Below are positions 1 through 64,000 of a stretch of DNA of 64,000 nt, one piece after another. How positions within the stretch are numbered: the first letter of the stretch is position 1; each line of letters opens with the position of its first letter. The stretch lies in the NCBI GenBank assembly GCA_001899255.1, contig MKVX01000018.1:373150-437149 (forward strand). The letters run 5' to 3'. Below the pieces are notes generated by a model. The model was not told the DNA's origin. It was given only the letters and a program-made list of their open reading frames with translations, and made no database searches. The translations under genes and the position numbers were made by a program. The DNA comes from Rhizobiales bacterium 62-47. Its GTDB lineage: Bacteria > Pseudomonadota > Alphaproteobacteria > Rhizobiales > Xanthobacteraceae.

Positions 1-2
1 TG

Positions 3-851
3 GCGAGCGGCCTCCTGATGGGCTTGCTCTATGGCCTCATCGCGGTCGGCTTGTCGCTGATCTTCGGACTGATGAACATCGTCAACTTCGCGCATGGCGA
101 GTTTCTGATGCTCGCCATGTACGCCACGTTCTTCCTGTTCACCTTCGTGATGCTCGACCCGCTGCTGTCGATGCCGTTCGTCGCGGCGGGGATGTTCGTG
201 TTCGGTGCGGCGATCTATCTGCTCGTGGTGCGTTTCGCCATGCGCGCCAAAACCAATGTCGGCATGGTGCAGATCTTCGCCACGTTCGGCTTGGCCATCG
301 TGCTGCGCGGCCTCGCGCAATATTTCTTCACGCCGGATTATCGCAGTATCACGCACTCGTGGCTTGGCGGCAAAACGATGTCGATCGGCGGCATCTTTCT
401 GCCGGTGCCACAATTGGTCGGCGCCGGGCTGTCGATCTTTGCCTTCGTCGCATTGTATTTCTTCATCAAGCGCACCGATTTCGGCCGCGCGCTGGAAGCC
501 ACGCGCGAGGATGCCGGCGCGGTGGCGCTGGTCGGAATCGATCAGAACCGGGTGTTCGCGCTCGGCTGGGGCCTCGGTTCGGCGCTGGTCGGACTTGCCG
601 GCGCGATCATGGCGACGTTCTTCTACATCTACCCGGATGTCGGCGCCTCGTTTGCGTTGATCGCCTACGTGGTGGTGGCGCTCGGCGGCTTCGGCAGCGT
701 GTTCGGCGCCTTCGCCGGCGGCATTCTCGTCGGCCTCGTCGAGGCGACGACGGCGCTGGTGATGCCGCCCTCGCTGAAAGCGGTCGGCATTTATGCGGTG
801 TATCTGCTGGTGGTGTTCATTCGCCCGCGCGGCTTGTTCGGATCGATCTGA
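3..851 (+). CDS. livH: branched-chain amino acid-type ABC transporter permease LivH (5' end cut by window edge)
   Basis: Inner-membrane permease of a high-affinity branched-chain amino acid or organic acid ABC importer. The reading frame is open to the left edge, and residues before the first visible ATG at 18 fit a LivH N-terminus, so the true start lies outside the window; 282 residues are visible. The segment GLSLIFGLMNIVNFAHGEF is the characteristic LivH first repeat, and several hydrophobic segments follow. The C-terminal run VVFIRPRGLFG is typical of LivH/LivM ends. The stop overlaps the livM start by one base, so the genes are translationally coupled. No substrate-binding protein is visible; it would be expected upstream, outside the window. 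Family assignment is firm, substrate unknown. Confidence 0.9.
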   Translation, partial: ASGLLMGLLYGLIAVGLSLIFGLMNIVNFAHGEFLMLAMYATFFLFTFVMLDPLLSMPFVAAGMFVFGAAIYLLVVRFAMRAKTNVGMVQIFATFGLAIVLRGLAQYFFTPDYRSITHSWLGGKTMSIGGIFLPVPQLVGAGLSIFAFVALYFFIKRTDFGRALEATREDAGAVALVGIDQNRVFALGWGLGSALVGLAGAIMATFFYIYPDVGASFALIAYVVVALGGFGSVFGAFAGGILVGLVEATTALVMPPSLKAVGIYAVYLLVVFIRPRGLFGSI

Positions 852-1837
852 TGCACGATGTCACCCACGCCGTTCGCCGCCGCCGCGACCTCATCATCGC
901 CGCCGTGCTGATTTCCGTCGCGGCCTGCGTGCCGCTGTTCGTCAAGGACGTCTACGTTCAGAACATCATGGTGCTGACCCTGATGTACGCGGCGCTGTCG
1001 CAGAGCTGGAACATTCTCGGCGGCTATTGCGGGCAGATATCGCTCGGCCATGCGCTGTATTTCGGGCTCGGCGCCTATACGACGGCGATCCTGTTGACCA
1101 AGTTCGGTGTGCTGCCGTGGTTCGGTATGCTCGCCGGTGGCCTGATTTCCGCATTGATCGCACTGGCGCTCGGCTACCCGACGTTCCGGCTCGGTGGGCA
1201 CTACTTCGCCATAGCCACCATTGTCATCGCCGAGATCGCCTATCTGTTGTTCCTCAACTGGGATTGGGCCGGCGCGGCGCTCGGGATCGATATCCCGGTC
1301 CGTGAGGATAGCTGGCTACGCTTCCAGTTCACCCGCAGCAAGTTGCCGTATTTCTATTTCGCGTTGGCCTTTGCCGCCGTCGCCTGGCTGGTGACGTGGT
1401 GGCTGGAGAATTCCAAGTGGGGCTATTGGTGGCGCGCCGTGAAGGACAATCCGGAGGCGGCCGAGAGCCTTGGCGTCGTGGTGTTCAAATCGAAGATGGG
1501 GGCGGGCGCGATCTCCGCGTTTCTCACCGCCATCGGCGGCGCGTTCTACGCCATGTTCGTGTCCTACATCGATCCCGAAAGCGTCATGAGTTTCCAGTTC
1601 TCGCTGCTGATCTCGCTACCGGCGGTGGTCGGCGGTATCGGCACGCTATGGGGGCCGGTGCTTGGAGCCGCCGTGCTGATTCCGGTGACCGAACTGACGC
1701 GGTCGTTCATCGGGGGATCGGGCCGCGGCGTTGATCTCATCGTCTATGGTGGCCTCATCATCATCATCTCATTGACACGACCGGACGGTCTGCTGGGCCT
1801 GTTCTCGCGCAAGCGCAAGAAGGAGGCGGTGCGATGA
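851..1837 (+). CDS. livM: branched-chain amino acid-type ABC transporter permease LivM
   Basis: Second inner-membrane permease of the importer, 328 residues, about the usual LivM length. The frame stays open upstream to 359 inside livH, but the sensible start is the ATG at 851 that overlaps the livH stop. It begins with a short basic N-terminus and then alternating hydrophobic segments. WNILGGYCGQISLGHALYFG is the conserved LivM motif around residues 53-72, and the end carries SLTRPDGLLGLF. It overlaps livG by four bases (ATGA). Substrate cannot be read from the sequence. Confidence 0.93.
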   Translation: MHDVTHAVRRRRDLIIAAVLISVAACVPLFVKDVYVQNIMVLTLMYAALSQSWNILGGYCGQISLGHALYFGLGAYTTAILLTKFGVLPWFGMLAGGLISALIALALGYPTFRLGGHYFAIATIVIAEIAYLLFLNWDWAGAALGIDIPVREDSWLRFQFTRSKLPYFYFALAFAAVAWLVTWWLENSKWGYWWRAVKDNPEAAESLGVVVFKSKMGAGAISAFLTAIGGAFYAMFVSYIDPESVMSFQFSLLISLPAVVGGIGTLWGPVLGAAVLIPVTELTRSFIGGSGRGVDLIVYGGLIIIISLTRPDGLLGLFSRKRKKEAVR

Positions 1838-2565
1838 CGGCGCTGCTGGAAACGCGCGGGGTGTGGCAACGCTTTGGCGGGCTGGTCGCCAACAGCGATG
1901 TGTCGATCTCGGTCGGGCGCGGTGAAATCGTCGGCCTGATCGGGCCGAACGGTGCGGGCAAATCGACGCTGTTCAATTTGATCGCGGGCGTGCGGCCGCC
2001 GACGCAGGGCACCATCTGGTTCGACGGCCACGATATCACGGCGACACCTGCGACCGAGCGCTGCCGCGTCGGCATTGCGCGGACGTTTCAGGTGGTCAAA
2101 AGCTTCGAGACCATGACGGTGATCGATAACGTCATCGTCGGCGCGCTGGTGCGTAACACGGTGATGCGCGAAGCACGGCGCAAGGCGTTCGAGGTGCTGG
2201 AATTCACCGGATTGTCGGCGCGCGCCGATGTCCCGGCCTCCGAATTGATCCCGTCCGAGAAGCGGCGGCTGGAAGTGGCGCGGGCGCTGGCGACCGAGCC
2301 GAAGCTGCTGCTGCTCGACGAGGTGCTGACCGGTCTGACGCCGCTTGAGGCGCAGACCGGCGTCGAACTGGTGCGGCGCGTGCGCGAAACCGGCGTCACC
2401 GTGCTGATGGTCGAGCACGTCATGGAAATCGTCATGCCGCTGGTCGATCGCGCCATCGTGCTCGATCTCGGCAAGGTGCTGGTGGAAGGCAAGCCCACCG
2501 ACATCGTGCGCGACCCGAAAGTCATCACTGCCTATCTTGGGGATCGCCATGCTGTCGGCGCGTGA
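1834..2565 (+). CDS. livG: branched-chain amino acid-type ABC transporter ATP-binding protein LivG
   Basis: Cytoplasmic ATPase subunit, 243 residues. Walker A GPNGAGKST is at residues 37-45 and Walker B LLLLDE at about 158-163. The ABC signature loop is unusual: in place of LSGGQ it reads ELIPSEKRRLEVARAL (about 137-152), and the Walker B Glu is followed by VLTGL rather than PxxGL. Degenerate signature loops recur in LivG-type subunits, so I take this as a subfamily trait rather than decay. It overlaps livM by four bases and livF by 17 bases, so the operon is tightly coupled. Confidence 0.93.
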   Translation: MTALLETRGVWQRFGGLVANSDVSISVGRGEIVGLIGPNGAGKSTLFNLIAGVRPPTQGTIWFDGHDITATPATERCRVGIARTFQVVKSFETMTVIDNVIVGALVRNTVMREARRKAFEVLEFTGLSARADVPASELIPSEKRRLEVARALATEPKLLLLDEVLTGLTPLEAQTGVELVRRVRETGVTVLMVEHVMEIVMPLVDRAIVLDLGKVLVEGKPTDIVRDPKVITAYLGDRHAVGA

Positions 2566-3253
2566 TCTGACCACCGCCTATGAGGGCCTCGTCGCGATCT
2601 CGAACGTCTCCATCGAGGTCGCCAAGGGCGAGATCGTCTGCGTTGCCGGCGCCAATGGCGCAGGCAAATCGACCTTGCTGAAAACCATTGCCGGTGCTGA
2701 ACGTCCGCGCACCGGCAGCGTCACCTTCGACGATCAGCGTATCGACGGCATGGCGCAACATCTCATCACCGCGCGCGGCATCGCGTATGTGCCCGAGAAC
2801 CGTCGGCTGTTTCCCAGCCTCACGGTGCACGACAACCTGCGGCTCGGTAGCTATCTCTATCGCGGCCAGACCAATCGCGACGAGCCGCTGGCGCTGGTGT
2901 TTCAATTGTTTCCGCGCCTGTCGGAACGGCTCGAGCAACTCGCCGGGACGCTGTCGGGCGGCGAGCAGCAGATGCTGGCCATTGGACGCGCGCTGATGAC
3001 GCGGCCGCGGCTATTGATGCTCGACGAGCCGTCGCAAGGCATCATGCCGAAATTGGTCGATGAGATTTTCCAGGCGGTGATGGAAATCCGCAAGACCGGC
3101 ATGACGGTGCTGATCGTCGAGCAGCGCATGGCCGAGGTGCTGGAGATTGCCGACCGCGCCTACATCCTGCAGACCGGCCGCGTGCTAATGCAAGGCCCCG
3201 CCGCCGACATCCGCACCAACCCCGATGTGCGCAAGGCGTATCTGGGATTGTGA
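2549..3253 (+). CDS. livF: branched-chain amino acid-type ABC transporter ATP-binding protein LivF
   Basis: Second cytoplasmic ATPase, 234 residues from the ATG at 2549; a TTG four codons upstream (2537) is possible but less likely. Walker A AGANGAGKST lies at about residues 33-42, a canonical LSGGEQQ signature at 135-141 and Walker B LLMLDE at 155-160. It therefore supplies the intact signature that the partner LivG lacks. It ends with the LivF-type tail (VRKAYLGL). It is the last gene of the operon; a palindromic repeat follows at 3277-3362 before the convergent otnC gene. Confidence 0.93.
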   Translation: MLSARDLTTAYEGLVAISNVSIEVAKGEIVCVAGANGAGKSTLLKTIAGAERPRTGSVTFDDQRIDGMAQHLITARGIAYVPENRRLFPSLTVHDNLRLGSYLYRGQTNRDEPLALVFQLFPRLSERLEQLAGTLSGGEQQMLAIGRALMTRPRLLMLDEPSQGIMPKLVDEIFQAVMEIRKTGMTVLIVEQRMAEVLEIADRAYILQTGRVLMQGPAADIRTNPDVRKAYLGL

Positions 3254-3276
3254 GGTTTGTTCCAAAGCAGAGTTTC

Positions 3277-3362
3277 CGTCATGCCCGGCTTTATGCCGGG
3301 CATCCACGCCTTCTTTGCTGCAAGTAAGACGTAGATGGCCGGGACAAGCCCGGCCATGACGG
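3277..3362. repeat. palindromic intergenic repeat, CATGCCCGGC family, copy 1
   Basis: Two hairpins back to back: GCCCGGC/GCCGGGC with a 5-base loop (3283-3301) and GGCCGGG/CCCGGCC with a 5-base loop (3337-3355). The outer ends are CGTCATG and CATGACG, so the whole 86 bp unit can also fold end to end. The same architecture occurs at 35056-35155. It lies between the convergent genes livF and otnC and may act as a bidirectional terminator. REP-like elements of this look are common in Bradyrhizobium relatives. Confidence 0.8.
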
Positions 3363-3377
3363 CATTCTTTCAGCGGT

Positions 3378-4040
3378 TCAATGTTCGTGCCCGTGCTCGG
3401 GCAATGTCAACCCGAACGTCTTGACCAGATCCGCCACTTGCTCGGGTGACAGGGTGCGCGGGTTCATGCCGCGCAGCAGCAGATACAATTTCGCTGTTTC
3501 CTCCAGCTCTTCGGTGGCGAATACGGCGGCTTCTAGCGTTTCGCCCGCGACCACCGGGCCGTGGTTGGCAAGCAGCACCGACGCATATTTGCCGGCCAAT
3601 CCCTTGATGGCGCCGGCGACGGCGGCATCGCCGGGGCGATAATACGGCACCAGCGCGGTCGGCCCGCAGCGCATTAGATAATAAGGTGTCATCGGCGGCA
3701 GCGCCGCGCGCGGATCGATCTCCGGCAGCATCGATACCGCGACGCTGTGGGTCGAATGCAGATGCACTACCGCGCGCGCGGAGCCGCGGGTGTCATACAG
3801 CGCCGCATGCAGCGGAATTTCCTTGGTTGGCGCATCGCCGCCGATCAGGCGTTGGCTGGCATCCAGCCTTGCGATGCGCGCGGGATCGAGGAAGCCGAGC
3901 GACGCGTTGGTCGGCGTCACCAGCCAGCCGCCATCGTCGAGGCGGACGCTGATATTGCCGGACGAGCCCGGCGTCAGGCCGCGCTCGAACAGCGAGCGGC
4001 CGAACCGGCAGATATCTTCGCGAAGCTTGTTTTCGGTCAT
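3378..4040 (-). CDS. otnC: 3-oxo-tetronate 4-phosphate decarboxylase (class II aldolase/adducin family)
   Basis: Predicted to decarboxylate 3-oxo-tetronate 4-phosphate to dihydroxyacetone phosphate, the last step of four-carbon acid sugar catabolism. It has 220 residues, normal for class II aldolase-fold enzymes. The metal-site motif HLHSTHS (His93, His95) is present, with Glu74 in the TKEIPLH segment and LLANHGPVVAG further on. The start at 4040 is chosen because GGGAAGGA precedes it at good spacing; the frame extends upstream without support. It is divergent from ltnD, separated by 101 bp. Assignment to OtnC rather than another sugar-phosphate aldolase rests on the adjacent ltnD, otnI and otnK genes. 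Confidence 0.88.
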   Translation of the reverse strand: MTENKLREDICRFGRSLFERGLTPGSSGNISVRLDDGGWLVTPTNASLGFLDPARIARLDASQRLIGGDAPTKEIPLHAALYDTRGSARAVVHLHSTHSVAVSMLPEIDPRAALPPMTPYYLMRCGPTALVPYYRPGDAAVAGAIKGLAGKYASVLLANHGPVVAGETLEAAVFATEELEETAKLYLLLRGMNPRTLSPEQVADLVKTFGLTLPEHGHEH

Positions 4041-4072
4041 GGGCGCATCCTTCCCCGCATTTGTCCCATGCT

Positions 4073-4088
4073 TTGGCAACGCGGCCAA
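4073..4088. promoter_or_regulatory. candidate operator between otnC and ltnD
   Basis: Inverted repeat TTGGC-N6-GCCAA in the 101 bp gap between the divergent tetronate genes. A further GCCAA half-site follows at 4098-4102. Position and symmetry fit a shared repressor or activator site for both transcripts. No regulator gene is adjacent in the window, so the binding protein is unknown. Confidence 0.35.
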
Positions 4089-4141
4089 GCCGTGGTAGCC
4101 AAGAGGAAAGCAGAAACGCCAAAAGAAATAGGAAACGTCAC

Positions 4142-5053
4142 ATGGCCGGGTCTCCGCAACGTATCGCTGTCATCGGGCTCGGTTCGATGGGGTTTGGCAT
4201 GGCGACCTCGCTGCAGCGTGCCGGATTTGCGGTGACGGGTTGCGACGTGTCGGCGGACAGCGTGGCCCGCTTCGTGGCTGGCGGCGGCCGTGGCGCCGCA
4301 ACCCCGGCCGAAGCGGCACGGGAAGCCGATATCGTCGTCAGCGTCGTCGTCAACGCCGCGCAGACCGAAGCCATCCTTTTCGGCAAGGCCGGCGTCGCCG
4401 AAACGCTGCCCAAGGGAGCGGTGTTCATTTCGTCGGCGACGATGGACCCGGATGTGGCCCGGCGGTTGGCTGCACGCCTTACCGAGAGCGGACGGCTCTA
4501 CCTCGATGCGCCGATCAGCGGTGGTGCGCAACGCGCCGCGCAGGGCGAATTGACCATTCTCGCTTCCGGCAGTCGGGACGCCTTCGCCAAGGCGCGACCG
4601 GCGCTCGATGCCATGGCCGCGAAGCTCTACGAACTCGGCGATGAGCCTGGGCAGGGTGCGGCCTTCAAGATGATCAATCAACTGCTGGCGGGCGTACATA
4701 TCGCTGCGGCGTCGGAGGCCATTGCCTTCGCCGCGAAGCAAGGCCTGGACATCCATAAGGTCTACGAGGTCATCACCGCCTCGGCAGGCAATTCATGGAT
4801 GTTCGAAAACCGCGTGCCGCATGTGCTGGAGGGCGATTACACGCCGCGCAGCGCCGTCGATATCTTCGTCAAGGATCTCGGTATCGTGCAGGATATGGCA
4901 CGCAACGCCAAATTCCCCGTGCCGATTTCGGCGGCGGCGTTGCAGATGTTCCTGATGGCGTCGGCATCAGGCATGGGACGCGACGACGATATCGCGGTCG
5001 CGAAGATGTACGCACGGATCACCGGCGCGCCGCTGCCGGGCTTGAAGAGTTAG
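4142..5053 (+). CDS. ltnD: L-threonate dehydrogenase (3-hydroxyisobutyrate dehydrogenase family)
   Basis: Predicted NAD-dependent oxidation of L-threonate to 2-oxo-tetronate in the cytoplasm. It has 303 residues from the ATG at 4142, which follows AGGAAA; the open frame upstream to 4061 overlaps the otnC leader and is discarded. The nucleotide-binding motif GLGSMG is at residues 12-17. The family substrate loop DAPISGGAQRAAQGEL follows, and the conserved Lys lies in KMINQLLAG at about residue 178. It is followed by otnI after 10 bp. LtnD is preferred over other beta-hydroxyacid dehydrogenases because of the otn neighbours; D-erythronate specificity cannot be excluded. Confidence 0.85.
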   Translation: MAGSPQRIAVIGLGSMGFGMATSLQRAGFAVTGCDVSADSVARFVAGGGRGAATPAEAAREADIVVSVVVNAAQTEAILFGKAGVAETLPKGAVFISSATMDPDVARRLAARLTESGRLYLDAPISGGAQRAAQGELTILASGSRDAFAKARPALDAMAAKLYELGDEPGQGAAFKMINQLLAGVHIAAASEAIAFAAKQGLDIHKVYEVITASAGNSWMFENRVPHVLEGDYTPRSAVDIFVKDLGIVQDMARNAKFPVPISAAALQMFLMASASGMGRDDDIAVAKMYARITGAPLPGLKS

Positions 5054-5063
5054 AAAGTACGCC

Positions 5064-5858
5064 ATGCCTCGCTTCGCCGCCAATCTCACCATGATGTTCA
5101 ACGAGCATGCGTTCCTTGATCGCTTCGCGGCGGCGGCGGACGCCGGATTCGATGCGGTCGAATTTCTGTTCCCTTACGACCATCCGGCGGATGAAGTCGG
5201 CAAGCGGCTGCAGCAGCATGGCCTGACGCAGGCACTGTTCAATCTGCCGCCGGGCAACTGGGATGCCGGTGAGAAGGGCTTCGCCGCGCTGGCGGATCGC
5301 TTCGCGGATTTGCAGAACAGTATTCGCACCGCGCTGCCTTACGCCAAGGCCACCGGCGTCAAGCGGCTGCATCTGATGGCCGGCATCGCCGACCGCCGCG
5401 ACGCGAAAGCGGTGGCCGCATTTCAAAAATCGGTGGCATGGACAGCCGATGCGCTCGGGCAGCACGGCATCGATACGGTGATCGAACCGATCAATCCGCG
5501 CGACGTGCCGGGCTATTTCCTCGACGATTTCGCTTTCGCGCGCGATGTCATCCGCGATCTCGACATCCCCACGCTGAAATTGCAGTTCGATATCTATCAC
5601 TGCCAGATCATTCACGGCGACGTGACGATGCGACTGCGCGAGATGATGCCGATCATCGGTCACATCCAGATCGCCAGCGTGCCGTCGCGTCACGAGCCGG
5701 GCAGCGAGGAACTGAACTATCCATTTCTGTTCGCCGAATTGGATCGGCTCGGCTACACGGGATTCGTCGGCTGCGAATATCGGCCGCGCGGCAACACGCT
5801 CGCAGGCCTCGGCTGGTTCGCGCCCTATGCCAACGCGCGTAAGGGAGCGAAGTCGTGA
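5064..5858 (+). CDS. otnI: 2-oxo-tetronate isomerase (hydroxypyruvate isomerase family)
   Basis: TIM-barrel isomerase predicted to interconvert 2-oxo-tetronate and 3-oxo-tetronate. It has 264 residues, the usual size for hydroxypyruvate isomerase-like proteins. The N-terminus (FAANLTMMFNEHAFLDRF) and FLFPYDHP are family hallmarks. Metal-site candidates lie in IEPINPRDVPGYFL, KLQFDIYHCQI and IQIASVPSRHEPG, and GCEYRPRGNT near the end holds the last Glu ligand. Its stop overlaps the otnK GTG start (GTGA), showing translational coupling. Confidence 0.88.
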   Translation: MPRFAANLTMMFNEHAFLDRFAAAADAGFDAVEFLFPYDHPADEVGKRLQQHGLTQALFNLPPGNWDAGEKGFAALADRFADLQNSIRTALPYAKATGVKRLHLMAGIADRRDAKAVAAFQKSVAWTADALGQHGIDTVIEPINPRDVPGYFLDDFAFARDVIRDLDIPTLKLQFDIYHCQIIHGDVTMRLREMMPIIGHIQIASVPSRHEPGSEELNYPFLFAELDRLGYTGFVGCEYRPRGNTLAGLGWFAPYANARKGAKS

Positions 5859-7132
5859 CGCTGGCGCTCGGCTGCATCGCTGACGACTACACCGGCGCGT
5901 CGGATCTCGCCAACACGCTGACGCGTTGCGGTTTGCGCACGATGCAGACCATCGGCGTGCCGCGCGACGATCTCGCCTTGCCGGAGGTCGATGCCGTTGT
6001 TGTCTCGTTGAAGAGCCGTTCGATTGCGGCGCCGGAGGCGGTGGCGAAATCGCTGGCCGCCGAGCAGTGGCTGCGCGGCCGCGGCGCCGCTCACGTCATG
6101 TTCAAGATCTGCTCGACATTCGATTCCACCGATGCCGGCAACATCGGCCCGGTCATGGACGCGCTGCAGGCGGATTGCGGCGAGCCCATTGTGCTGGTGA
6201 CGCCGGCGTTTCCGGAAACCGGCCGCACGGTCTATCAGGGCAATCTGTTCGTGGGCCGGGTGCCGCTCAACGAAAGTCCGCTGAAGGATCATCCGCTCAA
6301 TCCGATGCACGACGCCAATCTGGTACGTGTGCTGGGGCGGCAAAGCCGTTCGCGCATCGGTCTGGTCGATCTGGTGACGGTGGCGCGCGGCGCCGACGCC
6401 ATCCGTCAGCGGCTGGCGTTACTTGCGAACGACGGTGTGCGTGCCGCGATCGTCGATGCGGTGTTCGACCGCGATCTGGAAAGCATCGGTCTCGCGGCGC
6501 TGGCGGATCGGCTGTCGGTCGGCGCGTCCGGTCTCGGCCTCGGCCTCGCGCGCGGGTTGGTCGCGTCCGGTTACGTGCGGGCGGCCGGACAGGCGATGGC
6601 TGAGGAACAGCCGATTGGCGGCATGGCCGCGTGCCTTGCGGGGAGCTGCTCGCAAGCGACGCTGGCGCAGGTCGCCGAGGCGGAGCGGGTGATGCCGGTG
6701 CTGCGGCTCGATCCCGAGCAACTCGTCAACGGTGCGGATGAAACCCGTCGTGCGCTGCAATGGGCGGCCGAACATCTGGCAAACGGACCGGTGTTGATCG
6801 CCAGCAGTTCCACGCCGGAGCAGGTGGCGGCGCTACAGGCGCGTCATGGCCGCGATGCGGCGGGCCACGCCATCGAACAGGCGATGGCGGCGCTGGCGCA
6901 AGGTCTGGTTGCAGCAGGCGTGCGTCGCCTGGTGGTGGCGGGCGGCGAGACCTCCGGCGCGGTGGTCGATCGCCTCGGCATTCCGGGCTTCCTGGTCGGG
7001 GCGGAAATCGCCGCCGGCGTCCCGGTGCTGCGCGCGGTCGGCGCCGCGCAGGGCGCCATGCTGTTAGCCTTGAAGTCAGGAAACTTCGGCGGTCCGGCAT
7101 TTTTCGATGATGCGTTGCGCCTGATGCGGTGA
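5855..7132 (+). CDS. otnK: 3-oxo-tetronate kinase (four-carbon acid sugar kinase family, formerly DUF1537)
   Basis: Predicted to phosphorylate 3-oxo-tetronate with ATP, giving the substrate of OtnC. It has 425 residues, the normal two-domain length. It starts at a GTG overlapping the otnI stop. The N-terminal domain opens with LGCIADDYTGASDLANTL and contains FKICSTFDSTDAGNIGPV. The C-terminal nucleotide-binding domain carries RRLVVAGGETSGAVVDRLG. With otnC, ltnD and otnI it makes a complete route from threonate to dihydroxyacetone phosphate. Confidence 0.9.
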   Translation: MTLALGCIADDYTGASDLANTLTRCGLRTMQTIGVPRDDLALPEVDAVVVSLKSRSIAAPEAVAKSLAAEQWLRGRGAAHVMFKICSTFDSTDAGNIGPVMDALQADCGEPIVLVTPAFPETGRTVYQGNLFVGRVPLNESPLKDHPLNPMHDANLVRVLGRQSRSRIGLVDLVTVARGADAIRQRLALLANDGVRAAIVDAVFDRDLESIGLAALADRLSVGASGLGLGLARGLVASGYVRAAGQAMAEEQPIGGMAACLAGSCSQATLAQVAEAERVMPVLRLDPEQLVNGADETRRALQWAAEHLANGPVLIASSSTPEQVAALQARHGRDAAGHAIEQAMAALAQGLVAAGVRRLVVAGGETSGAVVDRLGIPGFLVGAEIAAGVPVLRAVGAAQGAMLLALKSGNFGGPAFFDDALRLMR

Positions 7133-7341
7133 CAGTCCGGCGGATTCAGCGTATTGAAGGCGGCCCTCTCAAAAGCCGAGGCACGCATTGCCCAATCGAT
7201 TTTAATGGCGATTTTTCAACAGAACGTGATGGCGCGGACCGGCAGTTTCAGGGAGCGAGTCTCCATCAGGTCTGGTAACGCCTTAGCCGCATTGCACTGC
7301 ACCGGCTCGTGGGGCCGGATCGAACTGGAACAGACCTGACG

Positions 7342-10300
7342 ATGGTATCGCTTGTCCGGATCGCGCTGACCCGCCCGTATACGTTCGTGGTGCTCGCGCT
7401 GTTGCTGCTCATCATTGGGCCGCTCGCCGCACTGCGGACACCGACGGACATTTTCCCGGACATCCGCATCCCGGTGATCGGCGTGGTCTGGTCCTACACC
7501 GGCCTGCCACCGGACCAGATGGCGGGGCGCATCACCACGCCGTTCCAGCGCGCGCTGACCACCACCGTCAACGACATCGAGCATATCGTCGCCAATTCCT
7601 ATAACGGCGTCGGCATTATCAAGATTTTCTTCCAGCCCAACGTCGATATCCGCACCGCGAATGCGCAGGTCACCGCCATCGCGCAGACCATGATCAAGCA
7701 GTTGCCGCCGGGTGCGACGCCGCCGCTGATCCTCAACTACAGCGCCTCGACGGTGCCGATCATCCAACTGGCGCTGGCCGGCGAGGGGCTGACCGAGCAG
7801 AACCTGTTCGACATCGCCACCAACCAGTTGCGCACGCCGCTGGTCACCGTACCGGGGGCGGCGATCCCGTGGCCGTTCGGCGGCAAGCAGCGCCAGATCC
7901 AGATCGATCTTGATCCGGCGGCGCTGCAGGCGCGGGGCCTTTCCGCGCAGGATGTCGCCAGTGCACTGGCGGCGCAAAATCTGATCACGCCGGTCGGCAC
8001 GCAGAAGATCGGCCAGTTCGAATACAACATTCAGCTCAACAACTCGCCGTTGAAGATCGACGAGCTCGGCAATCTGCCGATCAAGGTGGCAGATGGCGCC
8101 ACCGTCTACATCCGCGACGTCGCTCAGGTGCGCGACGGCAATCCGCCGCAGACCAACATTGTCCACGTCGATGGCGGTCGCTCGGTGCTCATGATGGTGC
8201 TGAAGGCCGGGTCGGTGTCGACGCTCGACATCATCGACGGCATCAAGAAGAAGATCGCTGAAGTTCGCGACACCCTGCCGGATAACCTGAAGATCGGGCT
8301 GCTCGGCGATCAATCGATCTTCGTGCGCAGCGCCATCGCCGGTGTGGCATTCGAGGGCGTGATCGCGGCGCTTTTGACCAGCGTGATGATCCTCCTGTTC
8401 CTCGGCAGCTGGCGCTCGACGCTGATCATCGCAATCTCGATCCCGCTCTCCGTGCTCGGCGCTATCATCATGCTGGCGCTGGTTGGCGAGACGTTGAACA
8501 TCATGACGCTGGGCGGTCTGGCGCTGGCGGTCGGCATCCTGGTCGACGACGCGACGGTGACGATCGAAAACATCAACTGGCATCTGGAGCAGGGCAAGGA
8601 GGTCGAACCCGCCATCCTCGACGGCGCGCGGCAGATCGTGACGCCGGCCTTCGTCTCGCTGCTGTGCATCTGCATCGTGTTCGTGCCGATGTTCTTCCTG
8701 ACGGGCGTCTCGCGGTTCCTGTTCGTGCCGATGGCGCTGTCGGTGATGTTCGCCATGATCTGGTCGTTCATCCTGTCGCGCACGCTGGTGCCGACGATGG
8801 CGAAGTATCTGCTGAAGCGGCACGAACATCATGACGGTCCGCCACCGCCGTCGCGCAATCCACTGGTCTGGTTCCAGCGCGGCTTCGAGGCGCGGTTCGA
8901 GCGTTTCCGCACCGGCTATCGTGGCATCCTCGCGCTGGCGCTGAGCCATCGTCCGATCTTCGTCACCGGATTCCTCGCCTGCGTTGCCTTGTCGTTCCTG
9001 CTGGTGCCGTTCCTCGGCCGCAACTTCTTTCCCGCGGTCGATACCGGCCAGATCTTGATCCATACGAGGCAGCAGATCGGTACCCGTGTCGAGGAGGCGG
9101 CGAACCATCTCGCCGACGTGCAGCGGACGATCCGCCAGATCATTCCGCCGGATGAACTCGATACGCTGGCCGACAACATCGGCATGCCGGTCAGCGGCAT
9201 CAACATGACCTACAACAACACCGGCGTGATCGGTCCGCAGGACGGCGACATCCAGATCAAGCTGCGCGAAGGCCATCGCCCGACAGCGGAGTATGTGCGT
9301 GAGTTGCGCGAGAAGCTGCCGCGCGAATTCCCCGGCATCTCGTTTGCGTTCCTGCCGGCCGATATCGTCAGCCAGATTCTGAATTTCGGTGCACCGGCGC
9401 CGATCGATCTGCAGGTGCGTGGGGCCAACGGCGAAGCCAATTTCAAATATGCCAACGATCTGCTGCGGCGCATTCGTCTCATTCCCGGTGTCGCCGACGC
9501 GCGCATTCAGCAGTCGCCGAACAATCCGGGATTCAATGTCGATATCGACCGCACGCGCGCGCAGTATCTCGGCCTGACCGCGCGCGATGTCACCAACAGC
9601 ATGGTCGTCAATCTGGCGGGAAGTTCGCAGGTCGCGCCGACCTACTTCCTCAGCCCCGACAATGGCGTGTCCTATTCGATCGTGATGCAAACGCCGCAAT
9701 ACCAGATTGACTCGCTGAACAAGCTGGAGACCTTGCCGATCTCCGCGGCGGGTACCGCGACCCCGCCGATCCTCGGCGGCATCGCCAACATTACGCGCTC
9801 GACCTCCAATGCTGTGGTCTCGCAGTATGACATCCAGTCGATGGTGCAGATCTACGCGACGCCACAGGGGCGCGATCTCGGCGCGGTGGCAGCCGACATC
9901 CAGAAGCTGATCGCCGAAACCGCCAAGGATGTGCCGCGCGGCAGTTCGGTGGTGCTGCTCGGGCAGGTCGACACCATGAACAAGGCATTCGCCGGCCTGC
10001 TGTTCGGCCTGCTCGGCGCGGTGGTGCTGATCTATCTGCTGATCGTCGTCAATTTCCAGTCGTGGTCGGACCCGTTCGTCATCGTCATGGCGCTGCCGGC
10101 GGCATTGGCAGGTATCGTCTGGATGTTGTTCGCGACCCACACCACTTTGTCGGTGCCGGCACTGACCGGCGCCATCATGTGCATGGGCGTGGCGACCGCC
10201 AACAGCGTGCTGGTCATCAGCTTCGCCCGCGAACGCTACGAGGAGACGGGCGATCCGGTGCTCGCCGCACTCGAGGCAGGGTTTGTCCGCTTCCGTCCGG

Positions 10301-10524
10301 TGCTGATGACGGCGCTCGCGATGATCATCGGCATGGCGCCGATGGCGCTGGGTCTCGGCGAGGGCGGCGAACAGAACGCGCCGCTTGGGCGCGCGGTGGT
10401 CGGCGGCTTGGTGTTCGCCACTTTCGCAACCCTGGTCTTCGTGCCGGTGGTATTCAGTATGGTTCACAAGAAACAGTCCGCACAGCCTGCGGAGACCACG
10501 GCGGAGTTGGCGCATGCCCATTGA
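7342..10524 (+). CDS. RND-family efflux transporter, inner-membrane permease subunit
   Basis: Proton-driven pump of the AcrB/HAE1 class, 1060 residues, full length. An N-terminal membrane segment is followed by the porter domain (TPTDIFPDIRIPVIGVVW). Membrane segment 4 contains LVDDATVTIEN with the Asp pair used for proton transfer, and a second porter and membrane repeat follows. I start at the ATG at 7342 (MVSLVRIALTRPYTF); a GTG at 7309 is possible. The stop lies inside the start region of the adaptor gene (11 bp overlap). No TolC-type outer-membrane gene is adjacent, so an unlinked one must be shared. Substrate unknown. Confidence 0.92.
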   Translation: MVSLVRIALTRPYTFVVLALLLLIIGPLAALRTPTDIFPDIRIPVIGVVWSYTGLPPDQMAGRITTPFQRALTTTVNDIEHIVANSYNGVGIIKIFFQPNVDIRTANAQVTAIAQTMIKQLPPGATPPLILNYSASTVPIIQLALAGEGLTEQNLFDIATNQLRTPLVTVPGAAIPWPFGGKQRQIQIDLDPAALQARGLSAQDVASALAAQNLITPVGTQKIGQFEYNIQLNNSPLKIDELGNLPIKVADGATVYIRDVAQVRDGNPPQTNIVHVDGGRSVLMMVLKAGSVSTLDIIDGIKKKIAEVRDTLPDNLKIGLLGDQSIFVRSAIAGVAFEGVIAALLTSVMILLFLGSWRSTLIIAISIPLSVLGAIIMLALVGETLNIMTLGGLALAVGILVDDATVTIENINWHLEQGKEVEPAILDGARQIVTPAFVSLLCICIVFVPMFFLTGVSRFLFVPMALSVMFAMIWSFILSRTLVPTMAKYLLKRHEHHDGPPPPSRNPLVWFQRGFEARFERFRTGYRGILALALSHRPIFVTGFLACVALSFLLVPFLGRNFFPAVDTGQILIHTRQQIGTRVEEAANHLADVQRTIRQIIPPDELDTLADNIGMPVSGINMTYNNTGVIGPQDGDIQIKLREGHRPTAEYVRELREKLPREFPGISFAFLPADIVSQILNFGAPAPIDLQVRGANGEANFKYANDLLRRIRLIPGVADARIQQSPNNPGFNVDIDRTRAQYLGLTARDVTNSMVVNLAGSSQVAPTYFLSPDNGVSYSIVMQTPQYQIDSLNKLETLPISAAGTATPPILGGIANITRSTSNAVVSQYDIQSMVQIYATPQGRDLGAVAADIQKLIAETAKDVPRGSSVVLLGQVDTMNKAFAGLLFGLLGAVVLIYLLIVVNFQSWSDPFVIVMALPAALAGIVWMLFATHTTLSVPALTGAIMCMGVATANSVLVISFARERYEETGDPVLAALEAGFVRFRPVLMTALAMIIGMAPMALGLGEGGEQNAPLGRAVVGGLVFATFATLVFVPVVFSMVHKKQSAQPAETTAELAHAH

Positions 10525-11710
10525 AGAAAGCGCTCGGGTTTCGCGCAAGAAGCTGAGCCTCGTGGCCGTGCTCGGCATTTGCGTGGCGGCGTTTGTCGTC
10601 GTCACCGGCATTGCTTCGCGTGAAAAGAGCAACGCCGATCTGCGGACCTGGACCGATGAGCAGGCCATTCCAACGGTGGCGGTCGCGTTGCCCACGGCAC
10701 GCGCTCTGGTGCCGACGCTCGAATTGCCGGGGCGGCTCGAAGCCTATTCGCGCGCGCCGATCTATGCCCGCGTCAGCGGCTATGTGAAGAACTGGAATGT
10801 CGATATCGGTGCGCAGGTCAAGGCGGGGCAACTGCTCGCGGAAATCGAAGCACCCGATCTCGACCAGCAATTGCTGCAGGCGCGCGCCGATCTCTCCAGC
10901 CAGCAGGCAAGCGCGAAGCTCTCCGAAGCGACGTTGAACCGGCGCAAAACGCTGGTGAGTTCTAATTTCGTCTCGCAACAGGAAATCGACGAGCGCACCG
11001 CCGATCTCGCCAACAAGCGCGCCGCGGTGAATTCCGGTCAGGCGAATGTCGATCGGCTGGAGGCGCTCGCGGGCTACAAGAGGATCGTTGCGCCGTTCGA
11101 CGGCATCGTGACCGCGCGCAACACCGACGTCGGCGCGCTGATCAATGCCGGCGCATCGACAGGGCCGGCGATGTTCGTGGTGTCCGATATCAAGAAGCTG
11201 CGCGTGTACGTCAACGTCCCGCAGAACTACGTGCCGTCCATCCGCATCGGAGCCAAGGCGACGGTTTCGCTCCCGGAATATGCCGGACAGAATTTTCCGG
11301 CCACGGTAGAATCGTCGTCGCAGTCGGTTGACGTCGCCACCGGGACGACGCGTATGCAGCTCGAACTCGACAATCCCGGCGGCCGCCTGATGCCGGGCAG
11401 CTACGCCAACGTCACGATGAACCTGGTGCGGGAACGCGTGCCGCTACGCATTCCAGCGAGCGCGCTGATGTTCAACCGCAATGGCTTACGGGTTGCGACG
11501 GTGGATGCCGCCGACAAGATCAGGTTCAAGACGGTGACGATTGCCCGCGATCTCGGCAGGGAGATCGAACTGGCCTCAGGGCTGGAGCCAGACGATCGCG
11601 TCATCGTCGCGCCGCCTGATGGTATGGTCGATGGCGATAAGGTCCGCGTCGCTGGGCAGAACGTCGGTAAGCCGGCGACTGCGTCAGAGAAGCAGGACAA
11701 GAAGGGTTAG
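10514..11710 (+). CDS. RND efflux periplasmic adaptor (membrane fusion protein)
   Basis: Links the RND pump to an outer-membrane channel. It has 398 residues from the ATG at 10514, which overlaps the permease stop by 11 bp; the frame continues upstream inside the permease gene but is not credible there. One N-terminal membrane anchor (about residues 12-35) is followed by a lipoyl half-motif (YARVSGYVKNWNVDIGAQVKAGQLLAEIEAPDLDQQL). A coiled-coil hairpin, the second lipoyl half (IVAPFDGIVTARNTDVGALI) and a beta-barrel domain complete it. No lipobox is seen. Adaptor after permease is the reverse of the common order. Confidence 0.9.
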   Translation: MPIEESARVSRKKLSLVAVLGICVAAFVVVTGIASREKSNADLRTWTDEQAIPTVAVALPTARALVPTLELPGRLEAYSRAPIYARVSGYVKNWNVDIGAQVKAGQLLAEIEAPDLDQQLLQARADLSSQQASAKLSEATLNRRKTLVSSNFVSQQEIDERTADLANKRAAVNSGQANVDRLEALAGYKRIVAPFDGIVTARNTDVGALINAGASTGPAMFVVSDIKKLRVYVNVPQNYVPSIRIGAKATVSLPEYAGQNFPATVESSSQSVDVATGTTRMQLELDNPGGRLMPGSYANVTMNLVRERVPLRIPASALMFNRNGLRVATVDAADKIRFKTVTIARDLGREIELASGLEPDDRVIVAPPDGMVDGDKVRVAGQNVGKPATASEKQDKKG

Positions 11711-11730
11711 GCGTTGCTCCTGATGCTGGT

Positions 11731-11773
11731 GTCATTCCGGTGCGCGAGTTCTTGCGAGCGAGCCCGGAATGAC
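11731..11773. terminator. palindrome between convergent genes, possible bidirectional terminator
   Basis: Arms GTCATTCCGG (11731-11740) and CCGGAATGAC (11764-11773) are perfectly complementary over 10 bp, with a smaller hairpin inside. It lies between the convergent adaptor and LysR genes. Its sequence resembles a common dispersed repeat of Bradyrhizobium relatives, so repeat and terminator roles may coincide. Confidence 0.6.
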
Positions 11774-11801
11774 AGCGAGTGGATTCAGTCGTCTGTTATT
11801 C

Positions 11802-12686
11802 CTAAGCCAGAAACATCGAGCGCTGTGCGCCGACTTCTGCGGAAATGAAATCTGACACCGCGCGCACACGGCTAAGGCGGCGCATGTCGACGTGGGTGAT
11901 GATCCAGTAGCTGCGGGCGAACACGGTGTCCGGCAGCACCACCTGCAGGTTCTCGTCGTGCCGTGCGGCATAGTCGTGCAGGATGCCGATGCCCGCGCCG
12001 CCGCGCACCGCCTGAAGCTGGCCGACCGCGCCGGAGCATTCGAGGCGGCTGTAGCCGGGGCCGTAGAGCTCCGGCATGAAATAGAGCTGATCGGCGAACA
12101 CCAGATCCTGCACATAGGTCACGAGGCAATGACGCTCGAGATCGGCCACGGTTTGCGGCGTGCCGAATTCGGCCAGATAACTCTTCGCCGCATAGAAGCG
12201 CAGCGAATAGTCGATCAGCTTGCGCACGGCGAGGCGGCCTTCCTCGGGGCGCGAAATGGTGATCGCGAGATCGGCTTCGCGCTTCGACAGTGAAAAGGTG
12301 CGCGACATCGGCACCATCTGGATCGTCAGCGCCGGATATTTCTGTTTCAGCTTGCCGAGCCGCGAGCACAGGAACAGCGCCGTGAAACCATCTGGCGCGG
12401 CGACGCGCACGGTGCCGGTCAGTTCGACATCCGATTGCGAGAGGTCGCCCTGTGCCCGCAGCAACTGCGCTTCGACTTCTTCCGCCGAGGCGTAGAGCCG
12501 GTCGCCGGCGGCGGTCAGAACGCAGCCGGTGGTCTGCCGGTCGAACAGCCGCACGCCCAGCGCTTTTTCAAGGGCGCCGATGCGGCGGCTGACGGTGCCG
12601 TGGTCAATCCGCAGTTGCCGTGCAGCAGCGAGGAACTGCCCGGCGCGCGCCACACTGAGGAAAACCCGAATATTGTCCCAGTCCAT
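11802..12686 (-). CDS. LysR-family transcriptional regulator
   Basis: DNA-binding regulator, 294 residues from the ATG at 12686; a TTG two codons earlier is possible. The N-terminal winged helix-turn-helix reads FLSVARAGQFLAAARQLRIDHGTVSRRIGALEKALGVRLFDR (quoted here in part as AARQLRIDHGTVSRRIGALE). A periplasmic-binding-like effector domain follows. The VSRRI form in place of the usual VSRQI is typical of the subgroup near DsdC/GcvA-like regulators. It is downstream of the small DMT permease on the same strand (111 bp gap) and convergent with the RND operon. A palindrome upstream of its start could be its own binding site. Target genes unknown. Confidence 0.88.
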   Translation of the reverse strand: MDWDNIRVFLSVARAGQFLAAARQLRIDHGTVSRRIGALEKALGVRLFDRQTTGCVLTAAGDRLYASAEEVEAQLLRAQGDLSQSDVELTGTVRVAAPDGFTALFLCSRLGKLKQKYPALTIQMVPMSRTFSLSKREADLAITISRPEEGRLAVRKLIDYSLRFYAAKSYLAEFGTPQTVADLERHCLVTYVQDLVFADQLYFMPELYGPGYSRLECSGAVGQLQAVRGGAGIGILHDYAARHDENLQVVLPDTVFARSYWIITHVDMRRLSRVRAVSDFISAEVGAQRSMFLA

Positions 12687-12692
12687 ACTCAA

Positions 12693-12712
12693 ATCTGCAT
12701 TTTCGCACAGAT
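12693..12712. promoter_or_regulatory. candidate LysR-type binding site upstream of the LysR gene
   Basis: Inverted repeat ATCTG-N10-CAGAT lies immediately upstream of the LysR gene start. It has the T-N11-A geometry expected of LysR-type boxes. Its location over the ribosome-binding region suggests autoregulation. Evidence is positional only. Confidence 0.3.
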
Positions 12713-12797
12713 GTCTGTCAATTATCCTATGGGTTGTGCCGAAATGCTAGGGCGTGTTCCTGAAATGCGCACGCCGGAGCGCTGCGGCGGTTCGGCC

Positions 12798-13244
12798 TCA
12801 GGGACGGCGGATCAGCAGCACGCCAGCAATCAAGAGTACGACGCCGATGACGCGCGGGCCGTCGACCGGCCGTTGCGCCAGCCCGAGCAGGCCGAAATGG
12901 TCGAAGGCAACCGAGGCCAGCATCTGGCCGGTCACCAGCAGCGCGATGAAGGTGGCCGCACCGATCTGCGGTACGAGCAGGATGCCGAGGCCGATGAAGA
13001 TCGCCCCGAACATGCCGCCGGACCAAGCCCACCACGGGATACGTGCGGCCATCGTCGCCGACGGTAAGGGGTCCCGCATGACGATGATCAGCACGATCAT
13101 GCAGAGCAGACCGACAAAGTAGCTGACGAAGCCGGACCACGCGGCGGAACTCAAGGTGGTTCGCAGGTCCGCATTCAAGGCCTGCTGCACGACAATGCTG
13201 ACCCCAGCCGCGATGGCGAGCAGAGCGGATATCACGAACGACAT
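12798..13244 (-). CDS. small DMT-superfamily permease (DUF606/YdcZ type)
   Basis: Small integral membrane protein of 148 residues, the size of single-unit DUF606 proteins. Hydrophobic segments alternate through the length, beginning MSFVISALLAIAAGVSIVVQQ and including WWAWSGGMFGAIFIGLGI. The ATG at 13244 is chosen because AGGACAGGG precedes it; the frame upstream is not supported. It lies upstream of and in the same direction as the LysR gene. Substrate cannot be deduced. Confidence 0.82.
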   Translation of the reverse strand: MSFVISALLAIAAGVSIVVQQALNADLRTTLSSAAWSGFVSYFVGLLCMIVLIIVMRDPLPSATMAARIPWWAWSGGMFGAIFIGLGILLVPQIGAATFIALLVTGQMLASVAFDHFGLLGLAQRPVDGPRVIGVVLLIAGVLLIRRP

Positions 13245-13382
13245 AGAATTGCCCTGTCCTGCTTGGGCCGGCAGCCAGCTCACGGTCTGGCCCGCCACAT
13301 GGCCGATGAATGCCTTCTCGTCATAAAGAGACCTGCCACGAGGAGGCAATCCGGCCTTTGGAATGACGGGTACGCGTGCCGG

Positions 13383-14903
13383 TCAGCCTGCCGTCCAGGT
13401 CAGAACCCCGTCGTGGGCCTTGCCGATGGTGCCGGTGGTGCCGACCGGGGTGCGATCCATGTCGGTCAGGCGCGCGAGCGTACGGCCATCGCTGGCCGGG
13501 ACGCGGGCCAGCGCACGCGCGTTATCCGCCGTGCGCAGCATGACGACGCCATGCTCGACGTCACCCTTGCGGCCATAGAGGATGGTGAAGCTCTCGACCG
13601 TGCCGTTGCCGGTTGCGTCGGTGACGAAGGGCGGGACGGGACGACGATGGCTGTCGGCTTCCGCCTGCACGCTGGTGTCCTGCGCCAGCGCCGAACGCGG
13701 TGCGTGGGGCGAAAGGACCAGCGCGTGGTGCTTGGTGACGAAGCCGCCTTGTCCGTACAGCAGCCCGAGCTTGGCGCCGGCGCGCAGCTTGCGCACCATG
13801 GCACAGGCGGCATGCGCCATGTAATCGTTGAGCGGCGCGCCGAAGAACGTCAGCCCGCCAGTGACGGTGGGCTGCACATCCGGGCCGAGCTTGAGCGTGC
13901 GCCGCGCCATCTTCGGTACGGTGGGGAAGCAGCTATAGAGTTCGATGGCGTCGAACGCCTTGCCGTCGGTGGCATCGACCAGCGTCATCGCGGATTTGAG
14001 CACGGCGTTCTGTGCGTGGCTTTCGTAGAACTGGTCGCGCTCGAGATAATCGCGCGGCTCTTCCGCCGACGCACCGCCCCATATGTGGATCATGCGATCC
14101 TCCGGCACGCCCGCGGCGCGCGCCTTCGCCAGCGACGTCAGCAGGATCGCGGCGCTCTGGTTGACGGAGGGATTGGCCACCATCAGCTTGGTGTAAGGCC
14201 ATGCGATGAGGCGATTGTCCGCCGTCGGCGTCACGATCTCCGCGGCGGAGACGTGGCGCTTCAGCCATGCATGGGGGTTCTGCGCGGCAACGCTGGAGTA
14301 GCGCGACCATAGCTCTCCGGATTCCAGCATGGCCTCGCGCGGCGTCTGCTCCCAATGCGCGGCGGAGGCCGCCTCGTAGATCGGATAGACCGTGATCGGC
14401 CTGGCGACGCCGAGCATCGTCGCCATCGGCTTCTGAAAGCTGGCGCCGCGCAGCGGCACCGGCGCGTCATGCGCGAATGGCGTCCACGGCAGCTCCACGC
14501 CGGCGCGTTCGGCCTTGGTGGCGGTACTCTGTGCTTCAGCGCCGCAGATCGCGGCGACGCTGCATTCGCCGCGTGCGATCCGCTTCGCCGCCTCGTGCAG
14601 ATAGCGGATCGGGCTTTCGCCGCCGACCGGGCCATAAGCGGCGTGGGTTGGTTCGATGCCGAGCCGCTCGCACATGAGCGCCGCTGGATCGTGATAACGC
14701 CAGCTCAGAAAGTTGACGATATCGAGCGAGCCGATGTCGCGTAGCAGACTGACGCCGCTGTCGCGTTCGGCCTGCTGCAGCGCCTTGACCATCAGCGCGA
14801 TCGGCTCAAGCCCTGCGGTGATGTCGGCCGGATGGTCGGAGATTTCGCCGACGCCGACGATAACCGGGATGCGATCTTCGGGAAGGGATGCGTTCGCTGT
14901 CAT
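13383..14903 (-). CDS. thiolase-fold protein annotated type 'acetyl-CoA acetyltransferase', nucleophilic Cys not found
   Basis: 506-residue protein of the thiolase superfamily, longer than standard thiolases (about 390) through a C-terminal extension from about residue 400 that is rich in beta structure. It opens IPVIVGVGEISDHP. Where thiolases have the active-site Cys (NxCxSG), it reads GPVGGESPIRYLHEA, without Cys, followed by the usual ARGECSVAAICGAEA helix. GGLTFFGAPLNDYMAH replaces the GHP-type motif. It may act as a degradative accessory or bind acyl-CoA without the classical mechanism. It is divergent from the LuxR-type gene. Confidence 0.75.
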   Translation of the reverse strand: MTANASLPEDRIPVIVGVGEISDHPADITAGLEPIALMVKALQQAERDSGVSLLRDIGSLDIVNFLSWRYHDPAALMCERLGIEPTHAAYGPVGGESPIRYLHEAAKRIARGECSVAAICGAEAQSTATKAERAGVELPWTPFAHDAPVPLRGASFQKPMATMLGVARPITVYPIYEAASAAHWEQTPREAMLESGELWSRYSSVAAQNPHAWLKRHVSAAEIVTPTADNRLIAWPYTKLMVANPSVNQSAAILLTSLAKARAAGVPEDRMIHIWGGASAEEPRDYLERDQFYESHAQNAVLKSAMTLVDATDGKAFDAIELYSCFPTVPKMARRTLKLGPDVQPTVTGGLTFFGAPLNDYMAHAACAMVRKLRAGAKLGLLYGQGGFVTKHHALVLSPHAPRSALAQDTSVQAEADSHRRPVPPFVTDATGNGTVESFTILYGRKGDVEHGVVMLRTADNARALARVPASDGRTLARLTDMDRTPVGTTGTIGKAHDGVLTWTAG

Positions 14904-14997
14904 GCTGCTGATCTTCGTCTTGCGTTGCCGGGTGGTTCAGCTGATTGAATTGGATGCATCATATTAAAGGGGTTGCTTCGCCGTCTTGTCATCAGTG

Positions 14998-15021
14998 GTC
15001 GATTATTCGATAATATTCGAC
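14998..15021. promoter_or_regulatory. AT-rich imperfect palindrome between thiolase-like and LuxR-type genes
   Basis: Outer arms GTCGA (14998-15002) and TCGAC (15017-15021) enclose ATTATTCGATAAT. It lies 31 bp upstream of the GTG start of the LuxR-type regulator in the 149 bp divergent gap. This could be the regulator's own operator or simply an AT-rich promoter segment. Confidence 0.3.
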
Positions 15022-15052
15022 TGAACAGTCTCTCGGGATTTACGGGCCTGAC

Positions 15053-16156
15053 GTGGGAAATTGGAATCTCCACCTGATCGAGCAGGCGTTCGCCAAGGCC
15101 GCAACCGATTTCAACGAATGGGGTAATGCGCTGGCGACGCTTGTCGCCGAGACCAACGGCTATGGCGCGGTTCTGCTGAATACAGGGAGCAGAGCGATTC
15201 CCGGCACTCCGATGACCGATAGTCTGCAGGCGGGTTCGGAGGTCTATTTTCGCGACGGCTGGTATCTGCGCGACGAGCGTTTTCGCGGCGTCCCGACCCT
15301 GATGCGCGACGGCGTCTGCGACGATCTCGACGTCATGGATGCCGACAGCATCAAGCGGCATCCCTATTATCAGGAGTTTCTTGCGCCGCTGGGTCTGTCG
15401 AGTTTCGCCGGGATCAGGGTGGCGGCTGGCGACGATCTCTGGTGCATCTCGCTGCAGCGGAAGGCAACCGATGAGCGGTTCTCCCCCAACGAAAAGAGCA
15501 AGCTCGCGACGCTGTCGAACAGTTTGTCGAGCTTTGCGGCGGTGTCGCGTGCGCTGGGGTTTGCCGCCTCCAATGCCGCACTCGAGGCTTTCGAGATCGG
15601 CGGCTCGGCCGTTTTGCTGATCAACGAGCGCGGCGAAGTCATTCGCGCCACCGCCGCGGCGGAGCGGCTGTTGCGTGGCGGCATTCGCATCGTGCGCAAG
15701 CGTCTGGTCTCGGTGGATATCGACAGCACTATGGCACTGGATCGCGCCCTGCACAATTTGCTCTGGACTCGCAGCGAAGCCGCATTGTCGCCGCCAGTGG
15801 CGCTGTGGCGCGAAGCCGCGATGCCGCTTCTCGCTTATCCGCTGAAACTCGCCAATTTGGCATCCAATCCATTCGCCGAGGGCAGGGCGCTGATCGTGTT
15901 GGTGGATCCAGGCCGGCGCAGCCGGCCACCCGAGGAGACCTTGCGCGGCGTCTTCAAGTTGACGACGGCCGAGGCCAGGCTCGCCGCACGCCTGGCGGCG
16001 GGCGCGGAACTGAACGATATCTCGCAGGAGCTTGGCATCGCCAAGGAGACGGGGCGTCATCATCTCAAGAGCATCTTCACCAAAACCCATGTGCGGCGGC
16101 AGGCCGAACTGGTTGCGTTGCTGGCAGGGCTGCTGGCCCGCACGGATGTCGATTGA
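15053..16156 (+). CDS. LuxR-type helix-turn-helix regulator
   Basis: 367-residue regulator. The first 200 or so residues look like a GAF/PAS-type sensor region without membrane segments. The C-terminal helix-turn-helix (about 302-360) reads LTTAEARLAARLAAGAELND, then ISQELGIAKETGRHHLKSIF, then TKTHVRRQAELV. The GTG start at 15053 lacks a strong ribosome-binding site and could be later. It is divergent from the thiolase-like gene and convergent, 15 bp apart, with the nitronate monooxygenase gene. It is the only regulator inside the acyl-CoA block, so it may control that block; the target is inference. Confidence 0.8.
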   Translation: MGNWNLHLIEQAFAKAATDFNEWGNALATLVAETNGYGAVLLNTGSRAIPGTPMTDSLQAGSEVYFRDGWYLRDERFRGVPTLMRDGVCDDLDVMDADSIKRHPYYQEFLAPLGLSSFAGIRVAAGDDLWCISLQRKATDERFSPNEKSKLATLSNSLSSFAAVSRALGFAASNAALEAFEIGGSAVLLINERGEVIRATAAAERLLRGGIRIVRKRLVSVDIDSTMALDRALHNLLWTRSEAALSPPVALWREAAMPLLAYPLKLANLASNPFAEGRALIVLVDPGRRSRPPEETLRGVFKLTTAEARLAARLAAGAELNDISQELGIAKETGRHHLKSIFTKTHVRRQAELVALLAGLLARTDVD

Positions 16157-16171
16157 ACGGCCACAACCGGT

Positions 16172-17305
16172 CTAGTCCGCCACAAGCGCGTCGAGATGCT
16201 CGACGGCTTCGGCAAAATCCTGCTTGAATTCCTGCACCACTGCGCCGGCGGATTTGACGCTGTCGATCAGACCGACGCCTTGCCCGACGAAATAGCTGAC
16301 AAGATCCCGCGCCTGTGCATTGCCCGCCGCCGCGGCATGATCGATCGAGTCGAAGGCGTCGCGGCTGATGATGCTTTGCAGCGGCATCGGCAGCGCGCCG
16401 GGACCATCCGTGTCCCGATCCCACGCGTCGGTCCACACCGAGCGGAGCTGGCGCGCCGGTTTGCCGGTCCGGCTCCTGGAGCGCACGGCATCGCGCGATG
16501 AGGCCGCAATCATCTTCTCGCGGAAGATTTCGGTGGTTTCGGACTCAACCGTTGCCAGCCACACCGAACCGGTCCAAGCGCCCGCGGCGCCCATCGCCAT
16601 GCAGGCCGCCATCTGCCGTCCGGTCATGATGCCGCCGGCCGCCAATACCGGGACATCGCGGATCGGCTTGATGGCTTTGATGACTTCCGGCACCAGCACC
16701 ATGGTCGAGACTTCGCCGCAATGGCCGCCGGCCTCGGTTCCCTGCACGACGAGGATGTCGACGCCGGCTGCGACCTGCCGCAGCGCATGTTCCTTGGCGC
16801 CGACCAGCGCAGCCACCGGAACGCCGTGAGTCCTGCCCATCTCGATCATTGCCTTCGGCGGCACCCCGAGCGCGTTGGCGATCAACCGGATCGGATGCCG
16901 GAAAGAGACCTCGAGCAACTTAAGCGCACGTTCGGCATCGAATGGCTGCGGCACATTGGCGGCGACGTCCCGCGTCTTCAGTGTGACGCCGTATTTGCCG
17001 AGCAGGTTCTTGGTGAAAGCGCGATGTTCCGGCGAAATGCGCTGCTCGAGGCTTTTCCATGTGACATCCGTCTCGCCGCTGGTCGAGATGTTTTCCGGAA
17101 TCAGCACGTCGAGCCCGTAAGGCTTGCCTTCGACGTGTTCGTCGATCCAGGTCAACTCCTGTTCGATCGATTCCGGGGAATGCGTCGTGGCGCCGAGAAC
17201 GCCGAAGCCGCCGGCGCGGCTGACGGCAGCCACGACATCGCGGCAATGGCTGAAAGCCAGCAGCGGAAATTCGATCCCCAGCATGTCGCAGATCGGAGAT
17301 TTCAT
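16172..17305 (-). CDS. nitronate monooxygenase family flavoprotein
   Basis: FMN-dependent TIM-barrel enzyme that in this family oxidises nitronates, or acts as an enoyl reductase-like flavoprotein. It has 377 residues. The ATG at 17305 is used because AGGAAA precedes it. GIEFPLLAFSHCRD starts the barrel. VQGTEAGGHCGE holds the catalytic His and the FMN phosphate loop is in VLAAGGIMTGRQMAACMAMG. It is divergent from the Baeyer-Villiger monooxygenase gene, with a 270 bp gap, which suggests use of the same nutrient. True substrate unknown. Confidence 0.85.
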   Translation of the reverse strand: MKSPICDMLGIEFPLLAFSHCRDVVAAVSRAGGFGVLGATTHSPESIEQELTWIDEHVEGKPYGLDVLIPENISTSGETDVTWKSLEQRISPEHRAFTKNLLGKYGVTLKTRDVAANVPQPFDAERALKLLEVSFRHPIRLIANALGVPPKAMIEMGRTHGVPVAALVGAKEHALRQVAAGVDILVVQGTEAGGHCGEVSTMVLVPEVIKAIKPIRDVPVLAAGGIMTGRQMAACMAMGAAGAWTGSVWLATVESETTEIFREKMIAASSRDAVRSRSRTGKPARQLRSVWTDAWDRDTDGPGALPMPLQSIISRDAFDSIDHAAAAGNAQARDLVSYFVGQGVGLIDSVKSAGAVVQEFKQDFAEAVEHLDALVAD

Positions 17306-17492
17306 GGATGGTTTCCTGCTCCCGCGCCGCCTTGGTATGGCTTCATTGATCGTTGCCGCCGACGCTATCGCACGATGCGCTTTCGTGCCAGCAACGAATG
17401 GAAAAGTGCTGCCAAGGATTGTGAAGCTATCGCTGCGAACTTGTCGCCGCGCGGAATTTAGCTGAGCGGCGTGCGACCGGCGCCACATGTCG

Positions 17493-17510
17493 CAACAGTT
17501 TTGTCTGTTG
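17493..17510. promoter_or_regulatory. perfect inverted repeat between nitronate and Baeyer-Villiger monooxygenase genes
   Basis: CAACAG-N6-CTGTTG, with six-base perfect arms, lies in the 270 bp divergent intergenic region, 66 bp upstream of the Baeyer-Villiger monooxygenase ATG. It fits an operator for a dimeric repressor or activator. The binding protein is not identified. Confidence 0.4.
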
Positions 17511-17575
17511 TGCTTGGGGGCGAAGAGTAGAATGCTATCGGGCGACAGACCCGATGATCCGAGGGAGCGCGATTC

Positions 17576-19246
17576 ATGGCCGCCAGTCCGTCAAACGCCG
17601 CCAAGCACCGTGCATCGACAGCCGACACCTATGATGTCGTCGTGATCGGTGCGGGGTTTGCCGGCATGTACATGCTGCATCGATTGCGCGGCCTCGGATT
17701 GTCGGTGCGCATTTACGAGCAGGGCAGCGGCGTTGGCGGCACGTGGTACTGGAACCGCTATCCGGGTGCGCGTTGTGACGTCGAGAGCATGCAGTATTCC
17801 TATTCGTTCTCGGACGAGTTGCAGCAGGAATGGGACTGGAGCGAACGCTATGCGCCGCAACCGGAGATCCTGCGCTATGCCAACCACGTGGCCGACCGAT
17901 TCGATTTGCGGCCCGATATCCAGTTCGATACCCGCATCGATCAGGCCGTATTCGACGAGGCGAACAACTCTTGGTCGGTGACGACATCGGATGGCAGCAC
18001 CGTCACGGCGCAGTTCGTCGTGCTCGCCACCGGGTGCCTTTCAAATGCCCGCACACCGGATTTCAAGGGGCTTTCGGATTTCAATGGTGAGGTCTATCAC
18101 ACCGGGCACTGGCCGCATGAGCCGGTGGATTTCACCGGCAAGCGCGTCGCCGTGATCGGCACAGGATCGTCGGCGATCCAGTCGATCCCGTTGATCGCCG
18201 AACAGGCCAGCGAGCTTTTCGTGTTTCAGCGCACCGCCAATTTCAGCGTTCCCGCGCGCAACGCGGTGCTGACCGAGCAGGAGCGCGAGTTCTTCCGCGC
18301 CAATTATCCGGAGATCCGGCGCAAGGCGCGCGAGGAGATGCGTAACGGCATTTATCAGGAGGTGCCGCAGAAGGGCGCGCTGGACGACACGCGCCAGGAA
18401 CGGCAGGCGCGTTACGCTGAACGCTGGGCCAAGGGCGGGCTGACCTTCACCGCAACCTACAACAATATCGCCATCGACAAGGCAGCGAATGACACCGCCG
18501 CCGATTTCGTTCGTGCGAAGATTGCCGAGATCGTCAAGGACCCCGAGGTCGCGAGACTGTTGCAACCGGACAATCATCCCATCGGCTCCAAGCGGATTTG
18601 CGTCGATACGGACTACTACGCCACTTTCAACCGCCCGAATGTCAAACTGATCGATGTGCGGGCCAATCCGATCGAACAGATTGTGCCGCACGGCCTGCGT
18701 GCGGGCGGCAAGGATTACCAGGTCGATGCGCTGGTGCTTGCGACCGGATTCGATGCCATGACCGGATCGGTGGCCAAGATCGATATTCAGGGCAGAGCAG
18801 GGCAGACGCTCAATCAGAAATGGGCCGCCGGTCCGCGCACCTATCTTGGGCTGATGAGCGAAGGGTTTCCCAACCTGTTTATCATCACGGGGCCGGGCAG
18901 TCCGTCCGTGCTGAGCAACATGATCGTGTCGATCGAGCAGCATGTCGACTGGATCACCGACTGCATCGCCTATATGCGCGAGCGCGGTGTCGAACGCATG
19001 GAAGCGACCCGCGCGGCGGAAGACAAATGGGTCGCGCACGTCAACGAGGTTGCCTCCACCACCCTCTATCCGCAGGCCAACTCTTGGTACATGGGCGCGA
19101 ATATCCCTGGCAAGCCGCAAATCTTCATGCCGTATATCGGCGGTGTCGGTGTCTACCGCCAGATTTGCAACGAAGTCGCCGCCAATGGCTATGAGGGCTT
19201 TGCCATGACTTCAGCGCCCCAGCAGCGCGCCGCGGCGTCGTCTTGA
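17576..19246 (+). CDS. type I Baeyer-Villiger monooxygenase (FAD/NADPH)
   Basis: Predicted to insert oxygen next to a ketone carbonyl, giving an ester or lactone. It has 556 residues, near the size of cyclohexanone/phenylacetone monooxygenases. The first Rossmann motif GAGFAG is at 25-30 (FAD) and GTGSSA at 195-200 (NADPH). Between them is the fingerprint FxGxxxHxxxWP (FNGEVYHTGHWP, 169-180), which separates these enzymes from ordinary flavin monooxygenases. GGTWYWNRYPGARCDVES is also typical. A GAGGGAG ribosome-binding site precedes the ATG. Alicyclic or terpenoid ketones are plausible substrates; this is inference from family and neighbours. Confidence 0.9.
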   Translation: MAASPSNAAKHRASTADTYDVVVIGAGFAGMYMLHRLRGLGLSVRIYEQGSGVGGTWYWNRYPGARCDVESMQYSYSFSDELQQEWDWSERYAPQPEILRYANHVADRFDLRPDIQFDTRIDQAVFDEANNSWSVTTSDGSTVTAQFVVLATGCLSNARTPDFKGLSDFNGEVYHTGHWPHEPVDFTGKRVAVIGTGSSAIQSIPLIAEQASELFVFQRTANFSVPARNAVLTEQEREFFRANYPEIRRKAREEMRNGIYQEVPQKGALDDTRQERQARYAERWAKGGLTFTATYNNIAIDKAANDTAADFVRAKIAEIVKDPEVARLLQPDNHPIGSKRICVDTDYYATFNRPNVKLIDVRANPIEQIVPHGLRAGGKDYQVDALVLATGFDAMTGSVAKIDIQGRAGQTLNQKWAAGPRTYLGLMSEGFPNLFIITGPGSPSVLSNMIVSIEQHVDWITDCIAYMRERGVERMEATRAAEDKWVAHVNEVASTTLYPQANSWYMGANIPGKPQIFMPYIGGVGVYRQICNEVAANGYEGFAMTSAPQQRAAASS

Positions 19247-19251
19247 ATTCT

Positions 19252-19301
19252 CATGCCCGGTCGTCATGGCCGGGCTTGTCCCGGCCTTCCACGCCTTGCT
19301 T
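19252..19301. repeat. partial CATGCCCGGC-family repeat with terminator-like hairpin
   Basis: TCATGCCCGGTCGTCATGGC leads into a hairpin GGCCGGG-CTTGT-CCCGGCC at 19268-19286. It lies just after the Baeyer-Villiger monooxygenase stop and may terminate its transcript. It resembles half of the repeats at 3277 and 35056. Confidence 0.65.
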
Positions 19302-19415
19302 ACTTGCACAGCGAGGCTGTGAATACTTGCGTCGCTAAGTGCCGACGAAAGAGGTGGCGACACTTGTCGTATCTCCGGATGAAGGCGAACTTTGGTTTAG
19401 CCGGATATTCTCCAC

Positions 19416-19497
19416 GTCATTGCGAGGAGCGCCAGCGACGAAGCAATCCAGGTCTTACTTTGTGGCTTCTGGATTGCTTCGCTGCGCTCGCAATGAC
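19416..19497. repeat. long palindromic repeat (GTCATTGCGAGGAGC type)
   Basis: Left arm 19416-19451 and right arm 19469-19497 are complementary over about 29 bases with a few bulges. The ends read GTCATTGCGAG and CTCGCAATGAC. It is a second, unrelated repeat family lying beside the partial repeat at 19252, in the gap between convergent genes. Such elements are recurrent in Nitrobacteraceae genomes; no transposase is near. Confidence 0.75.
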
Positions 19498-19503
19498 GAG
19501 ACG

Positions 19504-20298
19504 TCAGAACGCCGTATAACCGCCGTCGATCACGAAGCAGTCGGCGGTGTGATACGACGATGCCTTGCTCATCAGATAGACCGCAATACCGCCGAAGTCC
19601 GACGGTTCGCCGAAGCGGCGCATCGGAATGCGCGGCATCACGTTGCCGACGAATTTCTCGTTGGCCATGATGCCAGCGGTCATGTCGCTTTTGATCCAGC
19701 CGGGCAGGATGGCATTGGCGGTGACGCCTTGCCGCGCCAGTTCGACCGCCAGCGCACGCACTAGCGCGTTGATGGCGGCTTTGGTCGCGGCATAGTGCTC
19801 GTTGCGCGCGGTACCGAACAGCGAGGCAAGGCTCGAGGTCGCTACCAGCCGGCCGAATGCATCGCCGTTGCTGGCGCGCTCCGTCATGTGCCGCGCGGCG
19901 GCCTGAAAGACATGGAACACGCCGTCGAGATTGGTGGCGAACATGCTGCGCCACTGCTCCTCCGTGCGATCGATGAAGGCATGCCGTCCGCCGCCGCCGA
20001 TACCGGCATTGGCGAAGCAGCCATCGACGCGGCCGAAGGTCTGAAGCGTCGCGTCCATTGCCGCCTTGACCGATGCCACGCTGGTGACGTCGCAGACCTG
20101 CGTATGAACTTCGCCCTTCGCGCCCGCCATGCTTACGGCTGCACTCGCATTCTTGTCGGCGTTGCGACCCCAGATCGATACGTTGCAGCCTGCCGCCGCC
20201 AACGCCTGCGCGATGCCGAGACCGATACCGCCATTGCCGCCAGTGATGATGGCGGTGCGGTTGCTGAGATCGAAAATCGAGGTATCAGAAACGGACAT
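19504..20298 (-). CDS. SDR-family oxidoreductase
   Basis: NAD(P)-dependent short-chain dehydrogenase, 264 residues. The cofactor motif TGGNGGIG is near residue 19, and the NAG motif appears as CFANAGIGGG. The catalytic Ser is in VATSSLASL and YAATK supplies Tyr and Lys. The end reads VIDGGYTAF. The start at 20298 (MSVSDTSIFDL) has AGGAAA upstream; the frame runs open far beyond to 21951 but that part is antisense to the crotonase and kinase genes. It is divergent from the crotonase gene (177 bp). It could fill a hydroxyacyl- or ketoacyl-CoA reductase role such as LvaD in a 4-hydroxyacid pathway. Confidence 0.88.
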   Translation of the reverse strand: MSVSDTSIFDLSNRTAIITGGNGGIGLGIAQALAAAGCNVSIWGRNADKNASAAVSMAGAKGEVHTQVCDVTSVASVKAAMDATLQTFGRVDGCFANAGIGGGGRHAFIDRTEEQWRSMFATNLDGVFHVFQAAARHMTERASNGDAFGRLVATSSLASLFGTARNEHYAATKAAINALVRALAVELARQGVTANAILPGWIKSDMTAGIMANEKFVGNVMPRIPMRRFGEPSDFGGIAVYLMSKASSYHTADCFVIDGGYTAF

Positions 20299-20475
20299 CG
20301 GGGAATTTCCTGCCTGTCTTGCGTTGTCATGCTGCGCTCGGCGCGATCGGTCCGCCGCGTTGATGTATCCGACCATGGACAAGTGCGGATTAAAAATCAA
20401 ATATGTCGGCCATACTGCAATCGGGATATGCGCCCCGATCCGATCGGACGCATGAGGCGCAGCCAAGAGGACACC

Positions 20476-21270
20476 ATGCAATTCAAACACGTGACGCTCG
20501 ATTTCGATGGACCGGTGGCGATCCTCAAGCTGGATCATCAGGAGGTGATGAACGCGGTCTCGATCGACATGCTGGGCGGACTCGCCGAGGCGCTGGACGC
20601 CATCGAGGATCGTCGCAACGACGTGCGCTGTCTGGTCATCACCGGAGCAGGGCGCGCGTTCTGCACCGGCGCGAATTTGCAGGGGCGCAACAACACCAAG
20701 CCCGGCAGCCGCAAGAATGCCGGCGCGGCGCTGGAGATCGCCTTTCATCCATTCCTGCGTCGTCTCCGAAACATGCATTGCCCGATCGTTACCTCCGTCA
20801 ACGGACCGGCGGCGGGCGCCGGCATGAGCTTCGCGCTGATGGGCGACATGATCCTGTGCGCGCGTTCGTCGTATTTCCTGCAGGCGTTCCGCCGCATCGG
20901 GCTGGTGCCGGATTGCGGTTCGACCTGGCTGCTGCCGCGCCTGATCGGCAAGGCGCGCTCGGTTGAGTTGTCGCTGATGGGGGAGAAACTGCCGGCCGAG
21001 AAAGCACTGGAGTGGGGGCTGGTCAATCGCGTCTACGACGATGCCGCCTTGGCTGACGAGACCATGAAGCTGGCGCACGAATTGGCCAACGGTCCGACCA
21101 TCGCGCTGTCGCTGATCCGCAAGCTGTATTGGGAGAGCCCGGAGAATTCCTACGAAGAGCAACTCAATCTCGAATTTGAATCGCAGCGCATTGCCGGTGC
21201 GGCGGAGGACTTCAGTGAAGGCGTCACCGCGTTCCTCGAAAAGCGTCCGGCCAAATTCAAAGGCAAGTAG
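20476..21270 (+). CDS. crotonase-family enoyl-CoA hydratase/isomerase (PaaG-like active site)
   Basis: 264 residues with the crotonase fold. The oxyanion-hole segment is NGPAAGAGMSFAL. At the usual second acid position it has GLVPDCGSTWLLPR, with Asp in place of Glu, as in PaaG-type isomerases rather than classical hydratases. A ribosome-binding site AAGAGGA precedes the ATG at 20476; the open frame back to 19795 is not real. It is followed after 3 bp by the APH-like kinase gene, so the two are one transcript. The likely role is isomerising or hydrating an unsaturated acyl-CoA. Confidence 0.88.
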   Translation: MQFKHVTLDFDGPVAILKLDHQEVMNAVSIDMLGGLAEALDAIEDRRNDVRCLVITGAGRAFCTGANLQGRNNTKPGSRKNAGAALEIAFHPFLRRLRNMHCPIVTSVNGPAAGAGMSFALMGDMILCARSSYFLQAFRRIGLVPDCGSTWLLPRLIGKARSVELSLMGEKLPAEKALEWGLVNRVYDDAALADETMKLAHELANGPTIALSLIRKLYWESPENSYEEQLNLEFESQRIAGAAEDFSEGVTAFLEKRPAKFKGK

Positions 21271-21273
21271 CAT

Positions 21274-22272
21274 TTGAGCGTGACGACAGAAGATCTGCTC
21301 GCGCGCTCTGTCGCGACGTGGTGCCCGGGCGCGACCGGCATAGCCAACGCGGCGCGGCTTTCCGGCGGCGCCAGTCAGGAGACTTGGTCGTTCGATATCG
21401 TGCATCCCGACGGCAACATCGGTGCGATCCTGCGGCGTGCGCCCATGGGTTACGGTGCGGCCCCGGATCGCGCGGCCGGTCTGGATGCCGAGGCCGTGTT
21501 GATGCAACGCGCTTACGCGGCGGGAATTCCATCGCCGCGCGTCATGCACGTGCTGTCGCCGCTCGATGAACTCGGCACCGGCTTCATCATGGCTCGCGTC
21601 GAGGGTGAAACCATTCCGCGCAAGATTCTTCGCGATGCCAAATTCGCGGAGGCGAGGCCGAAACTGGCACGGCAACTCGGCGGCGTGCTGGCGAAAATCC
21701 ATGCGCTGCCGCTGCCACAATTGCCTGAACTTCGCCGCATGACTGCCGCAAGCGAAATTGCCGAGCTGGAACGGGATTATCGCACTCTGAATTGGCCCCG
21801 CCCGGTATTCGATCTGGCGCTGCGTTGGCTGCGCGACAACGATCCCGGTCCGGCGGCTGAAGGGACGTTGGTGCACGGCGATTTTCGTCACGGCAACCTC
21901 ATCATTGGGCCTGACGGCGTGCGTGCCGTGCTCGATTGGGAGCTGGCGCATTTCGGCGATCCGATGGAAGATCTCGGCTGGATCTGCGTCAACTCATGGC
22001 GCTTCGGCGAGATCGACAAGCCGGTCGGCGGCTTCGGGACACGCGACGAACTGTTCGCGGGTTATGAAGTGGAGGGACGTCGCGTCGATGCGGCGCGCGT
22101 GCATTTCTGGGAAGTCATGGGCACGTTACGCTGGGGCGTGATGTGTTGTGGCATGATGCAGCGCTTCCGCAGCGGGCCGGATCATTCGATGGAGCGCGCC
22201 ATGATCGGACGGCGCTCGTCGGAAACCGAGATCGATCTGCTGCGGCTGCTTGCGCCGCGCCGCAAGCCATAG
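21274..22272 (+). CDS. APH-like phosphotransferase, LvaA/ACAD10-kinase type
   Basis: 332-residue protein of the aminoglycoside phosphotransferase fold, the branch linked to acyl-CoA metabolism. The catalytic loop is VHGDFRHGNLIIG and the metal motif LDWELAHFGDPMEDLGW. It starts at TTG 21274, 3 bp after the crotonase stop; GTG 21280 is the alternative. Next comes a DUF6285 gene 8 bp later. In the levulinate pathway LvaA with its small partner LvaB phosphorylates the 4-hydroxyl of a hydroxyacyl-CoA; I infer the same chemistry here from fold and neighbours. Antibiotic resistance is unlikely in this context. Confidence 0.82.
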   Translation: MSVTTEDLLARSVATWCPGATGIANAARLSGGASQETWSFDIVHPDGNIGAILRRAPMGYGAAPDRAAGLDAEAVLMQRAYAAGIPSPRVMHVLSPLDELGTGFIMARVEGETIPRKILRDAKFAEARPKLARQLGGVLAKIHALPLPQLPELRRMTAASEIAELERDYRTLNWPRPVFDLALRWLRDNDPGPAAEGTLVHGDFRHGNLIIGPDGVRAVLDWELAHFGDPMEDLGWICVNSWRFGEIDKPVGGFGTRDELFAGYEVEGRRVDAARVHFWEVMGTLRWGVMCCGMMQRFRSGPDHSMERAMIGRRSSETEIDLLRLLAPRRKP

Positions 22273-22280
22273 AGGGCAAT

Positions 22281-22661
22281 ATGCAGGACGAACCGACCCC
22301 GACCGAGCTGATTCAAGCTGTTGCGGCCTTTTTGCGGAACGATATTGCGCCGACCCTCAACGGACACAGCGCATTCAAGCTCCGCGTCGCGATCAATGCA
22401 CTCGACCTGGTGGGGCGGCAATTGACGCTGGAGAAACGCAGCAACGCGGCCGAACGTGAGCGGCTGACGCGACTGCTCGGCCGAAACGGTACGCTCAGCG
22501 AGCTCAATTCCGCGTTGGCCGACGGCATCAGCAGCGGCTCGATAAATCTCCAAACGCCGGGAGTCGCCGAACATCTTTGGCAGACGACGATGGATAAGCT
22601 CGCTGTCGACCAGCCGAACTACGCCAGCTATCGGCGCGAACTGGAAGGCAACCGGGAGTAA
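22281..22661 (+). CDS. DUF6285 protein, likely LvaB-type partner of the upstream kinase
   Basis: 126-residue, mostly helical, soluble protein starting DEPTPTELIQAVAAFLRNDI, a recognisable DUF6285 N-terminus. No catalytic motif is visible. It lies 8 bp after the APH-like kinase, the standard pairing, and LvaB is the required small subunit of the LvaAB kinase. The ATG at 22281 follows AGAGGGCAAT. The frame continues upstream inside the kinase gene and is rejected. Confidence 0.78.
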   Translation: MQDEPTPTELIQAVAAFLRNDIAPTLNGHSAFKLRVAINALDLVGRQLTLEKRSNAAERERLTRLLGRNGTLSELNSALADGISSGSINLQTPGVAEHLWQTTMDKLAVDQPNYASYRRELEGNRE

Positions 22662-22670
22662 ATTACCAAT

Positions 22671-23450
22671 CTACTTCCCGACCCATTTCGGCGGACGTTT
22701 CTCCGCGAAGGCTTTCGGACCTTCGATGTAATCCTGCGATGCCGCCATCGCTTTCACGGCCGGATATTCCCGCTGCTCGGCGATGGCTTGTTCCAGCGAC
22801 ACGGCAAGGCCGCGTTCGATGGTCTGCTTCGACGCGCGGATCGACATCGGGCTGTTCTTGCAGATCGTTTCAGCCCAACGCTCCGCCGCCGCCAATGCTT
22901 GGCCTTGCGGCACCACTTCGTTAACGAAGCCCAGCTCGTAACCTTCCTTCGCGGAAACATGCCGCGCGGTGAGGATCATGCCCATTGCGCGCTTGAGTCC
23001 GATCTGGCGCGGCAGGCGATGCAGGCCGCCGGCGAGGGCGGCGAGGCCCACATGCGGCTCCGGTAGCGCGAATTTGGCATTCTCGGATGCGATAATCAGA
23101 TCGCAGGCGAGGGCGATTTCGAAGCCGCCGCCCATGGCAACGCCGTTGACCGCAGCGATGATGGGTTTGTCACAGTCGAAGCGTGATGTCAGGCCGGCGA
23201 AGCCGCCGGTGTCCCAGCCCCGCTTGCCGCCGGCGGCCTGCCACTTCAGATCGTTGCCGGCGCAGAATGCCTTGTCTCCGGCGCCGGTGACGATGGCGAC
23301 CCATTGGTCCGGGTCTGCGGCGAAATCGTTGAAGACGCGGTTGAGCTCGAAATGCGCGTCGGTGTGCAGCGCGTTGTAAACCTCCGGGCGCGACAGGGTA
23401 ACGATGGTGATCGGGCCTTTGCGCGTCACTTTCGAAAATTGCAGATCCAT
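22671..23450 (-). CDS. enoyl-CoA hydratase/isomerase, CaiD-like crotonase
   Basis: 259 residues. The crotonase segments TGAGDKAFCAGNDLKW and NGVAMGGGFEIALACDLI form the oxyanion hole. ALPEPHVGLAALAGGLHRLP carries one acid of the active site, while the second position reads ALAGG instead of PGAGG, as in carnitinyl-CoA dehydratase-like members. The ATG at 23450 is preceded by GGGAG. It is convergent with the DUF6285 gene (9 bp) and divergent from the acyl-CoA dehydrogenase gene. Exact reaction unknown. Confidence 0.86.
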   Translation of the reverse strand: MDLQFSKVTRKGPITIVTLSRPEVYNALHTDAHFELNRVFNDFAADPDQWVAIVTGAGDKAFCAGNDLKWQAAGGKRGWDTGGFAGLTSRFDCDKPIIAAVNGVAMGGGFEIALACDLIIASENAKFALPEPHVGLAALAGGLHRLPRQIGLKRAMGMILTARHVSAKEGYELGFVNEVVPQGQALAAAERWAETICKNSPMSIRASKQTIERGLAVSLEQAIAEQREYPAVKAMAASQDYIEGPKAFAEKRPPKWVGK

Positions 23451-23571
23451 GGTCGCTCCCGTCATGTTTTTCGTCGCGAGGAATATACCGCTGTGGGCGC
23501 AGCGTTGCTGCAGCGCCTGCATTCGACAGATCGCGCATGTCACGCCTGCAACACGATCCGCATGTGCTTGC

Positions 23572-23601
23572 TTGACTTGGATTGCATACCTCACCTTAAT
23601 T
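23572..23601 (+). promoter_or_regulatory. candidate sigma70-type promoter for the acyl-CoA dehydrogenase gene
   Basis: TTGACT (23572-23577), 18 bp spacer, then TTAATT (23596-23601), 80 bp upstream of the start codon in the 231 bp divergent gap. The -35 is strong and the -10 only moderate. Confidence 0.35.
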
Positions 23602-23681
23602 CATCAACAAAGCGATATCGTCAGATCGATCGGCGACTGGGTTGCACCCGCATATGATCGCCGCGCACCGGGAGAAGCGCC

Positions 23682-24956
23682 TTGGATTTTTCGTTGCCTG
23701 CTGACCTTGTCGCTTATCTCGATGAACTGGACCGGTTCATCGCGCAGAAGATCAAGCCGCTCGAGGAAATCGATGACAACGTGCGGTTCTTCGATCATCG
23801 CCGGGAATGGGCGAGAACCGACTTCGAGCAGGGTGGTCTGCCGCGCCATGAATGGGAAGCGTTGCTGCGCAAGGTGAAGGATCTCGCCGATGCGGCGGGA
23901 CATCTGCGCTTCGCGATTCCGAAACGCTACGGCGGCAAGGACGGCTCCAATCTCTGGATGGCGGTAATCCGCGAGCATTTTGCAGCAAAGGGGCTTGGCC
24001 TGCACAACGATCTGCAGAACGAGCATTCCATCGTCGGCAATCTGCCGCTGGTGACGATGCTCGATCGCTATGGGCGCGACGACCAGAAGGCGATGATCGA
24101 GGGGTCGATCACCGGCAAATACCGCATCACCTTTGGTCTCACCGAACCGGAGCATGGCTCCGATGCCACGCATATGGAAACCCGCGCGGTGCAGGGGACG
24201 CGCGACGGCAAGTCCGGCTGGATCATCAACGGCGAGAAGATGTGGACGACCGGCATGCACGTCGCCACGCATTGCGCGCTGTTTGCGCGCACGTCGGGCA
24301 ACGACGGCGATGCGCGCGGCATCACCTGTTTTCTGGTGCCGGCCAAGGCGAAAGGCGTGAAGGTCGAGGAGTATCTTTGGACCTTCAACATGCCGACCGA
24401 TCATCCGCGCGTCAGCTTTACCGACGTGTTTGTGCCAGACGATGCACTGTTCGGCGAGGTCGGGCGCGGTCTCTCGCTGGCGCAATGCTTCGTGCATGAG
24501 AACCGCATTCGTCAGGCGGCGAGTTCGTTGGGAGCCGCGGTGTACTGCATCCAGGAAAGCGTCAATTACGCACGCGAGCGCAAGCCGTTCGGTCATGCGC
24601 TGGCAGAAAATCAGGCAATCCAGTGGCCGCTGGTCGAACTGGCGACGCAGGCGGAGATGCTGCGCCTGCTGATCCGCAAGACGGCGTGGGAGATGGATCA
24701 ACTGACGCAGGCGCAGGTCGAGCATACGTTGTCCGATAAGGTCTCGATGTGTAACTACTGGGCCAACCGGTTGTGCTGCGAGGCAGCCGACCGCGCAATG
24801 CAAGTGCATGGCGGCATGGGCTATTCGCGCCACAAGCCGTTCGAGCACATTTATCGTCATCATCGTCGCTATCGCATCACCGAAGGCAGCGAGGAAATCC
24901 AGAAACGCAAGGTCGCCGGATTCCTGTTCGGCTACATGGGCGCCAACAAGCATTGA
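23682..24956 (+). CDS. acyl-CoA dehydrogenase (LvaC-like candidate)
   Basis: FAD-dependent acyl-CoA dehydrogenase family, 424 residues, full length. The start is TTG at 23682, supported by a strong GGGAGAAG ribosome-binding site 6 bases away and no closer ATG. Family motifs include FGLTEPEHGSDATHMET (flavin contact), INGEKMWTTGM and the C-terminal MQVHGGMGYSRHKPFEHIYR, then ITEGSEEIQKRKVAGFL. The context (APH-like kinase, DUF6285) makes it a candidate for the LvaC role, removal of a phosphorylated hydroxyl from acyl-CoA, rather than simple desaturation; that part is inference. Confidence 0.88.
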   Translation: MDFSLPADLVAYLDELDRFIAQKIKPLEEIDDNVRFFDHRREWARTDFEQGGLPRHEWEALLRKVKDLADAAGHLRFAIPKRYGGKDGSNLWMAVIREHFAAKGLGLHNDLQNEHSIVGNLPLVTMLDRYGRDDQKAMIEGSITGKYRITFGLTEPEHGSDATHMETRAVQGTRDGKSGWIINGEKMWTTGMHVATHCALFARTSGNDGDARGITCFLVPAKAKGVKVEEYLWTFNMPTDHPRVSFTDVFVPDDALFGEVGRGLSLAQCFVHENRIRQAASSLGAAVYCIQESVNYARERKPFGHALAENQAIQWPLVELATQAEMLRLLIRKTAWEMDQLTQAQVEHTLSDKVSMCNYWANRLCCEAADRAMQVHGGMGYSRHKPFEHIYRHHRRYRITEGSEEIQKRKVAGFLFGYMGANKH

Positions 24957-25039
24957 GGGTTGTTGTGTCTCCGGTTCGCTGCGCGGGGACGACGCTGCGC
25001 TTTGAGGCGAGGCCTCGCGCAATGTTCGGATTTATATGT

Positions 25040-25450
25040 CAAACAGCCACGACAAATTGCTCTCGCGCGTCAGCGCGAGTTGGATGTTCGGTTGGCCCCT
25101 CAAATCGTGAGGGGAAACGGAGCGCCGAAAAGCGCGCCTTGGTATTTGTGCCGCAGCCGGTTCACGAAGTGAACGGAGGCTACGGAAACGCCTTTCGACG
25201 CTCCATTCGCGGCGATTTTGGGCGCAGGGACCGTGCTTCCGGGGCAGGTCACGGGCCACACGCCCGCTTCATCCAGCGGATTTCGCCGCCTTCGACCTGT
25301 CCGCGTCCAGCCATCGCGTGGCAGAGCCTCGTAGTAGGCCCGGACGGTGACCCCGGCCTCCCGGACGTGCGGGTGCGAACCGCAACGCGCAGGCGCCGCA
25401 TCTCGCTCCACCTCGCGAACGCCTCATGATGCGCCCCTCGCGAACGAGAC
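25040..25450. other. structured, apparently non-coding element in a 587 bp gap, possible repeat
   Basis: The gap 24957-25543 has no credible gene. It holds three perfect hairpins within 113 bp: CTCGCGC/GCGCGAG (25062-25079), CCCCTCA/TGAGGGG (25096-25114) and GTTCAC/GTGAAC (25160-25174). A GC-rich stretch to 25450 ends in the 11 bp direct repeat CCTCGCGAACG (25411-25421 and 25436-25446). A 103-codon minus-strand frame (25100-25411) ends inside the second hairpin; its composition does not look like the neighbours and it has no recognisable domain. It could be a dispersed repeat, a decayed gene or a structured RNA. Confidence 0.45.
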
Positions 25451-25543
25451 CGGCGAACTATACGCGCGGTTCAGACAGCGGGGATAAGTTGTAATGAAGA
25501 TGAACAAGCTTTCTTCGTAGCCGGTGGCTTGCCCCGGCTTGCC

Positions 25544-27121
25544 TCAGTTGATTTGCCTGTCTTTGCCGGCCCAATACGGATCGCGCAGGTGACGGCGCAA
25601 AATCTTGCCGGAGGGATTACGCGGCAACGCAGGAATGAAATCGACCGTTTTCGGTGTCTTGAATCCGGCGATGCGTTCGCGGGTGAAATTGATGATGTCG
25701 GTGGCGGTTGCGGTCTTGCCCGGCTTCAGCACGACGATGGCTTTGACCGCTTCGCCCCATTTGTCATCGGGGATGCCGATCACTGCGGCTTCGGCAACGT
25801 CGGGGTGATCGCAGATCGCACTTTCGACCTCGGCCGGATAGATATTCTCCGCGCCGGAGATGATCATGTCCTTGATGCGATCATGGATGTAAAGAAATCC
25901 ATCCTCGTCCATGTAACCGGCATCACCGGTGCGCAACCAGTTATCCTTGTCGATGGTTTGCGCCGTGGCCTCGGGCAAGTTCCAGTAGCCGACCATGTTC
26001 GAGCCGGAGCGTGTCGCGATCTCACCGACCTGGCGCGGCGGCAACCGATTGCCCTCGGCATCGAGAATGGCAAGCTCGACACCCGGCAACGCCTTGCCCG
26101 CCGAGCGCATACGTTCGAGACCTTCGACGTGATCTTCCGGCGCGAGAGCGACGATCGTGCCGGTGGTTTCCGTCATACCGTACATCTGCACGAAGCCGCA
26201 TTTGAAGACTTCGATGCATTCTTTCAGCAGCGCGGCCGGGATCGGCGACGCGCCGTAGAGCATGTAGCGCAGCCGCGAGAAGTCCATCGTGCGGGCGCGG
26301 GGCTGCCGCACGACGAATTGCATCGCCGCCGGAACCATGAACAGCTTGGTGATCTTCGCGTGTTCGAAGAAATCCAGCACCTTTGTCGGATCGAATTCGC
26401 GGGCGATGACGCCCTTCGCGCCGTGATAGATGCCGAGCGTGCCCCAGCCGGAGCCACCGATGTGGAAGATCGGCATCGCTACCAGCGACACGTCATCCTC
26501 CGACCACGTGTTCCAGTCCGGCTTGTTGTCCTGCCCGGCGCGCACCAGCGACAAAAAGTTGGCGTGCGACAGCATTGCGCCTTTCGGCCGTCCGGTGGTG
26601 CCCGATGTGTAAAGCTGAATGGCGATGTCCTGCGGCTCGATCTCTACATGGGGATCGGCGCTGCTTTGCGCGTCGCGCCATTTGATGACGTCGTTCCACT
26701 CCGGCGCGCCGCCTTCGGTGGTCATGATGGTGCGAACGCTCGGCAGCGAGCCTTTGATCCCGCGCACCTGATCGACGAATTCGGGGCCGACGAACAGGAT
26801 GGCCGCTTTACAATCCTCGACGATGAAAGCGATTTCCGGACCTGCAAGACGCCAGTTCACCGGGGCCATGACGACATTGGCTTTGATCGCGCCGATCAGC
26901 AGTTCGAAAAAGATGTCGCTGTTCTTGCCGAGGTAAGCGACGCGTTCATGCGGCTTTACGCCAAGCGCGATCATGCCATTGGCAATCTGGTTGGTGTGGC
27001 GGTCGAATTCGGCGAATGTGGTCTGGCGGTCTTCGAAGTCGAACACAATGGCATCGCCACGGTTCTTGCCCTGAATGCGCACCACGTCGGCAAGGTTGGA
27101 AGCATCTTCGACAGTCGTCAT
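25544..27121 (-). CDS. acyl-CoA synthetase (AMP-binding family)
   Basis: Activates a carboxylic acid to its CoA thioester through an acyl-adenylate; 525 residues from the ATG at 27121, which has GAGGGG just upstream (a second ATG at 27133 lacks one). The P-loop-like motif YTSGTTGRPKGAMLSH is at about 165-180. MYGMTETTG and TGDAGYMDEDGFLYIHDRIKDMI follow, and the catalytic Lys lies in NPSGKILRR near the end. The tail RDPYW is shared with the synthetase at 29335. It probably provides CoA esters for the surrounding dehydrogenase and hydratases. Confidence 0.9.
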   Translation of the reverse strand: MTTVEDASNLADVVRIQGKNRGDAIVFDFEDRQTTFAEFDRHTNQIANGMIALGVKPHERVAYLGKNSDIFFELLIGAIKANVVMAPVNWRLAGPEIAFIVEDCKAAILFVGPEFVDQVRGIKGSLPSVRTIMTTEGGAPEWNDVIKWRDAQSSADPHVEIEPQDIAIQLYTSGTTGRPKGAMLSHANFLSLVRAGQDNKPDWNTWSEDDVSLVAMPIFHIGGSGWGTLGIYHGAKGVIAREFDPTKVLDFFEHAKITKLFMVPAAMQFVVRQPRARTMDFSRLRYMLYGASPIPAALLKECIEVFKCGFVQMYGMTETTGTIVALAPEDHVEGLERMRSAGKALPGVELAILDAEGNRLPPRQVGEIATRSGSNMVGYWNLPEATAQTIDKDNWLRTGDAGYMDEDGFLYIHDRIKDMIISGAENIYPAEVESAICDHPDVAEAAVIGIPDDKWGEAVKAIVVLKPGKTATATDIINFTRERIAGFKTPKTVDFIPALPRNPSGKILRRHLRDPYWAGKDRQIN

Positions 27122-27374
27122 GTTTCCCCTCATGTGATTATTGCTTTTGAGGGATAGTGACGCTGTTGCGATGGAAAGACAATACGATTGCGACGATGTG
27201 GGCGTTTAGTCGATCGCTTTGATTGTCGAGGCTTTCATCGTTGCGTATTCTGCATTTGCAACAACGCGCGCGGCGACCGGATCGAGCCGGCCGCGCAACG
27301 TTGTGACACATTGCTTCGCGCGAATTTAGGTGGCGCAAAGTGTGGTCGCGATAGGCGTCACGAAAAGCGCGGCC

Positions 27375-28247
27375 TCAGCCGCGGGCGGCTCGATCCTTTT
27401 CGTTTTGCGCCTTGATCGAGTCGCGCGCCTGCTGCCAATCGGCATCGGACCAATCGCGCAACTGATAGAAATTGCCGCCCGTCGCCAGCGCCTGGCCGCC
27501 ATCCATGGCAATGGTTTCGCCGTTAATCCAGTCGCAGCCACCGGAGATCAGGAACACAGCGAGGTTCTGCAATTCCTCCATGCGGCCGACGCGGCCCATC
27601 GGATTCATCTTGATGGTGCGGGCGCCCGCTTCGTCGCCGGGCTTGATGCGCTTGCTCATGCCTTCGGTCGGGATTTCACCGGGCGCGATGGTGTTGAGGC
27701 GGATACCGTAATGTCCCCATTCGGCGGCGAGCGACATCGTCATGGCGTGGATGGCGGATTTGCTCATCGCCGACGGCACGACATAGGGACTGCCGTTGCG
27801 GACCCATGTGGTGGTGATCGACACCACGTTGCCGCGATGCTTGCCGGCGATCCAGCGGCGGCCGACGGCATGGGTGACATAGAATGTGCCGCGCATGACG
27901 ATGTTCGCCACGGCATCGAACCCGCGTGGCGACAATTCCTCTGTGCGGGAAATGAAGTTGCCGGCGGCGTTGTTGATGAGATCGGTGAGCGGGCTTTCAG
28001 CAAAGATAGTCTCGATCATGTTGTCGACCGCGCCGACGTCGCGAATGTCGACGCCATGCGTCATCACCCTGCCGCCGTAAGTGTCCATCAATTCGGTCGC
28101 GGTGTCGTCGCAGACGCTCTTGCGTCGTCCGCAGATGTGAACATCGGCTCCCAGTTCGAGAAAGCGCGCGGCCATCGATTTGCCGAGGCCGGTGCCGCCG
28201 CCGGTGACCAAAATATGTCGACCTGCCAGGAGCTGCGGATTGAACAT
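27375..28247 (-). CDS. 2,4-dienoyl-CoA reductase-like SDR
   Basis: NADPH-dependent short-chain reductase of unsaturated acyl-CoA, about 290 residues. The cofactor motif TGGGTGLG is near residue 15, and NNAAGNFIS matches the dienoyl-CoA reductase form of the NAG motif. The active-site region reads VVPSAMSKSAIHAMTMSLAA, with no catalytic Tyr before the Lys, as in mitochondrial DECR1. I use the ATG at 28247, with GGGA upstream; 28259 is four codons earlier. It is divergent from a crotonase gene across a gap holding a palindrome. It would handle double-bond positions left over in beta-oxidation. Confidence 0.88.
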   Translation of the reverse strand: MFNPQLLAGRHILVTGGGTGLGKSMAARFLELGADVHICGRRKSVCDDTATELMDTYGGRVMTHGVDIRDVGAVDNMIETIFAESPLTDLINNAAGNFISRTEELSPRGFDAVANIVMRGTFYVTHAVGRRWIAGKHRGNVVSITTTWVRNGSPYVVPSAMSKSAIHAMTMSLAAEWGHYGIRLNTIAPGEIPTEGMSKRIKPGDEAGARTIKMNPMGRVGRMEELQNLAVFLISGGCDWINGETIAMDGGQALATGGNFYQLRDWSDADWQQARDSIKAQNEKDRAARG

Positions 28248-28280
28248 GGAATGTCCCATCTGAAATAGGAGGGTTGTTAA

Positions 28281-28296
28281 TTAGTTGATTGACTAA
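28281..28296. promoter_or_regulatory. palindrome TTAGT-N6-ACTAA between dienoyl-CoA reductase and crotonase genes
   Basis: Perfect five-base arms TTAGT (28281-28285) and ACTAA (28292-28296) around TGATTG lie between the two divergent starts. The AT-rich, 16 bp dyad has the size of a MarR- or TetR-type operator. A TTGACT (28289-28294) overlapping it could be a -35 box. No regulator gene is adjacent. Confidence 0.4.
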
Positions 28297-28353
28297 AACC
28301 CTTCGACGATCTTCTGTAAAGTACGAAACGAATGAAATTGGGGAGAACAATCC

Positions 28354-29166
28354 ATGGAAGATCGCGTCTCGGTGTCGATCGAGGAGGGCGTCGCCGATGT
28401 CCGGCTGGTGCGAGCCGACAAGATGAACGCGCTCGATATTGCGATGTTCGAGGCGCTGGTGGCGACATCCGAGCGGCTGGCGCATGAAAAGGGCGTGCGG
28501 GCCGTGGTTCTTTCCGGCGAGGGGCGGGCGTTCTGCGCGGGGCTCGACATGGGGCGCTTTGCCGCAATGAAGGAAAGCGGCGGCAACGGCATCGCGGGCG
28601 GAGAGAAACGTGACCTCAGCGTGCGCACGCATGGTCAGGCGAATTTTCCGCAACAGGCCGTGTGGGGCTGGCGTCAATTGCCGGTGCCGGTGATCGCGGC
28701 GATCCACGGCGTGGCATTCGGCGGTGGTTTCCAACTCGCGTTAGGTGCCGACATAAGGTTCCTCAGTCCGGATGCGCGGATGTCGATCATGGAGATCAAA
28801 TGGGGGTTGGTGCCGGATATGGCCGGAACGCCGATCCTGGCGAGTCTGGTGCGCGACGATATCTTGCGCGAGCTGACCTACACCGGCCGCATTTTCTCCG
28901 CGCAGGAGGCGCTGAGCTACGGTCTTGCGACGCGCATCTGCGACGATCCGCGAACCGTGGCATTGGCGATGGCGCGGGAGATCGCCAACAAGAGCCCGGA
29001 TGCCATTCGCGCAGCCAAGCGGCTGCTGAATAATCTCTCCGTCGATCCGGGCCCGGCGCTGCTGGCGGAATCGGTCGAACAGCAGAAGCTGATCGGCGCA
29101 CCGAACCAGACCGAAGCGGTCCGGGCCAATATCGACAAACGGGCGCCGCGCTTCGTCGATGTCTGA
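28354..29166 (+). CDS. crotonase-family enoyl-CoA hydratase/isomerase
   Basis: 270 residues, start after GGGGAGAA. The oxyanion-hole segments are GEGRAFCAGLDMGRF and IHGVAFGGGFQLALGADI. The active-site stretch MEIKWGLVPDMAGTPIL has Asp at the acid position, closer to ECH1-type dienoyl-CoA isomerases than to classical hydratase. It pairs divergently with the dienoyl-CoA reductase, which fits joint handling of polyunsaturated acyl-CoA. A long palindromic repeat follows its stop. Confidence 0.87.
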   Translation: MEDRVSVSIEEGVADVRLVRADKMNALDIAMFEALVATSERLAHEKGVRAVVLSGEGRAFCAGLDMGRFAAMKESGGNGIAGGEKRDLSVRTHGQANFPQQAVWGWRQLPVPVIAAIHGVAFGGGFQLALGADIRFLSPDARMSIMEIKWGLVPDMAGTPILASLVRDDILRELTYTGRIFSAQEALSYGLATRICDDPRTVALAMAREIANKSPDAIRAAKRLLNNLSVDPGPALLAESVEQQKLIGAPNQTEAVRANIDKRAPRFVDV

Positions 29167-29188
29167 GAGGCGAATTGCGCTGCGGCTT

Positions 29189-29293
29189 CCTCATCCTGAG
29201 GAGCGGGCGCCGCCCGCGTCTCGAAGAATGATGAAAGATGGTTAGCCGCCCTCGTGCTTCGAGACGGCGCAAGCGCGCCTCCTCAGCATGAGG
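29189..29293. repeat. palindromic repeat (CCTCATCCTGAGG type)
   Basis: A 105 bp unit that starts CCTCATCCTGAGGAGC and ends GCTCCTCAGCATGAGG-like (CTCCTCAGCATGAGG). Internal complementary parts include CGTCTCGAAG and CTTCGAGACG. It lies between the crotonase stop and the next synthetase gene. It belongs to a third repeat family related to the one at 39307. Confidence 0.7.
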
Positions 29294-29334
29294 GCTCCCT
29301 CAAATCGATGTGAGATCGGAAGAGATAGAGATCA

Positions 29335-30876
29335 ATGTCATCATCGCTCTTCTCAGGCATCATCAGTGGCGCGCGGCGGCGTGGCCATGACGAAGTTGCG
29401 GCGCGCGCCGCGCGTATCGCCGGCGGTTTGCAGGGTCTGGGCGTCAAGCAGGGTGATTGCGTTTGCATCCTGATGCGCAATGACATCACCTTCATCGAGG
29501 CCGCTTATGCGGTCATGATGCTTGGCGCCTATGCGGTGCCGATCAACTGGCATTTCAAGCCGGATGAAATCGCCTACATTCTCAATGACACCGAAACACG
29601 GGTGTTGATCGGCCATGCGGATCTGTTGGCCCCGCTTGCCGCGCATGTACCGTCCGGCCTGACGTTGTTGAGCGTGCCGACGCCGCCGGAAATCCTTGCT
29701 GCGTACACGATTGCCGCTGCGGATGACGAGACGCTGCGTGGCGTCATCGATCTCGAGAACTGGCTGGCGGCGCAGACGCCTTATGACGGTCCCGCGCTGC
29801 CGCAGCCGCAGAACATGATCTACACGTCCGGCACGACCGGGCACCCGAAGGGCGTCAAACGTTTTGCGCCGACTCCCGAGCAGACGGCATCCGCCGAGCG
29901 GATGCGGGCCATGATCTACGGCTTGCGGCCTCAAGTGCGCTCGCTGTGTCCGGGTCCGCTGTATCACTCCGCGCCGAACAGCTTCGGATTGCGGGCCGGA
30001 CGTCTCGGTGGCGTGCTGGTGCTGATGCCGCGGTTCGAGCCGGAAGATTTCCTGCGGCTGGTGCAGGATGAGAAGATCGACACCATCTTCATGGTGCCGA
30101 CGATGTTCATCCGGCTGATGAAGCTGCCCGAAAGCGTTCGCCGCAAGTACGATGTCTCGACGCTGCGCCATGTCATTCACGCTGCCGCGCCGTGCCCGGC
30201 CGACGTCAAGCGCGCGATGATCGAATGGTGGGGGCCCGTGATTTATGAATTCTACGGTAGCACCGAATCCGGCGCGGTGACGTTCGCCAATTCCGAAGAT
30301 GCGCTGCGCAGGCCCGGCACCGTCGGCAAGATCGCGCCGGGCGCGGAACTGCGATTTGTCGGCGACGATGGTAGAGAGTTGCTGCAAGGCGAGGTTGGCG
30401 AGATCTACTCGCGTATCGCCGGCAATCCGGATTTTACCTATCACAACAAGCCGGAGAAGCGCGCCGAGATCGATCGCGATGGCTTCATCACGTCGGGCGA
30501 CGTCGGTTATATCGACGCCGATGGCTACGTCTTCATCTGCGATCGCAAGCGCGACATGGTCATTTCCGGTGGCGTCAACATCTATCCGGCGGAGATCGAG
30601 GCGGCGCTCCACGCCATTCCCGGCGTGCACGATTGCGCGGTGTTCGGCATTCCCGACGCCGAGTTTGGCGAGGCGCTGATGGCGGTCGTCGAGCTGCAGG
30701 GCGGTACGTCGCTCGATGCGGCGTCCATCCGGGCCGAACTGGCCAAGGCGCTGGCAGGTTACAAAGTCCCGAAGCATATCGAGATCGGCAGCAATCTGCC
30801 GCGCGAAGATACCGGCAAGATTTTCAAGCGCCGGTTGCGTGACCCATACTGGGACCGCGCAGGCCGCAAGATCTGA
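29335..30876 (+). CDS. acyl-CoA synthetase (AMP-binding family), second copy
   Basis: 513 residues. YTSGTTGHPKGVKR is the nucleotide loop, YEFYGSTESGAVTF the acyl-adenylate motif, TSGDVGYIDADGYVFICDRK the hinge region, and DTGKIFKRRLRDPYW holds the catalytic Lys. The N-terminal domain is a little shorter than in the synthetase at 25544, and the two are clearly different paralogues. It is preceded by an AGAGATAGAG purine run. It is transcribed toward ppc. Substrate unknown; the neighbouring crotonase suggests an unsaturated or branched acid. Confidence 0.88.
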   Translation: MSSSLFSGIISGARRRGHDEVAARAARIAGGLQGLGVKQGDCVCILMRNDITFIEAAYAVMMLGAYAVPINWHFKPDEIAYILNDTETRVLIGHADLLAPLAAHVPSGLTLLSVPTPPEILAAYTIAAADDETLRGVIDLENWLAAQTPYDGPALPQPQNMIYTSGTTGHPKGVKRFAPTPEQTASAERMRAMIYGLRPQVRSLCPGPLYHSAPNSFGLRAGRLGGVLVLMPRFEPEDFLRLVQDEKIDTIFMVPTMFIRLMKLPESVRRKYDVSTLRHVIHAAAPCPADVKRAMIEWWGPVIYEFYGSTESGAVTFANSEDALRRPGTVGKIAPGAELRFVGDDGRELLQGEVGEIYSRIAGNPDFTYHNKPEKRAEIDRDGFITSGDVGYIDADGYVFICDRKRDMVISGGVNIYPAEIEAALHAIPGVHDCAVFGIPDAEFGEALMAVVELQGGTSLDAASIRAELAKALAGYKVPKHIEIGSNLPREDTGKIFKRRLRDPYWDRAGRKI

Positions 30877-30996
30877 GGGGCGCCCGGCGCTGCCCGAGCC
30901 GGGGACAGGCGGCGCGGCAGGATCATCTTGAGCTTGCGCTGCGCCGCAAAAATTGCGACTGGAGGGCCGCTTCAAGCAGCCCGGGACCGCGCAGCC

Positions 30997-33798
30997 ATGC
31001 CAGTGAATACGATCTCGTCCATCCTCGGCACTTCGGCCGATCACGGCGACGACAACGCCGCCAAGGATGCGCGGCTGCGTGACGATATCCGGCTACTGGG
31101 GCGTATCCTCGGCGATACGGTTCGCGATCAGGAAGGCGAGTCGGTGTTCGATCTGGTCGAACGGATCCGCCAGACTTCGCTGCGTTTCCATCGCGACAAC
31201 GACGAACCGGCCCGCCGCGAGTTGGAGGCCATTCTCGACGGCATGTCCGACCGTGAGACGGTGTTGATCGTCCGTGCCTTCAGCTATTTCTCGCATCTCG
31301 CCAATATCGCCGAAGATCAAAATCACATCCGGCAAATGCGCGCGGAGCAGGCCAGCGATGCCAAGCCACGCGCGGGGACGTTGGCTCGCGCGGTGCTGGA
31401 TGCGCGCAATGCGGGTATCACCGCCGCCGACCTGCGGCAATTTTTTGCGAAAGCTTTGGTGCGGCCCGTGTTGACCGCGCATCCGACCGAGGTTCGCCGC
31501 AAGAGCACGATGGATCGCGAACTCGAAGTGGCGGCCTTGCTGGCTCAGCGCGAGCGCGCGCAGATGACCCCGGAGGAAACCGCGGCCTGCGAGGAACAGC
31601 TTCGCCGCGCGGTGCTGACGCTTTGGCAGACCAACTTGCTGCGGCGAACCAAGCTGACCGTGCTCGACGAGGTCGCCAATGGCCTGTCGTTCTATGAGGA
31701 CACCTTCCTGCGCGAGGTGCCGCGGCTGCACTGTGCGCTGGAAGATCGCCTGCAGGATGATGATGCTGCGGGTTCCGGTAATCATGAGGAGATCGCATCG
31801 TTCCTGCGCATGGGAAGCTGGATCGGCGGCGACCGTGACGGCAATCCGTTCGTCACCGCCGAGGTGATGCGCGGCACCCTGCACATGCAGAGTGCGCTGA
31901 TCTTGCGGTTCTATCTGGGCGAACTGCACCTGCTGGGATCGGAACTGTCGCTTGCTGCCAACCTGGCCGATGTCCCGGCCGAATTGCGCGCGCTGGCCGA
32001 GCGTTCGCCCGATACATCGCCGCATCGGAGCGGCGAGCCCTATCGGCTCGCGGTGTCGGGCATCTACGCAAGGTTGGCCGCCACGGCGACGAAATTCAAC
32101 GTCGAGACCAATCGCAGGCCGATCGGGCAGGCCGCGCCTTATGCCAGCGTCACCGAACTGTCCGACGACCTCGATGTGATCGACCGCGCCTTGCGCTCCA
32201 GCCGTCTGCACGTGCTCGCGCGTGGCCGGCTGCGAACGTTGCGCCGCGCCGTGGATTGCTTCGGCTTCCATCTTGCCAGCCTCGACATGCGGCAGAATTC
32301 CGCCGTGCATGAGCGAACCATCGCCGAGTTGTTCGAGGCAGCTGCACCCGGCACGAATTATCGTAGCCTGACGGAAGATCAGCGGATCGACCTGTTGACG
32401 CGTGAATTGCGGACCAGCCGGCCGCTAGTCTCGGAGTTCCTGGCCTATGGGGAGGAGACCGTCGGCGAACTTGCGGTGCTGCGTGCCGCCGCCGAGGCGC
32501 ATGCCACGATCGGCGCCATGGTCATTCCGCAGAACATCATCTCGATGACTCGCGGTGTCTCCGACCTGCTCGAAGCGGCGTTGTTGCTCAAGGAAGTCGG
32601 GCTGGTGAGTCCGAAGGGAACCAGCGAACTCAACATCGTGCCGTTGTTCGAGACCATCGAGGATTTGCGTCAATGTGCGCCGATCATGGATCGGCTGCTA
32701 TCTCTGCCGGAATATCGCCGGCTGGTGGATAGCCGCGGCGCGATTCAGGAAGTGATGCTCGGTTACTCCGACAGCAACAAGGACGGTGGCTTCGTCACGT
32801 CGGGTTGGGAGCTTTACAAGGCGGAGATTGGCCTGATCGAGGTCTTTGAGCGGCACGGTGTGCGGCTGCGATTGTTCCATGGCCGTGGCGGCTCGGTCGG
32901 GCGAGGCGGAGGTCCGAGCTACGATGCCATTCTGGCGCAGCCGGGCGGCGCGGTGAACGGGCAAATCCGCGTCACCGAGCAGGGCGAAATCATTTCGAGC
33001 AAGTATTCCAACGCTGAGGTGGGCCGCGCCAATCTGGAAATTCTCGCTTCCGCGACACTGGAGGCGAGCCTGCTGCAGCCTCGCCGCAGCGCGCCGCGCC
33101 GCGAATTTCTCGACGCCATGGAAGCGCTCTCGGGCCATGCTTATGCGGCCTATCGCGGGCTGGTCTACGATACCGAGGGCTTCGAGGATTATTTCTGGGC
33201 GTCGACCGTCATCACCGAAATTTCGACGCTGAATATCGGCAGCCGTCCGGCGTCGCGCACCAAGACGCGCAAGATCGAGGATCTCCGCGCCATCCCGTGG
33301 GTGTTCAGTTGGGCGCAGTGCCGGCTGATGTTGCCGGGCTGGTATGGTTTCGGCAGCGCTGTCGAGGCTTGGGTCGCGCAGCACCCGAACAAGGGCGTCG
33401 AGTTTCTGCGTGGGCTTTATCGCGAGTGGCCATTCTTCCGCATGCTGCTGTCGAACATGGACATGGTGCTGTCGAAGAGCAGTATCGCCATCGCGTCGCG
33501 CTACGCCGAATTGGTGCCTGACGTCCGGCTGCGCGAGACGATTTTCGGGCGCATCCGGAACGAATATCAGGCATCGATCAAGGCGCTGCTCGACATCATG
33601 GGGCACGACCGATTGTTGCAAGATAACCCGCTGCTGGAACGCTCGATCCGCAACCGCTTTCCGTATCTCGATCCGCTCAACCACGTGCAGGTCGAACTGC
33701 TGGAAGCACATCGTGCGCAATCCGGCGACGAAGATGTGTTGCGGGGCATCCAGCTCACCATCAACGGTATTTCGGCGGGACTGCGCAACAGTGGCTGA
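30997..33798 (+). CDS. ppc: phosphoenolpyruvate carboxylase
   Basis: Carboxylates PEP to oxaloacetate, the main anaplerotic step in many alphaproteobacteria. It has 933 residues from the ATG at 30997, matching family length; a TTG at 30928 is also open. The catalytic His is in [13 protein letters not shown] (about 161), [16 protein letters not shown] follows at about 589, and the glycine loop [14 protein letters not shown] is at about 628-641. The usual C-terminus [11 protein letters not shown] is intact. It shows no link to the acyl-CoA genes other than location. Confidence 0.96.
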
Positions 33799-33847
33799 GG
33801 CGGCAGTTGGCGCTTTGCTGTGATGTAAATCCGGTTACAGTCCGGCG

Positions 33848-35005
33848 ATGCCACGCTCCACAAACCAGGCCCATCTGCTGACCAAAGCACGAGCCAGACA
33901 GATCTGGCTGCAGGCCCAGCGGCTCGATGCCGTCGCTCCTTTCGGCGACGGGCCGCAAGCCACGGCTGCAGCGGTCGAGCATCTTGGCTACGTCCAGATC
34001 GACACCATCAACGTCATCGAGCGGTGTCATCACCATATCCTGTGGACGCGTATCCCGACCTACCAGTGCGAGCATCTGCGGCAGGCGCAGAGCATCGATA
34101 AGACGGTGTTCGAATATTGGACCCATGCGCTGTCTTATATTCCCGCGAAGGATTTCCGCTTCTTCGTTGCCGCCATGAAGCGACACAAGGAGGAAGGCCA
34201 CAAGTGGTTCGCCTCCGTGAGTGCAACCGATCTGCGCAAGGTCATGAAGCTCATTCGCAACGATGGCGCGCTCACCATTCGCGACATCGAGGACGACGTG
34301 CTAGTGGAGAAGGAGCATCTCTGGGCCAGCCGCAAGCCATCAAAGCGGGCGTTGCAACTCGCTTTTTATACTGGTGCGCTGACGATCAGCGAACGCAACG
34401 GTATGCTCAAGACATACGAATTGATGGAGCGGCATTTCGGCTGGGATAAACCGCCGAAGCCGGCATCAGCAAAGGACACCGCCAACTATCTGCTCGACCG
34501 GGCGTTGCGTGCGCAAGGCATCGTCAGCCTGGATTCGATCTGTCACCTGAATGCGAGCAGCAAGCCGGCGATCCGCGAGGTCATTCGGGCCAGAGTTCGC
34601 CGCAAGCAACTGCTGCCGATTGCGCTTGAAGGGGCGGGCAAACTGGAGCACTGGGCGCAGCCCGAAGTTGTCGAGTGTGCGGGTGAAGAAGCGGCTGAGA
34701 TGGTGCACATCCTGTCTCCGTTCGATCCGCTCATCATCCAGCGCAAGCGGCTGGAATTATTCTTCGATTATGCCCATCGCTTCGAAGCGTATCTGCCGAA
34801 GGAGAAGCGGAAGTTCGGTTACTTCGCGCTCCCCGTGCTGGTGGGTGATCGCATCGTGGCTGCGATCGACCTGAAGACCGATCGCAAGGCCAAAAAGTTG
34901 CTGATGCAGAAATGGAGCTGGATCGGCAAACAGCCGCGCCGGCTGCTCAAAGGCCGTATCGAGGATGAGTTGCATCGCTTCGAGCGTTTCCAGCTTGGAG
35001 ATTGA
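33848..35005 (+). CDS. winged-helix DNA glycosylase of the YcaQ/AlkX family
   Basis: 385-residue HTH_42-type protein built of tandem winged helices. The family motif is YVQIDTINVIERCHHHILWTR with Gln50 and Asp52, the Q-x-D catalytic pair that marks the YcaQ (AlkX) branch, in contrast to Q-x-Q in AlkZ. Members remove alkylated bases and unhook interstrand crosslinks. The protein is rich in Lys and Arg as expected for DNA binding. It follows ppc after 49 bp in the same direction and ends at a palindromic repeat. Confidence 0.85.
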   Translation: MPRSTNQAHLLTKARARQIWLQAQRLDAVAPFGDGPQATAAAVEHLGYVQIDTINVIERCHHHILWTRIPTYQCEHLRQAQSIDKTVFEYWTHALSYIPAKDFRFFVAAMKRHKEEGHKWFASVSATDLRKVMKLIRNDGALTIRDIEDDVLVEKEHLWASRKPSKRALQLAFYTGALTISERNGMLKTYELMERHFGWDKPPKPASAKDTANYLLDRALRAQGIVSLDSICHLNASSKPAIREVIRARVRRKQLLPIALEGAGKLEHWAQPEVVECAGEEAAEMVHILSPFDPLIIQRKRLELFFDYAHRFEAYLPKEKRKFGYFALPVLVGDRIVAAIDLKTDRKAKKLLMQKWSWIGKQPRRLLKGRIEDELHRFERFQLGD

Positions 35006-35055
35006 AATTTGCACTGGCACAGATGGCTTGCCGAGTGCTCGCCGGGTCGTAAGGC

Positions 35056-35155
35056 ACGTCATGCCCGGCCTTGTGCCGGGCATCCACGCCTTACTATTTC
35101 GCTCATTTTAAACGAGCAAAGACGTAGATGGCCGGGACAAGCCCGGCCATGACGT
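35056..35155. repeat. palindromic intergenic repeat, CATGCCCGGC family, copy 2
   Basis: Same plan as at 3277: ACGTCATGCCCGGC at one end, GCCCGGCCATGACGT at the other, with hairpins at both ends. The centre differs and contains an extra small hairpin (GCTCATTTTAAACGAGC). It separates the convergent glycosylase and SDR genes. Confidence 0.8.
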
Positions 35156-35190
35156 GGAGAGTTTGTAGGTTGCGGTGGACATCCGAGTCG

Positions 35191-36111
35191 TCAGATCGCT
35201 TCCCATGAGAAGATATCGGCCGAGCGATCGAGCTTGTAGAACGACGACTTCAGAGCCGGCATGCCGTGTTCGGCGATTGTCTGCGGGGTCCAGCCTTCGG
35301 CGCGATGGATCGAGCGCAGCGGACGCGATTGACTCATCAGGAAGATCTCGTTCATGCGAACGGCGAAGATCTGTCCGGTGACGTCCTTGGCAGCATCGCT
35401 GAGCAAGAAGACCGACAACGGCGCGATCTTCTCCGGTCCCATCTGCTGCATCCGCTTGACGCGTTCCTTCTCGGCGTCGGTTTCGGTCGGGATGGTGCCG
35501 ATCAGCCGGCTCCAGGCGAACGGCGAAACGCAGTTGGAACGAACGTTGAAACGGTTCATGTCGAGCGCGATCGACTTGGAAAGGCCAACGATGCCGAGTT
35601 TGGCGGCGGCATAGTTGGCCTGGCCGAAATTGCCGATCAGGCCGGACGTCGACGTGAAGTGTACGAACGTGCCGCTTTCCTGTTCGCGAAACAGGCGCGC
35701 GGCGGCATGAGAGGTATAGAACGAGCCCATGAGATGCACCTTGATGACGGCCTCGAAGGCATCGATGCTCATGCGATGAAAGATCGCGTCGCGCAGAATG
35801 CCGGCGTTGTTCACGACGCCGTCGAGCTTGCCGTAGGTATCGACCGCCTGCTTAATGATCTTGCTGGCAGGAATGGCTTCCGCCACGGTCTCGAAATTGG
35901 CGACGGCGGTGCCGCCGCGCTTTCGGATTTCCTCAACCACTTCCTCGGCCGGCGCGGCATTGGTGCCGGAACCATCCGCGGCACCGCCGGGATCGTTGAC
36001 CACGACCTTGGCGCCTTCCGCCGCCGCCAGCAGTGCGATTTCGCGCCCGATACCGCGGCCCGCGCCGGTGACAACGATGACCTTGCCTTCGAGTGATTTG
36101 GTGGTTGCCAT
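35191..36111 (-). CDS. SDR-family 3-hydroxyacyl-CoA dehydrogenase-like (MFE-2/HSD17B4 type)
   Basis: 306 residues. The cofactor motif VTGAGRGIGREIALL and the following VVVNDPGGAADGSG insertion are typical of the dehydrogenase domain of peroxisomal multifunctional enzyme 2. NNAGILRDAIFHRMS, STSGLIGNFGQANYAAAKLG (Ser, Tyr, Lys) and the C-terminal region fit the same group. Here the domain stands alone. It likely oxidises 3-hydroxyacyl-CoA ahead of the thiolase encoded upstream on the same strand. Confidence 0.87.
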   Translation of the reverse strand: MATTKSLEGKVIVVTGAGRGIGREIALLAAAEGAKVVVNDPGGAADGSGTNAAPAEEVVEEIRKRGGTAVANFETVAEAIPASKIIKQAVDTYGKLDGVVNNAGILRDAIFHRMSIDAFEAVIKVHLMGSFYTSHAAARLFREQESGTFVHFTSTSGLIGNFGQANYAAAKLGIVGLSKSIALDMNRFNVRSNCVSPFAWSRLIGTIPTETDAEKERVKRMQQMGPEKIAPLSVFLLSDAAKDVTGQIFAVRMNEIFLMSQSRPLRSIHRAEGWTPQTIAEHGMPALKSSFYKLDRSADIFSWEAI

Positions 36112-36154
36112 GGTGAAATCCTTGTTGTTCGCCTGATGCTGATTTTGTTCGAGG

Positions 36155-36232
36155 CGTCATGCGCGGGCTTGACCCGCGCATCCATCTCTTTCGAGGGAAC
36201 GATGGATCGCCGGATCAAGTCCGGCGATGACG
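36155..36232. repeat. palindromic repeat, diverged member of the CATGCCCGGC family
   Basis: CGTCATGCGCGGG-CTTGA-CCCGCGCA followed by ATCGCCGG-ATCAAGT-CCGGCGAT, ending GATGACG. It shares the two-hairpin layout with the repeats at 3277 and 35056 but has other stem sequences. It sits inside an apparent operon, between the thiolase and SDR genes, so it may set relative expression or mRNA stability. Confidence 0.7.
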
Positions 36233-36257
36233 ATCTTTTCCGGGAGGTCGTGTTGCC

Positions 36258-37397
36258 TCACCTCTCATTGGTAAAGATGATCGTGCCTGACGCCGCGAAC
36301 ATGCCGCCGACACCGTGGCAGACCGAGATCTTGGCGCCTGGCACCTGCGCCGGCGCGATGCCGCGCATCTGTCGCACGCTCTCTTGCAGTGCGTACATGC
36401 CGTACATGCCGGAGTGCATGTAGCTCAGGCCGCCGCCATTGGTATTGAGCGGCAGCTTGCCACCGGGGCGGGTGTTGCCGTCGGCGATGAACTTGCCGGT
36501 CTCCTCGTGCGGCATGAAGCCGAGATCGCCAAGCCCGAACAACGGCAGATGGGCAAAGGCGTCATAGATCATCAGGTGATCGACGTCCTTATGCGTGATG
36601 CCGGCTTCCTTGAAGGCGAGGGGCCCCGCGGTGCGGAACGCGCGCGACGAGTTGAAGGTCTCCATCTGGCTGACCATCGGCGTCTCGACACTTTCACCGG
36701 TGCCGAGAATGTAGACAGGCTTCTGCGGAAAATCCTTGGCGCGATCGGCGCTGGTCAGGATCAATGCGCCGCCGCCGTCGGTGACGAGGCAGCACTGCAG
36801 CAGGCGGAACGGATAGGCGATCATCCGCGAGTTGAGCACGTCCGCGACCGTAATGGGGTCTTTCATGGTGGCGCGCGGATTCTTCGCGGCCCATTCGCGC
36901 TGTACCACCGCGACCATGGCGATCTGCTCATGGGTGATGCCATGGGTCTTCATGTAACGCAGCACCGGGATCGGGAACATGCTCGGCGGGCCATAGACTC
37001 CGAACGGCGCTTCGAACTGGCCATTCAGACTCGACGGCGGCGTATAGCGCGGCTGCTTGCCGATCATCGATTTGCCGCTCTCGGCATGCGTGATTAGCAC
37101 CGTCTTGCACAGCCCGGCTTCGATGGCCGCCGCCGCGTGGCGAACATGCAGCATGAACGAGCAGCCGCCAACCGACGTGCCGTCGGCCCACGTCGGTTTG
37201 ATGCCGAGGTAATGCGCGATCTGCTGCGGCGTTTCGACGGCGGTGGCGATGCCGTCGATGTCCGACAGTTTCAGCCCGGCGTCGGCAATGGCGTTCAGCG
37301 CGGCGTCGGCGTGCAACTGGATTTGCGACATGTCCGGGATCACGCCGAGTTTCGTGGTCTCCGCAGCGCCGACGACGGCGACTTGGTTCCTGCGCAT
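36258..37397 (-). CDS. thiolase (SCP-x/non-specific lipid transfer protein type)
   Basis: 379 residues. The nucleophile is in SVGGCSFMLHVRHA, here with Cys, then ESGKS. NTNGGGLSYMHSGMYGMYAL replaces the GHP loop with Ser-Tyr-Met-His, and ISVCHGVGGMFAASG holds the second Cys region. It starts 4 bp after the OB-fold/Zn-ribbon gene, a standard partner arrangement for thiolases of this branch, which often act on branched or steroid-side-chain acyl-CoA. Confidence 0.86.
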   Translation of the reverse strand: MRRNQVAVVGAAETTKLGVIPDMSQIQLHADAALNAIADAGLKLSDIDGIATAVETPQQIAHYLGIKPTWADGTSVGGCSFMLHVRHAAAAIEAGLCKTVLITHAESGKSMIGKQPRYTPPSSLNGQFEAPFGVYGPPSMFPIPVLRYMKTHGITHEQIAMVAVVQREWAAKNPRATMKDPITVADVLNSRMIAYPFRLLQCCLVTDGGGALILTSADRAKDFPQKPVYILGTGESVETPMVSQMETFNSSRAFRTAGPLAFKEAGITHKDVDHLMIYDAFAHLPLFGLGDLGFMPHEETGKFIADGNTRPGGKLPLNTNGGGLSYMHSGMYGMYALQESVRQMRGIAPAQVPGAKISVCHGVGGMFAASGTIIFTNER

Positions 37398-37401
37398 TGT
37401 C

Positions 37402-37815
37402 TCAGCCTTTCGCCGGGCGGAATAAGGGCAGGGTGATTTCCTCGTCGAGTTTCTGGAAGGCGACTTCGAGCCTCATGTCGAGATCGAGCGCTTCCGGAGT
37501 CTGCGGGCAATCGATGATGTTCGTCATCATGCGGGGACCCTCTTCAAGTTCGACCACGGCGATGGCGTAAGGCGGCGTGAAGCCTGGCGCCGGCGGCCGA
37601 TGATTGATGACGTAGCTGTAAAGGGTCGCCTTTCCGGTCGCCGGGAACACGCTGACCTTGCGCGAGGCGCAGGAGGGGCAGAATGGGCGGGGCGGAAAGT
37701 AAACGTGTTCGCAGGCGTCGCAGCGCTGCAGGCGCAACTCGCCGGCACGCGTTCCCTCCCAAAAATGTTGTGTTTCCGGTGTCGGAACGGGACGCGCGCG
37801 GGCAGCTTCGGCCAT
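37402..37815 (-). CDS. Zn-ribbon and OB-fold protein (DUF35 family), thiolase partner
   Basis: 137 residues. The rubredoxin-like zinc ribbon has two CxxC pairs (RCDACEHVYFPPRPFCPSCAS), followed by an OB-fold acyl-CoA binding domain. The ATG at 37815 has AGGAAG upstream; the longer frame to 37899 is rejected. It is the first gene of a minus-strand set followed by the thiolase and the SDR. Such proteins form complexes with thiolases or aldolases lacking some acyl-CoA contacts. Confidence 0.88.
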   Translation of the reverse strand: MAEAARARPVPTPETQHFWEGTRAGELRLQRCDACEHVYFPPRPFCPSCASRKVSVFPATGKATLYSYVINHRPPAPGFTPPYAIAVVELEEGPRMMTNIIDCPQTPEALDLDMRLEVAFQKLDEEITLPLFRPAKG

Positions 37816-38044
37816 GGTTCGCTTCCTTTTCTCTCCCTTGTGCGGGACGCTAACCCGCTTGTTGAAACCTTGATGCGCTATTTGTCCGGCCAGCGTCAAC
37901 GCCTCGTGGGCCGGTGATGATCTGGTATTCCGGCAAGGAAGCCCCGCCAGGCCCGCCCGCCAGCGCCCTTGTGTTCTGCAAACGCAAGAGGTTACATTGC
38001 CGCAGCGTTACCTTGTCGCAGAAGAAAAAAATCCGGAGGACTTG

Positions 38045-39292
38045 ATGCTCAAGAGAGTGATCGCGGCTTTTGCCGTTGGATTGGCGTTAGCTTCACAAGC
38101 ATTGGCGGCGGATGCTCCCTCGGAAATCAAGATCGGTACGCTTTACGCGTCGTCGGGCCGCTACGCTTCCATCTCGATGCCGGTTCATAGCGCCATCAAG
38201 CTCTGGGTCGAACAGAAGAACGCCGAGGGTGGCGTTTACGTCAAGGCATTCGACAAGAAGATCCCCATCAAGCTTGTCGCCTACGACGACCAGAGCAACA
38301 CCGCCACTGCGGCCACGCTCTACAATCAGCTTGTGACGCAGGACAAGGTCGATCTGCTCGTCGCCGATTCCGGCTCGGTGCTGACCGCGCCGGCAGTGAC
38401 AATTGCGCGCGACCACAAGATGTTTCTGTTCGATCAGACGGGAACCGGCGCCAGCTTCTTCTCCAAGGATAACCCCTACATCGCGCTGATGGCGGACCCG
38501 GTTTCGACGATCTGGCCCAAGCCGATTGCCGACTTCCTGACCAAGGATGGTCCGGCGCTCGGCATCAAGAAAGTTGCAATCCTTTACTCGACCAACGAGT
38601 TCACCGGCACGCAGGCCACGGCGGTACGCAAGTTCATCAAGGAGGCCAACGCGCCGATCGAGATCGTTTACGATCAGGGCGTTCCGACCGAAACTACCAA
38701 CTACACGGTGATCCTCAACAACATCCGCGCTGCGCAGCCGGATGCGGTGATTCACCTCGGTTACGCGCCGAACGATATCGCTTTCCTGCGCAACGTTCAG
38801 GACGTCGGCATCAAGTTCAACATGCTGTTCTGCATCTATCCGGGCCTCGAAACCGAATTGCTGGAAAAGAACGTCGGCGCCAAGGGCCTGCAGCATGTCT
38901 TCACCTACGTCCCGCCGTCCGAGATGGATTACCCGGTCAACTTCGGCATGAAGATGGCGGATTACCGCAAGGCGTGGGACAAGAAATATCCCGACGGCAA
39001 GATCGAGTTCGGCTTCAATGCCGTCGCTGGTTACACCACGGCGCTGGTGATCGAGAAGACCTTGTCGGTGGCGACCAGCCTGGACCAGATGGAACTTCGC
39101 CGCGCGGTGTTCAGCCTGTCGGGCAACCTCAAGACGCTCGATGGCACCTTCGCGCTCGATGAGATGGGCGGCCAGGTCGGCGAATTGACGCCGCTGGGGC
39201 AACTCCAACTCAACGATCACGGCCACATCAAGTTCGTCGCCGTCTATCCGCACGACGTCGCGACGGGGAAGCCGGTTTATCCGAAGCCGTGA
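38045..39292 (+). CDS. livK: ABC transporter substrate-binding protein, LivK-like
   Basis: Periplasmic binding protein (type I fold), 415 residues. The signal peptide MLKRVIAAFAVGLALASQAL ends at ALAA. The mature part begins SEIKIGTLYASSGRYASISM, the usual ligand-binding start. GGAGGA precedes the ATG at 38045; an open extension to 37997 is ignored. It opens the second transporter operon. The ligand cannot be read, but the amidases downstream suggest an amide- or peptide-like or acidic substrate rather than leucine. Confidence 0.9.
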   Translation: MLKRVIAAFAVGLALASQALAADAPSEIKIGTLYASSGRYASISMPVHSAIKLWVEQKNAEGGVYVKAFDKKIPIKLVAYDDQSNTATAATLYNQLVTQDKVDLLVADSGSVLTAPAVTIARDHKMFLFDQTGTGASFFSKDNPYIALMADPVSTIWPKPIADFLTKDGPALGIKKVAILYSTNEFTGTQATAVRKFIKEANAPIEIVYDQGVPTETTNYTVILNNIRAAQPDAVIHLGYAPNDIAFLRNVQDVGIKFNMLFCIYPGLETELLEKNVGAKGLQHVFTYVPPSEMDYPVNFGMKMADYRKAWDKKYPDGKIEFGFNAVAGYTTALVIEKTLSVATSLDQMELRRAVFSLSGNLKTLDGTFALDEMGGQVGELTPLGQLQLNDHGHIKFVAVYPHDVATGKPVYPKP

Positions 39293-39306
39293 GCCCGAGC
39301 GAAAGC

Positions 39307-39399
39307 CGTCACCCTGAAGTGCGAGGCGCACAGCGCCGAGCCTCGAAGGGCGACGGCCCATCCTTCGAGGCTCGCTGCGCCCGCACCTCAGGATGATGC
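39307..39399. repeat. palindromic repeat (CCTCGAAGG type) inside the transporter operon
   Basis: Arms GCGAGGCGCACAGCGCCGAG/CCTCGAAGG and CCTTCGAGGCTCGCTGCGCC pair around a short centre, and the outer ends read CACCCTGAAG and CCTCAGGATG. It lies in the 180 bp gap between livK and livH. A stem at this place commonly stabilises the upstream binding-protein mRNA and lowers read-through to the permeases. Confidence 0.7.
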
Positions 39400-39472
39400 C
39401 GTCCCTTAGATCGCAACTCCCTCGTGCTTTGGTTGTTCGATACCGCCGCCTGACTAACGCAACGGAGACTTG

Positions 39473-40393
39473 ATGCTCGCGTATCCGCTGATCGCCGGCC
39501 TGCTGTTCGGACTCTATTTCAGTCTGGTCGGGATTGGATTGAATCTCGTGTTCGGCGTCATGCGCATCGTCAATCTCGCGCATGGCGATTTCCTCATGCT
39601 CGGTGCGTTCGTCGGCTTCGGCGTGTTCTATCTCGCCGGGCTCGATCCGCTGCTGGCGGTGCCGCTGGCCTTCGCCATCTTCGTGCTGGTGGGCATTTTC
39701 CTGTACGGCATCCTGATCCCGCGACTGCAGCAATCGGTGAACCCCGAAATGCTGTCGATCATCCTGTTCTTCGGGCTGTCGCAGGTGATCGAAGCCGTGA
39801 TGACCATCATGTTCGGCACCAGCGAACGCTCGATTCCCAGCCGCGAACTGGGGAGTCTGATCTCGAAAATCGGCAAATTGCTCGGTGCGTCGCCGGAAGG
39901 CGGTCCCGTCGTGATATTGGGGCAGTCGTTCCCGGCGGCATGGGTGATTTCAGCGATCACAAGTGTTGCCGCGATTTTTCTGGTTTACGTCTATCTCTAT
40001 CGCACGCGGCTCGGTACCTTGACGCGCGCGGTGATGTCGCGCCGCGACGAAGCCTTGGCAACTGGGATCAATGTCGATCGCGTCTGCGCGGCGGCATTCG
40101 GTATCGGGTTGGCGCTCGCTGCCATTGCCGGCGTGTTCGCGCCATTCATGTTCGGGTCGGTGACGCCGGCATTTGGCGCCGATGCGACGGTGACATCGTT
40201 CGTCATCGTCGTGCTCGGCTCGCTCGGCAATCCGCTGGGCACGGCGCTTGGTGGTGTCGTCTATGGCGTCTGCTACATGCTGGTGCAGACCTATCTCAGC
40301 TCCTGGGCCGATCTGCTGCCCTATGTGCTGTTGATCTTGATTCTCCTTTTGCGGCCAAGCGGCCTGCTGGGAAGGCAGGTGCGCGTTGCCTAG
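39473..40393 (+). CDS. livH: ABC transporter permease LivH (second cluster)
   Basis: 306 residues. GIGLNLVFGVMRIVNLAHGD is the LivH first-repeat motif. Start ATG 39473 with GGAG upstream; the preceding TTG codon is unlikely. The end LLRPSGLLGRQVRVA is normal. Its stop overlaps the livM TTG start by 8 bp. The sequence differs clearly from the livH at the left edge, so the two clusters are not recent copies. Confidence 0.92.
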   Translation: MLAYPLIAGLLFGLYFSLVGIGLNLVFGVMRIVNLAHGDFLMLGAFVGFGVFYLAGLDPLLAVPLAFAIFVLVGIFLYGILIPRLQQSVNPEMLSIILFFGLSQVIEAVMTIMFGTSERSIPSRELGSLISKIGKLLGASPEGGPVVILGQSFPAAWVISAITSVAAIFLVYVYLYRTRLGTLTRAVMSRRDEALATGINVDRVCAAAFGIGLALAAIAGVFAPFMFGSVTPAFGADATVTSFVIVVLGSLGNPLGTALGGVVYGVCYMLVQTYLSSWADLLPYVLLILILLLRPSGLLGRQVRVA

Positions 40394-41306
40394 TCTCGCT
40401 CGTCATACGTTGTTCATAGCGGTGCCGCTGCTCGCATTGTTTGCGATTTTACCCGGCGTCTATAACAACCATCTGCTGCTGTTCAATTTCGTCATCTTCC
40501 TGATCCTCGCTCAGGGCGTGAACATCATTTACGGCTTCACGGGCTATCTGCCGTTCGGCTACGTGGGCTTTTTCGGCGCGGGCGCGTACGGCTTCGCGAT
40601 CATGGTGATGCACTTCCAGTCACCGGCGCCGCTTGCGGTGGTCGTCGCCGGGCTGGTCGGCGTTGCGCTCGGCTTGTTGCTGGCGCCGCTGCTGCGGCTC
40701 ACCGGCGCATACTTCGCTATCGCGAATCTTGCCGCGGCACTGGCGGTGCTGCATTTCGTCGCCAACCCCGCGCTGGAATCCATCACCAAGGGACCGTACG
40801 GCGTTGCGCTGAACGGCACCTTCAATCCGACGATGGCCTATAACGGCGCGCTGATCATTCTGGCGCTGACGCTGGGCATCGTCGTGTTCTTGCGCAATTC
40901 GAGTTTTGGGCTCGCGCTGCAAGCCGTGCGCGAGGATGCCTTCAGCGCATCTATGGCCGGCGTCAACGTGCTGAAGATGCGGATGATCGCGTGGCTGGCA
41001 TCGGCACTGGTGGCGGGCTTCGCGGGCGGCGTGTTCGCCTGGTACGTGTCGGTGTTCTATCCCGATAACGTCTTCAGCGCCGACTTCAGCATCTTTGCGA
41101 TCGTGTTCGCGTTGTTCGGTGGCGTGGCGACGATCACCGGGCCGATTGTCGGCGTGGTCATCCTCTATGGCATCTACAACCTGATCGGTTTCACCACGCC
41201 GCAATATTTCCAGCTGATCTATGGCTTGCTGATTATCGGACTGGTGCTGTTCCTGCCGGCGGGTCTGGTGTCGCTGGCAACGCGAAGGGGGTGGTATGTC
41301 CCCTGA
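40386..41306 (+). CDS. livM: ABC transporter permease LivM (second cluster), TTG start
   Basis: 306 residues. The start is TTG at 40386, the only sensible one, with GGAAGGCAGG upstream, and it overlaps the livH end. QGVNIIYGFTGYLPFGYVGF is the LivM signature, here with PFGYVGF in place of SLGHALF, and the end is LPAGLVSL. It overlaps livG by 11 bp. Confidence 0.9.
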   Translation: MPSLARHTLFIAVPLLALFAILPGVYNNHLLLFNFVIFLILAQGVNIIYGFTGYLPFGYVGFFGAGAYGFAIMVMHFQSPAPLAVVVAGLVGVALGLLLAPLLRLTGAYFAIANLAAALAVLHFVANPALESITKGPYGVALNGTFNPTMAYNGALIILALTLGIVVFLRNSSFGLALQAVREDAFSASMAGVNVLKMRMIAWLASALVAGFAGGVFAWYVSVFYPDNVFSADFSIFAIVFALFGGVATITGPIVGVVILYGIYNLIGFTTPQYFQLIYGLLIIGLVLFLPAGLVSLATRRGWYVP

Positions 41307-42027
41307 CGCTGTGCCCATTCTCAAGGTCAACGACCTGCTCAAGCGGTTCGGCGGATTTCACGCGCTGGACGGTCTCACCTTCCATGTTTCGCCGGGTGAA
41401 ATCCTCGGGCTGGTCGGCCCCAACGGTTCCGGCAAGACCACTGCGATCAATGTGATCTCCGGGCTCTATGCGCCCGACCGCGGCGATGTCGTCTTCGATG
41501 GCGTCAGCGTCGGCGGCATGGCGTCGCACAAGCTCGTGCATCGCGGCATCAACCGCACCTTCCAGATTCCGAAACCGTTCCTGTCGCTGACGGTGCGCGA
41601 GAATATCGCTGTGGCGCTGGCTTACGGCCGCGCTGAGGTTACACCGCCATCTACTGCTGAACTGCTCGTGGACTTTCACCTTGATGCAGTTGCCGATCGT
41701 CCGGCCAGCGAACTCAACAGCGCACAGCAGAAGATGCTCGATCTGGTGCGGGCGCTGGCGACGCGGCCGCGCCTGCTGCTGCTGGATGAATTGGCGGCCG
41801 GTCTCAACCCGACCGAACTCGATTGGATCGCCGGTCGCATCAAGACACTGGCCAAGAGCGGCATGGCGATCATCGTCGTCGAGCATCTGATGGGCTTTAT
41901 CGAGCAGATCACCGACCGGGTGATCGTCATGAATGCGGGCAAGGAGATTTTCGAGGGGACGCTGGCAGTGGCGGTCAAGGTGCCGGAAGTGATCGAGGTA
42001 TTTTTGGGAGGCGAGCATGCCGCCTGA
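41296..42027 (+). CDS. livG: ABC transporter ATP-binding protein LivG (second cluster)
   Basis: 243 residues. Walker A GPNGSGKTT is near residue 41 and Walker B LLLLDE is followed by LAAGLNP. As in the first cluster, the signature loop is degenerate (ELNSAQQKMLDLVRAL). The protein lacks part of the usual helical insert, giving a short LivG. Overlaps livF by 11 bp. Confidence 0.92.
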   Translation: MSPDAVPILKVNDLLKRFGGFHALDGLTFHVSPGEILGLVGPNGSGKTTAINVISGLYAPDRGDVVFDGVSVGGMASHKLVHRGINRTFQIPKPFLSLTVRENIAVALAYGRAEVTPPSTAELLVDFHLDAVADRPASELNSAQQKMLDLVRALATRPRLLLLDELAAGLNPTELDWIAGRIKTLAKSGMAIIVVEHLMGFIEQITDRVIVMNAGKEIFEGTLAVAVKVPEVIEVFLGGEHAA

Positions 42028-42736
42028 TACGGCGAAACTGCTCGATGCCAAAGGCGTCGATGCCGGTTACGGCACCATGCAGGTGTTATGGGGTGTCGAT
42101 CTCGACGTTCGGCCGGGTGAAACGGTGCTGCTGCTCGGCGCCAACGGCGCCGGCAAGACGACGTTCCTCAAGTCGTTGGTCGGGCTGATCGACACGCGGC
42201 ATGGCAGCATCGATCTTGCCGGACATGACGTGACGCGGATGCGTTCCAGCGATCGCATGCGCCTCGGCATGACCTATATGTCCGAGCTTGCGGTGTTTCC
42301 CGATCTGTCGATCGAGGAAAACCTCAAGGTGGGTGCGCAGGCGCTGGGGCACGCCGATCCTGGCAAGCGCGCTGAAGAACTCTACGGCATCTTCCCGGTG
42401 CTGCGCGAGAAGCGCCGCAATCCAGCCTCGAGCCTGTCCGGCGGGCAGCGCAAGATGCTCGGCATCGCCAAGGCGCTGGCCGCCGAGCCGAAGCTTCTGG
42501 TGATGGATGAACCGTCGGCGGGGCTGTCGCCGCTGTTCGTCAAGGAAGTCATCCGGGTGCTGAGCGGGTTGCAGGGACAGGGGCTGGCGCTATTGGTCGC
42601 CGAGCAGAACATCGGTTTCCTCGAAGTGGCCACCCGCGTCTTCGTGCTGGAAGGCGGTCGCATCCGGTTTTCCGGCACGGTTGCCGAAATGACCGACAAT
42701 GAGGCCTTGCGGCGCGCCTATTTTGGGTTGAAGTAG
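42017..42736 (+). CDS. livF: ABC transporter ATP-binding protein LivF (second cluster)
   Basis: 239 residues. Walker A GANGAGKTT, full signature LSGGQRKM and Walker B LLVMDEPSAGL are all present. The gene is 34 bp upstream of the first amidase gene, with no terminator between them, so transcription probably continues into the catabolic genes. Confidence 0.93.
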   Translation: MPPDTAKLLDAKGVDAGYGTMQVLWGVDLDVRPGETVLLLGANGAGKTTFLKSLVGLIDTRHGSIDLAGHDVTRMRSSDRMRLGMTYMSELAVFPDLSIEENLKVGAQALGHADPGKRAEELYGIFPVLREKRRNPASSLSGGQRKMLGIAKALAAEPKLLVMDEPSAGLSPLFVKEVIRVLSGLQGQGLALLVAEQNIGFLEVATRVFVLEGGRIRFSGTVAEMTDNEALRRAYFGLK

Positions 42737-42770
42737 TTCAACTCAGATTCCTGGGGCCCGTGCATTGCAA

Positions 42771-44144
42771 ATGAGTTCTCCTGTCGATTTGACCGCCTTG
42801 ACCGTGGAACAACTTTCGGCGTTGCTGGTCAACCGTCGCGTATCATCGGTCGAATTGACCGATGCGTGTCTCGACCGCATCGCGCGGCACAACGACGCGC
42901 TGCACGCATTCATCGCCATCTATGCCGACGAAGCGCGCGCTGCCGCCAAGGCCGCGGACCTTGCGCGCGGTGCGGGCTATGCGCTCGGGCCGCTGCATGG
43001 CATCCCATTCGGGCTGAAGGATCTGGTCGAGCTCGATGGCAAGGTCACAACCGGTGGTTCGAAAGTGTGGGCCGAGCGGGTGTCGCGTACGACGGGGACG
43101 CTCGCCAATCGCCTGATCGCATCCGGCATGATTGTCGTCGGCAAGACTCATACGGTGGAATTCGCCTTCGGCGCCTGGGGCACCAATCAGCATATGGGCA
43201 CGCCGCGCAATCCGTGGGATGTGCGCGAACATCGCACGCCCGGAGGCTCCAGCAGCGGCTCCGGCGTTGCCGTTGCGTCGCGCATGGTGCCATGGGCTGT
43301 CGGTACCGACACCGGCGGCTCGGTTCGCATTCCGTCCGCGATGTGTGGCCTCACCGGATTGAAAACCACAGTGGGCGCGATCCCGACCGATGGCATTCTG
43401 CCGTTGAGCGAAACGCTGGATACCGTCGGCCCGCTGGCGCGTAGCGCGGTGGATGCCGGCATTCTGTTCGACGTGATGTGCGGGCGTGAGGCCGGTCCGC
43501 CGAAGGGGACTGATGCGCGCGGCATCAAGGGAATGCGTCTGGCGCGGATGCCGGACGACGAGCGGCAAGGCGTCGAAGCCGCCGTGCTTGCCGCTTACGA
43601 TGAATCGCTCGGTCAACTCGCGGACCTGGGCGCGGAGATCGTCCCGTTCGCATTGCCGCACAAGTTCGCTGAGTTTGCCGACATGACGGCAGACCTGATC
43701 GCGATCGAAGGTTACGCGCATGTTGGGCCGATCATTGACGATGCCGCGTTGCCCGTCGATGAGGCGGTCCGTGCGCGCTTCAAGCCCGCCAAAACTAAAC
43801 TGGCCTCGGAATATCTCGCTCTGCTTCAGAAGCGGGACCGCATGCGTGCAGCGATGGACGATGCGTTGGCTGGTGTCGATGCATTGCTGACGCCGACCAT
43901 CCCAATGACGGCGGCTCCGGTGTCGGAGGTTGACCGTCCCGGCCTGGTGCCGTCGCATTTCACTCGTATGGTCAATATGACGGGCCGCTGCGCGCTGGCT
44001 TTGCCGAACGGGTTTTCGCCGCAGGGCTTGCCGACGTCGCTGCACATCGTCTGCGCGGCCAATGATGAGGCGATGTCGTTGCACATTGGCCGGGCGTTTC
44101 AACGCGTCACTGATTGGCACCGCCGAGCGCCGCCGTTTTCCTGA
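42771..44144 (+). CDS. amidase-signature hydrolase, first copy
   Basis: 457 residues. The Ser-cisSer-Lys triad is visible: Lys83 in GLKDLVELDG, cis-Ser about 160 in PGGSSSGSG and nucleophile Ser184 in TDTGGSVRIP. No signal peptide, so it is cytoplasmic. The preferred start is the ATG at 42771; a TTG two codons before is possible. It hydrolyses a carboxamide or a related amide imported by the adjacent transporter; the substrate is not known. The AtuA-type gene follows after 13 bp. Confidence 0.88.
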   Translation: MSSPVDLTALTVEQLSALLVNRRVSSVELTDACLDRIARHNDALHAFIAIYADEARAAAKAADLARGAGYALGPLHGIPFGLKDLVELDGKVTTGGSKVWAERVSRTTGTLANRLIASGMIVVGKTHTVEFAFGAWGTNQHMGTPRNPWDVREHRTPGGSSSGSGVAVASRMVPWAVGTDTGGSVRIPSAMCGLTGLKTTVGAIPTDGILPLSETLDTVGPLARSAVDAGILFDVMCGREAGPPKGTDARGIKGMRLARMPDDERQGVEAAVLAAYDESLGQLADLGAEIVPFALPHKFAEFADMTADLIAIEGYAHVGPIIDDAALPVDEAVRARFKPAKTKLASEYLALLQKRDRMRAAMDDALAGVDALLTPTIPMTAAPVSEVDRPGLVPSHFTRMVNMTGRCALALPNGFSPQGLPTSLHIVCAANDEAMSLHIGRAFQRVTDWHRRAPPFS

Positions 44145-44157
44145 AAGGCTTGCATCG

Positions 44158-45495
44158 ATGCGAACGATCAGGATCGGTTCCGGCGCGGGCTATTCGGGCG
44201 ATCGCATCGAGCCGGCAATCGAACTCGCCGAGAAGGGCGACATCCAGTATCTGGTGTTCGAATGCCTTGGCGAGCGCACGGTGGCGCTGGCGCAGCAGGC
44301 GCGGTTGCGCGATCCGGACAGCGGCTTCGATCCGTTACTTGAAGCGCGGATGCGCGCCGTGCTTCCGACATGCGCTGCCAAAGGAATCAAGATCGTCACC
44401 AATATGGGAGCCGCCAATCCATGGGCGGCAGCGCGCAAGACCGCCGACATCGCCCGGTCACTGGGGCTGTCAAAGTTGAAGATTGCAGCGGTGATCGGCG
44501 ACGATGTGCTCGATGCCTGCAAGGCGCGCGATCTTCCGCTGCTGGAGATCGATGGCACCATCAAGACGCTCGGCAATCGTATCGTCTCTGCCAATGCCTA
44601 TCTCGGGGCTGAACCAATCGCGCAAGCGTTGCGCGGCGGCGCCGATATCGTGATTACCGGCCGCGCTTCCGATCCGGCGCTGTTTCTCGCGCCGATGATC
44701 GATGCGTTTGGCTGGGCAATGGACGACTGGGCCATGCTCGGTCGCGGCACCGTGGCGGGCCATCTGCTCGAATGCGCGGGGCAGATCACAGGAGGCTACT
44801 TCGCCGACCCCGGCTACAAGGATGTCGATGGGCTGGCGCGGCTTGGCTTTCCGATTGGCGAAGTGGGCGAGGATGGTTCGCTCGTCGTCACCAAGGTAGC
44901 GGGCTCCGGTGGTGCGGTGACGGCGCGAACCTGCAAGGAGCAATTGCTCTACGAAGTGCATGACCCGACAAAGTATCTCCAGCCCGATGTCGTTGCGGAT
45001 TTCTCGCAAGTCTCGGTCGAGGAAATCGCGCCGGATCGTGTGCGCGTTTCCGGCGGTCGTGGCACGCAGCGGCCGGAAACGCTGAAGGTTTCGGTAGGCT
45101 ATGTCGACAGCTACATCGGCGAGGGGCAGATGTCCTACGCCGGCCCCGGTGCGGTGGCACGCGGCAGGTTGGCGCTCGATATTGTGCGCGAGCGGCTGCA
45201 ACTGATCGGCGTGCGTGCCAGCGAACTGCGCTTCGATCTGATCGGCGTGGATGCGTTGCATGGCGAGCGGTTGTCGCAAGGACACGATCCCTACGAGGTG
45301 CGCGTGCGCGTCACCGGCCGCACCGAAAACCTCGCGGAGGCCGTGCGGATCGGCAACGAGGTCGAGACGCTCTACACCAACGGCCCGGCTGGCGGCGGCG
45401 GCGCCTTCAAGTCCGCACGCGATGTCGTCGCGGTGGCTTCGGTGTTGTTGCCGCGCGAACTGGCTACGCCGTCGGTGCGTTTCGTGGAGGCATGA
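44158..45495 (+). CDS. AtuA-family protein (acyclic terpene utilisation family, DUF1446)
   Basis: 445 residues. It opens IRIGSGAGYSGDRIEPAIEL, the AtuA-family N-terminus. TNMGAANPWAAA, VITGRASDPALFLAPMI and GHLLECAGQITGGYFADPGYK are conserved segments. It is a two-part family: the main domain here and the small domain encoded by the next gene, which elsewhere is fused. The first family member is needed for citronellol/geranyl-CoA use in Pseudomonas, but the reaction is not settled. The open frame upstream to 44062 is rejected. Function in this operon is unknown. Confidence 0.85.
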   Translation: MRTIRIGSGAGYSGDRIEPAIELAEKGDIQYLVFECLGERTVALAQQARLRDPDSGFDPLLEARMRAVLPTCAAKGIKIVTNMGAANPWAAARKTADIARSLGLSKLKIAAVIGDDVLDACKARDLPLLEIDGTIKTLGNRIVSANAYLGAEPIAQALRGGADIVITGRASDPALFLAPMIDAFGWAMDDWAMLGRGTVAGHLLECAGQITGGYFADPGYKDVDGLARLGFPIGEVGEDGSLVVTKVAGSGGAVTARTCKEQLLYEVHDPTKYLQPDVVADFSQVSVEEIAPDRVRVSGGRGTQRPETLKVSVGYVDSYIGEGQMSYAGPGAVARGRLALDIVRERLQLIGVRASELRFDLIGVDALHGERLSQGHDPYEVRVRVTGRTENLAEAVRIGNEVETLYTNGPAGGGGAFKSARDVVAVASVLLPRELATPSVRFVEA

Positions 45496-45821
45496 TGGTC
45501 AAGCTGCGCGAGATCGCTCATTCCCGTACCGGCGACAAAGGCAACACCTCGAATATCTCGGTGATCGCCTACGACGCCCAACATTACTCCGTCCTGCTGG
45601 CGCAAGTCACCAGCGCGCGGGTCAAGGCGCATTTTGCGGATATCGTCGGAGGCGAGGTGGTGCGCTACGAACTGCCGAATATTGCCGCGCTGAACTTCGT
45701 GATGGAGCAGACGCTGGGCGGCGGGGTGACACGCTCTCTCGCGCTTGACGCACATGGCAAGTCGCTAAGCTCTGCGCTGCTCGATCTGGAAATCGAACTG
45801 CCGCCGGAGCATGATCGGTAA
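45492..45821 (+). CDS. AtuA-associated small ferredoxin-fold domain protein
   Basis: 109 residues, starting VKLREIAHSRTGDKGNTSNI, a conserved start for the small AtuA-like domain. The ATG overlaps the preceding stop (ATGA), so it is probably made in equal amounts and forms a complex with the AtuA-family protein. No cysteine cluster for iron-sulfur binding is present, so 'ferredoxin-fold' is structural only. Confidence 0.8.
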   Translation: MMVKLREIAHSRTGDKGNTSNISVIAYDAQHYSVLLAQVTSARVKAHFADIVGGEVVRYELPNIAALNFVMEQTLGGGVTRSLALDAHGKSLSSALLDLEIELPPEHDR

Positions 45822-45871
45822 CCTCAGTCACCCGGAACAACGAAAAATCTGACCCTGGAAGCGACCCCGTG

Positions 45872-47224
45872 ATGTTGAACTCTCCCACCTTGGAATCCCT
45901 AGCTGCCGATCTGGAATCCGGCCGCACCAGCGCGCGTGCGCTCGTCGATGAATGTCTGGCGAAGATCGAAGACAAGAACGGCGAGGGTGCGCGTGTCTTC
46001 ATTCACGTCGATGCCGAGGGAGCCAAAGCGGCGGCGGACGCGATGGATAAGCTACGCAAGGCAAACGCTGCACCCTCGCGGTATGCCGGCATTCCGATTT
46101 CGATCAAGGATCTGTTCGACATCAAAGGTCAGGTGACGCGCGCCGGCTCGATCGCGCTACGCGATGCGCAGCCAGCGACCGAAGACGCCCCGGTGGTGGC
46201 GCGGCTGCGCCGCGCCGGTTTTGTGCTGATTGGCCGCAGCAACATGGTCGAGTTCGCCTATTCGGGTCTCGGACTCAATCCGCACTACGGGACGCCGAAG
46301 AATCCCTGGCGGCGCGATGTCGGTCATGTGCCGGGCGGTTCGTCGTCAGGAGCGGCGATTTCCGTCACCGATGGCATGGCGCATGGAGCGCTGGGGACCG
46401 ACACGGGAGGCTCGTGCCGTATCCCGGCCGCCTATAGCGGGATTGTCGGCTTCAAGCCAACCGCGCGCCGCATCCCGCTCGATGGTGGCGTGCCGTTGTC
46501 GTTTACGCTCGACAGCTACGGACCGATCGCGCGCAGCGTTGGATGTTGTGTGACGCTCGATGCGGTGCATGCCGACCAGCCCATTGCGCCGGTCGTGGCG
46601 CGGCCGATCAAGGGGATGCGGCTGGCCGTGCCGACCACGGTGGCGTTCGACGATCTCGACGACGCAGTGGCGCAGGCTTTCGAGCACGCATTGTCGAAGC
46701 TCTCGGCGAAGGGCGCGGTAATCGAACGGATTGCCGTACCGGAATTTGCCGAGGTCGCGACGCTAAATTCCAAGGGCGGATTCTCATCCGCGGAAGCCTG
46801 GGCCTGGCATCGCGCATTGATCGCCAAGCGCGGCAATGAATACGACCCGCGTGTGCTGGTCCGTATTCGTCGCGGTGAAACGCAAAGTGCTGCCGACTAT
46901 GTCGATCTGCTCCGAGACCGGCGCGCGATGATCTCGCGTTTCGATGCCCGCATCGCGCCTTACGATGCTTTGGTGATGCCGACCATCGCTATTACGCCAC
47001 CGCGCATTGCCGACCTGGTCGATGACGATGCCGCCTATGCCAAGGCCAACGTGCTGTCGCTGCGCAACTGTACGCTGATCAACACCATCGATGGCTGTGC
47101 GATATCGTTGCCGATCCATCGCGAGGGCGATGCGCCGGTTGGCCTGATGCTGGCGGCCTCCGGTGGCTCCGACCGGCGGATTTTCGAGCTGGCAGCCGGC
47201 ATGGAAAATGTGGTGCGTGATTAA
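45872..47224 (+). CDS. amidase-signature hydrolase, second copy
   Basis: 450 residues. Lys79 in SIKDLFDIKG, cis-Ser about 157 in VPGGSSSG and nucleophile Ser181 in TDTGGSCRIP are intact. It differs strongly from the first amidase, so it probably cuts a different bond or substrate, perhaps a second step. Start ATG 45872, with GGAAG upstream; GTG 45869 is one codon earlier. Confidence 0.88.
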   Translation: MLNSPTLESLAADLESGRTSARALVDECLAKIEDKNGEGARVFIHVDAEGAKAAADAMDKLRKANAAPSRYAGIPISIKDLFDIKGQVTRAGSIALRDAQPATEDAPVVARLRRAGFVLIGRSNMVEFAYSGLGLNPHYGTPKNPWRRDVGHVPGGSSSGAAISVTDGMAHGALGTDTGGSCRIPAAYSGIVGFKPTARRIPLDGGVPLSFTLDSYGPIARSVGCCVTLDAVHADQPIAPVVARPIKGMRLAVPTTVAFDDLDDAVAQAFEHALSKLSAKGAVIERIAVPEFAEVATLNSKGGFSSAEAWAWHRALIAKRGNEYDPRVLVRIRRGETQSAADYVDLLRDRRAMISRFDARIAPYDALVMPTIAITPPRIADLVDDDAAYAKANVLSLRNCTLINTIDGCAISLPIHREGDAPVGLMLAASGGSDRRIFELAAGMENVVRD

Positions 47225-47244
47225 CGACAACGTGGGATGGCAGC

Positions 47245-47937
47245 ATGTCTGCGTGTGATATCGCGTTTACGCTGGATGCCGGTGGCAAGCAAACGCCGCT
47301 CACACTCACAGTTCGACAGGCAGTGATCGCCGGCTGGACCGGGCGCGATCCGGTGGCGCGCGACAAGCACATTGCCGAACTCGAAGCGCTGGGCATCGCC
47401 CGGCCGGCTTCAACGCCGATCTACTACCGTGTCGCCGCGCGCCGCTTGACGACGGCATCGGCGATCGAGGTGAGTGGGTCGAACTCCAGCGGCGAGGTGG
47501 AATTCGTCCTCATCGGAGCGCCGGGACGAATATTCGTCGGCGTCGGATCCGATCATACCGACCGCAAGGTCGAGACTTATGGCGTCACGGTATCGAAACA
47601 GATGTGCGACAAGCCGGTCGCGCCGACGCTATGGGATCTTGCCGAAGTCAAAGGCCATTGGGACCAGTTGCTGCTCCGCTCTTACGCGGTGATCGGCGGC
47701 GAGCGGGTGCTTTATCAGGAAGGCAAGCTTGATGGCATGCTCGGCGTTGACGACCTGATCGCGCGGGGCTTCGATGGCGGCAAGCTGCCGGACGGGTGTG
47801 CAGTGTTCGGTGGCACGTTCGCCGCGAAGGGCGGCATTCGCCCCGCAAGCCGTTTCGAATTCGAAATGGAAGATCCGGTTCTCAAACGCAGCATTCGCCA
47901 CGGCTACGACGTGATCGAGCTTCCCGTGTTCGGCTGA
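47245..47937 (+). CDS. DUF2848 protein, possible fumarylacetoacetase-fold enzyme
   Basis: 230 residues. Conserved stretches are VGVGSDHTDRKVETYGV, SKQMCDKPVAPTLWDL and FGGTFAAKGGIRPASRFEFE. The end pattern resembles the metal/ligand loop of fumarylacetoacetate hydrolases (gTPaG... then a charged loop), so I infer that fold; family function is not established. It is the last gene of the operon and ends 25 bp before the convergent FAH-family gene. Confidence 0.78.
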   Translation: MSACDIAFTLDAGGKQTPLTLTVRQAVIAGWTGRDPVARDKHIAELEALGIARPASTPIYYRVAARRLTTASAIEVSGSNSSGEVEFVLIGAPGRIFVGVGSDHTDRKVETYGVTVSKQMCDKPVAPTLWDLAEVKGHWDQLLLRSYAVIGGERVLYQEGKLDGMLGVDDLIARGFDGGKLPDGCAVFGGTFAAKGGIRPASRFEFEMEDPVLKRSIRHGYDVIELPVFG

Positions 47938-47961
47938 CGAACGATGGCGGCAGTACGCTGC

Positions 47962-48834
47962 CTAAGGCGTTTCGTCGATCACGCCGTTTCGCAATATGCC
48001 GAGACCGTCGGCCTCAACCTCGACGACATCGCCGGGCTTGAGGAAGCGCGGCGGATCGAACCGCGCCCCGGCTCCGGTTGGCGTGCCGGTCACGATGACA
48101 TCGCCCGGCACCAACGTGGTGAAAGTCGAGATGTAGCTGATGATGTAGCGGAAGCTGAAGATCATCCGGCTGGTTCGGTCGTTTTGCCGGCTCTCGCCGT
48201 TGACGCGCGTGGTGAGGCTGATGTCCGCGATCTGCTGTTCATCGATATAGGGCACCAGCCATGGCCCCAGGCTGCCGGTGCTATCGAAGTTCTTGCCTTG
48301 CGTGACGTTGAACTTGGCGTGGCGCACCCAGTCGCGAATGGTGCCTTCATTGCATAGCGTCAGTGCGGCGATGTGTTCGAGGGCGTTTGCTTCGGAAATG
48401 TGCCGCCCGGCCTTGCCGATGACGATCACGACCTCACCTTCGTAGTCGAGCTGCGCCGACGCGCGCGGGCGCACCAGCGGTGTCTCGTGCCCGACGAATG
48501 AGCGGGGCGTGCGCATGAACATGCTGGGATAGGGCGGGGCAGCTTGACCGTCTTTATATTCCGCATTGCGGTCAGGGTAGTTGACGCCGATGCAGATGAT
48601 TTTTTCCGGCGCCGGGATTGGCGGCTGCCAAGTGATTGCGTCGCTCGCAAAATCCGGCTTGAGGCGAGCGGAATCTTCGGCGACACGCAGCAGCGCGCCG
48701 TCGGCAATAACCTCACGCAACGTCGGATAGCTTTTACCGAACCGTGCCGAGAGGTCGACGATCCCATTCTCGGCGACAAGTCCGTAATGCGTTTTGCCAT
48801 CGACCATGAATGTCGCAAGACGAGGGTGGTGCAT
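47962..48834 (-). CDS. fumarylacetoacetate hydrolase-family protein (HpaG-like candidate)
   Basis: 290 residues, one FAH domain. The metal motif LDYEGE is at 129-134 and TGTPTGAGARFDPPRFLKPG closes the active site. In homoprotocatechuate pathways HpaG decarboxylates and isomerises the ring-cleavage product; enterobacterial HpaG has two FAH repeats, here only one is present. ATG 48834 follows AAGGA; the frame upstream to 49110 is antisense. It is the last gene of the minus-strand hpa set, 40 bp after the dioxygenase gene. Confidence 0.82.
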   Translation of the reverse strand: MHHPRLATFMVDGKTHYGLVAENGIVDLSARFGKSYPTLREVIADGALLRVAEDSARLKPDFASDAITWQPPIPAPEKIICIGVNYPDRNAEYKDGQAAPPYPSMFMRTPRSFVGHETPLVRPRASAQLDYEGEVVIVIGKAGRHISEANALEHIAALTLCNEGTIRDWVRHAKFNVTQGKNFDSTGSLGPWLVPYIDEQQIADISLTTRVNGESRQNDRTSRMIFSFRYIISYISTFTTLVPGDVIVTGTPTGAGARFDPPRFLKPGDVVEVEADGLGILRNGVIDETP

Positions 48835-48874
48835 GCTGTGATCCTTGCGACGATTTGCGTCGGTCTGTTCGGTA

Positions 48875-49858
48875 TCAATCGGCGATGATGACATCGGCCT
48901 TGAATTGCGGTTCGCGAAGCTGTTGGCCGGCGAATGGCGATCCTTCCTCGAACCAGGAGCGCGGTGCAGGTGCACCCCACAGCGTCTGCCGTCGCGGATC
49001 GCGCAGCGACCAGCGCAGCGGCTCATGGTCGTGATCCATCGTGTTATAATCGCTGGTGTAGATTTCGCAGCGATGTCCGTCCGGGTCGCGGACGTAGAGG
49101 AAGAAGGCATTGGAAATGCCGTGGCGGCCGGGACCGCGCTCGAGGTTCTTCAAATAACCGCTGGTCGCCATCACGTCGCACAGATGCAATATGTTCATGG
49201 CGGTCGGCACCCAGTAAGCGAAATGATGCAGGCGGGGGCCCTTGCCATTGGTGATGGCGAAGTCGTGGACATTGCCCTTGCGGTGCATCCACGCTGCCGC
49301 GATGCGACCGTTCGGCCCATCCTCTTCGGCGTATTCGGTCAGGCGGAATCCGAGCCGGGCATAGAAGTCGACGGTGTCCTGCACTTCGGCCGCAAAGACG
49401 TTGAAGTGGTCGAGCCGTTGCGGATGGCAACCCTTGTAGAGATCATAGCGGCGCAGCAAATGCGATCGCTTGTCCATCCTGGCATAGAGTTCGATCTGAT
49501 AGCCGAAGGGATCGGTAAATTGCAGCGTGCGACCCTGGAACGGCTGCTCGACAAACGCATGCTGGATCTTGTTTGCGGCAAGAAATTCTGCCGCCTTGTC
49601 GAGATCCTTTTCCGAAGCGACCTTGAAGCCGAGGCGATTGCATGCCGCGCTCTTTGCCTTCCGCAACACCAGCGAGTGATGCTGATGCTCCTCGTAGCCG
49701 CGCAGATAGACCGCGTTGCTGTCGCTGTCTTCGACATGAAGCCCGATCATGTCTTCGTAAAACTTGCGGCTCGCAGCAAGATCGACAACGTCGAGCACGG
49801 CGTGACTGCAGCGGATGATGTTGAAAGGAGGATCGAAGGTGTGCTGCGGTATCGGCAT
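48875..49858 (-). CDS. hpaD: extradiol ring-cleavage dioxygenase, homoprotocatechuate 2,3-dioxygenase type (VOC family)
   Basis: 327 residues with two vicinal-oxygen-chelate modules. Iron ligands are His151 (LDHFNVF), His211 or 212 (RLHHFAYW) and Glu265 (RCEIYTSDY), matching type I extradiol enzymes such as the Brevibacterium/Arthrobacter homoprotocatechuate dioxygenases. The Escherichia coli HpaD belongs to a different (type III) family. Neighbouring hpaF and hpaH support 3,4-dihydroxyphenylacetate as substrate. Cytoplasmic. Confidence 0.85.
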   Translation of the reverse strand: MPIPQHTFDPPFNIIRCSHAVLDVVDLAASRKFYEDMIGLHVEDSDSNAVYLRGYEEHQHHSLVLRKAKSAACNRLGFKVASEKDLDKAAEFLAANKIQHAFVEQPFQGRTLQFTDPFGYQIELYARMDKRSHLLRRYDLYKGCHPQRLDHFNVFAAEVQDTVDFYARLGFRLTEYAEEDGPNGRIAAAWMHRKGNVHDFAITNGKGPRLHHFAYWVPTAMNILHLCDVMATSGYLKNLERGPGRHGISNAFFLYVRDPDGHRCEIYTSDYNTMDHDHEPLRWSLRDPRRQTLWGAPAPRSWFEEGSPFAGQQLREPQFKADVIIAD

Positions 49859-49933
49859 GATGAGTATCCCGGACTGCGCGTGTGTTGGCTTTGTCGTGAA
49901 GCAAGACGGTGAGGGTTTCGGCCCATCAACGGC

Positions 49934-50332
49934 TCAATCAGCCGTTGCCGCTTTCGAGAGGTGCTGGTGGATATTGTTCCGCTTCCAGCTCGTTTCCTTG
50001 TCGTTGATCTGCATGTCGAACGACAGCGCGAATTTGCTGTCGCGGAAGACGGGCTCGAGGTAACTCGAAAGAGCCTCGAAGATATGGTCGCCGGCTTTCT
50101 TGCGCGTCGGGAGATCGCGGCCCTCGCCGAGACGGAGCAGCATGGCGAGGAATCCCATCTCGGGATCGCCATTGGCAATCGTGTAGTGCTCGCAGCGGAT
50201 AGCGCGCACCCGGATGCCGCCGAGCGGAAATATTCCGGTCTCGATGGCGGCTTTTCTTACCACCTCCAGCGCAGCGCCAATATCGACCTTGCGATCCAGG
50301 TTGGCGGAATATTCGATGGTGAAATGCGGCAT
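49934..50332 (-). CDS. hpaF: 5-carboxymethyl-2-hydroxymuconate isomerase
   Basis: 132 residues of the tautomerase superfamily. The initiator Met is followed by Pro (MPHFTIEYSANL), and after Met removal Pro1 is the catalytic base. GDHIFEALSSYLEPVFRD and the basic C-terminal stretch match the family. It sits between hpaH (33 bp upstream) and hpaD (75 bp downstream). Confidence 0.88.
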   Translation of the reverse strand: MPHFTIEYSANLDRKVDIGAALEVVRKAAIETGIFPLGGIRVRAIRCEHYTIANGDPEMGFLAMLLRLGEGRDLPTRKKAGDHIFEALSSYLEPVFRDSKFALSFDMQINDKETSWKRNNIHQHLSKAATAD

Positions 50333-50365
50333 GTTGCGGTCACTCGAATCTGCGCGGGGCGATGT

Positions 50366-51172
50366 TCAGGCGAAGTAGCAGCTGACTGAACCGTAGGGGC
50401 CGTAGTCCGCCTGGATGGTATCGCCTTTCCGCGTCTCGATCGGGCGGATGAACGATCCGGCCAGCACCACCTGGCCCGGCTCCAGCGCATGGCCTTGCGG
50501 CGCGATCTTGTTGGCGAGCCAAGCCACGCTGGTGGCAGGATGGTTCAGGACGCCGGCGGCAAGGCCGGTCTCTTCCAGTTGGCCATTGCGATAACACAGC
50601 GCACCGATCCAGCGCAGATCGACATCGAGCGGACGCATCGGACGGCCGCCAAGGACGATGCCGGCATTCGCCGCGTTATCGGCGATGGTATCGAAGATCT
50701 TGCGTGTCGCTTTGGTTTTCGGATCGACGCGTTCGATGCGGGTGTCGAGAATCTCAAGGGCGGGAATGACGAAATCGGTGGCGTTGAGCACATCGAACAT
50801 GGTGCAGTCTGGGCCAGAGAGTCGATGCTTCATGACGAAGGCCAGTTCAGCCTCGACTCGTGTCCCGATAAACCGGTCCGTCGGCACCAGCCCGCCATCC
50901 TGGAAGAACATATCGTCGAACAGAATGCCGGAATCGGGTTCGTCGATGTTCAATGCGCTCTGCATCGCTTTCGAGGTGAGGCCGATCTTGTGACCGCGGA
51001 TGACCCGACCTTCGCCGACCTTGATATCGATCCAGGCCTTCTGAATCGCATAGGCATCGTCGACGGTGATAGCGGGGTGATCCTGCGACAATTGACGGAT
51101 CTGCACCCGAGTTTTCTCTGCCTGATGCAGCCGCTCAGCGGCGCGAGCGATGTCGAGTTTGGTCAGTGCCAT
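50366..51172 (-). CDS. hpaH: 2-oxo-hept-3-ene-1,7-dioate hydratase
   Basis: 268 residues, the length of Hpa[21 protein letters not shown] and [11 protein letters not shown] contain the metal ligands, and [20 protein letters not shown] and [11 protein letters not shown] are family segments. The ATG at 51172 is chosen over a TTG at 51196. First gene of the minus-strand operon, divergent from hpaR, under a promoter overlapped by a palindrome. Confidence 0.9.
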
Positions 51173-51200
51173 GGCCAGTCGATGCCTGATAACCAATCGG

Positions 51201-51250
51201 TTGACGGTACGATCCGAAAAATGATTAACATGTTAAATGAAAATGATCAA
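51201..51250. promoter_or_regulatory. divergent hpaR/hpaH promoters with palindromic operator TTAACATGTTAA
   Basis: A perfect 12 bp palindrome lies at 51225-51236. On the minus strand TTGATC (51245-51250), 17 bp spacer, TAATCA (51222-51227) makes a good promoter toward hpaH. On the plus strand TTGACG (51201-51206), 17 bp, ATTAAC (51224-51229) is a weaker one toward hpaR. The palindrome covers both -10 regions, which is what a MarR-type repressor site should do. HpaR is the natural candidate. Confidence 0.6.
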
Positions 51251-51334
51251 TCCGTGAAATAGGCGGCTTGGACCATTTTGCACTGCAAAGGGGGCTCGTG
51301 TTATCTGGAGTCGCAAAAGGGCGGATAGGCAAGC

Positions 51335-51910
51335 ATGCCGGTAAAGAAGTCGATGGCAAAGGCAGGGCGTCGCGAGCGGTCGCAAGGCTCTCCGGCAGAG
51401 ATGTCGGCAACCGTGGCGGAGCGCCAGATGCCGATCCGGGAGTTCTCGCGCTCGCTGCCGATGTCTTTGCTGCGCGCCCGCGAAGCGGTGATGCGACATT
51501 TTCGGATTTCGTTGCGTGCGCACGGTTTGACGGAGCAGCAATGGCGCATCCTGCGAGCGCTGACGTCCTTCGAAGACATCGAGGTGACCGAGCTGGCTCG
51601 CGTTGCCTATCTGCTCGGGCCGAGCCTGTCGCGGATTTTGCGCGACCTGGAAGAGCGCCGGCTGATCGAGCGGCGGACCTTGAAGGAGGATCTGCGCCGT
51701 AGCGTTGTTTCGATTACGGCGAAGGGCTTGCGGTTGATAGAATCCGTTGCGCCATCGTCCGAAGCCATCTATGCCGAAATCACCCGGCGCTACGGTGCCG
51801 ATAAACTGGCGGAGCTTCATGCTTTGCTGCAGGCGCTCGAGGTCAGTCTGTGGGATATGCCGCTGCCGGGTGGCGACCACGATTCCGACGAGGGCGATGC
51901 ATCCCTGTGA
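51335..51910 (+). CDS. hpaR: MarR-family regulator of homoprotocatechuate degradation, HpaR
   Basis: 191 residues. Winged helix-turn-helix with the HpaR-like region LRAHGLTEQQWRILRALTS, then VTELARVAYLLGPSLSRILRDLEERRLIERRT, given here in parts. The N-terminus has about 35 extra residues before the MarR core; starts at 51353 or 51401 are possible, but AGGCAAGC supports 51335. It is divergent from hpaH and should repress the hpa genes until the phenylacetate derivative is present. Confidence 0.87.
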   Translation: MPVKKSMAKAGRRERSQGSPAEMSATVAERQMPIREFSRSLPMSLLRAREAVMRHFRISLRAHGLTEQQWRILRALTSFEDIEVTELARVAYLLGPSLSRILRDLEERRLIERRTLKEDLRRSVVSITAKGLRLIESVAPSSEAIYAEITRRYGADKLAELHALLQALEVSLWDMPLPGGDHDSDEGDASL

Positions 51911-52052
51911 CCGCAGATTTGCATGACGGCACAATGTCGGCATAGCCCGTAAACATCATCGCGTGATGGCCGCAGTTGACGATGGACATGCCGCGCTTTT
52001 TTTGCGCAAACTGTCACAATCAAAAAAACAGGCAGGGAGCGAACGCCGCGCC

Positions 52053-53138
52053 ATGGTCACCGTGCAGGTCGAAAAGCTGATCGATTTCGTCGCCGATGTA
52101 TTTGGCCATGCAGGCTCCTCAGCCCCAGAAGCACAGCGTATCGCCCGCTATCTCACCACCGCCAATCTAACCGGCCATGACAGCCACGGCGTTATCCGTG
52201 TGCCGGTATACGTGCGTTGGAAAAACATGGGCGCGGTTGTCCCCGACCAGACGGTTGACCTGGTGGTGGATACGCCGTCGCTGGCGGTGGTCGATGGCAA
52301 ATTCGGCTACGGCCAGACGGTCGCGCCGCAAGCCGTCAAGATCGGCATCGACAAATGCAAGGCGGGTGGCCTTGCCGCCGTTGCGTTACGCAACGCAGGG
52401 CACATCGGCCGCGTCGGCGATTGGGCCGAGATGGCGGCGGAGGAAGGATTAGTCTCAATCCACTTCGTCAACGCCGCCGGATCGATCCTCGTCGCGCCCT
52501 ACGGTGGCGTCGAACGGCGGCTGTCGACGGCGCCTTATTGCGTCGGCATTCCCCGGACCGGAGACAGGCCAATCGTGCTCGATTTCGCGACCTCCATCGT
52601 TGCCGAGGGCAAGGTGCTGGTGGCGAGCCGCGGCGGCAAAAAACTGCCGAAGGGCGCGCTGATCAGGCAAGACGGAGTGTTGAGCGAGGATCCGACGACG
52701 TTGTATGGGCCCTATACGCCGGAAGGAACGCGCGATCATTCGCAGGGTACCGGCGCAATCCGCGCGTTCGGTGAGCATAAGGGCTCCGGCCTGGCGCTGA
52801 TCTGCGAGTTGCTCGGCGGTGCGCTGACCGGCACGGGCGCGACTGCGCCGAACCGACGTTTCGCCAACGGCATGTTCGCGATCTATGTCGATCCCAGGCG
52901 CATCGATCCGAACAATTTCTTCGACGGCGAAATCGCGCGCTATGTGTCCTACTTCAAGAACACCAAGCCGGTGGCGGGCAACGATGCTGTGCTTATCCCC
53001 GGCGATCCGGAGGCGCGCACGCGCGCTGAGCGTACCCGGAACGGCGTGCCGCTGCCGGACGAGACATGGGCGGCAATCGTCAACACCGCGCGCGAGGTCG
53101 GCGTCGGTGAAGACGCGGTGCGCCGCGCGCTGGGATAA
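52053..53138 (+). CDS. Ldh-family NAD(P)-dependent dehydrogenase (malate/L-lactate dehydrogenase type)
   Basis: 361 residues of the type 2 malate/lactate dehydrogenase family. GHDSHGVIRVPVY holds the catalytic His, and LRNAGHIGRVGDWAEMA, HFVNAAGSILVAPYGG, then VLDFATSIVAEGKV are typical. The ATG at 52053 is used; the frame upstream is AT-rich and not credible. It precedes the HpcH/HpaI aldolase and UxaA-type genes in the same direction, so the substrate may be a 2-hydroxy sugar acid rather than malate. Confidence 0.85.
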   Translation: MVTVQVEKLIDFVADVFGHAGSSAPEAQRIARYLTTANLTGHDSHGVIRVPVYVRWKNMGAVVPDQTVDLVVDTPSLAVVDGKFGYGQTVAPQAVKIGIDKCKAGGLAAVALRNAGHIGRVGDWAEMAAEEGLVSIHFVNAAGSILVAPYGGVERRLSTAPYCVGIPRTGDRPIVLDFATSIVAEGKVLVASRGGKKLPKGALIRQDGVLSEDPTTLYGPYTPEGTRDHSQGTGAIRAFGEHKGSGLALICELLGGALTGTGATAPNRRFANGMFAIYVDPRRIDPNNFFDGEIARYVSYFKNTKPVAGNDAVLIPGDPEARTRAERTRNGVPLPDETWAAIVNTAREVGVGEDAVRRALG

Positions 53139-53213
53139 AACGATTGCTACGCAGCCGCGTGGCTCGACGATTCATCTTCAATTGCAACGATCGATCAAAA
53201 GGAATGCGAGCAA

Positions 53214-53990
53214 ATGGCAAATAACGTCAAGCAAATCTGGGCTTCCGGTAAAGCCGTCGTCAATGGATGGCTGGCGATCCCGTCCGGATTTTCCGCCGAG
53301 GTGATGGCGCAGTGCGGATTCGACAGCGTCACGGTGGATATGCAGCATGGTGTGCAGGACTATCAATCGATGGTGCAATGTTTCCAGGCGATGCAGGCGC
53401 ATCCGGTGACGCCGATGGTGCGTGTGCCGTGGAACGAGCCCGGTATCATCGGCAAAGTACTCGACGGCGGCGCTTATGGCGTAATCTGCCCGATGATCAA
53501 CACCAAGCAGGAAGCCGAGAACTTCGTTTCGTATTGCAAATATCCGCCGCGCGGCACGCGCAGCAATGGTCCGATCCGTGCCGGACTTTACGGTTCGTCG
53601 AGCGGCTATCAGTCGACCGCGAATGAAGAGACCCTGTGCCTGCCGATGATGGAAACCAGAACGGCTGTCGAGAACATGGAATCAATTCTGGACGTCGAGG
53701 GCATTGCCGGTGTCTACGTTGGGCCGTCAGATCTCGGTTTTTCCTATGGTCTCGTTCCGAAGCTCGATCGGGAAGAACCGGAGATCATGAAGATCTACGA
53801 GAAGCTGATCAAGGAATGCGGCAAGCGCGGAATCAATCCAGGCATTCACTGCAGCGGACCGGCAGGTGCCGCGAAGGCGATCAATATGGGCTTCAAGCTG
53901 GTAACGTTGCTCAACGATAGCGGCATCCTCGCAACGGGCGCGAAGTCATGGATTGCGGAGACGCGCAAGAATTCAAACGGCAAGGCGTGA
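53214..53990 (+). CDS. HpcH/HpaI-family class II aldolase
   Basis: 258 residues. The catalytic His is in VDMQHG (His45), Arg70 in MVRVPWNE, and metal ligands Glu147 (METRTAVEN) and Asp173 (GPSDLGFSYG). The PRGTRSNGPIRAG loop deviates from the common GxRG form. The enzyme cleaves 2-keto-3-deoxy acid-type substrates into pyruvate and an aldehyde. Next to hpa genes it could be HpaI; next to the UxaA-type gene it could be GarL-like. The sequence alone does not decide. Confidence 0.86.
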   Translation: MANNVKQIWASGKAVVNGWLAIPSGFSAEVMAQCGFDSVTVDMQHGVQDYQSMVQCFQAMQAHPVTPMVRVPWNEPGIIGKVLDGGAYGVICPMINTKQEAENFVSYCKYPPRGTRSNGPIRAGLYGSSSGYQSTANEETLCLPMMETRTAVENMESILDVEGIAGVYVGPSDLGFSYGLVPKLDREEPEIMKIYEKLIKECGKRGINPGIHCSGPAGAAKAINMGFKLVTLLNDSGILATGAKSWIAETRKNSNGKA

Positions 53991-53993
53991 GAG

Positions 53994-54051
53994 GTGATAT
54001 CCTCGCCTTACCGGTGTAGGGCGAGGATCATTGAACCCAGGAGATATCACC
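53994..54051. promoter_or_regulatory. nested inverted repeats ahead of the UxaA-type gene
   Basis: Inner hairpin ATCCTCGCC (53999-54007) and GGCGAGGAT (54020-54028), a perfect 9 bp stem with a 12 base loop. Outer arms GGTGATATC (53994-54002) and GATATCACC (54043-54051) are also complementary, and the latter flanks the ribosome-binding site AGGAGA (54039-54044). The two pairings are mutually exclusive. This is a candidate attenuator or translational switch, or an operator. Confidence 0.4.
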
Positions 54052-55575
54052 ATGGCCGCGGCCCCCGTCATCCGTCTGCATCCCGACGACAGTGTCTTGA
54101 TCGCGCGCACGATGCTTTTGCCGGGAGTTGTCGTCGCCGACGGCGTGACGACGGTCGACCGAATTCCCGCGGGCCACAAGGTCGCGATCAAGCCTATCGC
54201 GATGGGCGATGCGATCCGCCGCTATGGCCAGATCATCGGCTTTGCCACGGCACCGATTGCACCCGGACAGCACATTCACACGCACAACTGCGGCATGGGT
54301 GATTTTGCCCGCGATTATGCCTATGGCGTCGATGCGCAGCCGACGCCGAACTTCGATCTGCCGGCCACGTTCGAAGGCATCCGCCGTGCCGATGGCCGTG
54401 TGGCGACACGCAACTACATCGGCATTCTGACCAGCGTGAACTGCAGCGCGCATGTCGCCGGGCTTGTAGCGGATGTGTTCAAGCGCAATCCGTTCAGCGG
54501 GCACGATCCGTTGGCGGATTTTCCCAACGTCGACGGCGTCGTTGCGCTGACCCACAAGACCGGCTGCGGTATGACGCAGGACGAGCCGCTGGCATTGCTT
54601 CGACGTACGCTCGGCGGTTACGCGCGTCATGCGAATTTCGCTGCCGTAGTCGTGCTGGGCCTCGGGTGCGAGATCAACCAGATTGGCGGCTTGATGCAGG
54701 AGCAGAAGCTCGCGGGCCGTTTGCGCGAACTGCAGATTCAGGAAATCGGCGGCACGCGCAAGACGACGGAGGCTGGCATCGCATTTGTCAAAGAAGCGCT
54801 GCAGGATGCCAACAAGGTCAAACGCGAAACCGTCCCGGCCAGCGAACTCACGGTGGCGCTGCAATGCGGTGGCTCGGACGGCTATTCCGGCATCTCCGCC
54901 AATCCGGCGCTCGGTGCAGCAAGCGACCTGCTGGTGCGGCACGGCGGCACCGTGATCCTTTCCGAGACGCCGGAGACCTACGGCGCCGAGCATCTGCTGA
55001 CGCGGCGCGCGGTCAGTCGCGAGGTTGGAGAGAAGCTCGTTGCGCTGATGCGTTGGTGGGAAGACTACACCAAGCGTGAGGGCGCGGAGATGAATGCCAA
55101 TCCGAGCCCCGGCAACAAGGCGGGCGGGTTGACGACCATTCTGGAAAAGTCGCTTGGCGCCATGGCGAAGGCGGGCAGTACCAATCTGGTCGATGTCGTC
55201 AATTACGCCGAAGCCGTCACCAAGAAGGGCTTCGTCTTCATGGACACACCTGGCTACGATCCGGTGGCTGCGACCGGACAGGTGGCCGGAGGCGCCAATC
55301 TGGTCTGCTTCACCACCGGACGCGGCAGCGTGTTCGGCTGCAAGCCCGCGCCGTCGATCAAGCTCGCTACCAATTCGCCGATGTACCGGCGCATGGAAGA
55401 CGACATGGACGTCAATTGCGGCACCATCCTAGATGGGGACGAGACCGTGCAGGAATGCGGCCAGCGAATCTTCGAACTGATGCTGCGGGTGGCATCGGGT
55501 GAGCCGACCAAGAGCGAAAGCTTCGACTTCGGGGGAGCGGAGTTCGCGCCGTGGGTGCTCGGCGCGACGATGTGA
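54052..55575 (+). CDS. UxaA-family altronate/galactarate-type dehydratase
   Basis: 507 residues. It has the SAF-like N-terminal domain (about 5-95, including HTHNCGMGDFARDY) and the large catalytic domain starting TFEGIRRADGRVATRNYIGI. Conserved Cys- and metal-site segments include THKTGCGM, LGLGCEINQ, CGGSDGYSGISANPALG and PGYDPVAATGQVAGG. It dehydrates a sugar acid to a 2-keto-3-deoxy acid, the class of compound cleaved by the aldolase encoded just upstream. The ATG at 54052 follows AGGAGA. Confidence 0.87.
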   Translation: MAAAPVIRLHPDDSVLIARTMLLPGVVVADGVTTVDRIPAGHKVAIKPIAMGDAIRRYGQIIGFATAPIAPGQHIHTHNCGMGDFARDYAYGVDAQPTPNFDLPATFEGIRRADGRVATRNYIGILTSVNCSAHVAGLVADVFKRNPFSGHDPLADFPNVDGVVALTHKTGCGMTQDEPLALLRRTLGGYARHANFAAVVVLGLGCEINQIGGLMQEQKLAGRLRELQIQEIGGTRKTTEAGIAFVKEALQDANKVKRETVPASELTVALQCGGSDGYSGISANPALGAASDLLVRHGGTVILSETPETYGAEHLLTRRAVSREVGEKLVALMRWWEDYTKREGAEMNANPSPGNKAGGLTTILEKSLGAMAKAGSTNLVDVVNYAEAVTKKGFVFMDTPGYDPVAATGQVAGGANLVCFTTGRGSVFGCKPAPSIKLATNSPMYRRMEDDMDVNCGTILDGDETVQECGQRIFELMLRVASGEPTKSESFDFGGAEFAPWVLGATM

Positions 55576-55730
55576 TCTGACCTTGCGAGCGGGGAAGCCT
55601 TCCAGGAAAGCCCCCCGGTCCGCGTTGGTATTTCCTTACAGTTCTTAACGGTCAATTTCCAAATTTGTGACATTGCTGTGGCACGCGCGGTCGTATGGCG
55701 GTCCGGGCAGTCAAAATTGGAGATTTCGAC

Positions 55731-56195
55731 GTGAAAAGCTGGTTCTCGAAGCCGATGCTACCCCTGCTGGCGGCAACATTCGTGCTTGTCAGCCCGGCGC
55801 TGGCTGGCAATGCGACGAAAGACGAAGCCGTCGCGATGGTGAAGAGCGCGGTGACTTTCATCAAGGCCGAGGGTGCCGAGAAAGCCTATCCCGAGATCAG
55901 CAACAAGACCGGCAAATTCGTCAAGGACGATTTGTACGTCGTGGTCTATCAGCTCGATGGCAAGGTGCTGGCGCACGGCGCCAACCAAAAGTTCGTCGGC
56001 AAGGATTTGATCGATGCTCAGGATGTCGACGGCAAGCTCTACGTGAAGGAGCGCGTGGAACTGGCAGCCAAGCAGCCGTCGTTCTGGCAGGACTACAAGT
56101 TCGTCAATCCGGTGACCAAGAAGGTCGAGCCCAAGCAGATGTATTGCGAAAAGCTCGAGAACACCGCGGTCTGCGCGGGCATCTACAAGCTGTAA
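55731..56195 (+). CDS. secreted single-Cache-domain protein
   Basis: 154 residues from GTG 55731 (GGAGA upstream); starting at the ATG at 55695 would bury the signal peptide behind 12 residues. The signal peptide runs to about residue 27 (LVSPALAG). The mature part is a Cache_2-type sensing fold without anchor: TKDEAVAMVKSAVTFIKAEG, KDDLYVVVYQLDGKVLAHGA and NQKFVGKDLIDAQDVDGKLY. It is followed, 144 bp on, by a chemoreceptor. Free Cache proteins of this kind may act as periplasmic ligand binders for such a receptor. Confidence 0.82.
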   Translation: MKSWFSKPMLPLLAATFVLVSPALAGNATKDEAVAMVKSAVTFIKAEGAEKAYPEISNKTGKFVKDDLYVVVYQLDGKVLAHGANQKFVGKDLIDAQDVDGKLYVKERVELAAKQPSFWQDYKFVNPVTKKVEPKQMYCEKLENTAVCAGIYKL

Positions 56196-56339
56196 TCTTT
56201 TGTCATTGGAAGGTGGGTGCTGCGGCGGCTGGCGGCCTAAACGCAATAGCACTGCTGTCGCCGGATGCGCTTCCTTCCTCATAAAACGCTTCACTGAATG
56301 TGCCCACGCTCAGGAAGTGCCCTTGCCTCAGGATTGACC

Positions 56340-58046
56340 ATGCTGCGTTGGATCAGAAACATCGGAATTTCGTGGAAAGTGCAGGTCGCGCCAGCGTTCC
56401 TGGTTCTGGTCCTGATCGGCCTTGGCGTTTACGCCCTGCAGACGCTTCGCGCCAATCAGGCGAGCGTCGACGCGCTGGTCGCGGGACCAATCCGGCAATC
56501 CGAGTTAGCCGCCGAGCTCAACACGGCAGTATGGACGGCGCACGCCAAGCTTTATCAATTGGCGGCGATTGCCGCCAATGAAAAGGACGACAAGAAAATC
56601 CAGGCAATGGCCAAGGAAGCAGCAGCGGCATCGGCGCGGACGCTGGAGGCATTGAAGGCCGTGGATGCGGTGCAAGCGACGTCCGGCATGAAGGCGGAAG
56701 CCTTCGCCAAGCTCAAGGCGTCGGTCGATGGCTACGTCAAGCAATCTAAGAACGCGATCGAGATGGCCGACGGGGATGCCGGTTCGGCGCTGATGTTCAT
56801 CAAAGGCGCTGAGCGACACTTTGGTGACATTGCCGATTTGACCGATGATCTGATCCTGCGCAGCAGCTCCCGTCGTGATCGTGAAATCGCGCGCGCTGGA
56901 ATGCGGCTCGATCAACAGCAACTCATGCTGTCGATCATTCTGCTGGTCGCGGCGTTCGCCGGAGTCGTGGTCTCGTTCTTTATCGGGCGCAACATTTCAC
57001 GCCCGGTTGTGGCGATGTCCGCAGCCATGCGTGAACTGGCGATCGGCAATTTCGCAGTGCAACTGCCGGGGTTGGATCGGGGCGACGAAGTCGGACAAAT
57101 GGCGCGTGGTGTCGCCGAATTTAAGGTGCAGGCGATCGCCAAGGCCGAGCGTGAATTGGCCGAGCGTGAAAGCAAGAACGGCGAACTTGCGGCGGCGCGT
57201 CGGGCGGAACTGCATAATCTGGCCGATGGCTTCGAGGCTGCGGTCGGCATCATCATCGAGAATGTCGGTTCGGCCTCGCACGAACTGGAAAAGTCGGCGG
57301 TGACGTTGACCAAAACAAGTTCGGCAACGCAAGAACTCAGCAGCATCGTTGCGAGCGCATCGGAAGAGACGTCCGCCAATGTTCAATCGGTGGCCTCGGC
57401 GACCGAGCAAATGGCGGCATCGGTCGGTGAAATCGGCCGTCAGGTGCAGGATTCCAACAAAGTTGCTCGGGAGGCCGTCGAGCAGGCAGAGCGGACCGAT
57501 GCACGAATCACCGAGCTGTCGCTGGCTGCCAATCGTATCGGCGATGTGACCAAGCTGATCACGACCATTGCCGAACAGACAAATCTGCTGGCGCTCAACG
57601 CAACGATCGAGGCCGCGCGGGCCGGCGAGGCGGGTCGCGGCTTTGCCGTCGTTGCGCAGGAGGTCAAGGCTTTGTCGGCGCAAACCGCAAAGGCTACCAG
57701 CGAGATCACCACGCAGATCGACGAGATGCAGACAGCGACGCAGGAATCGGTGATGGCGATCAAGGAGATCAGCGGCACCATCGGCCGCGTTTCGGAAATC
57801 GCATCGATCATTGCTGCCGCTATCGAAGAGCAGGGCGCAGCGACGCATGAGATCGCCCGCAATGTTCAGCAGGCCGCCGTCGGAACGACTCAGGTCGCCT
57901 CCAACATCGGCGCAGTGAGCCGCAGCGCCAGCGATACCGGCTCCGCGTCGTCGCAGGTGCTTTCATCGGCACAGTTGCTGGCCAATGAAAACAAGCGTCT
58001 CAAGGCCGAAATGGTCAAATTCCTGGCTACTGTGCGCGCTGCTTGA
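56340..58046 (+). CDS. methyl-accepting chemotaxis protein
   Basis: 568 residues from the ATG at 56340 (AGGATT upstream). Topology: membrane segment about 16-36, a periplasmic helical region rich in Ala and Lys (four-helix-bundle like, no Cache fold), membrane segment about 196-217 and HAMP to about 270. The signalling domain hairpin tip reads [40 protein letters not shown] (about 409-448). It has no CheB/CheR-binding pentapeptide. No other che genes are near; it must join an unlinked array. Confidence 0.93.
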
Positions 58047-58375
58047 TATCGAATCTGGTCTAGTTATCCGCTGAGCTCTCGATTTTCCGCGAGGCGCCGG
58101 CCCGCGCATTGCGGTTCGTGCGGTTTGTCCCCATGCGCAAGTCCGCCGGTATCTCGGCGTGTCATCTTGCTGACAGCTCATTGCCAAATCGCCTCTGCGA
58201 CGCCAGAGCGCGACGGATAGCGTTGACTTGCCACAATGTTGAGCAATTTTAAGCCCAGCCTACTCCAAGACAATTTGCCATTTGTGCTGTGCGACATGGA
58301 ACAAGTGTCGCATTTCGGAAGTTAATGACGTTCGGGGATTGGCCGGCGACTTTATCAAGACGTGAAGAGGACTCG
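58047..58375. other. 329 bp regulatory gap upstream of hpnP
   Basis: No gene seen. It holds AT-richer DNA after 58200, TTGACT at 58223 with no good -10, and a GGAAC motif described separately. The run of the MCP stop into the gap shows no clear terminator hairpin. Confidence 0.5.
58298..58323 (+). promoter_or_regulatory. EcfG-like general stress promoter of hpnP
   Basis: GGAAC (58298-58302), 17 bp, then AGTT (58320-58323), close to the alphaproteobacterial EcfG consensus GGAAC-N16/17-CGTT with one mismatch. It ends 53 bp before the hpnP ATG. In Rhodopseudomonas palustris hpnP expression is known to depend on EcfG, which makes the match meaningful. Confidence 0.6.
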
Positions 58376-59962
58376 ATGAACCAAATGTCGGTTCGAGGCG
58401 GGCGTCGTATCCTGTGCGTTTTTCCGCGTTACACGTCCTCTTTCGGCACGTTCGAACACGCCTATCCGTTGACCGACGGCGTGCAGGCTTTCATGCCGCC
58501 GCAAGGCTTGTTGTTGATCGCTGCTTATCTCCCGGCGAACTGGGAGGTGCGGTTCATCGACGAAAACATCCGCGCTGTCACGACAGAAGAATTCGAATGG
58601 GCGGAAGCCGTTCTGGTGAGCGGCATGCATATTCAGCGACAGCAGATGAATGACATCTGCCATCGTGCCCACGCGTTCGATCTCGCGGTTGCTATCGGCG
58701 GTCCTTCAGTCAGTGCCTGTCCGGATTATTATCCCTCGTTTGACTATCTGCATGTCGGCGAACTCGGCGATGCCACCGACGAATTGATCGAGCGGCTGGC
58801 GCGCGATCCCTCGCGCCCGGAGCGGCAGGTCGTGCTCAAGACGGTTGACCGTCTCGATATGACCGAATTTCCGATCCCGGCTTACGAACTGGCGGACATT
58901 CCGCGCTACTTCCTTGGCAGCATCCAATATTCGAGCGGTTGCCCTTACCAATGCGAGTTTTGCGATATCCCGGGGCTCTATGGCCGCAATCCGCGGCTCA
59001 AGTCGCCGGAGCAGATCACGCGCGAGCTCGACATGCTTCTCGCCTGCGGAATTAACGGGTCGGTCTATTTCGTCGACGATAATTTCATCGGCAATCGTAA
59101 GGCGACACTCGAATTGCTGCCACATCTGATCGAATGGCAGCAAAGAACCGGCTTCGTTCTGCGCTTCTCGTGTGAAGCTACGCTCAACATCGCCAAGCGG
59201 CCGGAAATCCTGTCGCAAATGCGCGAAGCTTATTTCGCGACGATCTTCTGCGGAATCGAAACGCCGGACCCGGTGGCGCTCAAGGCGATGCACAAGGACC
59301 ACAACATGATGGTCCCGATCATGGAGGCTATCCAAACTCTCAACAGTTTCGGCATGGAGGTGGTGTCGGGCATTATCCTCGGGTTGGATACCGACAAGCC
59401 GGAGACGGGCGCGCATCTGCTCGAATTCATAGACCGGTCGCAGATACCGCTTTTGACGATCAATCTGCTGCAGGCACTGCCGCGCACGCCTTTATGGGAT
59501 CGCCTGCAGCGCGAGAACCGCTTGATCGAGGATGATAATAGGGATTCGAATGTCGATTTCCGGCTGCCCTATGAGCATGTCGTCACGACATGGCGCAACT
59601 GTATGGGCAGCGCCTATCTACCGGGCAAATTGCTGGAGCGGTTCGAATACCAGATCCGCAATACCTATCCGCATCGGCTTCGTCCACCGTTGTCACGCGC
59701 TCGGCTGTCCGCGAAGAACATCAAGCTCGGGCTGACGATGCTGCGTAACATCTTCTGGAAGGTCGGCGTGCTCGGGGATTACAAGCTGGACTTCTGGAAG
59801 TTCGCGCTGCGCCGCCTGGCACGGGGTGAGATCGAATATCTCATCAGTTCGATCATGGTCGCCCACCATTTGATCGTTTTCGCGCGCAGCGCATCACGAG
59901 GGCAGACCAACGCCTCGTACTACTCGCTGAAGCTGCAGGAGTCGTCGGTTCCCGCCGAATAA
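58376..59962 (+). CDS. hpnP: hopanoid C-2 methylase (B12-binding radical SAM)
   Basis: Adds a methyl group at C-2 of hopanoids, using cobalamin and S-adenosylmethionine. 528 residues. The N-terminal B12-binding domain starts RRILCVFPRYTSSFGTFEHA and continues QAFMPPQGLLLIAAYLP. The radical SAM cluster is CPYQCEFC with Cys189, 193 and 196, followed by DIPGLYGRNPRLKS, as in HpnP. GAAGAGG precedes the ATG at 58376. The upstream open frame to 58289 is not real. An exporter-like RND gene follows in the same direction. Its sequence agrees with my memory of the Rhodopseudomonas HpnP family; other B12 radical SAM methylases are the alternative. Confidence 0.88.
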   Translation: MNQMSVRGGRRILCVFPRYTSSFGTFEHAYPLTDGVQAFMPPQGLLLIAAYLPANWEVRFIDENIRAVTTEEFEWAEAVLVSGMHIQRQQMNDICHRAHAFDLAVAIGGPSVSACPDYYPSFDYLHVGELGDATDELIERLARDPSRPERQVVLKTVDRLDMTEFPIPAYELADIPRYFLGSIQYSSGCPYQCEFCDIPGLYGRNPRLKSPEQITRELDMLLACGINGSVYFVDDNFIGNRKATLELLPHLIEWQQRTGFVLRFSCEATLNIAKRPEILSQMREAYFATIFCGIETPDPVALKAMHKDHNMMVPIMEAIQTLNSFGMEVVSGIILGLDTDKPETGAHLLEFIDRSQIPLLTINLLQALPRTPLWDRLQRENRLIEDDNRDSNVDFRLPYEHVVTTWRNCMGSAYLPGKLLERFEYQIRNTYPHRLRPPLSRARLSAKNIKLGLTMLRNIFWKVGVLGDYKLDFWKFALRRLARGEIEYLISSIMVAHHLIVFARSASRGQTNASYYSLKLQESSVPAE

Positions 59963-60103
59963 GCTAACCTGCGGTCATCCATCTGAGTCTAGGCCTGCAG
60001 GTGGGGCCGATACGGGATTTTCGTGACAAAGGTTGCTGGCTGACGGTGTCCATTTCGGACGGCCAGCTTGCGAGTTTGTACAGACCTGCTAAACCTCAGC
60101 GCC

Positions 60104-60122
60104 GAAATTATTACATAATTTC
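60104..60122. promoter_or_regulatory. AT-rich palindrome upstream of the MMPL exporter gene
   Basis: GAAATTAT-TAC-ATAATTTC is a perfect 8 bp dyad with a three-base centre, 68 bp upstream of the exporter ATG in the 228 bp gap after hpnP. It may be an operator or a hairpin. Its AT content stands out from the surroundings. Confidence 0.4.
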
Positions 60123-60190
60123 AATGACTCGTGCTGACGTGTTCGACGGATCGAGGCCGTTGGCCGTCCTAGCCTGGAACCGGATGCGGC

Positions 60191-62560
60191 ATGCAAGATT
60201 TGCACGGAAGCGATATCAACGCGAACAGGTCCGGACAGCGTCTGCCCAGCATTGCCTTCGGTCTGGAGCGGATCGGTTTGATCGCGATCCGCGCGCCGAT
60301 CCTGTCGTGCCTCATCCTGCTGGCCCTCTGCATTGGGGCCGGATTCGGTATCCAGCGCATCAAGATCGACGATTCACTGAGCCAACTGTTTCGCTCCGAT
60401 ACGCCGGAATACCGGCAGTACGAGGAGGTGACCAAGCGCTTCCCCTCGACCGAATTCGACGTACTGGTTGTCGTTGAAGGCAAGACGCTACTCGAGCGGC
60501 AAAATCTCGAGAAGCTGCGCGACATGGTCACGGACCTGCAGCTCGTCGATGGCACGCGCGGTTTGATTTCGCTGTTCTCCGCCCGGCAGGCGCCCGAAGC
60601 CGGCAAGCTGCCCGCGGCGCTTTTTCCGTCGGATCTGCCGAAGGGCGCGGACTACGACAAGTTCATCGAGACGGTGAAAGCCAACGAGATCATACGCGGC
60701 AAATTGCTGTCGAACGACGGTACGCTCGCGCTCATCGTGCTGGCACTTGATCCCGAGGTGGTTCGCAACAACAGCCTCAACAAGACCGTCACGGAAATCC
60801 GCAAGGTCATGAATGATGACCTTGAGGGGACAGGGTTGTCGAAAGAGCTCTCCGGCGTGCCGGTCATGCAGCTTGAAATCCGTAACGCGGTGGAGCGCGA
60901 CGGGCTGATCTACAACATCGCGGGAATCCTGGCGGGCTGCCTGATCGCCATCGTGTTCTTTCGCAAGGTCTCGTTCATGGTCGTGGCGGCGTTTCCGCCG
61001 CTACTCGCCATCCTGCTGGCGTTGGGGGCCTTGGGTTGGGCCGGATTCAGCCTCAACATGTTCCTCAACGTCATGACGCCGCTGATTATGGTCATCAGCT
61101 TCTCGGATTCCATGCAGCTGACGTTCGCGGCGCGAGATCGGCTGATCGCGGGGGAGGATAAGTATTCGGCATTTCGTAATGCCGTGCTGGTGGTTGGTCC
61201 GGCCTGTGTCCTGACTCATGCGACAGCGGGTATTTCCTTCCTCGCCCTGCAATTCTCCGATTCGGACCTGATTCGAACCTTCGGTGAGGCGGGATTTGCC
61301 GCCACCGTCATCGCCTTGCTCGCGGTGCTGTCGCTGGTACCGGTGTTCGGTGTGCTGCTGGTTCGCAACGAGAAGGTCTTCGCCGCGAAATTCAAGTCCG
61401 CCGACGCCGGCGTCAATGCGCTGCGCAGTTTCTGCATGTGGATTGCCGTGCGCATGGTGAGCCGGCCGGGTTTGTTCAGCCTCCTCGCAGTGGTCGTCGT
61501 TGGCGGCTTGGCTGTGATCTACGCCAATCTCGAGCCGCGCTATCGTCTCGCCGATCAGGTTCCGGACAAGCAGCAGGCAGTAGCCGCGAGCGGTCGCCTC
61601 GATGCCAAGCTGACGGGCGCGAATCCGATCGATATCCTGATCGAATTCCCCAAGGGACAGTCGCTCTACTCACCGGAAACGCTGAGCACCATCGCCCAGG
61701 TCCACGAGCAGGTCGAGAAGCAGGCGGGTGTGGGCAACGTCTGGTCGCTGGAGACCTTGCGGCGTTGGCTGCAGGAGAAAGTGGGCAAGTCCGACGTCGC
61801 GACGCTTAAGGAGTATGTGGATTTGCTTCCGAAGCATCTGGTGCGACGTTTTATTTCGGCCGATGAAGATGCTGTCGTCGTGTCTGGGCGCGTTCCGGAT
61901 AAGGATTCCAGCCAGATTCTGCCCGTGGTGCAGAAGCTCGATAGCGTGTTGAACGCGGTCCGGCAGGCGCATCCCGGATATGAAATCGCTGTAACCGGTC
62001 TATCGGCAATCGCTGCGCGCAACAGTGCCAGCATGATCGAGAAGCTCAATCACGGATTGACCATCGAGTTCGCATTGGTGGCGATCTTCATCGGTCTCGC
62101 ATTCCGGTCTGTGGTGGTGATGTTCGCTTGTATCTTGCCCGGCATTTTCCCGGTGGTGCTGTCGGGCACGGTGCTATGGGCGCTCGGGGAGGGGTTGCAA
62201 TTCGCCAGCGTCGTGGCGCTCACCGTCTCGTTCGGGCTGGGGTTGAGTGCGACCATTCACTTCCTCAACCGTCTGCGGCTGGAGGGCAAAGCGGGCGAGG
62301 ATCCCGCCATCGCGGTCGAGCGTGCCACGGTGCTGGTCGGGCCGGCGCTGATTCTGACGACGGTGGTGCTGGCCTGCGGGCTGGTGGTGACAGTGTTCTC
62401 GGATCTGCCGTCGCTGCGCTTGTTCGGCTGGCTCAGCGCATTTGCCATGGTCGCGGCGCTGATCGCGGATCTGTTTATCCTCCGCCCAACGGCGATGTAC
62501 CTGATCTACCTGTCGCAACGATTGCGTGGCGCAACGCGCGAACCAAAACCGGCCGAATAA
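60191..62560 (+). CDS. MMPL/RND-family exporter, HpnN-like
   Basis: 789 residues with two MMPL repeats, each a periplasmic loop followed by about five or six membrane segments (first repeat about 36-395, second about 425-780). A membrane segment lies near residue 35-53. FRSDTPEYRQYEEVTKRFPS and RFISADEDAVVVSGRVPDKD are in the periplasmic parts. HpnN, which moves hopanoids to the outer membrane, is the same family but a little longer. Position right after hpnP suggests movement of methylated hopanoids or related lipids; this is inference. Confidence 0.83.
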   Translation: MQDLHGSDINANRSGQRLPSIAFGLERIGLIAIRAPILSCLILLALCIGAGFGIQRIKIDDSLSQLFRSDTPEYRQYEEVTKRFPSTEFDVLVVVEGKTLLERQNLEKLRDMVTDLQLVDGTRGLISLFSARQAPEAGKLPAALFPSDLPKGADYDKFIETVKANEIIRGKLLSNDGTLALIVLALDPEVVRNNSLNKTVTEIRKVMNDDLEGTGLSKELSGVPVMQLEIRNAVERDGLIYNIAGILAGCLIAIVFFRKVSFMVVAAFPPLLAILLALGALGWAGFSLNMFLNVMTPLIMVISFSDSMQLTFAARDRLIAGEDKYSAFRNAVLVVGPACVLTHATAGISFLALQFSDSDLIRTFGEAGFAATVIALLAVLSLVPVFGVLLVRNEKVFAAKFKSADAGVNALRSFCMWIAVRMVSRPGLFSLLAVVVVGGLAVIYANLEPRYRLADQVPDKQQAVAASGRLDAKLTGANPIDILIEFPKGQSLYSPETLSTIAQVHEQVEKQAGVGNVWSLETLRRWLQEKVGKSDVATLKEYVDLLPKHLVRRFISADEDAVVVSGRVPDKDSSQILPVVQKLDSVLNAVRQAHPGYEIAVTGLSAIAARNSASMIEKLNHGLTIEFALVAIFIGLAFRSVVVMFACILPGIFPVVLSGTVLWALGEGLQFASVVALTVSFGLGLSATIHFLNRLRLEGKAGEDPAIAVERATVLVGPALILTTVVLACGLVVTVFSDLPSLRLFGWLSAFAMVAALIADLFILRPTAMYLIYLSQRLRGATREPKPAE

Positions 62561-62613
62561 CGAAATTGGCCCGATCCGCCGGGCCAGTTTGTGTTCGATG
62601 CGTTGTTGGCAGA

Positions 62614-63114
62614 TCAGCCTCTGACGAGCGTGATCGACACGCCCCGGATCTCGCCCTTGGAGTTGATCGATACCGACTGCCTGTTGCCACGCGTGGTCAC
62701 GGTGATGTTGGCGGCGAAGCCCGAGGCTTCAACGAAGACATCGATCTGACCGTCGCTGGCGCGGCCGCGAAGATCACCGAAGATGTTGCGGCTCGCTTCA
62801 CTCCAGGTTCCCGATACCGTTCCCTGAGTGCTGATGACGTCGCTGTTGAGGTCGAACTTGTAGCTATCGCTGGCGCAGCGCAGGCTCTGCTGCAGGCCCT
62901 GTCCGGTGCCGTTGACCTTGTAATTGGCTTTGCAACGGATCCGCTCTGTTGACCCGTCCGAAAGCGAGACCGTACCTGTCCCGGACCATGCGCCGTTGAA
63001 ACTGGCAAACGGGCCGGTTTGCGCTTGCCCTGCCGACGCAGACAACAGCAGCGCCGCCCCGACGCCAGCAGCCTTGATCATCTGCGAGGATATCCCAAAT
63101 CCAAACGACTTCAT
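62614..63114 (-). CDS. secreted protein of unknown function
   Basis: 166 residues. A signal peptide of about 31 residues ends ASAGQAQ. The mature part is rich in Ser, Gly and Thr, with FNGAWSGTGTVSLSDGSTER, IRCKANYKVNGTGQGLQQSL and GFAANITVTTRG, suggesting a small beta-barrel or lipocalin-like fold. The only two Cys flank IRCKAN and LRCASD and could form a disulfide. ATG 63114 follows AGGAAG. It is convergent with the exporter gene (53 bp gap). No function can be assigned. Confidence 0.8.
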   Translation of the reverse strand: MKSFGFGISSQMIKAAGVGAALLLSASAGQAQTGPFASFNGAWSGTGTVSLSDGSTERIRCKANYKVNGTGQGLQQSLRCASDSYKFDLNSDVISTQGTVSGTWSEASRNIFGDLRGRASDGQIDVFVEASGFAANITVTTRGNRQSVSINSKGEIRGVSITLVRG

Positions 63115-63719
63115 GTTCGAGCTTCCTAAATTGATCTGGAGAGGAAGATAGGTACGGTCGCACCCGGATCTTAGTGCTGCGCCTGGCGCCAGTGGTTCAA
63201 TTATCACACATAGTTGCAGCTAGGCATGCCAACGGTGCCACGGTCGTAGTGTTGTTCGGCGATGTCGAATCTCGTTCCATTCCGCATTCATCATCTATCA
63301 TAACAACCCAAATCACCGAGAGTTCGCAGGTTATGTTCAGGGCTGTGAGAAATGCAAACCCTCCTTGGTCCGGTTATAAGAATGGCCCCAAAATAATGCA
63401 TTCGAATCAAAACGTTACGATATCTAGCTCGAATCTGGTAGGCTGACTTGGAATCAGTCCCTGATCGCCGCCGCAAAATCGACTGCATTTGCTGGCGTTG
63501 ATCGAACGCGCAATCAACGGCCTTTTCGGCAATGAAGTCGGGAACCGCCGCGGAGGAACGTCTGTTGATGACGCGCGTTGGGCTGAGCAAGTTTGCTGTT
63601 CCTTTCTTCGGCAAGTAGGTCTTCGCTTGCCCTTTCCCAACGCTTACGAAGGTTAAGAGACCTTGGATCTGCTGTGTCATCCAGGATCGTCAATTTTGTT
63701 GTCAGAACGAAGGACTACC
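63115..63719. other. 605 bp gap without a supportable gene
   Basis: Separates the two small divergent secreted-protein genes. Frames on both strands are short, without good ribosome-binding sites and with neighbour-unlike composition. The centre (63280-63450) is clearly AT-richer than the rest. A near-consensus EcfG promoter lies at 63555-63579. I see nothing else. Confidence 0.5.
63555..63579 (+). promoter_or_regulatory. EcfG-consensus promoter upstream of the small Cys-repeat protein gene
   Basis: GGAAC (63555-63559), 16 bp, CGTT (63576-63579): a perfect match to the general-stress sigma factor consensus. An overlapping GGAAC at 63541 with GTT at 63564 is a second, weaker match. The start codon is 141 bp downstream, leaving a leader of about 130 bases. 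Confidence 0.5.
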
Positions 63720-63953
63720 ATGCCCAAATTTTTCGTATTGTTCGCCCTGTTGATGTTCGGCTCGACTGCCGCAATGGCACAGGCACAGCACAGCGGAACT
63801 GATGCAGAACAGAAGGCCTGTTCTCGCGATGTGACGCGGCATTGCCGCAAGCTGATGGACCAGGGTGATTTTGCTATTTTGGCATGCTTGCAGCAGCATC
63901 GGGCGCAGTTGTCCAAGGCTTGCGCGCAGGTGCTCAACAATCACGGCCAGTGA
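63720..63953 (+). CDS. small secreted cysteine-rich repeat protein
   Basis: 77 residues. The signal peptide (about 1-20) ends in AMAQA. The mature part has four Cys (34, 42, 56, 68) with spacing like one cysteine-rich (GLG1-type) repeat: CSRDVTRHC, ACLQQHRAQLSKAC. Two disulfides are likely. AAGGACTACC precedes the ATG at 63720. Small proteins of this kind are frequent in Bradyrhizobium relatives; function unknown. A likely stress promoter lies upstream. Confidence 0.8.
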   Translation: MPKFFVLFALLMFGSTAAMAQAQHSGTDAEQKACSRDVTRHCRKLMDQGDFAILACLQQHRAQLSKACAQVLNNHGQ

Positions 63954-64000
63954 CGGTGACCGGGTCGGTCCGGCGTCCTTCGGGCCGGGAAATCTGCTGA

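Follow-up and report, generated by a model that had tools for sequence, protein, structure and literature searches.

The RND/MMPL exporter encoded next to the hopanoid C-2 methylase gene hpnP in Rhizobiales bacterium 62-47 co-occurs with a small secreted barrel protein, here termed SP, rather than with hpnP, and is therefore probably a two-part lipid carrier together with SP, not one built for methylated hopanoids. The original prediction had an exporter follow hpnP in the same direction across a 228 bp gap with a palindrome, and this layout was recovered in the window, i.e., the whole stretch of 64,000 nucleotides that was analysed: both open reading frames lie on the same strand, the gap between them (59963-60190) measures 228 bp, precisely as stated, and a perfect inverted repeat is present within it. 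The features are as follows:

58298-58323, plus strand: GGAAC-N17-AGTT, an EcfG-type promoter-like site preceding hpnP
58376-59962, plus strand: hpnP, hopanoid C-2 methylase of 528 aa with B12-binding, radical SAM and DUF4070 domains
60104-60122, no strand: perfect palindrome GAAATTAT-TAC-ATAATTTC in the gap between hpnP and the exporter gene, an 8+3+8 inverted repeat, not conserved
60191-62560, plus strand: RND/MMPL exporter of 789 aa, HAE3-like and not HpnN, assigned from its MMPL domain, AF2 model and Foldseek matches
62614-63114, minus strand: SP, small secreted barrel protein of 166 aa, convergent with the exporter and its phyletic partner

The first gene of the main hpn cluster begins 213 bp past the end of the window, and the true HpnN of the same genome is encoded in that cluster at C18:445534-448092, 10 kb downstream, with 1114.7 bits on TIGR03480. 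An Rfam scan of 56000-64000 gave no match, and a tRNA search of the window found none.

The exporter belongs to the MMPL type of the RND superfamily, with 117.6 bits on the MMPL domain PF03176 (gathering cut-off 20.5) and the fold of MmpL, HpnN and NPC1. It scores far below the cut-offs of both HpnN models (61.6 bits vs 751.85 on TIGR03480 and 28.1 bits vs 1100 on NF052374), and the best BLASTP segment that it shares with the HpnN of this genome is 26% identical (E 6e-4). Since it is not HpnN and a true HpnN exists in the same genome, it is a second exporter, as had been proposed, while the designation HpnN-type was too specific. The best NCBIfam match is the HAE3 model TIGR00921 with 169.9 bits, below its cut-off of 351.9, so we class the exporter only as HAE3-like, although it would operate in the manner of an HAE3 pump.

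The AF2 model of the exporter (pLDDT 86.3, pTM 0.82) had MmpL4, MmpL5 and MmpL3 as its top Foldseek matches, followed by HpnN and NPC1; 9gi0, of the MmpL4/MmpL5 type, gave E 2e-25 and TM 0.72, and identity to MmpL4/MmpL5 was 13-16% among the Foldseek matches listed. A profile search against solved structures returned HpnN 5khn (E 6e-14) and 6wu0 as the best relatives. In VIA-align, AcrB-type pumps came out on top (Z 41-44) and a single MmpL chain, 9u4t, reached Z 41.6, thus the fold alone cannot tell lipid from drug cargo; the likeness to MmpL and HpnN is based on Foldseek and the profile search, neither of which settles the cargo. Two residues of the membrane helices, D306 and H690, are the same in all 66 of the 66 sequences compared.

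The pairing with SP was followed through the host family, Xanthobacteraceae, represented by 198 genomes in which fragment matches were scored as present. The exporter occurs in 93 of them, and SP is found in all 93 vs 7 of the 105 exporter-negative genomes; in other families it accompanies the exporter in 50/50 genomes vs 4 of 30 hand-picked exporter-negative ones. Of 119 loci, 100 have SP convergent with the exporter and no more than 1.5 kb away, and in other families it lies on the same strand, upstream or downstream, so that adjacency is kept while orientation varies. At the 52 exporter loci away from hpnP, SP is the sole widespread neighbour (27 loci), the next gene cluster reaching 8. Of 22 places with paralogous exporters of less than 48% identity, 14 have a separate SP no more than 1 kb away, whereas 0/40 exporters at 48-59% identity do, hence the two genes are not adjacent everywhere; in the genomes of this last group, SP may serve the paralogues instead.

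SP carries a signal peptide (judged by eye) and two invariant cysteines, and its AF2 model is a ten-stranded barrel, as in nitrobindin, the C-terminal domain of THAP4 and the FABP-like calycins. The predicted fold matches nitrobindin with Z 17.0 and rmsd 2.7 over 134 aligned residues at 9% identity, and fatty-acid and bile-acid binding proteins with Z 12-13. Unlike nitrobindin, SP is secreted and has the invariant cysteine pair; a PDB sequence search with SP found no relative, and a Pfam scan of 63 SP members gave no match better than E 0.019, with the nitrobindin-like PF08768 appearing weakly (E 0.031) in one of the 63. Haem binding and enzymatic activity also occur among barrels of this shape, nitrobindin itself being a haem protein. 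Small periplasmic partners encoded with RND lipid transporters are known from MmpS4 and MmpS5, which accompany MmpL4 and MmpL5, the closest folds to the exporter by Foldseek; MmpS is membrane-anchored, in contrast to SP with its signal peptide and calycin-like barrel.

We tentatively favour the view that the exporter and SP form a lipid-trafficking module whose likeliest cargo in the host family is hopanoids or lipids made together with them, with C-2 methylation being irrelevant. For the direction of transport, the proton coupling, the hand-over to SP and the cargo we infer the following course. As an RND protein of the MMPL/HAE3 kind that is driven by protons, the exporter would take a hydrophobic or amphiphilic lipid from the inner membrane into its own periplasmic domain, and in the periplasm SP could bind such a lipid and pass it onward. 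The module would predate its location by hpnP and has become joined to the hopanoid gene cluster in the host family, which is why hopanoids or co-made lipids would be the likeliest cargo there. A wider version, in which many Hyphomicrobiales possess an RND/MMPL pump with a secreted calycin-type shuttle that was drawn into the hopanoid cluster in the Bradyrhizobium-Rhodopseudomonas group as a second hopanoid route beside HpnN, seems to us rather unlikely.

The original prediction held that the exporter could be specific to 2-methylhopanoids, with hpnP as its partner and with the palindrome pointing to a control of its own. HpnP was recognised by its B12-binding and radical SAM domains with the CX3CX2C motif (CPYQCEFC) and DUF4070, all of which were found. 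Its matches in the 198 genomes fall mainly into two groups, at 53-100% and at most 41% identity, and these fit the separation of HpnP from other radical SAM proteins described in the accessible text of PMC12583986. We counted HpnP as present from 53% identity and left out the matches up to 41% as other radical SAM proteins, except that second fragments of split matches were merged with the first. What speaks for the predicted pairing is the conserved place of the exporter: 53 of its 93 carriers, all within nine genera, have it adjoining hpnP, and two genomes with SHC and HpnN on other contigs (G045 and G075) keep this adjacency. Co-occurrence with hpnP also appeared in the pooled SHC-positive genomes (75/10/21/17, odds ratio 6.1, p = 1e-4), but it vanished when each genus was counted once in sets compiled by hand from the exporter, HpnP and SHC searches (14/5/7/3 SHC-positive genera, odds ratio 1.2, p = 1). 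Moreover, hpnP is missing in 16 of the 93 exporter-positive genomes, 21 genomes have HpnP and no exporter, eutC intervenes between the two genes in many relatives, and in genus g12 the hpn cluster contains the exporter, while hpnP is located elsewhere or missing. In a tree built by a quick method from 71 of the 168 intact exporters and one HpnN on a very long branch, the sampled hpnP-linked copies formed a single branch nested among unlinked ones. The genus-level table, g12 and the tree remove methyl selectivity as the favoured reading, and together with the lack of conservation of the palindrome they make it very improbable; the second exporter with its conserved place by hpnP stands.

The link to hopanoid genes is broader than the link to hpnP. 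In the host family the exporter tracks SHC, being present in 85 of 123 SHC-positive vs 8 of 75 SHC-negative genomes; in the hand-compiled genus sets the odds ratio is 6.65 (p = 0.006). The equal occurrence in hopanoid-free genomes that would speak against the original prediction is thus not seen there, but the counts outside the family, given below, point the other way. SHC lies within 11 kb of the exporter in 51/93 genomes, six of them without hpnP nearby, in at least two arrangements, one of which has the gene order shc-exporter-SP-hpnH-hpnN (L087, L092 and L093). These data argue against a possible, if doubtful, alternative in which the exporter and SP move another envelope lipid or expel toxic hydrophobic compounds and their place in the hopanoid cluster is incidental. 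In its favour, beyond the host family (378 genomes, an upper bound, because just 19 genomes listed as the same family were set apart), an SHC match at E 1e-100 is missing from 37 of the 50 genomes that carry the exporter, thus hopanoids cannot be the exporter's general cargo, and the unlinked loci share no widespread neighbour besides SP. Within the host family, HpnN and SHC occur together in 122/198 genomes and singly in three, and 122 of 123 SHC-positive genomes carry HpnN, which means that hopanoid export is already covered; the exporter, present in 7 of 74 HpnN-negative genomes, does not share the HpnN trait of occurring only with hopanoid genes. Six exporter-positive genomes have neither SHC nor HpnN, and two of these (G003 and G014) are 98-99% complete with the exporter gene intact. 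A precedent is AmeD of Castellaniella defragrans, an HAE3-type RND pump (787 aa) that increases monoterpene tolerance and whose gene is accompanied by terpene genes and genes for periplasmic proteins; as described in the accessible part of PMC6394551, on which our comparison is based, its partners are an outer-membrane protein, a LolA-type protein and AmeC, in contrast to the nitrobindin-shaped barrel of SP.

That the exporter serves in the host family solely as a second hopanoid exporter beside HpnN, for all hopanoids or a non-methylated subset (short ones, tetrahymanol or adenosylhopane), is improbable. Its position between shc and hpnN in g12 and the co-occurrence with SHC agree with such a role. 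With HpnN the exporter shares the RND fold and the gene cluster, and 5khn and 6wu0 are its best solved relatives by profile; it differs in its pairing with SP and in coexisting with a true HpnN. The two near-complete genomes that retain the exporter without SHC and HpnN oppose this role, as does R. palustris TIE-1, in which, by the available text of PMC4337730, deletion of hpnN leaves an outer membrane without hopanoids. The exporter is carried by R. palustris 2.1.18 (L055), whose HpnP copy is 74% identical, and by R. pseudopalustris (L077), whose HpnP copy is 73% identical; if TIE-1 has the exporter too, the exporter cannot replace HpnN.

For the passage of hopanoids across the periplasm, HpnN is the transporter that has experimental support in the literature searched. 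No established soluble carrier for HpnN appears in that literature, and the accessible text of PMC12583986 mentions a part of HpnM in transport just as a possibility. Our search found no account of the exporter or of its pairing with SP, which weighs little with subscription journals mostly outside its scope. In Methylococcus capsulatus, BstA, BstB and BstC likewise combine an MMPL-family inner-membrane protein with soluble lipid binders beside sterol synthesis genes, but BstB is of the phosphonate-binding-protein family, unlike the SP barrel, while BstA was compared by its description in the available part of PMC10942540. A pump and a lipid-binder-shaped protein that are inseparable in 93 genomes and lie in hopanoid clusters in two arrangements make periplasmic hopanoid transit directly testable, and deletion methods and membrane lipid analysis already exist for Rhodopseudomonas and Bradyrhizobium. 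The case also cautions that a single neighbouring gene is a poor guide to cargo specificity.

Separate control of the exporter through the palindrome is not borne out: the repeat is real but was absent in 11/11 relatives checked, including one 93% identical (L007), and as an operator it was rejected. Matches with up to 3 mismatches arose in 4 of 100 shuffles, which is no fair test because it was run after the site had been seen, and promoter and terminator consensus scans stayed at chance level. The motif GGAAC-N16/17-NGTT (N not G) precedes the exporter in 0/117 loci; of the 82 hpnP loci, 18 have it upstream of the gene, vs 0.45% of random 250-bp stretches.

The locus showed the layout originally predicted, i.e., hpnP, a 228-bp gap and the exporter gene, all on the + strand, and a small gene (SP) converges on the 3' end of the exporter gene:

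58376-59962, + strand: hpnP, hopanoid C-2 methylase
60191-62560, + strand: exporter, 789 aa, MMPL domain
62614-63114, - strand: SP, small secreted barrel protein

In this 4.9 Mb genome, the start of hpnC lies 213 bp outside the window (C18:373150-437149) and is followed by hpnD, hpnE, shc, hpnG, hpnH, ispH, and hpnN, therefore the hpnP-exporter pair lies on the border of the main hopanoid cluster. All these genes but shc, for the hopene cyclase SHC, and hpnN were named from reading of the sequences. A separate single-Cache protein gene (55695-56195) directly precedes a gene for a HAMP-MCP chemotaxis receptor (56298-58046), and several relatives likewise have an MCP gene upstream of hpnP or eutB.

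Separate control of the exporter had been proposed from a palindrome in the gap, which is present and perfect (60104-60122) but not conserved, as it is missing in the 11 relatives examined. Upstream of hpnP, at 58298-58323, lies a promoter-like site resembling those of EcfG, a stress sigma factor, and one base off the consensus. Of 82 hpnP loci, 18 have an EcfG-type site upstream (vs 0.45% of random stretches), five close relatives (L007-L011) among them; of 117 exporter loci, none does. hpnP has a promoter-like site of its own, and the data show none for the exporter. For R. palustris, PMC4337730 cites Kulkarni 2013 as reporting that HpnP is raised through a stress pathway.

The exporter is indeed a second one beside HpnN, the known hopanoid transporter, but the proposed label HpnN-type is too narrow. 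Its score on TIGR03480 (61.6 bits vs the cut-off of 751.85) and a true HpnN in the same genome (1114.7 bits) rule out that it is HpnN itself; the best segment shared by the two has 26% identity (E 6e-4), and HAE3, the nearest curated family, gives 169.9 bits vs 351.9. HpnN occurs in 124 of 198 family genomes and coincides with SHC in 122, so the exporter is no stand-in for it. PMC4337730 also reports that deletion of hpnN alone leaves the outer membrane of R. palustris TIE-1 without hopanoids. Should TIE-1 carry the exporter gene, this would argue against the exporter being redundant.

The proposed tie to methylated hopanoids was not borne out. The exporter, HpnP (matches of at least 53% identity), and SHC were found in 93, 98, and 123 of the 198 genomes, respectively. 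Counted as both, exporter only, other gene only, and neither, the distribution was 77/16/21/84 for HpnP and 85/8/38/67 for SHC; among SHC-positive genomes, the exporter and HpnP were associated (75/10/21/17, odds ratio 6.1, p = 1e-4). A second tally, in which each genus counts once since related genomes swell all these counts, retained the association with SHC (19/4/10/14, odds ratio 6.65, p = 0.006) and gave none with HpnP in the 29 SHC-positive genera (14/5/7/3, odds ratio 1.2, p = 1).

In 53 of 93 genomes, from nine genera, hpnP and the exporter are on the same strand and no more than 1.5 kb apart; in 51 of 93, SHC is no more than 11 kb from the exporter. Relatives in Bradyrhizobium, Tardiphaga, and Rhodopseudomonas often have the order eutB-hpnP-eutC-exporter. 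In favour of the original prediction, hpnP and the exporter share a contig without SHC and HpnN in G045 and G075. On the other side, six genomes of one genus (g12) have the exporter near SHC without hpnP, and three loci (L087, L092, L093) read shc-exporter-SP-hpnH-hpnN. In the tree, the hpnP-linked exporters that were sampled make up a single branch (13 rows, support 85), which sits among exporters without this linkage. Four changes are needed for the label "near hpn genes, no hpnP", two of them forced by well-supported branches, thus linkage to hopanoid genes was gained more than once or lost several times.

The exporter is not confined to hopanoid makers, since it occurs in genomes without SHC or HpnN. 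Of the 397 genomes examined in the order, 50 belong to other families and carry it at no less than 48% identity, 13 with SHC and 37 without. Six family carriers lack both SHC and HpnN (G003, G014, G047, G091, G109, G175); the gene is intact in G003 and G014 (98-99% complete) and broken over two frames in G091 (L114; 99% complete).

In Bradyrhizobium-type relatives (L015:1600-5775, L012, L126, and others), hpnP sits between eutB and eutC, named from reading of the sequences as the two subunit genes of B12-dependent ethanolamine ammonia-lyase, which uses cobalamin as HpnP does. The hopanoid cluster of G089 lacks shc between hpnE and hpnG (L121:13157-13418) and retains hpnP, exporter, SP, and hpnN; in G089, and likewise in G189, the sole SHC-family match is weaker (640-642 bits) and elsewhere, 400 kb off in G089. 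G047 has a tandem pair of exporter genes (74% and 67% identity to that of the window) followed by SP (L111:1652-6426).

The data match an RND lipid transporter with a soluble barrel protein, tied in this family to hopanoid clusters and not to methylation; its cargo, direction, and exporter-SP contact are putative. In 100 of 119 exporter loci, SP converges on the exporter from within 1.5 kb; in 15 it is absent there, and in four the contig ends too soon. By a profile of 63 SP sequences, it was found in 93/93 exporter-positive vs 7/105 exporter-negative family genomes and, outside the family, in 50/50 vs 4/30, the latter 30 hand-chosen and 20 of them with SHC. Adjacency is kept while orientation differs, with SP on the same strand upstream (L151, L152) or downstream (L179, L182, L184, L185). 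Of the neighbours at the 52 loci that are not near hpnP, SP alone is widely common (27 loci; next gene cluster 8).

The SP model folds into a barrel of ten strands (mean pLDDT 84.9; block means exceed 90 from residue 41 onward). Its closest match is nitrobindin (Foldseek E 9e-5; Z 17.0, rmsd 2.7, 134 aligned); proteins that bind fatty acids and bile acids (Z 12-13) come next, among others. A signal peptide was seen by eye, two cysteines (C61, C80) are invariant, and no family fitted in the Pfam scan. The exporter model (pLDDT 86.3, pTM 0.82) is nearest to MmpL4/5/3, then HpnN and NPC1, by Foldseek; profile search put HpnN nearest (E 6e-14) and VIA-align ranked AcrB-type pumps first. D306 and H690, in membrane helices and invariant in 66/66 sequences, could be proton-coupling residues. 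MmpL with MmpS is a precedent for a transporter with a partner. Two papers offer others, AmeD for a pump with periplasmic partners (PMC6394551) and BstA/B/C for sterols (PMC10942540).

Among 72 exporter-family places outside the family, SP lies within 1 kb in 9/10 at 60% identity or more, 0/40 at 48-59%, and 14/22 among paralogues below 48%; in these 14 places, the paralogue has its own SP just downstream on the same strand (e.g., G396:C12:102918-105562).
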